Positions 1 to 28,593 of a stretch of DNA of 28,593 bases are shown one piece after another. The notes under the pieces are model-generated. The model saw only the letters and a list, made by a program, of their open reading frames with translations. It ran no database searches and was not told the origin of the DNA. How positions within the stretch are numbered: position 1 is the first letter of the stretch; each line of letters opens with the position of its first letter. The position numbers and the translations under genes were made by a program. This DNA is from a virus, in the IMG/VR virus record IMGVR_UViG_3300002488_000048, positions 1-28,593 of that record; one strand, written 5' to 3'.

Positions 1-306
1 ATCAGAATGTTCTAAGGTAGAATTACCTTGATAGCCATTCATTAAATATCTTTGTGATGCTTTTAAAACTGTATCTTTTGAGAAATAAATATAATATTCT
101 TCACCTTCGGTTTTTCTGTAAATGGGTTTGTTTGGAATTAACAAAGCACCCATCAATATTTTTTTCTCTTTGTCAACTTCTGCTAATTTTAATTCATCTG
201 ATTTTAATGCTATAAAATCTGATTCAATAGCAGGGGATTCTACAATAGATATAGCCTCAATTCCGCTTTCCTCATCATCATCTAAAAATAATTCTACAAT
301 TTTCAT
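1..306 (-). CDS. XkdF-like prohead protease, N-terminal part (cut by window edge)
   Basis: The ATG at 306 opens a frame running off the left edge (102 codons). It begins MKIVELFLDDDEESGIEAIS, followed by a VESPAIESDF segment, then ILMGALLIPNKPIYR and YYIYFSKDTVLKASQRYL, ending in STLEHSD. From memory, this order (acidic start, GIEAISIVESPAIE, IPNKPIYR, YYIYFSKDTV, TLEH) is that of XkdF-type putative serine proteases, which process scaffold and capsid during head maturation. It lies 34 nt downstream of the tape measure gene. The catalytic part should lie beyond the edge. The likely C-terminal part of the same gene is at 28280-28591. The family call is good; protease activity is inferred from the family. 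Confidence 0.75.
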   Translation of the reverse strand, partial: MKIVELFLDDDEESGIEAISIVESPAIESDFIALKSDELKLAEVDKEKKILMGALLIPNKPIYRKTEGEEYYIYFSKDTVLKASQRYLMNGYQGNSTLEHSD

Positions 307-340
307 AATAATATTACGTTTTAAGTTTTATTTTTTGCAT

Positions 341-2230
341 TTACAATGTTGCTCCTTCAACGATATTTCTTTCTAATCCTTGAGCAGTTGTAACATCAGT
401 TGAAACAACAAATGCTTTTATAGGTTCTTGAGAGGCAACAACATCTGCTAATTGACTTACTCCACTTTGTCCCACAATATTAAAAGAAGGAGCTTGTGAT
501 GCAACCGCAGAACCTGCAGAACCTGCAGATATTGAAGGAGCAGAAATATCAGGTTCACTACCACCTAATCCTAAAGATGCTTCTTTTTGAGCCGCTCTTG
601 CTTGTTTTATTGAATTAAAAATACCTAATGCTTGAGCCGCATATCCAACGATTAAAGGAATATTAAACGGAAAAGGAACTGTTGCCGCAGTTTTAGCCGC
701 ACCTGCTGCAAGATCAACACCTGCTTCTCCTGATTTAATAGCACCTTTTACTGCTGATTGTTTAGCAGTAAACAAAGTAGACTTTGCTTCCATTATCATA
801 TCTTTAGCCATTAATAGTTGTTTGGCTATTAATACCGCTTTACCTAGCTTAGTTTCTTCTCCTGTTATTGTAAGTAAATCATTGAAAGATTGTTCTCTTA
901 ATGCTAATCTTTGAGCCTCTATTTCTTTTTCTTTTTCAAAATTAGCTTGTATTGCATCTGCTTTTACTTTGTTTTCTCCAATTATAGCTTCATTATATTG
1001 TTTTTCTAGCGTAATAGATTCTTGTCTGTTAGTCTCTAAAAATTGATCTAAGGCAATTTGTGCATCTACTCTTGCTTGAGTACCTTCATTAGCTGAATCT
1101 ACTAGTCCTTGTAATCTAATTTCTTCTTGAGTTTTTTCATCTTGATTAATTTTAATTAATCTTTCTAATTTTTTAGATTCAACAAGTTCTTGTTCTGCAT
1201 CAAATTTTCTTCTTTCAAAAGCAAGTGTAGTTTCTGCCTCTAATTGTGTCTTACTTAACTCAATTTTTTCTCTATCAAGTGCCAAATCATTAGCTTTTTG
1301 CTCTGATCTAAATCCCTCAACTGTTGCTTGAACTGCAAGAACCTCATTTTGTGCCTGTATTAAAGCGACTTCGTTCTCCGTTGATTTATTTTTTTCAAAA
1401 GCAATTTTTGCGGCTTTTAGAGAAATGTTTGCGTTTTTGAGCATTATTGTATTCTGTTCCTCTAACAACCTACCTAATTCATTATTAGCTTTTATTCTAT
1501 CTTCTATAGAATTCCTTTCCTCATCTCTTATCTGTCGTTGTTTTTCTGCTTGTCTGTCATACTTCTCAAGCAACCCTGCATTTGTAGCCTCGGCTAGTTC
1601 TGCTGACTTAGCAAGTTGTACATTGGCAATTGCGGCATCTTTTACTTCAACTACATAATCTACTGCATCTGAAGTGGCTTCAACAAATCCATCTCCTGTT
1701 TGAGATATAGCATCACCTAAACCACTAAATCCTTCTTGAGCAGATTCTAATGCACCACTAAAATCACCACCAAATATCTTACTAAATGCATCACCAAATT
1801 TTTCAAAAGATTTAACTGCAGTTTCTATTGGTTTGCCAAAATACTTATCAAAGGCATTACCGATTTTTTCAACACTCTCTAAACCGCCTGTTAATAATCC
1901 AAAAACATCATTAAATACTAATGCCAATCCTTCAAAAGCACTACTTACAGAATCAGCAATTACTTGATTTTGCATAAACAATTCCTTCATAGATTCTAAC
2001 GCTATAAGGAAAACACCAACACCTGCGGCTTTAATTGCGTTGCCTATACCCCTAACACCTTCTCCTGTAGATTTAGATGTTTCTTTTATATCATCTAAAC
2101 CTTCTTTTATTTGTTTATTGCCTTCATCAACCGATTTAGTTAAATCTTTGATACCATCGGTTAAATTATCAACATTTTTTTCTGCTGATTTACTATCAAC
2201 TTCTATTCCTACGGTTACTTTTTCTGCCAT
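341..2230 (-). CDS. Tail tape measure protein
   Basis: This 629-aa protein is mostly helical. An N-terminal coiled-coil region (about residues 1-55, rich in K/D/E/S) is followed by a hydrophobic Gly/Ala/Phe-rich segment (about 60-170, including GNAIKAAGVGVFLIALESM). A long charged coiled coil spans about 210-470, and an Ala/Gly-rich hydrophobic stretch about 500-560. That architecture is typical of tape measure proteins, which fill the tail tube and set its length. At the usual ~1.5 angstrom per residue it predicts a tail of roughly 95 nm, short for a siphovirus. It follows the large tail proteins and overlaps the preceding 48-aa gene by 16 nt. No lytic domain was seen. Confidence 0.85.
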   Translation of the reverse strand: MAEKVTVGIEVDSKSAEKNVDNLTDGIKDLTKSVDEGNKQIKEGLDDIKETSKSTGEGVRGIGNAIKAAGVGVFLIALESMKELFMQNQVIADSVSSAFEGLALVFNDVFGLLTGGLESVEKIGNAFDKYFGKPIETAVKSFEKFGDAFSKIFGGDFSGALESAQEGFSGLGDAISQTGDGFVEATSDAVDYVVEVKDAAIANVQLAKSAELAEATNAGLLEKYDRQAEKQRQIRDEERNSIEDRIKANNELGRLLEEQNTIMLKNANISLKAAKIAFEKNKSTENEVALIQAQNEVLAVQATVEGFRSEQKANDLALDREKIELSKTQLEAETTLAFERRKFDAEQELVESKKLERLIKINQDEKTQEEIRLQGLVDSANEGTQARVDAQIALDQFLETNRQESITLEKQYNEAIIGENKVKADAIQANFEKEKEIEAQRLALREQSFNDLLTITGEETKLGKAVLIAKQLLMAKDMIMEAKSTLFTAKQSAVKGAIKSGEAGVDLAAGAAKTAATVPFPFNIPLIVGYAAQALGIFNSIKQARAAQKEASLGLGGSEPDISAPSISAGSAGSAVASQAPSFNIVGQSGVSQLADVVASQEPIKAFVVSTDVTTAQGLERNIVEGATL

Positions 2231-2361
2231 TTTACTTCTTTTTTAAATTGCTTCCAAGCACTTCTAAATGAATTAGGGTATTTATTTTTCCCTTGTGCGA
2301 TCCTTATATTTTCTGTTTCTCCTTCTGCTATTTCAAGCATACGTATTATTACATTCATCAT
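2215..2361 (-). CDS. Small basic protein between tail gene and tape measure
   Basis: A 48-aa frame starts with two consecutive ATG codons at 2361. The first overlaps the TGA of the upstream tail gene (ATGA), and the frame ends 16 nt inside the tape measure gene, so it is probably translationally coupled to both. The product is hydrophilic (MMNVIIRMLEIAEGETENIR, then a basic KYPNSFRSAWKQFKKEVK tail). I recognise no family. The position immediately before the tape measure gene suggests a tail assembly role, but that is inference. It fills an otherwise unexplained 127-nt gap, which supports it being real. Confidence 0.6.
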   Translation of the reverse strand: MMNVIIRMLEIAEGETENIRIAQGKNKYPNSFRSAWKQFKKEVKWQKK

Positions 2362-4562
2362 AGCAAGTTTATTAATTCCAATTTACTTCTACCACTTGTT
2401 AAATCTGAAGTCATTGAGTTAATCCTAAATGTTTCAAAATTTATTGTAACGGTATCATACAATTGAATATTAGAAATAATATTAGTTGGTAAATAAGAAC
2501 TAACCCTTATTATTCTCCTTCTTGTGTTAAATATTTCTGAAATATAAGTTTCATAATAAGACTTAAATAAAGTCCCTGTAAATCCTGTAGTTAAAGTGTA
2601 CTCATTTGTTTCATTATAAAAATTAATATTTGACGTATCAGAACCAGAGTTTAAAGAAATACTATTGGAAGGGATTATATAACTATCTAGAGCGGTATTA
2701 GTTGTGCTATCTTCAATAAAAGATATTGATGTTGAACTTGTTGGTTGCAAAATAGGATAAAATAACAAAGGCTTACCAAAATAAGGTTGTTGATTTTGAT
2801 CTACAAAGAATCCATATTGAACATCCGTATTTGTATTCAAATTAATATCTACTAACCTCTCATATTGTACGTGTTCAAAAGGTACACTTACTTTATATAT
2901 TTTGTTAGGAGCATCATAAGTACTTCCATCTAAAGTATATTTTTCTGTACCCCATCCTTTATTATTTAATTGATTATATTGTTCAGCCAACAAAGTCCCT
3001 AATCCTTCAAATTCAAAATTAACTTGTTTAAAAGGTAAAGCAACATCAATCTGAGTTTGATTCGTATCAGTAAATTTACTTATCATTTGATTTGTTCCTT
3101 GAGATGCACTACCTGCTTGATTCCACGTGTCAGTTTCGCTCTGCCATAGTGTCGCAGTTAAATCCCAAGTATTAGCATCTGTAGATGCATAATAATCATT
3201 CAAAGTTTTTACAACTATAATTCCATCTTCTACATAAGCAGTTAAATTAAACATCTTAAACAAAGCAGTTAAGAAATCTATAACTTTCATTTCTGGAATT
3301 TGTTCTAAAATATTAAATTCAAATTCTGCACTTGTGTTAAAATTACCATTATCTGAAGTGTCAAAAGTCTTATTAAAAATAATAGGAGTAGGACTTGAAA
3401 CATATACCTGACCTGAAACTTCCCATTTAATACTTGTAAAAGTTATTGCTGAAAATGTTGCTGCTTGTTGTACTATTCTCACAGTATAACTACTACCATA
3501 AAAACTACCTGTTAAAACACCTAATTCTGAATGTCCAAAAGTCCTTGTTCCACTAGCAAAAGAAGATTCAAATACTATACTAGAACCTTTATATATTACT
3601 ACTTGATATTGTATACTTGAACTTCCCGAATCTACCGTAAAGGTTAAATCATTTTTTATATTGGAGTTAGCATACAAAACTAACGTAGTGCTAGTAGTGC
3701 TAGTTCCTATTGTCATTTTAGCGTAAGTATCACTCGTACTTTCTGTCCATTTATTTACTTGTGAAATATATTGTGTTACTTGAGTAGGAGCTTCTACACT
3801 TCCCTTTTTTCTATGCAACCACATAAACAACTGAAAATAATCAAGATTTGTATCTACTAAAAAATCATCACTAAAAACAATATTTGAAGGGAAACCGTTT
3901 GCAGTAGTATAATGAGATTCTATAGCTTCAACTATAGTATGAACTCTTATAGCGTATTTTAAATCACTCCAAGTAACCCCTCTTTGAGGCTTATTACTTA
4001 CAGTATCATAATAAAGATTCCCTCCTGTAGTTGAAGTGTCGGCACTATCGTAAGTTAATCTAGTAGTGTGGGTTATAAGAGGAGCAATAATTTTATTACT
4101 AGAACTTGTAGGATCGACTTGCAATTTTGATTTTACCGTAGTCATATTGTAAGTCAAACTTTCATTAGACAAGGGAGTCAAATTAGAAAGTAAATCTTCT
4201 CCTAATATATCTTTTAAATTTATTGTTTCTCCGTAAAAAGTAATCCTATAAGCGTAGGCTTTATTATTTCTTAAATCAACACCATTTAATGCTATAAAAC
4301 CATTTCTCCAAGGAACATAATTTAATTCAATTGATGCACTTGATTTTATTCTTGCATCATAACCAAATTCTATATTCCAATTGTAATAATGTTTAAAAAT
4401 TCTTGAATTTGTTGGACTTGCAGGTATTGAAAAACTCTGAGTAAACTCTGTAAAAATTTTAGAAATATCTTTTATATTTTGAATTGACTGAGTAATAGAA
4501 ACAGTCTCATCTTTAAAAAGTTCTAGTCTTTCACCTTCAATATATAACTGTACTTTCTGCAT
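2358..4562 (-). CDS. Large tail / baseplate-associated protein
   Basis: This 734-aa protein begins MQKVQLYIEGERLELFKDET, then VSITQSIQNIKDISKIFTEF and SFSIPASPTNSRIFKHYYNW. That N-terminal pattern (LFKDE..S.TQ.IQN..DI.K.FT.F...F..PAS..N..IFKHYYN) is one I associate with large tail proteins of flavobacterial phages, probably part of the baseplate hub or tail tip. The middle (about 270-390) is Ser/Thr-rich and beta-like; around 420-460 a segment (IPEMKVIDFLTALFKMFNLT) is followed by VEDGIIVVKTLNDYY. It overlaps its upstream neighbour as TAATG and precedes the tape measure gene. It belongs to the tail with good confidence; the exact position in the virion is not readable from sequence. Confidence 0.7.
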   Translation of the reverse strand: MQKVQLYIEGERLELFKDETVSITQSIQNIKDISKIFTEFTQSFSIPASPTNSRIFKHYYNWNIEFGYDARIKSSASIELNYVPWRNGFIALNGVDLRNNKAYAYRITFYGETINLKDILGEDLLSNLTPLSNESLTYNMTTVKSKLQVDPTSSSNKIIAPLITHTTRLTYDSADTSTTGGNLYYDTVSNKPQRGVTWSDLKYAIRVHTIVEAIESHYTTANGFPSNIVFSDDFLVDTNLDYFQLFMWLHRKKGSVEAPTQVTQYISQVNKWTESTSDTYAKMTIGTSTTSTTLVLYANSNIKNDLTFTVDSGSSSIQYQVVIYKGSSIVFESSFASGTRTFGHSELGVLTGSFYGSSYTVRIVQQAATFSAITFTSIKWEVSGQVYVSSPTPIIFNKTFDTSDNGNFNTSAEFEFNILEQIPEMKVIDFLTALFKMFNLTAYVEDGIIVVKTLNDYYASTDANTWDLTATLWQSETDTWNQAGSASQGTNQMISKFTDTNQTQIDVALPFKQVNFEFEGLGTLLAEQYNQLNNKGWGTEKYTLDGSTYDAPNKIYKVSVPFEHVQYERLVDINLNTNTDVQYGFFVDQNQQPYFGKPLLFYPILQPTSSTSISFIEDSTTNTALDSYIIPSNSISLNSGSDTSNINFYNETNEYTLTTGFTGTLFKSYYETYISEIFNTRRRIIRVSSYLPTNIISNIQLYDTVTINFETFRINSMTSDLTSGRSKLELINLL

Positions 4563-5572
4563 TATCTTACGTTATTGATATAATCAAATGCCATTTCAAA
4601 AGTCATTGTATATTCTATTAACTTATCATTTAAACTTGTCTTGTAAGTAAAGGAATTATTAGATACAATTACAGGAACAACTTGCTCAGTAGAGGGATCA
4701 TAAGGATCAGGTTGAGTTAACCAAACTTGATCAGATAATAATAATTGTTCAAAATGAGGATTAGCACCTTCGGGATAATATCCACTACTTAATACTATAC
4801 TTTGTTTTGCTCTCTTACTATAAACAATTCTTGTGGGTGAGTTGACTGAATAAGTAGCAGTTCCCGAAGTATCTGATATAGTATTTGCTTGATAAGTTTC
4901 TTTGTTTACAGATGTAGTTTTAACTTCTTTTAAAAAAAACCACAAATCTTGTATTGCACCAAATTTATTTACAAATGTAATCATTTTTCCATCTCCGTAT
5001 TTTGAGCAGTCTATTCTTATAATGTTTACATCTGTTGAGCCGAGTGTCAAGGTACTATACAATGGATTAGTAGGATCATCACTAAACCCTGCCTGTGTAA
5101 AAAGACCAGAGGAAGTTACTTGGGAAATCCAACCTGCAGTATTCTCAGGAGCATAAACATAATAACCATCTTTAATTACATCTTTAGATATTAACCATTG
5201 CTCATTTGATACTTCGGGATTTACTCCTTGCATAAAAGTTCCGTATCCTGCATAACCAACGTGATTAAATTGACTTTGTGCTATTACACTACCTCCTCCT
5301 GTTGCACCACCTGCCGCATCATATTGATGTATTAGTGATCCTGTTGTATCTGCATAAGCAGCTTGAGCAGGTCTTGCACCTGTAAAAGTTTGATCAATAT
5401 AATCCTTTACTAATTCCGCTATTTCAAAAGTTATAACACTACCACCCGAACCATTTTTAACAATTGTATATCTTAAAGCACCATCAATATATAATGACAA
5501 CTGTGCTGATAAAGCTGATGCTCCTAAAGTTACACTTTGAAATCTTGGTGATCTAACTAAAATATTTGCCAT
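4562..5572 (-). CDS. Tail structural protein
   Basis: This 336-aa protein is beta-rich and nearly free of Cys. It begins MANILVRSPRFQSVTLGASA, has SAQLSLYIDGALRYTIVK and ITFEIAELVKDYIDQ in the first 60 residues, and ends YTMTFEMAFDYINNVR. It starts 3 nt after the HK97-gp10-like gene and its stop overlaps the start of the large tail gene, so the two are probably made together. It is likely a distal tail or baseplate component. I do not recognise a named fold. A Gly-rich loop (AAGGATGGGS, about residue 87) is visible. Confidence 0.6.
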   Translation of the reverse strand: MANILVRSPRFQSVTLGASALSAQLSLYIDGALRYTIVKNGSGGSVITFEIAELVKDYIDQTFTGARPAQAAYADTTGSLIHQYDAAGGATGGGSVIAQSQFNHVGYAGYGTFMQGVNPEVSNEQWLISKDVIKDGYYVYAPENTAGWISQVTSSGLFTQAGFSDDPTNPLYSTLTLGSTDVNIIRIDCSKYGDGKMITFVNKFGAIQDLWFFLKEVKTTSVNKETYQANTISDTSGTATYSVNSPTRIVYSKRAKQSIVLSSGYYPEGANPHFEQLLLSDQVWLTQPDPYDPSTEQVVPVIVSNNSFTYKTSLNDKLIEYTMTFEMAFDYINNVR

Positions 5573-5574
5573 AA

Positions 5575-6108
5575 TTAATTTTTTACTCCTAAAATAATAT
5601 CTTTCTCTACATCTAAAGCAAACGATTCTGCAATCTCTTTAGGTAAATTTTTAAATGCTTGTTCAAATGGCTTTGTGAAAAAAAAGCTAGGTTTAAGACC
5701 TTGAGCAAATATTCTTTTTTGCAACCAAAATCCGATTGTTTTATAATTACCTCTTCTATACTTACCTTCTTTATCTCTAAATCTAATCTTCTTCATTTTT
5801 GCCCATTTCATTAATGGATTTAAAGGAGGTCTTTTTGATTTGTAACTATAAGGACTATTGGGGGCTTTTTGTATACCGTTTTTTACTAAACTAGGCTTTG
5901 ACCCTTTTACACCTAAATCTTGAAATGTTCCGTAATCCTCCATTAAAAAATCTAATAAAAAAGCATTTTGTTCTTCTGTTAATTCGTATCGTACAGAATT
6001 GTATAAAGAACCTCCACCTTTCTTATCTTTTGTAAGATTACTTTTGCTTTGTTGAACAACGTATTTGCCAAACTTATTTAATGCTTCGTTGGTTTCTTTT
6101 AATGTCAT
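5575..6108 (-). CDS. HK97 gp10-like tail completion protein
   Basis: A 177-aa basic protein starting MTLKETNEALNKFGKYVVQQ. The overall pattern resembles HK97 gp10-like tail completion proteins: an N-terminal helix, a KSNLT...GGGSLYNSVRYEL segment, many Lys/Arg, a PPLNPLMKWAKMKKIR segment and a FFFTKPFEQAFKNLP helix near the end. I chose the ATG at 6108, which overlaps the upstream TAA by one base (TAATG). Two codons further upstream only a TTG is available. Its place between the tail-terminator-like gene and the tail proteins fits. The family assignment comes from pattern and context, not from a diagnostic motif. Confidence 0.55.
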   Translation of the reverse strand: MTLKETNEALNKFGKYVVQQSKSNLTKDKKGGGSLYNSVRYELTEEQNAFLLDFLMEDYGTFQDLGVKGSKPSLVKNGIQKAPNSPYSYKSKRPPLNPLMKWAKMKKIRFRDKEGKYRRGNYKTIGFWLQKRIFAQGLKPSFFFTKPFEQAFKNLPKEIAESFALDVEKDIILGVKN

Positions 6109-6578
6109 TAGCAATAGTTTATATCATTATAAATTAACACATCAAAGGTTGATGTCCACCCTGCAAGTTCATTTTCAAACCTATCATAAAACGGTTCACA
6201 ACTAGCATTCCCCTCAAATTGATATTTGTCTTGATGCAATGTTCCACCCCTTAACTTTTGTATCAATTTATTAGATACTGACAATTGAGTATTAAGGATA
6301 TCTTGTAAATTGTTATTACCTCTAAATAAATCAATCGTTTCTTCTTTACTTACATCCACAATGTCCATATTTAGTACGCTTATACTAAAACGTAAAACAC
6401 CATCTTCTTGGGATACATTATTTACAATTAAATGAGCAAGTGGAAAGATGTCTTGTTTTTCTAAATTAATATCATCAAGATTTCCTGTGGTTACAGTTTT
6501 ACAATTTACATCTGCCAATAAATTAGTTTTAATGGTTTCTGTTAATTGATAAAATCCTCTAATACCTTGATTGCTCAT
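6108..6578 (-). CDS. Putative tail terminator / tail completion protein
   Basis: This 156-aa alpha/beta protein begins MSNQGIRGFYQLTETIKTNL. It has a NLEKQDIFPLAHLIVNNVS strand pair, a beta segment VLRFSISVLNMDIVDV, a helix with DILNTQLSVSNKLIQKLRGG, and a closing strand WTSTFDVLIYNDINYC. Size, strand-helix order and position next to an HK97-gp10-like gene suggest a lambda gpU-type terminator that caps the tail tube. Its ATG overlaps the stop of the -1 frame of the tail assembly chaperone (ATGA at 6575-6578), linking their translation. The terminator role is inference. Confidence 0.5.
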   Translation of the reverse strand: MSNQGIRGFYQLTETIKTNLLADVNCKTVTTGNLDDINLEKQDIFPLAHLIVNNVSQEDGVLRFSISVLNMDIVDVSKEETIDLFRGNNNLQDILNTQLSVSNKLIQKLRGGTLHQDKYQFEGNASCEPFYDRFENELAGWTSTFDVLIYNDINYC

Positions 6579-6829
6579 TTCTTTTTACTTTTAATTTGAT
6601 CCATTTCCAGTTCATTTTTTTCCTTCATAAATGATAACATTAATAGACATTCGTTCATATTTAATTTAGTGATATCTTCGAACTTTGTAATATCTCCTTG
6701 AGCGAGTCCGTAAATGCTTTGATACCATCCCCAACGTTGTGCAAATCCTGCTCTTGCACTTGTTGTTTCTTCTCCTCTTCCTGTAAATAATGATTCATAG
6801 CTATTGACAAGTCTATTCCTAAATTCAAT
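6575..6829 (-). CDS. -1 frameshift extension of the tail assembly chaperone
   Basis: This is the -1 frame entered after the slippery heptamer. From 6829 it reads IEFRNRLVNSYES and on through AGFAQRWGWYQSIYGLAQGD, then ITKFEDITKLNMNECLLMLS and FMKEKNELEMDQIKSKKK to a TGA at 6575-6577, 84 codons. The long form would be 161 + 84 = 245 aa. The WGWYQSIYGLAQGDI.KFE.IT segment looks like a genuine protein, resembling the product usually found next to such chaperones. Its stop overlaps the next ATG. There is an internal ATG (6658) in this frame, but starting there gives only 27 aa. The 6661-6829 stretch is thus coding in two frames. Confidence 0.7.
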   Translation of the reverse strand: MEFRNRLVNSYESLFTGRGEETTSARAGFAQRWGWYQSIYGLAQGDITKFEDITKLNMNECLLMLSFMKEKNELEMDQIKSKKK

Positions 6830-7311
6830 AAAAAAAAAACTGAACTTACAACTGCGTTTAAAGGCATATGCGGCATTAACTCTTTTGATTTAGGATTGTA
6901 TTCACTTATAGAGTATTTATCTTTTCTACGTTTTGTTATTGGTCTGTAAAGAACATTCATAGCAATTTCGATATTTTGCCAATCACCAATATAAGTATCT
7001 AAATCGATATATTCCCCAAGTGTCATATCTTCAATCTCAGGATGAAAACCAAACTCTACATCTTTAATATAAAAAGACTTTACCAGAGGAGGTCTTTGTG
7101 CTAATAAATCTCCTAACTTTTTTGTAATCATTTCCGAATCACTCATTCTAATTAAAAGAACATCTTTATGAGGAACATTACAAAATATTTCAATCATCTT
7201 ACATCTCAAAAAATGTTCATCATCATTGTTTTCTTGAATTTTTAAGAATTTTTGATATTGTTTTAATGTGATTTCAGATAAATCTGTTGGAACAATTATA
7301 CTTGCTTTCAT
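6661..7311 (-). CDS. Tail assembly chaperone, zero-frame product
   Basis: This 216-aa protein begins MKASIIVPTDLSEITLKQYQ and carries an EFGFHPEIEDMTLGEYIDLD segment (about 85-105), then TYIGDWQNIEIAMNVLYRPI. The product and its place before the tail genes fit a tail assembly chaperone (functional analogue of lambda gpG), which binds the tape measure protein during tail building. The zero frame ends ILQSSKISLN. At 6829-6835 the mRNA reads T TTT TTA within ten T, and the -1 frame stays open for 84 more codons, so a minor longer product is expected. The gene stands directly after a terminator at 7350-7377, so it probably has its own promoter in the AT-rich 7312-7349 leader; I see no exact match there. 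Confidence 0.7.
   Translation of the reverse strand: MKASIIVPTDLSEITLKQYQKFLKIQENNDDEHFLRCKMIEIFCNVPHKDVLLIRMSDSEMITKKLGDLLAQRPPLVKSFYIKDVEFGFHPEIEDMTLGEYIDLDTYIGDWQNIEIAMNVLYRPITKRRKDKYSISEYNPKSKELMPHMPLNAVVSSVFFLLNLGIDLSIAMNHYLQEEEKKQQVQEQDLHNVGDGIKAFTDSLKEILQSSKISLN
6829..6835 (-). other. Slippery heptamer T TTT TTA
   Basis: On the minus strand a run of ten T (6830-6839) followed by A gives, in the zero frame, GTT TTT TTT TTA. The last seven bases form T TTT TTA, a canonical X XXY YYZ -1 slippery site of the HIV-1 type. It sits just where the -1 frame becomes the extension described above. No clear stimulatory hairpin was seen immediately downstream. Slippage of the polymerase on ten T is an alternative route to the same mixture of products. 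Confidence 0.7.
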
Positions 7312-7349
7312 ATATAATATAACGTAAGTTTTAATAAAATTTATAAGAC

Positions 7350-7377
7350 AAAAAAAAGGCAGTTATTTCTAACTGCC
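7350..7377 (-). terminator. Rho-independent terminator before the tail operon
   Basis: On the minus strand an 8-bp perfect stem (GGCAGTTA / TAACTGCC, positions 7358-7377) with a 4-nt loop is followed by a run of eight T (7350-7357). It separates the terminase-side genes from the tail operon. Confidence 0.9.
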
Positions 7378-7405
7378 AATTTAACCAAAACAAAAAACAA
7401 AAGTA

Positions 7406-7693
7406 TTATTGTATTGCCATTTTCAAATCTCTTTCAAGTTCACTACATTTTTTCATCCATTCAAGTCTCTGATTTTGAACTTTAGTAATATACTTATTCA
7501 TTTTGTGAATATCATCTTGAAGTCTTATTGTATAAAAATTCATCTCTTGTAGTGCTTTAATCATTGCAGAGATTTCTTTATTGTTTGGTTTTTTTTCTTT
7601 CCAAATTTTTAATATGTCAGAAGAAAGTCTAACATTAGTCCAATACTCTAAGTCTCTTATTTCGGTTATCTGTTCCATTGTTACTGCGTCCAT
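7406..7693 (-). CDS. Hypothetical coiled-coil protein
   Basis: A 95-aa protein from the ATG at 7693 (a TTG two codons upstream is the only alternative). It begins MDAVTMEQITEIRDLEYWTN. The C-terminal half (about 45-95) has heptad-like spacing of Leu/Ile/Met, consistent with a coiled coil. It is the last gene before the strong terminator at 7350-7377. I recognise no family; the position between terminase and tail genes does not define a role. Confidence 0.6.
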   Translation of the reverse strand: MDAVTMEQITEIRDLEYWTNVRLSSDILKIWKEKKPNNKEISAMIKALQEMNFYTIRLQDDIHKMNKYITKVQNQRLEWMKKCSELERDLKMAIQ

Positions 7694-7705
7694 TGTCAAA
7701 TATAA

Positions 7706-8062
7706 TTAATATACGCTAATTAATTTATTTAAAATAGGAATTACTATTCTTTCTTCTTGGTCGTAAGTGCAACATTCATCACCATCGCAATATATTGACA
7801 TCTCATCAATTTCAAACAAATACTCGTAAGTACCATCATCTGTCCGCATATATCCGTACTCCTCATAAGTTTCTGGATCGTGAATTGTTTTTCTAACACA
7901 AATAACACTCGCATAAATCTCAATGCAACCAATATTCCAATATAATTCTTCTCGATGAATTTCATCATCACCCATTGGTATTTGCTGATCTTTTAATTCA
8001 GATAGAACGTATTTTAATTCCTCATCTGTAAATAAATCTTCCATTAATTTTATTGTTTTCAT
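7706..8062 (-). CDS. Hypothetical acidic protein
   Basis: A 118-aa acidic protein. The ATG at 8062 (MKTIKLMEDLFTDEELKYVL) is preferred because any earlier start would lie across the terminator hairpin at 8083-8105, and because it follows the TTAAACCACAG leader also found before 14367. The product has many Asp/Glu/Tyr, a short MSIYCDGDECCTYDQEE motif near the C-terminus with three Cys, and ends VIPILNKLISVY. No family recognised. Its leader suggests co-regulation with the RepA-like ATPase gene, which shares it. Confidence 0.6.
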   Translation of the reverse strand: MKTIKLMEDLFTDEELKYVLSELKDQQIPMGDDEIHREELYWNIGCIEIYASVICVRKTIHDPETYEEYGYMRTDDGTYEYLFEIDEMSIYCDGDECCTYDQEERIVIPILNKLISVY

Positions 8063-8066
8063 TTTC

Positions 8067-8077
8067 CTGTGGTTTAA
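8067..8077 (-). promoter_or_regulatory. Shared leader TTAAACCACAG
   Basis: The 11-mer TTAAACCACAG lies between the terminator and the ATG at 8062, four bases before the start. The same 11-mer occurs three bases before the ATG at 14367, also right after a G/C-run terminator. Its role, such as a translation leader or promoter part, is unknown. Confidence 0.45.
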
Positions 8078-8082
8078 GTTAT

Positions 8083-8105
8083 AAAAAAAGGGGGAATTAT
8101 CCCCC
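8083..8105 (-). terminator. Terminator overlapping the end of the 72-aa gene
   Basis: The minus strand reads GGGGGATAATTCCCCC followed by seven T. The stem is 5-6 bp and the stop codon of the upstream gene (8097-8099) lies in the loop, so translation to the stop would compete with hairpin formation. Confidence 0.85.
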
Positions 8106-8315
8106 ATAAAATTTATTAAAACGTTCCTCATATTTATCCATTAATATATCAATTGTAATATCTTCATAAAGAGTATTATATTTTTTTTTCAAATGCTTAA
8201 CTATATTTAAATTATTAGGTTTAACTCCTTCACTCCAAAATTGGTTTTGTATACCTTCTAAGGTTTTAGAATAATCTCTATATAGTCGATTTACAATTTG
8301 TTTATCAGTTATCAT
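8097..8315 (-). CDS. Hypothetical protein following the large terminase
   Basis: A 72-aa protein from the ATG at 8315 (MITDKQIVNRLYRDYSKTLE), ending ILMDKYEERFNKFYGG. The frame is open 19 codons further upstream, but that region holds a good promoter (8343-8374), so translation surely starts at 8315. The product is helical and charged with no recognised family. It forms a very short transcription unit: promoter about 30 nt upstream and terminator overlapping its own stop. Confidence 0.65.
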   Translation of the reverse strand: MITDKQIVNRLYRDYSKTLEGIQNQFWSEGVKPNNLNIVKHLKKKYNTLYEDITIDILMDKYEERFNKFYGG

Positions 8316-8342
8316 AATTTTATTATTTGTTTGATTATGATG

Positions 8343-8374
8343 TAAAGATAAACAATAAAAGTTATAAAACAAAA
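8343..8374 (-). promoter_or_regulatory. Bacteroidota-type promoter for the 72-aa gene
   Basis: On the minus strand TTTTG (8370-8374) is followed by exactly 19 nt and TATCTTTA (8343-8350), close to the TTTG-N19-TAnnTTTG consensus of Bacteroidota primary sigma factors. The ATG at 8315 lies 28 nt further downstream. Confidence 0.65.
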
Positions 8375-8390
8375 ATTTTATAAATATATT

Positions 8391-9557
8391 TTAATTAATA
8401 ACGTATTTACCAAAATTAGGTTTAGATATTATAGAATAAGTAGCATATCTGCAGGGATCGATAATGTGATTATTTTTGTCTATTGGAGTATTAGTTAATT
8501 TACCTGTTTTATCTTCCATCCATTTGTAATTGCGAAACTCTTGAATAGCATTTGTGGAGGAGGATAATATATTTATTTTATACCTCTTTAGTAAGTCAAT
8601 CCCTGCATTAACAGAATCTTTACCTTTTAGTGATGGGAATATTTTATGACCCATTCTTCTAAGTTCTTCTATTAATCTAGGTTCTGCTGAGTCAGCGTAA
8701 ATAGGTTTACTTTCTAAATGTTGATCTAACAAAAACTTGTGTATATCTGTAGTTGTCATTTGAGTCCTATATAGATGCTCTCTAATGTACAAATTAAAAT
8801 TTTTAATATAAACACTAACTAAACTAGTGGGATCATTAGAATAGCCAAAATCCATTCCGTAAGAAATAAGGGTTGCATCTTCGGGTATTCTTTCAACCTC
8901 AAGAAATTTAAATATTGTTGACCTACTAGCCGCTCGTTCTCCTAATCCGTAAATTTGCCAATACTGCTCATCAGTCTCTTGAAGTCTTTCAATTTCTTTT
9001 TTAATACTATCTTCAATAAAAGGATTATCCAGATAAGTAGTTTTAAAAAAATCACAATCGTTGCGAGTAATAACTTTATCGTATAACCAATGATATTCTT
9101 CACTAGGATTAAAATCAACTATTATTCGTTCTTGAGTTCTAAAAATTAATTGTTGCCAATCCTCCCAAAATAACTCATTGCCTTCATTAATAAAAAGCAA
9201 ATCTCTTTTCCTGCCTCTAATTTTTTGGCTTTGGTCTAAGCTAGTAAATTCTATTAAATTACCGAAAAGCTGATATTCAGAATTTGACTTATTGTGAAAT
9301 ACCTCGTTATATATTTGATTTAATCTAACGATATCCAGAAAATCACGTAAAACTGTTGCCCTTAGACTTGGGAATGTCTTTCTACAAATGGTGACAATTT
9401 TTCCTTTATTATTAAAGCAATATTCAAATATTATCCAAAGAAGAATGTTATAAGTTTTACCACTTCTTGTCCCTCCTTGTTCTACAATTATCTTTTTATT
9501 GCTATTGACTAAGTGTTTAAATACAACATTAGTTTTTAGTGTCCTCGATTTTATCAA
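8391..9557 (-). CDS. terL: Terminase large subunit
   Basis: This 388-aa protein is the DNA packaging motor and nuclease. The ATPase domain shows Walker A GGTRSGKT (28-35) and a Walker B LLFINE (120-125), the latter lacking the usual Asp before Glu. The nuclease domain has the expected acidic residues in YGMDFGYSNDPTSL (D236), IYADSAEPRLIEEL (D289) and HIIDPCRYATYS (D367). The only suitable start is TTG at 9557, which overlaps the small subunit by 29 nt; no ATG occurs until residue 235. At 388 aa it is at the short end for the family but appears complete. Confidence 0.95.
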   Translation of the reverse strand: MIKSRTLKTNVVFKHLVNSNKKIIVEQGGTRSGKTYNILLWIIFEYCFNNKGKIVTICRKTFPSLRATVLRDFLDIVRLNQIYNEVFHNKSNSEYQLFGNLIEFTSLDQSQKIRGRKRDLLFINEGNELFWEDWQQLIFRTQERIIVDFNPSEEYHWLYDKVITRNDCDFFKTTYLDNPFIEDSIKKEIERLQETDEQYWQIYGLGERAASRSTIFKFLEVERIPEDATLISYGMDFGYSNDPTSLVSVYIKNFNLYIREHLYRTQMTTTDIHKFLLDQHLESKPIYADSAEPRLIEELRRMGHKIFPSLKGKDSVNAGIDLLKRYKINILSSSTNAIQEFRNYKWMEDKTGKLTNTPIDKNNHIIDPCRYATYSIISKPNFGKYVIN

Positions 9558-9888
9558 TTATCTCTATTTTAAAATCATTTGGCATTCCGTCCGCACCTGT
9601 AATTTCTTGTCTTTCGATGTATCCTCTTTTCTTTCCTCTAGTTTTTAAATAAAAAATAATCTCAGCAGTTTTATTATTGTCAATATTTTCAAACAATTTA
9701 CTTTCAACAAAGTCTAAAGCTACATCATCCATTGATTCCACTTCTTCAGCAAAATCTTTATCTACCTTTAACCAATTATAAAAGGTCGAAGTACCTATAC
9801 CTGCCTTTTCACAAGCGGTAGTAACTACTCCTAGTGATTTTTTTAATGCTTCAATTATTGCTTTTTTATTGTGTCCCGTTCTGTCCAT
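9529..9888 (-). CDS. terS: Terminase small subunit
   Basis: A 119-aa protein with an N-terminal helix-turn-helix (about 20-42: VVTTACEKAGIGTSTFYNWL), followed by a helical segment KDFAEEVESMDDVALDFVES and FYLKTRGKKRGYIERQEITG. This is the usual layout of small terminases, which bind the packaging site and recruit TerL. It directly precedes and overlaps terL. High confidence from domain and context. Confidence 0.88.
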   Translation of the reverse strand: MDRTGHNKKAIIEALKKSLGVVTTACEKAGIGTSTFYNWLKVDKDFAEEVESMDDVALDFVESKLFENIDNNKTAEIIFYLKTRGKKRGYIERQEITGADGMPNDFKIEIIDKIEDTKN

Positions 9889-9903
9889 TTATTTCATTTA
9901 CTT

Positions 9904-10074
9904 TTAATTTATTACTGTATTTTCTAAAATAAAAGTTTTGCTTTGTCTAATCATTAAATTTTGTTCTTTTTTTGTTTTGAATCTTTTTGGAATTGCAAGA
10001 TAAATCACATTATCATCTTCATCTATAAAGAAATCTTTAAAGTAGGTAAACACATTATTAAATAACTTTTTCAT
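9904..10074 (-). CDS. Small hypothetical protein upstream of terS
   Basis: A 56-aa frame from the ATG at 10074: MKKLFNNVFTYFKDFFIDED, then DNVIYLAIPKRFKTKKEQNL, ending in ILENTVIN. It overlaps the end of the DnaA-like gene by 17 nt and ends 15 nt before terS, tiling the gap exactly. The aromatic start and a DEDDNVIYLAIP segment look protein-like. No family recognised. Confidence 0.55.
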   Translation of the reverse strand: MKKLFNNVFTYFKDFFIDEDDNVIYLAIPKRFKTKKEQNLMIRQSKTFILENTVIN

Positions 10075-10429
10075 ATTTTTTGATTTTATTTTTTAAATTT
10101 TTAACCTTTCTTTCTAGATAATCTATTTTATCAATAGTATCTATATCTATAGGAGCAAAGTTAAATTGTTTTTCTAATTCTTTTAATTCTTTATTTTCCT
10201 CTTTATAAATACTATAATAATGATGAGAATGAATAACGGTTGCGTGAGTAATATCTTTTTCATTTGCTTTAAAAAACAAGGAAATATTAGTCCATCTTAA
10301 ATTCATTTTTTCTCTGAGCAAATAAATAAGTAATGATCTGTAATGTATTACTTCTTTTCTTCTACTATTTTCAAATACATTTACTCCTGTTTTTTTTATT
10401 ATTTTGTCGCTTATTTCTTGTGCAGTCAT
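10058..10429 (-). CDS. DnaA domain IV-like DNA-binding protein
   Basis: A 123-aa protein. Residues about 20-70 resemble the C-terminal DNA-binding domain of DnaA: basic RRKEVIHYRSLLIYLLRE, a WTNISLFFKAN helix, then KDITHATVIHSHH (59-70), matching the DnaA signature DHxTVxHA-type. The ATPase domain is absent; the rest is a basic coiled coil. A stand-alone DnaA domain IV protein could mark the phage origin or recruit host replication proteins, which fits a genome with no visible polymerase. The start overlaps the upstream stop as ATGA. Confidence 0.7.
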   Translation of the reverse strand: MTAQEISDKIIKKTGVNVFENSRRKEVIHYRSLLIYLLREKMNLRWTNISLFFKANEKDITHATVIHSHHYYSIYKEENKELKELEKQFNFAPIDIDTIDKIDYLERKVKNLKNKIKKYEKVI

Positions 10430-10617
10430 TTTAAATATCTTTTAACATCTGTCCAAAATTCAATTTGATATTTGTAAGGTAACCCCCACTTAAACAATTC
10501 ATCTATTAATATCAACGATCCTTTTTTCGCAGAATCCTCATCTACATCACATTCTCTAATAAATCTGCTGATTAATTTTTGTGCTTTATCATTTGCTTCT
10601 TTTTCTCTATCTGTCAT
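10426..10617 (-). CDS. Hypothetical protein
   Basis: A 63-aa charged protein: MTDREKEANDKAQKLISRFI, an acidic ECDVDEDSAKKGSLILIDEL segment and a C-terminal KYQIEFWTDVKRYLK. It is coupled at both ends (ATGA with the DnaA-like gene; its start lies inside the preceding 37-aa frame). No family recognised; position suggests a replication or early function. Confidence 0.6.
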   Translation of the reverse strand: MTDREKEANDKAQKLISRFIRECDVDEDSAKKGSLILIDELFKWGLPYKYQIEFWTDVKRYLK

Positions 10618-10720
10618 TTTGATTTGGATTATGTAGGTTTATAAAATTACCTATAATTAAGATTAATAAACTTGCTAAAAGTATTGCTATAGTTCGTATT
10701 ATATTTTTAATTCTCTTCAT
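10607..10720 (-). CDS. Tiny single-pass membrane peptide
   Basis: A 37-aa frame, MKRIKNIIRTIAILLASLLI LIIGNF then a polar tail NLHNPNQNDR. A basic N-terminus followed by about 18 hydrophobic residues predicts one transmembrane helix, N-terminus inside by the positive-inside rule. It overlaps the genes on both sides (14 and 11 nt). Such peptides often modulate lysis or host envelope functions, but nothing here says which. It is short, so only moderately supported. Confidence 0.45.
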   Translation of the reverse strand: MKRIKNIIRTIAILLASLLILIIGNFINLHNPNQNDR

Positions 10721-10880
10721 CTGCTATTCTTTTTATTAAATTATTTATTTCTTTATCTAATCTTTTTATTCCCCTAGTCATTCCAACAATAGTTCTTTGG
10801 TCTATATTTGGGTCTTGAATTTCTTTTATTCGTTTATCTCTAAGTTTTATCTTAGCGTTTAATTCAGCGTTTAAACTCAT
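10707..10880 (-). CDS. Small helical protein
   Basis: A 57-aa frame from the ATG at 10880, overlapping the exonuclease stop as ATGA: MSLNAELNAKIKLRDKRIKE, then IQDPNIDQRTIVGMTRGIKR and LDKEINNLIKRIADEEN. It is a highly charged, probably coiled-coil protein. The tight coupling on both sides and protein-like composition support it. No family recognised. Confidence 0.55.
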   Translation of the reverse strand: MSLNAELNAKIKLRDKRIKEIQDPNIDQRTIVGMTRGIKRLDKEINNLIKRIADEEN

Positions 10881-11581
10881 AAATCAGTTCTTAATTTTAA
10901 AAGGTTGTAACATTCACTATATTTTTCTTTGGCTTTACTTTTATATTTTTCTTTAAAAAGTAAATAAAGTTTTTTACGATACTGATATTCAGTAACGCAA
11001 TTAGCGTAATATTTTTTAGCAAACTTCTTGCCTTTACCAAAAAAATAGTTAATATTATCTGAGACATCCCCAACTATCATTTGTTCATAAAAATTATAAA
11101 TTGCATCCTTTTCTGTTATATCACATAGTTGTTTTGTGTGATATCTATAAACTAAAGCAGGGAATTGAAGGTAATCTTTATCAATACTTACTATCATTAC
11201 CTGATCTCTTCCCCAAACGTCACTTAAATTTTTCCAATAAATAGAAACCAGATCATCTGTTTCCATACCAACCGCACATAAAGAATTATAAGTTTTATTT
11301 ACATAATTGTGTATCTTATTTAAAAGAGGAGGTTTAGAACTATTAATTCTATTTGCTTTATATTTTTTAGTTATTAATTTTCTAAAATTACCTTTGCCAT
11401 CATTAAATACAAATAATTTATCAACATTATATATTTCACTTAATTCATTTACTATTTTTTGCAAACTTTCATCAAATTTGTGAGTTACATCATTTATATC
11501 TTCAAAAAAAGTACCTTCAACATTTTTAGGAGAATAACAACTAGAAAAAACTAAACTATCAGCATCAATTAATAATATCAT
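10877..11581 (-). CDS. FEN/PIN-type 5'-3' exonuclease
   Basis: A 234-aa protein with the acidic residues of the T4 RNase H / T5 FEN / PolI 5'-nuclease superfamily in order: MILLIDADSLVF (D6, D8), VFNDGKGNFRK (D61), a KKYKANR basic loop (72-78), GMETDDLVS (E107, D109, D110), VSIDKDYLQ (D134, D136) and IVGDVSDNI (D172, D175). These bind two metal ions. It likely removes RNA primers or resects ends for recombination with the ERF protein. A Lys-rich C-terminal tail replaces much of the usual helical clamp region, so it is small for the family. Good confidence. Confidence 0.85.
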   Translation of the reverse strand: MILLIDADSLVFSSCYSPKNVEGTFFEDINDVTHKFDESLQKIVNELSEIYNVDKLFVFNDGKGNFRKLITKKYKANRINSSKPPLLNKIHNYVNKTYNSLCAVGMETDDLVSIYWKNLSDVWGRDQVMIVSIDKDYLQFPALVYRYHTKQLCDITEKDAIYNFYEQMIVGDVSDNINYFFGKGKKFAKKYYANCVTEYQYRKKLYLLFKEKYKSKAKEKYSECYNLLKLRTDL

Positions 11582-11609
11582 TTAATCTTTTGTTAGCTGA
11601 TAGTTATTA

Positions 11610-11771
11610 CTACCTTTCTTTTACAAATTTTTCAATTTCATCTATTTCTTCTAAAGTTTTAATTACTGCTCTTAATATTCTTGGGTGATTAACTACTAAT
11701 ATATCCACAATTGCTTGATCTGTATATTTAATTCTTTGATACAAAAATTTATCGTAATTTATTTTTTTCAT
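11610..11771 (-). CDS. Hypothetical protein
   Basis: A 53-aa protein from the ATG at 11771: MKKINYDKFLYQRIKYTDQA, then IVDILVVNHPRILRAVIKTL and EEIDEIEKFVKER. A TTG 14 codons upstream is rejected because it lies in a coding overlap. Its leader TTAAAAACAGATATAATG resembles the leaders before 15919 and 15627. Mixed helical composition, no family recognised. Confidence 0.55.
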   Translation of the reverse strand: MKKINYDKFLYQRIKYTDQAIVDILVVNHPRILRAVIKTLEEIDEIEKFVKER

Positions 11772-11919
11772 TATATCTGTTTTTAAGTTGTAAATAATCC
11801 AACCAATACTCAAACCATTTTTGATCTGAATATTTTCTTGATTTTTTATATTTAAGATAAGAAGTCCTTAGTTCCCATTTTACAAAATCGTTTTCTGTAA
11901 TCCAATCGTATGACATCAT
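11749..11919 (-). CDS. Overlapping small aromatic-rich protein
   Basis: A 56-aa frame from tandem ATG codons at 11919: MMSYDWITENDFVKWELRTS, then YLKYKKSRKYSDQKWFEYWL and DYLQLKNRYNEKNKLR. It overlaps the zinc-ribbon gene by 68 nt and the next gene by 23 nt in other frames. The composition (4 Trp, 7 Tyr, balanced charges) is more protein-like than chance readthrough of AT-rich DNA. No family recognised. If real, 11852-11919 is coding in two frames. Confidence 0.5.
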   Translation of the reverse strand: MMSYDWITENDFVKWELRTSYLKYKKSRKYSDQKWFEYWLDYLQLKNRYNEKNKLR

Positions 11920-12085
11920 TTAATAATTTAGTGGGGTAACAATTTTTACAAACAACAAGTAAAGGTAATGATCCGTAATCCTTCGAAGAGGATACGTGAG
12001 TTTTACATTTAGGACACTCAATAACCCATAACCCATTACTGATCCTTTTCTTTTCTCTAAGTAATTTAGAATTAACTACACCCAT
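11852..12085 (-). CDS. Small zinc-ribbon protein
   Basis: A 77-aa protein with two Cys pairs, VIECPKCKTH (C24, C27) and VVCKNCYPT (C46, C49), spaced as a four-Cys zinc ribbon. The N-terminus is basic (MGVVNSKLLREKKRISNG). Such ribbons commonly bind nucleic acid or protein. It overlaps both neighbours. The family is not otherwise recognisable. Confidence 0.6.
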   Translation of the reverse strand: MGVVNSKLLREKKRISNGLWVIECPKCKTHVSSSKDYGSLPLLVVCKNCYPTKLLNDVIRLDYRKRFCKMGTKDFLS

Positions 12086-12294
12086 AACTTGTACTCATCT
12101 AATTCCTTAGAAAATTTTTTTACTTCTTTATCGTGTTTTTTGACACTTATAAAAGTTTGATCTAAAACTTCTTGTCTATCAACTTTTACATAATCAGGTT
12201 TTATTTTTGATACAAACCCCGAATGATAGCCAGAGTTGAAAGCATTTTCAATTATACTTTTTAACATTGAATCTGTAATAGTGTACTGTTCCAT
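12076..12294 (-). CDS. Hypothetical early protein
   Basis: A 72-aa protein: MEQYTITDSMLKSIIENAFN, SGYHSGFVSKIKPDYVKVDR, then a charged helical tail. Its N-terminal pattern (T.S.L...I..AF..GY..G) resembles the 82-aa protein at 15671-15919 (DLERLIRLNFTLGYNLA), suggesting related small proteins. It is the first gene after the promoter-like block at 12316-12352. Confidence 0.55.
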   Translation of the reverse strand: MEQYTITDSMLKSIIENAFNSGYHSGFVSKIKPDYVKVDRQEVLDQTFISVKKHDKEVKKFSKELDEYKLWV

Positions 12295-12315
12295 TTTTTT
12301 TTATTTTAAGTTAAA

Positions 12316-12352
12316 CAAAATATAAACAAATATAAACAAAAAATTTTATAAA
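12316..12352 (-). promoter_or_regulatory. Promoter-like repeat with two -7 elements
   Basis: The minus strand contains TATATTTG (12327-12334) and TATATTTTG (12316-12324), both -7-like. Positions 12328-12352 are identical over 25 nt to 15954-15978. No TTTG lies at the normal distance upstream, so the -33 part is weak. It precedes the gene starting at 12294. Confidence 0.45.
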
Positions 12353-12354
12353 AG

Positions 12355-12759
12355 CTATTTGTTACGAATTATTTTTGAGGCTTGAATTTCCTTCAGTAAA
12401 TATACCTTCTTTGATCTTTTAGTTTTATCCCACATACTCGTATTAGGACAGTCTATAATCCTGTAAGTAGGCATTTTTACTTTATCAAGTCTAAACAAAT
12501 ACTCTCCTTTTTTGTCTTTAACGTAAAAAAATTTTTTACCTGTCAATTTCATTAAATCATCATATTTAACTTTTTCAATCATTTTAGTTTCATAATAATC
12601 ATTCCGAAATTTCATTTCAACCCAACAGGTAAATCCTTTAGGGTCTTTGCCATAGGCATCATAACAATGATATTTGTTAGGAGATGGTTTAAGAGACCAA
12701 CCTTTAGAATTTAAATCAAGAATTTTATCTTTTTCTAGTTTTTTAAAATTGCTTGTCAT
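12355..12759 (-). CDS. Putative PD-(D/E)XK-type nuclease-like protein
   Basis: A 134-aa protein. Residues 30-60 read YHCYDAYGKDPKGFTCWVEM then KFRNDYYETKMIEKVKYDDL: an Asp (D34) in a turn followed by a strand with E48-x-K50, the core layout of PD-(D/E)XK nucleases. A strand KKFFYVKDKKGEYLFRLDKV follows, then a C-terminal VYLLKEIQASKIIRNK. Fold assignment is by motif only. The gene lies in the recombination/replication region, which fits a DNA nuclease. It might be an inactive or substrate-binding relative. Confidence 0.5.
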   Translation of the reverse strand: MTSNFKKLEKDKILDLNSKGWSLKPSPNKYHCYDAYGKDPKGFTCWVEMKFRNDYYETKMIEKVKYDDLMKLTGKKFFYVKDKKGEYLFRLDKVKMPTYRIIDCPNTSMWDKTKRSKKVYLLKEIQASKIIRNK

Positions 12760-12943
12760 ACAGTTTATTGATATCTGCTATCATAATATTTAATCTTTTA
12801 GGATTGCATTTACAAGGTAATTCTAATTTGTGATTAAAAGATTTTGCGTGAAGGTTACAAACAAATAAGTACTCCTCGTGGGTAATAGTTGATCCTGTTC
12901 CCTGTCTAAATTTTTCCCATTTTTTTAAATCTTCTATTACCAT
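12743..12943 (-). CDS. Small Cys-containing hypothetical protein
   Basis: A 66-aa protein, MVIEDLKKWEKFRQGTGSTI, with FVCNLHAKSFNHKLELPCKC then NPKRLNIMIADINKLYDKQF. The C..LHAK..NH....PC.CNP pattern (C29, H32, H37, C43, C45) could bind a metal. From memory, similar small proteins are common in flavobacterial phages, without known function. It overlaps both neighbours. Confidence 0.6.
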   Translation of the reverse strand: MVIEDLKKWEKFRQGTGSTITHEEYLFVCNLHAKSFNHKLELPCKCNPKRLNIMIADINKLYDKQF

Positions 12944-13086
12944 CTTTTAATTCCTTTTATATTATTCCATTTATCCCTTCTCTCCTCACATCCACAATTA
13001 AAACCGAAATACTTACTTAGCCCATCTACAATAAACTTTATTCCTGTGTACTTAGTGAAATAGTAAACCAAGTCTCCTAATCTCAT
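12937..13086 (-). CDS. Small protein with CGC motif
   Basis: A 49-aa frame from the ATG at 13086, overlapping the sigma-like gene stop (ATGA): MRLGDLVYYFTKYTGIKFIV, DGLSKYFGFNCGCEERRDKW, ending NNIKGIKRW. The LGDL...TKYTGIK...CGC..RR arrangement is one I associate with short conserved proteins in Bacteroidota phages. Function unknown. It ends seven bases inside the next gene, so the three genes are probably translated as a chain. Confidence 0.65.
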   Translation of the reverse strand: MRLGDLVYYFTKYTGIKFIVDGLSKYFGFNCGCEERRDKWNNIKGIKRW

Positions 13087-13571
13087 AATATTTTTTTTAA
13101 TTTTTCTTTTACCTTTTTAAAAGTGTTGTAAAGTGAATAATAAGGTATTCTTGTTTTTCTTGATAAATCTGCAATACTACTACCATCATCTATTATCTCA
13201 TAAACTTTTTTATCATACCAGAACAACTGATCCATCTCATTCTGTACTTTTTCAAATGCTTTGTGATAATCAGTATTATCATCAACGCTATAATCTTCTT
13301 TTAAATTATTAATATCTGTAATTTGAACTTTATTCTCTTTTCGTTTCAAATCAATAAACAAATTTCGCAACATTCTAAAAACATAAGAGTGATTAAAATC
13401 ATCATCTCCGTAGTTAATATCCAGACCTTTGTTCAACTTTATCTGCATTTTAATGTACATTTCTTGAACAATATCTTCTGCAGTTTCAGCATTACAACCA
13501 AACGAACATACAATACTTTTCCATTTATTATGCTTTTTTGCTATTTGATTTAAAATCTTTAAGTACGTCAT
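13083..13571 (-). CDS. Sigma-70-like (ECF-type) transcription factor
   Basis: A 162-aa protein. Residues 25-45 (GCNAETAEDIVQEMYIKMQI) match sigma region 2, which contacts RNA polymerase; 62-80 (SYVFRMLRNLFIDLKRKEN) continues region 2; a helix-turn-helix at about 131-160 (SSIADLSRKTRIPYYSLYNT then FKKVKEKLKK) matches region 4, which reads the upstream promoter box. The linker is acidic. ATG 13571 is chosen; 13577 is also possible. It overlaps the ATPase gene by 44 nt. It may redirect host polymerase to late phage genes; targets cannot be read from sequence. Confidence 0.7.
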   Translation of the reverse strand: MTYLKILNQIAKKHNKWKSIVCSFGCNAETAEDIVQEMYIKMQIKLNKGLDINYGDDDFNHSYVFRMLRNLFIDLKRKENKVQITDINNLKEDYSVDDNTDYHKAFEKVQNEMDQLFWYDKKVYEIIDDGSSIADLSRKTRIPYYSLYNTFKKVKEKLKKIL

Positions 13572-14367
13572 AGTCATCTCCAATTACTTCTGGGAGACCT
13601 ATTTTATTTACTTTAAAGGAAAACTTCTCAAACGGAAATCCTCTGCTTCTTTTACAAGATACATTAACCCTATCATTGTGAACTGTATTAACTTCTAGTT
13701 CAATTTGAGTTTCACATTTCTTCTCAAGAAAAGAGCCAAGGTGACCTGTTGGTTTTGACGTATTAAAATTAGAATGAATAACAGTAACTATATGACAATT
13801 ATATTCTGCAGTCCATTTCATTAGATGCTGCACACATAAATTACTTTGCTCTAAATCATTTACATCAGAAACCAAATCAGCAATCCCATCAATGATAATT
13901 AAACCAACATTTTCAATCTGGTTTAATGACTGCTCAATTATTTGTATTCTTTCAAAATAGTTAAGTTCCCTCAATGCAAATGTATAATAATTTTCCGTAA
14001 TTCCAGACATATCAACTGCTCTGCGGAAAACCCTTGAACAATGGAACTCACTTTGCTCTGTATCAAAGTGTATAATACTTTTACCATTTCTATTACCTTT
14101 TATATCTCCGCTAAAATGATTGTCACCTAAATAAGCGGCTGATAGCAAACTAATAAAAAATGTTTTTTTGGCTTTCGGAGGGGCTTGTACAAAACTAAAA
14201 TTGCCATAAGTCCCAATAGGTACTTTAACAACCTCATTGCCTCTGCTAGTCTTTAAGACCATATTACCTAATGACAAAGCAATAGGGGGATACTGAACAA
14301 TATTTAATGGATTTATTTGGCATTTCTTTAATAAGAACTTTCTCTGTTCTATTGATAGTTTTTTCAT
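13528..14367 (-). CDS. RecA/RepA-like ATPase (AAA_25 type)
   Basis: A 279-aa protein with a RecA-fold ATPase core: a degenerate Walker A APPKAKKT (62-69, Ala/Pro replacing the usual Gly), HFDTEQSEFHC (100-110, the acidic strand 3 motif), Walker B VGLIIIDGIADL (154-165), and VTVIHSN (194-200). This is the layout of RSF1010 RepA-like helicases and related phage proteins, suggesting a replicative helicase or its loader. The C-terminal 80 residues are beta-rich. It follows a strong terminator and the TTAAACCACAG leader, so it begins a new unit. Confidence 0.75.
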   Translation of the reverse strand: MKKLSIEQRKFLLKKCQINPLNIVQYPPIALSLGNMVLKTSRGNEVVKVPIGTYGNFSFVQAPPKAKKTFFISLLSAAYLGDNHFSGDIKGNRNGKSIIHFDTEQSEFHCSRVFRRAVDMSGITENYYTFALRELNYFERIQIIEQSLNQIENVGLIIIDGIADLVSDVNDLEQSNLCVQHLMKWTAEYNCHIVTVIHSNFNTSKPTGHLGSFLEKKCETQIELEVNTVHNDRVNVSCKRSRGFPFEKFSFKVNKIGLPEVIGDDYDVLKDFKSNSKKA

Positions 14368-14370
14368 AAT

Positions 14371-14381
14371 CTGTGGTTTAA
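14371..14381 (-). promoter_or_regulatory. Shared leader TTAAACCACAG (second copy)
   Basis: Same 11-mer as at 8067-8077, three bases before the ATG at 14367 and fused to the T-run of the terminator. Its role is unknown. Confidence 0.45.
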
Positions 14382-14408
14382 AAAAAAAGGGGGGAAATTA
14401 ATCCCCCC
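14380..14408 (-). terminator. Terminator after the SSB-like gene
   Basis: On the minus strand six G (14403-14408), an 8-nt loop, six C (14389-14394) and a run of nine T (14380-14388). Clear rho-independent terminator. Confidence 0.9.
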
Positions 14409-14428
14409 GATAATCTAACATCAATCTA

Positions 14429-14719
14429 CTAAAAAGGCAAATCGTTATCATCAGGTACTTGTTCTACCTCATCTCTCTCTGCTACTTTAACAACTCCATC
14501 TGTCCAATAAATTTTCCCATTACCTAAATATTCTTTAGGTTTCTTAACTGCTCTTTCTTCATCAGATTGAGGAATAATAGCGGCAATATTATTGCCGAAT
14601 CTGCTATCATCATTAATTGATAGATTTATCATACAATAAACTGCACCATTTTTCCCTTTATAGAAATTTTCTTTGGGCAATTTATCTACTCTTAAATTTA
14701 TACTTCCTAAACTACTCAT
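14429..14719 (-). CDS. SSB-like single-strand DNA-binding protein
   Basis: A 96-aa protein ending VEQVPDDNDLPF. That acidic, Phe-terminated tip is the signature of bacterial SSB C-termini, which recruit other repair and replication proteins. The N-terminal part (INLRVDKLPKENFYKGKNGA, VYCMINLSINDD) is beta-rich and compatible with a small OB-fold, though divergent. It overlaps the ERF gene by 8 nt; an annealing protein plus SSB is a standard pair. A terminator follows immediately. Confidence 0.75.
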   Translation of the reverse strand: MSSLGSINLRVDKLPKENFYKGKNGAVYCMINLSINDDSRFGNNIAAIIPQSDEERAVKKPKEYLGNGKIYWTDGVVKVAERDEVEQVPDDNDLPF

Positions 14720-15239
14720 TTATTTTTTGTTTTAAAAAATTTTCAACATCATTATCAAAATAGAATTTATCTTTGACAGTATCAAAAGATAATCCGTTTT
14801 TCATTGCTTTTACAACCTTGTTAAAAGTATCACTATTTTTTTCAAGTTTTACTCTTTTGTTTATTGTATCAGCATCTTCAGTATCATCTATTAGAAATAA
14901 ATTGCCTAAAGCGTATTTTTTCCCAAATGATGACGTTGCACCAAATCTTTGAGGCATTAACTGCCCTTTCTGCTCTATTTCAACACCTACTATCGCAGAT
15001 GCTTTTATCTTCTGGATACCATCAGATATAATAGCAGTTGATTTGATAATATTATTCCCCAAATACTTTTCTTTTAATTTAACAGTAACATCGTATTCAA
15101 GTAAAAAGGGTTTAAGTGCTTCCTGTATGTCCTCTGCGGAACGATAATAATACTTACCAAACTTGTTAAATCTACTTTTCTTTGATTTAAATTTAGTCTG
15201 GATTTGTGCGAGTTTGTGGTTAAGTGATATTTCTTTCAT
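14712..15239 (-). CDS. erf: ERF-family single-strand annealing protein
   Basis: A 175-aa protein with the ERF superfamily signature: GKYYYRSAEDIQEALKPFLL (28-47) near the N-terminus and QRFGATSSFGKKYALGNLFL followed by IDDTEDAD (97-124), the conserved region ending in acidic residues. ERF proteins anneal complementary strands during phage recombination and genome circularisation. A short unrelated C-terminal region (140-175) follows. The SSB-like gene overlaps its end, the usual partnership. High confidence. Confidence 0.88.
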   Translation of the reverse strand: MKEISLNHKLAQIQTKFKSKKSRFNKFGKYYYRSAEDIQEALKPFLLEYDVTVKLKEKYLGNNIIKSTAIISDGIQKIKASAIVGVEIEQKGQLMPQRFGATSSFGKKYALGNLFLIDDTEDADTINKRVKLEKNSDTFNKVVKAMKNGLSFDTVKDKFYFDNDVENFLKQKINE

Positions 15240-15247
15240 TTAAAAAT

Positions 15248-15403
15248 TTAAAATTTAACCTTGTCGGGATTTTCCCTAGATTGCAAAATTGCTTGTAGCA
15301 TTGCAATCCTATTTTCCAACTTGTGTATTACAAGCTGAAACTCTTGAACTTCCAATTTGTGTTGGAATTTAATTTCTTCGATTGTTAGGATAGATTGTTC
15401 CAT
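15248..15403 (-). CDS. Small coiled-coil protein
   Basis: A 51-aa frame from the ATG at 15403: MEQSILTIEEIKFQHKLEVQ, EFQLVIHKLENRIAMLQAIL, QSRENPDKVKF. Heptad spacing of Ile/Leu/Val across about residues 5-42 predicts a coiled coil. It begins right after a TATATTTG element and ends just upstream of the ERF gene, so it is the leader gene of that operon. No family recognised. Confidence 0.6.
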   Translation of the reverse strand: MEQSILTIEEIKFQHKLEVQEFQLVIHKLENRIAMLQAILQSRENPDKVKF

Positions 15404-15413
15404 AGTTTTTTCT

Positions 15414-15446
15414 CAAATATAAACAAAAAACTTCAGAATTTACAAA
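15414..15446 (-). promoter_or_regulatory. Bacteroidota-type promoter of the recombination operon
   Basis: TTTG (15443-15446) is followed by 21 nt and an exact TATATTTG (15414-15421) on the minus strand. It lies 11 nt before the ATG at 15403 and partly within the stop region of the 59-aa gene, so the transcript would have almost no leader. Confidence 0.55.
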
Positions 15447-15447
15447 T

Positions 15448-15627
15448 CTAATTCCAACCCATCAACATTCTCTTTTGTTCAATACTCATTTCTTGTATCT
15501 CTTCTCTAGTAAGATTTCTGTAATTAGAAAATAAAGTATCTTCAATATAATCTTCAAATACATTATTGTAAATGTCCTCAAGATCTTTTTTTACATCTCC
15601 AAAAATAAAGTCTAATGAATTTTCCAT
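15448..15627 (-). CDS. Hypothetical acidic protein
   Basis: A 59-aa protein from the ATG at 15627 (MENSLDFIFGDVKKDLEDIY), ending QKRMLMGWN. The frame is open upstream, but that part lies across the hairpin at 15648-15663 and an upstream TTG-type start is unlikely. The leader TTAAATAGAATAGATATG is nearly identical to that of the gene at 15919. Acidic, helical, no family recognised. Confidence 0.55.
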   Translation of the reverse strand: MENSLDFIFGDVKKDLEDIYNNVFEDYIEDTLFSNYRNLTREEIQEMSIEQKRMLMGWN

Positions 15628-15647
15628 ATCTATTCTATTTAATTTAA

Positions 15648-15663
15648 GGGGGGATGAACCCCC
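15648..15663 (-). terminator. G/C-run hairpin without U-tract
   Basis: On the minus strand GGGGG TTCAT CCCCCC followed by TTAAATTAAA. The stem is strong but there is no proper T-run, so it may be a leaky terminator or an RNA processing or stability element. Confidence 0.6.
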
Positions 15664-15670
15664 ATTGAAT

Positions 15671-15919
15671 TTAATTATTATGCAATTCAAGATTCCCTTT
15701 TGTAAGAGTATTTAAACCTCGAATAAACATTTTTACCGCAGAATCTTTATACTCCTTGAATTGGTTACTAGACTGTAAACTTTCAAGTTCAGCTTTATGC
15801 TCCATCCATTCTTTATTTAAAGTAGCCCTGCAATTCTTCGCTAAATTATATCCGAGTGTGAAATTAAGCCTAATTAATCTTTCTAGATCATTTTTATTAA
15901 TTCTAATTTGATTTTTCAT
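15671..15919 (-). CDS. Hypothetical early protein (candidate sRNA target)
   Basis: An 82-aa protein: MKNQIRINKNDLERLIRLNF, TLGYNLAKNCRATLNKEWME, then a charged helical C-terminal half. The NDLERLIRLNFTLGYNLA helix resembles the start of the protein at 12076-12294. It has its own promoter (15953-15984) and leader TTAAATAGAACAGATATG, in which 11 nt are complementary to the putative small RNA upstream. Function unknown. Confidence 0.6.
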   Translation of the reverse strand: MKNQIRINKNDLERLIRLNFTLGYNLAKNCRATLNKEWMEHKAELESLQSSNQFKEYKDSAVKMFIRGLNTLTKGNLELHNN

Positions 15920-15952
15920 ATCTGTTCTATTTAAGTTAAATTAATATTAGTG

Positions 15953-15984
15953 TAAATATAAACAAAAAATTTTATAAATCAAAA
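15953..15984 (-). promoter_or_regulatory. Bacteroidota-type promoter for the 82-aa gene
   Basis: TTTTG (15980-15984), exactly 19 nt, then TATATTTA (15953-15960) on the minus strand. It lies directly after the terminator at 15992-16025 and 33 nt before the ATG at 15919. Positions 15954-15978 repeat 12328-12352 exactly. Confidence 0.7.
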
Positions 15985-15991
15985 TTAAAGT

Positions 15992-16025
15992 AAAAAAAAA
16001 GAGGAAAAAATTAATTCCCCTCTTT
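15992..16025 (-). terminator. Terminator of the candidate small RNA
   Basis: On the minus strand AAAGAGG (16019-16025), a 14-nt A/T-rich loop, CCTCTTT (15998-16004), then more T down to 15992. A rho-independent terminator with no coding gene just before it. Confidence 0.8.
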
Positions 16026-16106
16026 AGAACAGATAATAACTGAGTAAAATCTTTACGATTCAAGCTCTACCCAATTAAAAGAAATATACCACCACAGTAT
16101 TATTTA
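15992..16106 (-). ncRNA. Candidate structured small RNA
   Basis: About 115 nt between a good promoter (16112-16143) and a terminator (15992-16025), with no start codon giving a usable frame. Predicted by eye: a 9-bp closing stem with one bulged U pairs 16095-16103 with 16033-16042 (ATAATACTG with CAGTTATTAT). Inside, GAGCTTGAATC-GTAAA-GATTTTACTC forms an imperfect hairpin. The segment before the terminator, UAUCUGUUCUA (16025-16035), is complementary to the start region of the next gene. The 5' end is estimated from promoter spacing. It resembles no RNA family I know; a tRNA was considered and rejected. Confidence 0.5.
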
Positions 16107-16111
16107 CAAAA

Positions 16112-16143
16112 CAAATATAAATAATTATAATTTATTTATCAAA
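16112..16143 (-). promoter_or_regulatory. Bacteroidota-type promoter for the small RNA
   Basis: TTTG (16140-16143), 20 nt, then an exact TATATTTG (16112-16119) on the minus strand. It overlaps the last codons of the NinG-like gene and no coding gene follows before the next terminator. Confidence 0.65.
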
Positions 16144-16505
16144 TCTTTATAAGTATTAATTAACAACTCAATTTCCTTTGTGGAAAACTTAACTAAGTAA
16201 TTCCCTTTTAAAGCTAATTCGTTAGAAGTGCCTTCTCCATAAACTTTATCTAATTTTTTACCAAAAATATATTGCTCACCTTGATTAAAAATATTACACT
16301 TTGCACATTGCACTTGACAATTAATTTTATCCCATCTAGTAGAATATTTTCTGCGACTTTGAAAATGTCCACATTGCAGGTTTTTCCAATGATCGACTTT
16401 ACCACAAGTAAAACACTCAGCTAAATCATCAATAGCATATCTTCTTCTAATGTAAATTGAAAAAGTGTCATCTAGCTTTTTTACTATTTTATTTCTTTTT
16501 ACCAT
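16125..16505 (-). CDS. NinG-like recombination protein
   Basis: A 126-aa protein from the ATG at 16505 (MVKRNKIVKKLDDTFSIYIR). It shows the lambda NinG/Rap pattern: CFTCGK (C31, C34), NLQCGHFQSRRKYSTRWDKI (C45, H47, with R/W/D) and NCQVQCAKCNIFNQGEQYIF (C63, C67, C70), then LDKVYG. This is a zinc-bound HNH-like arrangement; lambda Rap is a Holliday-junction nuclease. A TTG start at 16523 is rejected since it lies in the hairpin before the gene. Good family confidence; activity by analogy. Confidence 0.82.
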   Translation of the reverse strand: MVKRNKIVKKLDDTFSIYIRRRYAIDDLAECFTCGKVDHWKNLQCGHFQSRRKYSTRWDKINCQVQCAKCNIFNQGEQYIFGKKLDKVYGEGTSNELALKGNYLVKFSTKEIELLINTYKDLINKL

Positions 16506-16521
16506 AATATAGCTATATAAC

Positions 16522-16541
16522 AACCCCCCTTTAGGGGGGTT
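16522..16541 (-). terminator. Perfect G/C hairpin before the NinG-like gene
   Basis: AACCCCCC (16522-16529), 4-nt loop, GGGGGGTT (16534-16541): an 8-bp perfect stem, symmetric on both strands. Only a weak T-run (TTGTTATAT) follows on the minus strand. Separates the lysis region from the recombination region. Confidence 0.65.
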
Positions 16542-16592
16542 TATTAATTAGCTAATATAAAGAAGAAAAAAAAATATTTTTTCAAAAAAAAA

Positions 16593-16805
16593 TTATTCAG
16601 CAATACTTTGCACTTCTTGAATTGAAATTTGACCTGTAACAAATGCATATACTGCACCAATTGTTACAAGTAATCTTATCATTTGCTTAATGAATCTAGG
16701 CTTAAAGAATCTGCCTACTCCACCATCTTTTGACTTTATATTTTCAACTAGTTCCCCACCTATTGGAACTACTGTTTCAACTAAATTTAAAAATACTTTT
16801 AACAT
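16593..16805 (-). CDS. Small membrane protein, possible holin
   Basis: A 70-aa protein: MLKVFLNLVETVVPIGGELV, a polar Gly-rich linker, FFKPRFIKQMIRLLVTIGAV then YAFVTGQISIQEVQSIAE. One clear transmembrane helix (about 45-60) and an amphipathic N-terminal helix are visible. It lies two genes downstream of the endolysin, next to another membrane protein, so a role in lysis (holin or pinholin) is plausible. No family motif proves it. Confidence 0.5.
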   Translation of the reverse strand: MLKVFLNLVETVVPIGGELVENIKSKDGGVGRFFKPRFIKQMIRLLVTIGAVYAFVTGQISIQEVQSIAE

Positions 16806-16810
16806 AACTT

Positions 16811-17086
16811 TTATTTTTTATAAACTCTTTTTTCTAAATCTTTTATTCTATCCTCATTTTTTTCCATCTCTTTAATAAGATACTCAAGTTTTTGATTAAC
16901 AACCTTTGTATCATCTTGTTCTACAAGTGGCTTTGGAAGTGTTTTAGCAATTTCAATTTCGCTTTCTAGCATAAAATAAGAAGATGCTATTGAAAAAATC
17001 ATACCTCCAACCAATATTAAAGTTTTAACATCAATGTGAAAATCGGGTTTTTTATCCCCATCTATATCTACTCCTACATTACTCAT
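16811..17086 (-). CDS. Membrane-anchored coiled-coil protein (possible lysis component)
   Basis: A 91-aa protein. The N-terminus VDIDGDKKPDFHIDVK resembles a Ca-binding D-x-D-x-D loop; residues 22-42 (TLILVGGMIFSIASSYFML) form one transmembrane helix; the C-terminal 40 residues are a charged coiled coil. From memory, similar short proteins occur near endolysins of Bacteroidota phages. It could be a holin or spanin-like factor; the topology fits a membrane anchor with a coiled coil on one side. Confidence 0.5.
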   Translation of the reverse strand: MSNVGVDIDGDKKPDFHIDVKTLILVGGMIFSIASSYFMLESEIEIAKTLPKPLVEQDDTKVVNQKLEYLIKEMEKNEDRIKDLEKRVYKK

Positions 17087-17217
17087 TTTTTATCTTTAAA
17101 ACTTTTATAACAAATCGCTATTGCTTGATCTTTTTTATACTCTTTCATCATTTGTGGAACACAACGAATCATAAAATCCTTTTGTGTTTCGTTTTTTTTT
17201 GGGTTGGGAATTGGCAT
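17083..17217 (-). CDS. Small conserved phage protein (MPIPNPKKNE)
   Basis: A 44-aa frame from the ATG at 17217: MPIPNPKKNETQKDFMIRCV, PQMMKEYKKDQAIAICYKSF, KDKK. The pattern P.P...E....F..RC......Y..DQA.AICY is familiar from a short segment often found at the start of phage head or portal-linked proteins, here as a free-standing gene. Its TGA overlaps the next ATG (ATGA). An in-frame GTG at 17262 would add 15 mostly hydrophobic residues, a possible signal-like extension. Function unknown. Confidence 0.65.
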   Translation of the reverse strand: MPIPNPKKNETQKDFMIRCVPQMMKEYKKDQAIAICYKSFKDKK

Positions 17218-17334
17218 AATTAATAATAATTTAATTAATGTAATAATTAAAATGATTCTCACACCTATTTAAATGCTCTCTAAGACATTATCTTTTAAAT
17301 GTAATGCAATCATATCACTTTAAAAAAAAATAGC

Positions 17335-17793
17335 TTAAATGTTATAATATTGCTTTCTTTTCCCTTTTCTTTTCATCCTTAATCTTTGTTTGCGATTCTT
17401 TTCCTCGTTAACATAGGACACGTGAACCCAATCAGGATTCTCATCAGTCCCTGCTTCCCAGATAAGTTGATCGTATGAAAGATTTTCTGAAATATAATTG
17501 AACAAGTCAGCATTATTTTTTTCTCCTAAAGAATCTAAATCAAGTGCTTGACCAAATCGATGTTGGCTGGTTTTTGACCCATTAATGGCATCATTCAACG
17601 CAGGTGATCTGTACATAGAATTACATCTAATTGGATGTCCGCACCAATCTCTTAAAGGTTGAAATATTTTTTCAGCAATAAGCACCATATTAACTAAATG
17701 TTCTTCAGTAGGATCATTTTTTATTTTTAACCTTTGTGCGGTTTCTGAACGTATTCCTTCTTTATAACTAAGGTTTTTACTTAGATTTTTCAT
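17335..17793 (-). CDS. Endolysin, M15A-type peptidase
   Basis: A 152-aa protein from the ATG at 17793. It has the zinc peptidase M15 signature: SMYRSPALNDAINGSKTSQH (59-78) continuing RFGQALDLDS, giving H78 and D85, and PDWVHVSY (H124) as the third ligand. M15 enzymes cut D-Ala or L-Ala/D-Glu peptide bonds in peptidoglycan. No signal peptide, so export depends on a holin. A start at 17847 is rejected because it would overlap the upstream gene by 71 nt instead of 17. The basic C-terminal tail (RKQRLRMKRKGKRKQ) may bind the wall. Confidence 0.87.
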   Translation of the reverse strand: MKNLSKNLSYKEGIRSETAQRLKIKNDPTEEHLVNMVLIAEKIFQPLRDWCGHPIRCNSMYRSPALNDAINGSKTSQHRFGQALDLDSLGEKNNADLFNYISENLSYDQLIWEAGTDENPDWVHVSYVNEEKNRKQRLRMKRKGKRKQYYNI

Positions 17794-18103
17794 CTTTTTT
17801 AATTTCTGTGTATTCTCCTGTTTTAAGGTCGATGTTGATTTTTCCATAATCTTCTTCTATCTCTTCAAAAGTCATTTCTTGATGCTCTAACACATCATCT
17901 AATAAATGTAACAATTTATGTTTTCTTAATTCTAACGCTCCTAAATCGTGAGCAATAGCATTTTTTTGCTTCTCCTGTTTATTTAACGTATTTAATTCTT
18001 GTTCTGTTATTTTCATTTTATTTTTTTCTTCAAAGTTATCTAAAATTCCTGACGGAAAAAAGTCATTAGGATTAAGGCTATTTTTCCATTTATCTAAACT
18101 CAT
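17777..18103 (-). CDS. Hypothetical helical protein between fibre and endolysin
   Basis: A 108-aa protein: MSLDKWKNSLNPNDFFPSGI at the start, a long helical region (KMKITEQELNTLNKQEKQKN, HDLGALELRKHKLLHLLDDV) and a C-terminal EEDYGKINIDLKTGEYTEIK. The YGKINIDLKTGEYT ending is one I associate with small conserved proteins of Bacteroidota phages, function unknown. Coupled to the fibre gene by ATGA. Confidence 0.6.
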   Translation of the reverse strand: MSLDKWKNSLNPNDFFPSGILDNFEEKNKMKITEQELNTLNKQEKQKNAIAHDLGALELRKHKLLHLLDDVLEHQEMTFEEIEEDYGKINIDLKTGEYTEIKKDEKSK

Positions 18104-21078
18104 TCAGTTCCAAAGGTTGCTTGAACATTAGCTTTTAATGCTTGAGCAGATACTAATCTATATCTAATCTCAACAAAATAGGGTAATGCTCCTGTATTAG
18201 CAGAACTACTGTAACTGTTTACTGTTTTCAAAAATATACCTTGCCCAACTACTTGTCTATAAAAGTTTTTTCTTGCATTTGAAGTTGCAATTAAAACATT
18301 CCCAGGTCTTGAATAAAATATTGTGTTTGCATTTCTACAAATATTGTTAGGACAATCCCACATTGACTGTCCTGTAAATCCATCTACTAAACTCCAAGCC
18401 CTATCACCTGCACCTGCGTTTGATCCTGTACCCCAACTTCCTGTGGCTTGTGTATCACCTCGATGTATAGTTACATTGTCAATAACTGATATCCTATTTT
18501 GTCTAGCAGGAATTATTTCCAACCAATTAACACTACCTCCGCTTCTACTGTAGAAAGCATTTGGAAAAAGTTTAATAGTAAAAATCTTTGTATCTTCTAA
18601 CAGTTTCCCTGTATCTGACCAAGCAGCAGTATAAGTTTTATATTGAGAAGTTGCAGATTGTGGTTGAAAAAATTGATTTCCAACTCCGTATGCACTCATT
18701 TTAACATAATTTTGTGCTGAATTTACAAATAATGCTTGGTTTTTTGTAAAAGTTAAGGCATAGCCAACATCTAAAGTTTGTGGAGAAGATAACACAATAT
18801 TATTTTGATTTGTTACAGATGCAACGGTAACTACCAATCCTGAAATTCCTGTACCTGTAACTATGTCTCCTTCAATAATTACTCCGTTTTGACCTGTTAA
18901 AGTCACATTAGTATTATTAACAATTGAACTTGCTACATTAGCAGTAGCAGTACCTCCTGTAACATTTAAAGCAGTTGATTTTATAGTACCTGTCACATCA
19001 AGTGCAGCAGTAGGAAAAGACTTTCTAATTCCTAATCTTGCAGTACTTGATGACATAAAACCGTAACCCGAGGAATTAAATTGCATTCTAATATTCCCTA
19101 CTCCATCTGATAAAATAATATTATTATTTGAAGCAGCAATACCACTACCTGCATTGCCTCCTAAAATTATGTTAGCACTACCTGTTGTAACATCATTCCC
19201 TGAGTTCATACCTATAAAAGTATTATTATTCCCCGATAATGATGAATTAGAACCTGCATCATATCCAATTGCAGTATTAGAATGACTTGTTGCTTGTGTT
19301 AAAGCGTTTGTACCTATTCCAACATTTTTATAAACATTAGTAGTGCTATACCTCAATGCATTTGCTCCTATTCCTACGTTCCCATAACTTCCACCTCCTG
19401 ATAAATTTGCAAGGACATTTTCTCCAAATCCTGTATTGCTACTATCAACATTAGTATAAGCAACACCACTAATAACAAACTTAGCTAAATCTATTGTATC
19501 AGTAGATATAGTAATATTTCCATCACTTCTCAACTGATCTGAATTATTATTCCAAACTGCAATTTGATTTTGAGTAATTGTTCCTGTTTTTGTAACGTCT
19601 CCTCCACCTCCACCACTTGGAGTTGCAAAAGAATAACCTCCTGATCCATCAGCAGTTAACACATCTCCATTAGTTGCACTTGTTATTGCTGAAATAGCAC
19701 TTGCACCATTACCAAGCAAAATCCCTGTTAATGATGTTGCTCCTGTTCCACCGCTTGAAACACTTAATGTACCTCCTATTGCAAGAGTTCCACTTGTCGT
19801 AATCGGAGAGCCTGTAACTGTAAATCCTGTTGGAACACTTAATCCTACAGAAGTAACAGTTCCATCCGTAGGAGTTGTAAAAGAATATCCACCGCTACCA
19901 TTTGCAGTTAATACATCTCCATTAGTAGAACTTGCAATCCCAGAGATAACATTTGTTCCATTGCCAAGTAGAATTCCTGTCAATGAAGTAACTCCTGTTC
20001 CTCCATTAGCAACTCCTAAAGTTCCACCGATAGCTAAAGTACCACTTGTTGTTATTGGTGATCCTGTTACAGTTAACCCTGTAGGTACAGTTAAAGCTAC
20101 TGAGGTTACTGTTCCACCTCCAACACCTCCAACTACATCTTGTACAAACTCAGTAGTTGCAATTTTTGTTGAATCATCTGTAGAAGATTGAGTCGTAGCA
20201 ACAGAATTATTAGGTAAAGTTACACCTGCACTTGGGAAACCAATTTTTATTGCAGAACCTGTTCCTAGCGTAACTATTTCATTTGTTGTACCGTTAATAG
20301 GAAAACTAAATTGTAACGATCCTGCACTACTTCCTGTATCTCCACTAAAATTTCTAGATGTTGTTTTTACCCAATTAGTAGTTGCAATCTTTGTTGTATT
20401 ATCAGATGTGTTTTGAGTTGTTGCAGTTGATCCATCAGGTAATACAGTTCCTGTAGATGGAAATCCTATTGTAATTGTTCGAGTACTAGCACTTGTTGAT
20501 ATTTCATTTGTAGCACCTAAAACTTCTAAAGATTCAGCAGTAGTTAAATCAACACCATCTGCACCGTTATCTGTAGCAAAATTTAAAAATGCAATATTTG
20601 CGACAAATGCAGTTGTCGCGACCTTTTGAGAACTATCACTATTACTTTGTGTAGTTGCCCTTGATCCATTAGGTAAAACAACACCTCCATAAGGGAATGA
20701 AAAAGTAACTGTTTGCGCACTTGTAGTAGTGTCAATTTGACCTACTGTTCCTGTTAATTGTAACTTTTGAGTGCTAAGAGTTATAGTAGTGTCATCGCTA
20801 TTATCACTACCTACTGTTAAAACTGAACTATTAACATCATCTTGCCAAGTTAATGACCCAGACCCATCTGTTTTTAAAATTTGATTAGCTAAACCATCAC
20901 TTGAAGGAAAGCTATAACTTCCATAAAAATTAATTGTAGATGTAGATAAATAAAGCTGAGAACCATTACCTCTGCCATCAGTAATCTGAGATAAAGATGA
21001 ACCAATAACTCCATTACTGTTGCTTTTTAATAATCCTTGATAAGTTTCATTAATCTGTTTATTAAATAAATCAGCCAC
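18100..21078 (-). CDS. Tail fibre / receptor-binding protein
   Basis: A 992-aa protein with a GTG start (21078) and fibre-like repeats. Three copies of a tail-fibre repeat (LPNGSRATTQSNSDSSQKVA, LPDGSTATTQNTSDNTTKIA, LPNNSVATTQSSTDDSTKIA, each followed by TT.(F/W)V) lie in the first third. Two tandem ~83-aa repeats rich in Gly/Ser/Thr (starting GTVTSVALTVP and GTVTSVGLSVP) lie in the middle. A YadA-head-like region (NVGIGANAL, NVGIGTNAL, NTAIGYDAG, NTFIGMNSG) precedes a C-terminal domain of about 200 residues that probably contacts the receptor. It is by far the longest gene here and lies between head and lysis genes. Confidence 0.82.
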   Translation of the reverse strand: MADLFNKQINETYQGLLKSNSNGVIGSSLSQITDGRGNGSQLYLSTSTINFYGSYSFPSSDGLANQILKTDGSGSLTWQDDVNSSVLTVGSDNSDDTTITLSTQKLQLTGTVGQIDTTTSAQTVTFSFPYGGVVLPNGSRATTQSNSDSSQKVATTAFVANIAFLNFATDNGADGVDLTTAESLEVLGATNEISTSASTRTITIGFPSTGTVLPDGSTATTQNTSDNTTKIATTNWVKTTSRNFSGDTGSSAGSLQFSFPINGTTNEIVTLGTGSAIKIGFPSAGVTLPNNSVATTQSSTDDSTKIATTEFVQDVVGGVGGGTVTSVALTVPTGLTVTGSPITTSGTLAIGGTLGVANGGTGVTSLTGILLGNGTNVISGIASSTNGDVLTANGSGGYSFTTPTDGTVTSVGLSVPTGFTVTGSPITTSGTLAIGGTLSVSSGGTGATSLTGILLGNGASAISAITSATNGDVLTADGSGGYSFATPSGGGGGDVTKTGTITQNQIAVWNNNSDQLRSDGNITISTDTIDLAKFVISGVAYTNVDSSNTGFGENVLANLSGGGSYGNVGIGANALRYSTTNVYKNVGIGTNALTQATSHSNTAIGYDAGSNSSLSGNNNTFIGMNSGNDVTTGSANIILGGNAGSGIAASNNNIILSDGVGNIRMQFNSSGYGFMSSSTARLGIRKSFPTAALDVTGTIKSTALNVTGGTATANVASSIVNNTNVTLTGQNGVIIEGDIVTGTGISGLVVTVASVTNQNNIVLSSPQTLDVGYALTFTKNQALFVNSAQNYVKMSAYGVGNQFFQPQSATSQYKTYTAAWSDTGKLLEDTKIFTIKLFPNAFYSRSGGSVNWLEIIPARQNRISVIDNVTIHRGDTQATGSWGTGSNAGAGDRAWSLVDGFTGQSMWDCPNNICRNANTIFYSRPGNVLIATSNARKNFYRQVVGQGIFLKTVNSYSSSANTGALPYFVEIRYRLVSAQALKANVQATFGTE
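19620..19868 (-). repeat. Tandem duplication in fibre gene, copy 2
   Basis: Second copy, starting at the GTVTSVGLSVP codons and ending before GGGGGDVTKTG. Both copies share GSPITTSGTLAIGGTL and NGDVLTA(N/D)GSGGYSF. Confidence 0.75.
19869..20118 (-). repeat. Tandem duplication in fibre gene, copy 1
   Basis: First copy of a unit of about 249 bp (83 codons) starting at the GTVTSVALTVP codons. Boundaries are approximate. It repeats at 19620-19868 with many synonymous changes, so the duplication is old. Confidence 0.75.
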
Positions 21079-21141
21079 TTTTTTTTAATTTAAGTAGATA
21101 CTGTTTTAATTTTTTAATATTTTCTTCTTTTGGTTTATAAC

Positions 21142-21654
21142 TCAAAGAACCCATCCGTTAAAAGTTGCATCGTAACTTGGATAAATATCATCATTTGTGT
21201 TTGTAGTGTATTCTGGAAACTTAGTTTGATTAAAAGACATATGATCTATAAACCTCCTAGAATACCACTCAGCATAAGTTCTTGCTTTTTCAACTAGGTA
21301 ATCAACTTCTCCTTTATTGACTGTCTCAGCGTTCTCTGAAGTGTGTTTAAAAACACCTCCGTTTTTTATTTGATATGCCGCAAAAGGAATGTAATCCACT
21401 TGAGCAAACCAAATTAACATTGGCTGAATATATTCATTTAAAAGGGTTTTATAATCAGAATAAGGAGCAGTATCTATGTCTCCATTACCTATTATTGTTG
21501 TATATTTATCGTACAATTTACTGCCTAAATAATTTTGAATATTTATTTGCTGACTTATTTTGATGAATTGAATAAATTTGTCAGTATCTACATTCCCATC
21601 TAAGATTGAATTTCTGACTAAATCTGTGCGATTAATAAAAAGTACTGTTGCCAT
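21142..21654 (-). CDS. Head-tail connector protein
   Basis: A 170-aa, mainly helical protein: MATVLFINRTDLVRNSILDG, then FIQFIKISQQINIQNYLGSK, LLNEYIQPMLIWFAQVDYIP and AETVNKGEVDYLVEKARTYA. Size and helical bundle pattern fit gp6/gp15-type connectors that bind the portal. It follows the portal gene directly with a TAATG overlap. Assigned mainly by context. Confidence 0.65.
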   Translation of the reverse strand: MATVLFINRTDLVRNSILDGNVDTDKFIQFIKISQQINIQNYLGSKLYDKYTTIIGNGDIDTAPYSDYKTLLNEYIQPMLIWFAQVDYIPFAAYQIKNGGVFKHTSENAETVNKGEVDYLVEKARTYAEWYSRRFIDHMSFNQTKFPEYTTNTNDDIYPSYDATFNGWVL

Positions 21655-23885
21655 TAGTATTTATATTTTAATGATCCGTGATTTGGCAAATCAAATGTTG
21701 CTCTTTTTGCATCCTTACTTCCAAAAGGATTCCTTAAATAACTTTTAGGAATTGTTCCTGTTCTCCTGTAATTTTTTAAATCTTCACTTACATCAGCCCC
21801 TTTTTTCCTTCTGTATAGTATTTGTTTCCAAGCGTGTCTACAATAACAACCACCCTTGTATTTAAATAAATCATAAGTAGTTTTACCTGCAGGGCTAAAT
21901 TGACCATTAATACCTGCTCTACTTGCTTTATCAATATCTTCAATAGTATAAACAGTTCCTCTTTTAGATAAATCCATCATTTTCTTACAGAAATCTCTTG
22001 TTTTGTAACTACTTTTGCGTTTACCATCGGCATCTTTTTGTATCGATTTTGCTTTAGATTTTTGATAGTATTGATAACGAATTTTATAATTATTTGAATC
22101 TAAATCACTATAAGAACTTCCGTTATTTTTAGATTTTATAGGACTAACTAATTCAACTATTTTACTTAATAAATTTTTTGTTTTATCAACAATACTAGCT
22201 TTGACCCACTCTTCATCTGAAACATTTTCATCACTAATATCTCTAACATCAGTTATAATCCATTCATCATTAACAATTTCACCTTTTAAATTTTGTAAAA
22301 TTAAATCTCCTTGTTCTTGACTTAATTTAGGAATTTCTTTACTGTTTTTTATAGGAACACAATTTGGAACTTTTTTTCCGTTTTTCATTTTAAACCCTAT
22401 CATTTCATAACCTGATTGACAAGGTTCTTTTAGTTCTTGAGATTTTAATGGTACACAATTAGGGACTTTTTTACCATTCTTTATTTTAAATCCGACCATC
22501 TCATATCCATCCCAACAAGGGGCTTTTAACTCTTCGTGAGTTCTACAAGGCATATAATAAGTCTTATCACCTATTTTATGCTCGTGATGACCTTCACAAT
22601 CCATTGCTTTAGCTACTATTTCAGCCTCTTCTATTGTTTCATAAGCAATTTTTCCATCTATATCTTTACTCAATCTAATAACACCCTCAACATCTGAACT
22701 CATTTGAATCCCTGTCTCTTCCTCAATATCTTCTTTGCCTTGAAGAGCAGGATCAACTTCTGTAAATTCTAATGGTTGTAAGGTTATAAAATACAGATTT
22801 AAAGAAATATCATTATAAGCTAGTAAAGTATCAAAGCAATCAATTAAAAGTTCTTGAAAAGGTCTGATAACCGTATTATCCATTAATAATGATGCAGTTT
22901 TAATTTCATCTGCGTTGTTGCCTAATCCAGAACCATCTTTAATACCTAATAACATAGGTGAAACAATTCTATGAGCCACCATTATTTTCTGAGTTGATTC
23001 AGTAGATAAAAATTGATACTGATTATGAGCATCAGAAATTTGTATAGGAGTTACATCTGCTTTTGATTCTACATTATCATTAAACGCAAGTATAAATTTT
23101 CCTGCATTTGAAGTTCCAGAAAATTTCATTGCAATTTTGCTTTCTAATAATTCTCTTTCTTCTTGATTAGGAGTACCATTATTAAAATTAATTAGCATAT
23201 TAGGAGACAATCCATTCATTATATTATTAATGTGAAAATTGCTTATCTCCTCTTCTAATTGAGCGTATTGTAATCCTCCTTGATAATCTACAGGACTATA
23301 ATAGTAAAACCCTGCTTTGTAAGGTTTAATGTAATAAATCTCTATCCCTTCTTTTGACATTCCGTAAGCAGGAATTCTTAAAGGCTTATCACTTGGCTTT
23401 ATCTTTGACCAATCTTTAAAATAATAATATGCAGGTATTTCTCCTTCTGCATTTGCTTTTTCTGCTCTTAATGTCTCAACAGGCATATGAACTAATTCTA
23501 CAATTCTAGACCTGTCTTTTGAGTAGATCACTTGTATTGCGGCTTGACCCATTAATTTAAGATCATAACAAACTTTCATTACGCAATCTTTATTAAATAA
23601 AGAAATCATTTGTGCGTATTGATCAGGCTTTCTACTTGCATCTGTTGCTCCTAAACCCTTACCGTATATTGCTTGACTTATTCCGTTTATAGCGGCATTA
23701 TTAGTAGGACTACCATTATATCTGTCAATTAAATACTGAAAATAATTGTTATCTTCTCCATAAGCAACCCAATCTTTATTGGTTACTTCAATAATCTCAG
23801 GAGAAGTGTAAGTGCTAAGGTTTAAAACCCCAAAACTAGATTGATTAGATGTAACACCTTTAGGTAAATTTTTATTTCGTTTCAT
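21654..23885 (-). CDS. Portal protein with C-terminal extension
   Basis: A 743-aa protein. Residues 1-390 have portal features: WVAYGEDNNYFQYLIDRYNG, NNAAINGISQAIYGKGLG, the wing region with VELVHMPVETLRAEKANAEG, and a helix HRIVSPMLLGIKDGSGLGNN followed by ETADEIKTAS-like ADEIKTASLLMDNTVIRPFQ. Portals form the dodecameric DNA gate. Unusually, a long extension follows: two tandem Cys repeats (about 450-510, PCWDGYEMVGFKIKNGKKVP and PCQSGYEMIGFKMKNGKKVP, each then NCVP) and a C-terminal domain (about 590-700) with YKTRDFCKKMM, EDIDKASRAGINGQFS and YDLFKYKGGCYCRHAW. From memory the last domain is usual in head maturation proteins, not portals. Confidence 0.85.
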   Translation of the reverse strand: MKRNKNLPKGVTSNQSSFGVLNLSTYTSPEIIEVTNKDWVAYGEDNNYFQYLIDRYNGSPTNNAAINGISQAIYGKGLGATDASRKPDQYAQMISLFNKDCVMKVCYDLKLMGQAAIQVIYSKDRSRIVELVHMPVETLRAEKANAEGEIPAYYYFKDWSKIKPSDKPLRIPAYGMSKEGIEIYYIKPYKAGFYYYSPVDYQGGLQYAQLEEEISNFHINNIMNGLSPNMLINFNNGTPNQEERELLESKIAMKFSGTSNAGKFILAFNDNVESKADVTPIQISDAHNQYQFLSTESTQKIMVAHRIVSPMLLGIKDGSGLGNNADEIKTASLLMDNTVIRPFQELLIDCFDTLLAYNDISLNLYFITLQPLEFTEVDPALQGKEDIEEETGIQMSSDVEGVIRLSKDIDGKIAYETIEEAEIVAKAMDCEGHHEHKIGDKTYYMPCRTHEELKAPCWDGYEMVGFKIKNGKKVPNCVPLKSQELKEPCQSGYEMIGFKMKNGKKVPNCVPIKNSKEIPKLSQEQGDLILQNLKGEIVNDEWIITDVRDISDENVSDEEWVKASIVDKTKNLLSKIVELVSPIKSKNNGSSYSDLDSNNYKIRYQYYQKSKAKSIQKDADGKRKSSYKTRDFCKKMMDLSKRGTVYTIEDIDKASRAGINGQFSPAGKTTYDLFKYKGGCYCRHAWKQILYRRKKGADVSEDLKNYRRTGTIPKSYLRNPFGSKDAKRATFDLPNHGSLKYKY

Positions 23886-24241
23886 ATTACAATATATTCA
23901 TTATTAAAAGAATCATCACTTGTAAATTCACCTTCATTTAATTTATAGTAATCATCATTTATTTGATTAATTGTTTGATCAGTACAAAACATTCTATCTT
24001 TAAATATTATATCTGTACCCGATACTAATTTCATATCGTAAAAATGATTAGATACTAATACAGGACTAAATGTATTTTGAAAGGTTACATAATTACCTGA
24101 TACACTTGCTCCTGTTATTGTGTAATTTACACTTATATTAGTTGAGTCATCCCTTATTGTCATTGTGAAAGTATTTAAACTGTAATCTCTAGGTATTACA
24201 TTAAAAGTCTGTGCAGTTGATGATGTCGTAACTATAATCAT
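23882..24241 (-). CDS. Small beta-rich structural protein
   Basis: A 119-aa protein: MIIVTTSSTAQTFNVIPRDY, alternating strands (TFTMTIRDDS, SVNYTITGA), then FYDMKLVSGTDIIFKDRMFC and TDQTINQINDDYYKLNEGEF. The KDRMFCTDQTI..IN.DYYK.N.G.(Y/F)TS...F.N.YIVI ending is one I associate with a conserved protein in flavobacterial phages. An immunoglobulin-like structural role is likely but not shown. It overlaps the portal start as ATGA. Confidence 0.6.
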   Translation of the reverse strand: MIIVTTSSTAQTFNVIPRDYSLNTFTMTIRDDSTNISVNYTITGASVSGNYVTFQNTFSPVLVSNHFYDMKLVSGTDIIFKDRMFCTDQTINQINDDYYKLNEGEFTSDDSFNNEYIVI

Positions 24242-24277
24242 ATAATATATAACGATATTTTCTCTTTATTTTTTTAT

Positions 24278-24439
24278 TTAAGAACCGCAACCAACACAAT
24301 CAATTTCAGAACTTTCAGGTTTTGAGCCTTTTAATTTCATTTTAAGATTGTGAATTTTATCTCTAGTGTCCATATCTAACATCATATTTCCTGTTAATTG
24401 ATTTTTTAAAGTCTGAATTTGATTTTGTATTTCTTGCAT
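24278..24439 (-). CDS. Small protein with C-terminal CVGC motif
   Basis: A 53-aa protein from the ATG at 24439: MQEIQNQIQTLKNQLTGNMM, LDMDTRDKIHNLKMKLKGSK, ending in SSEIDCVGCGS. An upstream in-frame start at 24511 is rejected since it lies inside the terminator. It is helical with a C-terminal Cys pair. It is the first gene of the portal unit. No family recognised. Confidence 0.6.
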   Translation of the reverse strand: MQEIQNQIQTLKNQLTGNMMLDMDTRDKIHNLKMKLKGSKPESSEIDCVGCGS

Positions 24440-24509
24440 TTTTATAATAAATTTTAAGATTAAAAAGAATGAACAGTAGTGTACTGTCAAGTATTTGCTA
24501 AAATAAAGC

Positions 24510-24545
24510 AAAAAAAAAGCACCCCCTAAAAAAAGAGATGCTTTT
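24510..24545 (-). terminator. Terminator after the tail tube gene
   Basis: On the minus strand AAAAGCA (24539-24545), a 17-nt loop containing T and G runs, TGCTTTT (24515-24521) and continuing T to 24510. Separates the capsid/tail-tube unit from the portal unit. Confidence 0.8.
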
Positions 24546-24563
24546 AAAATAAATTAATAATAA

Positions 24564-25088
24564 TTAGGGAGTAGGATTAATGTTTCCTGATTCTGGAGTA
24601 ATTAAACCACTATCTAAAAAGTAAGGAGCAGTTTCTTCCATTCCTTCAAGTGTCATTGTAAATCCACTTAAATCTCCTGCAGCCGCACCTGTGACAATAG
24701 TCCCTCCTGTAAGTTCCATACCGTTCTCATACCCACAAAGGAATTGATGACCGTAGTAATCCTCTACAACTACCACAGGTCTACCTGCCGCTATTAATTG
24801 AACTTGATTTTTTGTCAAGTTATCCAAAAATGTTAATGTCAAATTTAATGTTTGAGTGTAAAATGTAGTTCCGTTTTCTCTACTACTTGTTATTGTAGTT
24901 TCTAAACTAGAATTTCCTTTTACCTCATACTCGTACCAAGAGGGACCTGCAGTTATTGCAGTTACCATTTGAGTAGTTCCGTCTATTGTAGCTTCTATAG
25001 GAAATGTATTACTAAAATAAACCGTTTTTACTCCTCCGAATGCTGATTTGCAGGGTAAATCTCTTCCTGCTGTTACTGAACAAGGCAT
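24564..25088 (-). CDS. Probable major tail tube protein
   Basis: A 174-aa protein beginning MPCSVTAGRDLPCKSAFGGV KTVYFSNTF, with SRENGTTFYTQTLNLTLTFL, QLIAAGRPVVVVEDYYGHQF and GDLSGFTMTLEGMEETAPYF. This pattern (C..GG...VYF, ENGT..Y.Q.L.L.L, VED..G....G..NG, G...G.T.T..G.E..AP) is what I know from major tail tube proteins of Bacteroidota phages. It is flanked by two terminators, so it has its own transcription unit, as expected for an abundant protein. Confidence 0.72.
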   Translation of the reverse strand: MPCSVTAGRDLPCKSAFGGVKTVYFSNTFPIEATIDGTTQMVTAITAGPSWYEYEVKGNSSLETTITSSRENGTTFYTQTLNLTLTFLDNLTKNQVQLIAAGRPVVVVEDYYGHQFLCGYENGMELTGGTIVTGAAAGDLSGFTMTLEGMEETAPYFLDSGLITPESGNINPTP

Positions 25089-25104
25089 AATTTTTTAAGT
25101 TTAA

Positions 25105-25138
25105 TAAAAAAGGGTAGATAGACTTTTACCACCTACCC
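25105..25138 (-). terminator. Terminator after the capsid gene
   Basis: On the minus strand GGGTAG (25133-25138), an interrupted 15-nt loop, CTACCC (25112-25117) and seven T (25105-25111). Confidence 0.85.
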
Positions 25139-25159
25139 TCTTTATAGTTTATAATTTAT

Positions 25160-26113
25160 TTAAGAATAGTAAACAATATCAGCCCCTATCCCGATTTGTA
25201 CCCCTGCAGAATAACGCATCACGAACCTAACGTTGGATGACCCATCGATATCTTGCATATCAATGATACGAATTTCTTGCATATCGTTTAGTAAACCTGT
25301 TCCAAAGAACAAATTACTTCTTTGTGCGGCAATCATCTTGTTATTAGCTAATCCTGGGGAAACAAAAATCTTCACACCATTAACTGTTAATGATCCATTA
25401 TTCCACCATTGAGTACCCATATTGTTCACACCATTTGCACCCAAACCATTAGCGGCAAATCCACCAAGTGCTTGGACATAAAATTTAGCGATGCTTGAAG
25501 GTATATAAATAAACAAATCCTCTTTTCCGTAAAGAGCGGCAGGGATTGCATCTACAACCTTAGATAACTCATCTATAACATTTGCGGCATCAACTCCACC
25601 ACCAACTGCGGCTACATCATTTACTGTAGCATCACCTGCCAATAAAGTTTCATATCCATTAAATTCACCTACGTTAGCGGCAAAGCCTTGAAACATTGTA
25701 GTTTCAATTTTTTGAGCGACCTCTGCGGCAACGTGAGCAATCATAAAATCACTAAACTTTGGAGGAAGTGTTTTTGACATTCCGTATCCCATTGACTGTG
25801 CTTCCCAATCAGAAACAAAATCTTTTTTACAAAGTTGTAAGTTAACTTGAAATTCATCAGGTTCTAAAATAGTCTCTGTTAAAGTTACAGAACTATTAGG
25901 ATTAAAATCACAACTTGCATCAGATACTAAAGCTCCTGTATCTAGTTTTTTAATTACTTCTTTATAAGCAATATTTGGTTTAACTGTTACACCACCATCA
26001 TTAATTGTACTTGCTGAAAGTAAAGCTGCAGCGATATATTCACCTGCAAATTCACCTGCATAAGTAGTTGTAATGCTAGTAGTTGTTCCCAATTGTACTT
26101 TGTTTAAACTCAT
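25160..26113 (-). CDS. Major capsid protein
   Basis: A 317-aa protein that fits a major capsid protein of the kind seen in Bacteroidota phages: MSLNKVQLGTTTSITTTYAG, FAGEYIAAALLSASTINDGG, ETILEPDEFQVNLQLCKKDF, then AAEVAQKIETTMFQGFAANV, KEDLFIYIPSSIAKFYVQAL and a final VRFMVRYSAGVQIGI-type strand. Codon use here is less AT-rich than in neighbours, with several GCG and CCC codons, as expected for a highly expressed gene. It follows scaffold and decoration genes and precedes a terminator. Strong by context. Confidence 0.85.
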   Translation of the reverse strand: MSLNKVQLGTTTSITTTYAGEFAGEYIAAALLSASTINDGGVTVKPNIAYKEVIKKLDTGALVSDASCDFNPNSSVTLTETILEPDEFQVNLQLCKKDFVSDWEAQSMGYGMSKTLPPKFSDFMIAHVAAEVAQKIETTMFQGFAANVGEFNGYETLLAGDATVNDVAAVGGGVDAANVIDELSKVVDAIPAALYGKEDLFIYIPSSIAKFYVQALGGFAANGLGANGVNNMGTQWWNNGSLTVNGVKIFVSPGLANNKMIAAQRSNLFFGTGLLNDMQEIRIIDMQDIDGSSNVRFVMRYSAGVQIGIGADIVYYS

Positions 26114-26137
26114 TTTTTTATATTTTAAAAATTAATA

Positions 26138-26557
26138 TTAAGATTCAGATGCCCAAATTCCTACACCACCGACAATATACCATTCAGTTAAAGCTACTGC
26201 TTTAAGAATAACGTAATCACCTTTATTTGCGGTTGCTTTTGTATTTACCCAATCCTTATCTACTACTCCACTTGCTACTGAATCAGCAGAAGAATTAGCA
26301 ATAGTTCCATTAATACTATCTACTGCATTAGGAGATAGCGTCAAAATATTGTTTCCATCACTACCTGTGTTTCTAAACAAGAATGTCATACCTAAATTAC
26401 CTGCTTCAATTTTTGGCAAAGTAATTACTAGTGCATCTGTTGCTACGTTTTGATCAATACCTGCATCACCTGCAACCACATCTACTGTTGAGGTTATAGT
26501 ATGTTGCTTTGATTGAACATAAACAATGTCATTTGATGTTGTGTTTGTTGTACTCAT
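26138..26557 (-). CDS. Probable head decoration / capsid-associated protein
   Basis: A 139-aa beta-rich protein: STVDVVAGDAGIDQNVATDA, LVITLPKIEAGNLGMTFLFR, NTGSDGNNILTLSPNAVDSI and YVILKAVALTEWYIVGGVGI. The VITLP...AG...F.F.NTG.DG.N...LSP...D.I.G motif is usual in phage virion proteins that decorate capsids. It is immediately upstream of the capsid gene. Exact role inferred from position. Confidence 0.6.
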   Translation of the reverse strand: MSTTNTTSNDIVYVQSKQHTITSTVDVVAGDAGIDQNVATDALVITLPKIEAGNLGMTFLFRNTGSDGNNILTLSPNAVDSINGTIANSSADSVASGVVDKDWVNTKATANKGDYVILKAVALTEWYIVGGVGIWASES

Positions 26558-27189
26558 TTTATGTTACTTATTTTATTTAAAATTCTATCTAATGTTGTAT
26601 TTATTCTGTTTTCAGAATACACAAATTTCATTTCTTTTGTGCTTTCTCCTTCTGGACTGTGTTTAATTGCTTGTGACATAGGTTCAGTTGAAAGATTTTC
26701 TTTAACTTCTTCTTTATCTTCTGAATTAAACTCTTCTTTTACAGTTCTGGATTTTAAAACACTATCAGATGCCTCTACTTTTTCTTTTTTTAAATCTTCA
26801 ACTGCATCTTCCAAGTTTTTCATCCTTTCCTCTAATTCGACCATTTTCTCCATCTTTTTCTCATAACCCATATCTTCATCGTTGTGATCTTCTTTATGAT
26901 CTAAATCTTCGGTCTCTTCGGGTTCTTCCTTTTGAGGTACACCATCATCAGGTTCTCTCATATCAGAAATCATTCCCTCTTCTTCAGATACTAATAATCT
27001 ACCATCTTCAAGAATATACTCTCCAACAGGTAAAGCTACTTTTTCATCATCAGTTACGATAAATACTTCCTTACCTTTCTCAAATGATTCTGCTTCTATA
27101 ACAGTACCATTTTGTAACTTTTGTCTTTCAAGTTTTACCTCAATATTCAAAAGTGTTCTAATTTGATTAACCATTTCATTTGATTTCAT
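26554..27189 (-). CDS. Scaffold-like protein
   Basis: A 211-aa, very acidic protein. The N-terminal part reads VKLERQKLQNGTVIEAESFE, KGKEVFIVTDDEKVALPVGE, YILEDGRLLVSEEEGMISDM; then comes an Asp/Glu/Lys-rich low-complexity segment (75-105) and a coiled coil (about 108-140). The C-terminus is polar. From memory, this protein type stands between the XkdF protease and the capsid gene in flavobacterial phages, which suits an internal scaffold cleaved by the protease. It overlaps the decoration gene by 4 nt. Confidence 0.68.
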   Translation of the reverse strand: MKSNEMVNQIRTLLNIEVKLERQKLQNGTVIEAESFEKGKEVFIVTDDEKVALPVGEYILEDGRLLVSEEEGMISDMREPDDGVPQKEEPEETEDLDHKEDHNDEDMGYEKKMEKMVELEERMKNLEDAVEDLKKEKVEASDSVLKSRTVKEEFNSEDKEEVKENLSTEPMSQAIKHSPEGESTKEMKFVYSENRINTTLDRILNKISNIK

Positions 27190-27242
27190 ATTTAATAAAC
27201 GTTTAATAAAAATTATTTTGCATTTTCGTTTGTTTTTTTTAC

Positions 27243-27404
27243 CTAAGAACCACTCCCTGTTACATTACCAATCCCTTGATTCATCATTGCACCTTTACAA
27301 CAATCTCTTGAGTAAGTATTCGTATCTTGACAAAGACACGCTCTTGTACTTGACTTTGGGGAAGTTCTACTAGGTAATACTGATCTTCTATTTATCCCTT
27401 GCAT
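27243..27404 (-). CDS. Small Cys-rich phage protein
   Basis: A 53-aa frame from the ATG at 27404: MQGINRRSVLPSRTSPKSST, RACLCQDTNTYSRDCCKGAM, MNQGIGNVTGSGS. The CLC..(D)..TYS.(D/E)CC.G....QGIG.. motif (four Cys, a CxC and a CC) matches a short protein I associate with the head region of Bacteroidota phages. It may bind metal or be a minor capsid part. It starts 4 nt after the 142-aa gene. Confidence 0.7.
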   Translation of the reverse strand: MQGINRRSVLPSRTSPKSSTRACLCQDTNTYSRDCCKGAMMNQGIGNVTGSGS

Positions 27405-27407
27405 TTA

Positions 27408-27836
27408 TTATAATTCTTTTTTAGCGTCTCCAATAACAGACTTTAAAATTTTTGTTGCTTCCTCTAATTTTTTTAATGATCCATCTAAATCATTATAACC
27501 TTTAACATTTTTTGGGGGAACACCTAAATCACTAGCTAATGAAGAAACATAATCTTTAAGTTGTTTTACTTTAGATTTTTGTTCTTTTATATAGTTAACA
27601 GAATCACTATAAGCACTTATAGAATCCTGTAATTCCTTTTTTGCAGATGATACTTGTATAATTTCATTTGATAAGGCTTTCCTTTCATCTTGTACATTGC
27701 GAGCATCTTCCATAATATCATCAATTCGCTCTTTAATATCTTGCATTGCAGTCAACTCAATCTTTTGTGATGCTAATTGAGTTTTATCCTTTGGGAATTT
27801 ATTTAATACGCTATCTAAGTTGTTTTGTATATTCAT
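27408..27836 (-). CDS. Coiled-coil protein, paralogue A
   Basis: A 142-aa protein starting MNIQNNLDSVLNKFPKDKTQ LASQKIEL, followed by continuous coiled coil to about residue 100 and YVSSLASDLGVPPKNVKGYN near the end. It shares MNIQNN, (F)xKDKxQLxSQKxEL and the general layout with the next upstream gene, so the two arose by tandem duplication. No family recognised. Position between protease and scaffold suggests a head assembly role. Confidence 0.65.
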   Translation of the reverse strand: MNIQNNLDSVLNKFPKDKTQLASQKIELTAMQDIKERIDDIMEDARNVQDERKALSNEIIQVSSAKKELQDSISAYSDSVNYIKEQKSKVKQLKDYVSSLASDLGVPPKNVKGYNDLDGSLKKLEEATKILKSVIGDAKKEL

Positions 27837-27897
27837 TTTATTTAATTTTTAATTATTACTATTTTTTTGCAAAAACAGGTTACTCAGTTTACTCATT

Positions 27898-28278
27898 TTA
27901 AAATATTGAATACATTTTAGTTATTGCTTGATTTAATTTTTGTGTTTCTTTAACACCATCTTTAGATGATAATATTTTATTTTTTATAATCACAGGTAAA
28001 TCAACTCCTAATTCTTTTGCTGACGATTCTAATTTTTCACCTTGTTTTATTAACTCTTGATAATCTTTAGATTGTTGAGAATATTTAACTTCTGCTTTTC
28101 TTAAATTATCTATTAATTGTTTACTTATTTCAGCATTTTCATCATTAACTTTATTAAATTTCTTTTCAAAATCATCTGCTAAACCTAATTCAACTTTTTG
28201 TGATTTTAATTGAACTTTATCTTTTGAAAATCCTTCTAAAATTTTGTTTAAATTCTTGGAGTTATTTTGAATATTCAT
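27898..28278 (-). CDS. Coiled-coil protein, paralogue B
   Basis: A 126-aa protein starting MNIQNNSKNLNKILEGFSKD KVQLKSQKVELG, then coiled coil (about 30-95), SAKELGVDLPVIIKNKI and a helical end. The shared start, the LGV(D/P).P segment near the end and near-equal length show it is a diverged copy of the 142-aa protein. Begins one base after the protease stop, so it is co-translated with the protease. Confidence 0.65.
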   Translation of the reverse strand: MNIQNNSKNLNKILEGFSKDKVQLKSQKVELGLADDFEKKFNKVNDENAEISKQLIDNLRKAEVKYSQQSKDYQELIKQGEKLESSAKELGVDLPVIIKNKILSSKDGVKETQKLNQAITKMYSIF

Positions 28279-28279
28279 T

Positions 28280-28591
28280 TTACTTAATTTTTAACTGTTT
28301 TAATTTACTTAATGACCAATTTTTAGCAGATTTTCCACCCCACAAAAGGTATGAAATAGTCCCACAGGCTTTTGTATTTGAAGGATCATAATACTCTTCT
28401 GCTCTGCTTAAATAAGAGTACATTCTTTTTATTGTGCTAACTGAAATAGGTTTTCCTTGTGCGAGTTGTTTCGCTCTTATTTTTCCTGTATTAGTTGCAC
28501 ATTTATTATTAACCTTTTCATTTAATTCAATTCCTCTTTTAGCATTGTTTTTAACTGAATCAGGATAATCAGAATAAGATTCAAGATCAAT
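28280..28591 (-). CDS. C-terminal part of the prohead protease (cut by window edge)
   Basis: A frame open from the right edge ends at 28280: IDLESYSDYPDSVKNNAKRG, IELNEKVNNKCATNTGKIRA, KQLAQGKPISVSTIKRMYSY then SRAEEYYDPSNTKACGTISY and LLWGGKSAKNWSLSKLKQL. From memory, this YSDYP..V..NA.R..........C.T..GK.RA.QLA...PIS..T..RM.SY..R.......... CG..... WGG......W...KL pattern is a domain common at the C-terminus of head maturation proteases in Bacteroidota phages. With the N-terminal part at 1-306 it would form one protease gene. 103 residues visible. Confidence 0.65.
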   Translation of the reverse strand: MDLESYSDYPDSVKNNAKRGIELNEKVNNKCATNTGKIRAKQLAQGKPISVSTIKRMYSYLSRAEEYYDPSNTKACGTISYLLWGGKSAKNWSLSKLKQLKIK

Positions 28592-28593
28592 AT

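Follow-up and report, generated by a model that had tools for sequence, protein, structure and literature searches.

A putative gene for a multi-target base-pairing small RNA, mostly next to ninG in Bacteroidetes-type phages, whose seed varies together with its predicted targets

The gene of C4 RNA, a small RNA of phages, precedes its target on the same strand, and the RNA pairs with the start region of that target; C4 RNA is transcribed from the promoter of the target operon and acts on an antirepressor operon. In plasmids, ColE1 RNA I and R1 CopA are copy-number antisense RNAs that are fully antisense to their target locus. Known phage sRNAs are mostly single cases from Hfq-bearing proteobacterial hosts, and Bacteroidetes hosts are generally described as lacking Hfq. 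The C4 antisense RNA of phages P1/P7/P22 (RF01695) is listed in PMC2864571, and a review (PMC12197685) covers sRNAs of phages that base-pair with RNAs of phage or host (VpdS, PreS, sar, OOP, aQ and 24B_1). VpdS of Vibrio phage VP882 and PreS of lambda are phage-encoded, trans-acting base-pairing sRNAs, the first affecting phage and host mRNAs and the second acting on host dnaN, and P22 sar and lambda OOP and aQ limit phage regulatory genes by base pairing (PMC12197685).

Here we describe a non-coding unit in a 28,593-base stretch of viral DNA, a complete IMG/VR record referred to below as the window. In layout, its nearest known system is the C4 antisense RNA, as the unit also lies upstream of, on the same strand as, and complementary to the start of the downstream gene. 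Unlike C4, it has a separate promoter and terminator and many candidate targets, none of which was identified as an antirepressor, the helicase discussed below included. VpdS and PreS are Hfq-dependent single cases from gammaproteobacterial phages, whereas here the targets found are leaders of the phage itself, and the seed differs across a Bacteroidetes-type phage lineage. Like sar, OOP and aQ, the unit would be a phage RNA restricting phage genes through pairing; being antisense to an overlapping locus, they are complementary to it automatically, whereas selection must maintain the complementarity of the unit, which is to unlinked sites. Were the helicase the main target, the unit would resemble ColE1 RNA I and CopA by analogy, in that its dose would follow DNA copies and repress a replication function, while differing from them in its short-seed pairing at several loci. 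None of the phage RNAs named above is described in PMC12197685 or PMC2864571 as spanning a lineage, acting on many targets of its own phage and carrying a co-varying seed, and no report of such an sRNA in Bacteroidetes phages was found in the open-licence literature. Searches of Rfam 15, at the gathering score and at E<=10, gave nothing credible for the unit (best L20_leader, 16.9 bits vs a gathering score of 58.7); no tRNA or tmRNA was found there, nor any match to the C4 covariance model.

The minus strand of the window holds 50 of its 51 called genes, with a tailed-phage gene set (ninG, ERF, AAA_25 ATPase, sigma-like factor, terminase and endolysin by Pfam/PHROG). Its cultured relatives prominently include flavobacterial phages and, at the level of host type, the virus infects marine Bacteroidetes-type bacteria. 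The unit is located between the lysis genes and ninG on one side and the early module on the other, and is composed of the following features:

16125-16127, minus strand: stop codon of ninG (Pfam NinG 1.2e-08; PHROG NinG 2.6e-26)
16112-16143, minus strand: P1, Bacteroidetes-type promoter TTTG-N20-TATATTTG recognised by sequence, overlapping the end of ninG
15992-16107, minus strand: predicted sRNA of ~110 nt, its 5' end estimated from the promoter
16078-16097, minus strand: seed block A, CUGUGGUGGUAUAUUUCUUU, with the same sequence in the relative L002
16037-16077, minus strand: 16-pair hairpin with one bulge in the predicted fold, between seed blocks A and B
16025-16035, minus strand: seed block B, UAUCUGUUCUA, directly before the terminator and for the most part free of pairs in the predicted fold
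15992-16025, minus strand: intrinsic terminator, an 11-pair hairpin (AAAGAGGGGAATTAATTTTTTCCTCTTT at 16025-15998) and a U run
15953-15983, minus strand: P2, promoter-like TTTG-N19-TATATTTA of the next gene, recognised by sequence

The elements of P1, which are TTTG at 16143-16140, 20 nt and TATATTTG at 16119-16112, are found inside and just past the end of ninG. They are followed by ~85 nt with no convincing ORF, the terminator hairpin with its U run, P2 and the ATG at 15919, so that the promoter within the ninG end, the non-coding stretch of about 110 nt closed by a terminator and the second promoter proposed by the first-pass annotation are all present. The 9-bp closing stem with a bulge and an inner hairpin that it had drawn by eye was redrawn and corresponds to the predicted 16-pair hairpin with one bulge at 16077-16037. 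The unit had also been called exceptional for this genome; a second terminator-bearing non-coding gap exists at 14389-14408, but the unit is the only gap found with such anatomy. This second gap lies between an SSB-like gene and the helicase gene and holds a strong intrinsic terminator just upstream of the helicase leader. Another strong inverted repeat, AACCCCCCTTTAGGGGGGTT, is found upstream of ninG at 16522-16541 and is terminator-like on both strands.

The sRNA region has a predicted fold of -27.4 kcal/mol (z = -3.4), equalled by 0 of 200 shuffles. Comparing the folds by eye, the closest relative, L002, retains an 8-bp core of the 16037-16077 hairpin and differs in it by three one-sided changes, all of which preserve pairing. 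A sigma-70 consensus scan of the window gave as many sites as the scan of shuffles and would thus, used alone, have missed P1.

As the unit had no direct DNA relatives by blastn in phages, and its exact core was absent from IMG/VR, conservation was read through ninG. NinG protein searches of IMG/VR yielded 80 + 80 loci, partly overlapping, at which the usual order behind ninG is a TAnnTTTG promoter, a leader (S) of 20-90 nt, a terminator, a second promoter and a small ORF. TAnnTTTG was found at the ninG stop in 74 of the 104 distinct ninG loci, but at only 38 of the 1211 other gene ends of these phages, and a P1-type promoter together with a terminator in 68/104. In many relatives the leader is short and single-stranded and is accompanied by the terminator alone, the larger stems being absent; thus, of the elements for which the annotation had suggested comparing homologous regions, promoter and terminator are kept in most relatives, but the stems are conserved less well than the arrangement of the parts. 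A small RNA with its own promoter and terminator, as first proposed, is still the best reading of these sequences.

The unit is missing in a group of ninG loci (a clade with several of L046-L070, and also L078, L083 and L084), and at these loci a different, conserved gene is found directly 3' of ninG. Contigs L083 and L084, binned as Pseudooceanicola and Euryarchaeota MAGs, bear a ninG of this phage type and are probably misbinned phage contigs. At the ninG loci of Riemerella phage RAP44 and Bacteroides phage BS-TP2, the annotated ninG overlaps the next gene or ends 23 nt before it, leaving no space for a unit. A terminator-anchored sRNA scan found nothing clear in Olleya phage Harreka_1; the scan ranked the unit of G008 first, yet several known positives ranked poorly, making it unreliable as a finder.

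The decisive feature, which goes beyond the first-pass annotation, is that the predicted RNA is complementary to several gene starts of its own phage and that this complementarity co-varies between phages. In the window, the following sites were identified:

15919-15929, minus strand: target site UAGAACAGAUA, spanning the AUG of an 82-aa ORF (15671-15919)
15627-15637, minus strand: target site UAGAAUAGAUA, spanning the AUG of the ORF that begins at 15627
15214-15239, minus strand: candidate target, opening codons of the gene for the ERF recombinase, in two-part pairing with block A
14343-14377, minus strand: candidate target, AAA_25/helicase gene starting at 14367, with ACCACAG (block A) and UAGAACAGA (block B)

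The first site is an 11-nt exact complement of block B and the best start region for it (z -5.1), and the second forms 11 pairs with block B, one of them G-U. Neither ORF had a Pfam or PHROG match. The leaders and start codons of these two ORFs, which are unrelated, are covered by a 29-nt direct repeat (15619-15647 and 15911-15939, 90% alike), and each copy contains the proposed target motif. Block A pairs best, among all start regions of the genome, with the ERF start (E -20.5, z -5.3; ERF identity by Pfam, 7.8e-22), and this site was not seen in the relative G019. At the helicase gene, whose AAA_25 protein matches the 'DNA primase/helicase' of Flavobacterium phages, ACCACAG at -10 would pair with CUGUGGU of block A and UAGAACAGA at +16 with block B. 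The target is weak by duplex energy; ACCACAG is found 10-11 nt before the helicase AUG both in the window and in G019, and the helicase and ERF starts of G019 showed no strong pairing with their own S. Since the statistics of the window by itself are modest (an 11-nt run, p ~0.05 in a shuffle test with the full S), with the full-S duplex at the adjacent gene no better than shuffles, the case rests on the family.

Within the family, S and the leader of the next gene vary in step from phage to phage: GUUUUAAUGUU faces AACAUUAAAAC in L150, GUCUUUUAAAUU faces AAUUUAAAAGAC in L122, UUUCUGUUUGU faces ACAAACAGAAA in L107, and UGUGUUAUU faces AAUAACACA in L076. Adjacent genes matched with their own S in 35 units gave -554 kcal/mol vs -379±18 on random re-pairing (p<=5e-5), and 19 units whose S share no common 9-mer gave -295 vs -192±13 kcal/mol (p<=5e-5), although some units (L002, L118, L109 and L146) show no adjacent-gene pairing.

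Whole contigs of 27 phages, the window included, were then represented by the 21 left after removing near relatives, and the start regions (-25..+22) of each phage were searched for exact complements of its own S. Complements of at least 11 nt numbered 35, vs 3.7±1.7 for dinucleotide shuffles, 6.1 for foreign S and 0 in the direct orientation; for at least 12 nt the count was 20, vs 1.1±0.9, 1.9 and 0, respectively. When the adjacent gene was excluded, 33 and 19 complements remained. In G008, variants of UCACUAAAACAAA are found at the starts of six genes, while G006, G011, G013 and G016 each have their own target set. The seeds are largely unpaired and accessible in the predicted folds, and their partial complementarity to several unlinked start regions goes beyond chance. 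In the pairing tests the bounds of S are partly hand-set, a simple caller supplied the gene starts and the duplex energies ignore accessibility.

The RecA/DnaB-like helicase ATPase is, as judged from complementarity, the most consistent target. Among orthologue groups, the one targeted most frequently is that of a ~304-aa ATPase, which carries a Walker-type GHANVGKT motif and has no Pfam match; its distant matches in cultured flavophages bear the annotation DNA primase/helicase or primase/polymerase. The group was targeted in 8 of 13 phages. Helicase orthologues of the 13 phages gave -222.6 with their own S vs -135.9±11.5 on re-pairing (p<=5e-5), and 21 units whose S share no common 10-mer, window-type AAA_25 genes included, gave -357.9 vs -222.5±15.5 kcal/mol (p<=5e-5). 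One gene, whose leader differs in each phage and in each fits that phage's RNA, argues for base-pairing co-variation; seeds and targets change in a compensatory manner at the helicase as well as at the adjacent gene.

The unit is thus likely to be the gene of a phage-encoded, multi-target, trans-acting base-pairing sRNA with a fast-changing seed, which very probably controls the phage's own replication genes by base pairing. Its anatomy and the complementarity, with the orientation, position and co-variation of the latter, are observed in the sequences; its expression, its timing and a repressing rather than activating action are what we infer in the following scheme. Host RNA polymerase would start at P1, and a ~110-nt RNA would end at the intrinsic terminator. 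Its single-stranded seeds would pair with a short motif at the starts of several of the phage's own mRNAs, those of the adjacent small ORFs and of recombination and replication genes, most consistently the helicase ATPase. Pairing near the AUG would then block ribosome entry, causing translational repression of early and replication genes. The sRNA would accumulate with rising phage DNA copies and then shut off early genes, a build-up made plausible by its own promoter and its position heading the early/replication module. A constitutive, dose-following RNA that represses the replication helicase would amount to negative feedback or early-gene shut-off. Since every phage lineage combines a seed of its own with a corresponding target motif, the two sides co-evolve. 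More tentatively, this Bacteroidetes phage lineage may hold its early genes under a private, diverging sRNA-to-leader code centred on the helicase, giving feedback on replication dosage and insulation from co-infecting relatives, as each seed would fit only the leaders of its own phage.

Pairing reveals targets and not direction, so the same sRNA could be an activator, or could regulate host genes, with the phage leaders serving only as decoys. Pairing centres are mostly 2-16 nt upstream of the AUG, overlapping the ribosome footprint, and target starts slightly exceed other starts in openness (0.62 vs 0.575 unpaired, p=0.03), making a ribosome block likelier than unmasking, which starts already open would not need. 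Repeated conservation at one phage gene, the helicase, favours genuine phage targets over decoys, and we regard both of these variants as unlikely. It is still less probable that S acts in cis as a leader, pairing the start of the next gene only in read-through transcripts, so that mRNAs derived from upstream are silent, only P2 transcripts are translated and no free sRNA functions. S and the adjacent start are indeed complementary in most units, on the same strand and ~100 nt apart; however, a terminator separates them, the helicase co-varies with S, and 19 of the 20 sites of at least 12 nt are not at the adjacent gene, most of the excess being kilobases distant. A reading in cis only was therefore rejected because of these distant targets. 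In each phage the motif recurs at several genes, between promoter and start codon, which would also suit an operator bound by a phage DNA-binding protein, with S as an extra inverted copy, yet the orientation is fixed (35 reverse-complement and 0 direct copies of at least 11 nt in start regions), for which this very improbable reading was rejected; moreover, the site hugs the AUG and can reach into codons, G-U pairs occur, and the sequence varies freely among close relatives. A composition artefact, by which U-rich leaders and A-rich starts match by chance, would fit AT-rich genomes and modest single-phage statistics, but is scarcely credible against the far lower dinucleotide-shuffle, foreign-S, reversed and direct controls and the helicase re-pairing (p<=5e-5). 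Finally, a type I toxin-antitoxin system, in which the target would encode a small hydrophobic toxin, was rejected, as the adjacent ORFs are polar or coiled-coil-like by eye, vary between phages and match no family.

Dozens of uncultured phages and one cultured phage thus appear to share a positionally conserved sRNA gene with many self-targets. As seed and targets vary together, they provide a natural compensatory-mutation experiment, and post-transcriptional control in Bacteroidetes phages becomes directly testable. The pattern further suggests how RNA regulons of phages might be sought in general, by scanning for short RNAs with a reverse complement that is repeated at start codons. Downstream of the helicase in the window, a sigma-70 region 2-like protein (13083-13583; Pfam 1.8e-05, PHROG sigma factor 5.3e-07) may set later phage transcription.

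The cultured case is Flavobacterium phage 11b, in which an unannotated unit was identified at ~30,334-30,394, between gp51 and gp52 and not beside a ninG. It shows the same anatomy, with TATATTTG, an S containing UAUUUGGUUUUA, a terminator and a second promoter. The complement of this S, AAACCAAA, has 11 plus-strand copies outside S, 7 of which are at annotated starts (p=6.6e-6), vs 0 of 3 copies on the other strand. Shuffles of the whole S did not separate cleanly, since S is of low complexity, and the phage was examined after the pattern was known; 11b is thus taken as support and not as proof. Within 28715-28850 of 11b, upstream of gp50, a target-like UAAAACCAAAUA is found 23 nt before an unannotated ATG, and the record may miss a start or a short gene there.
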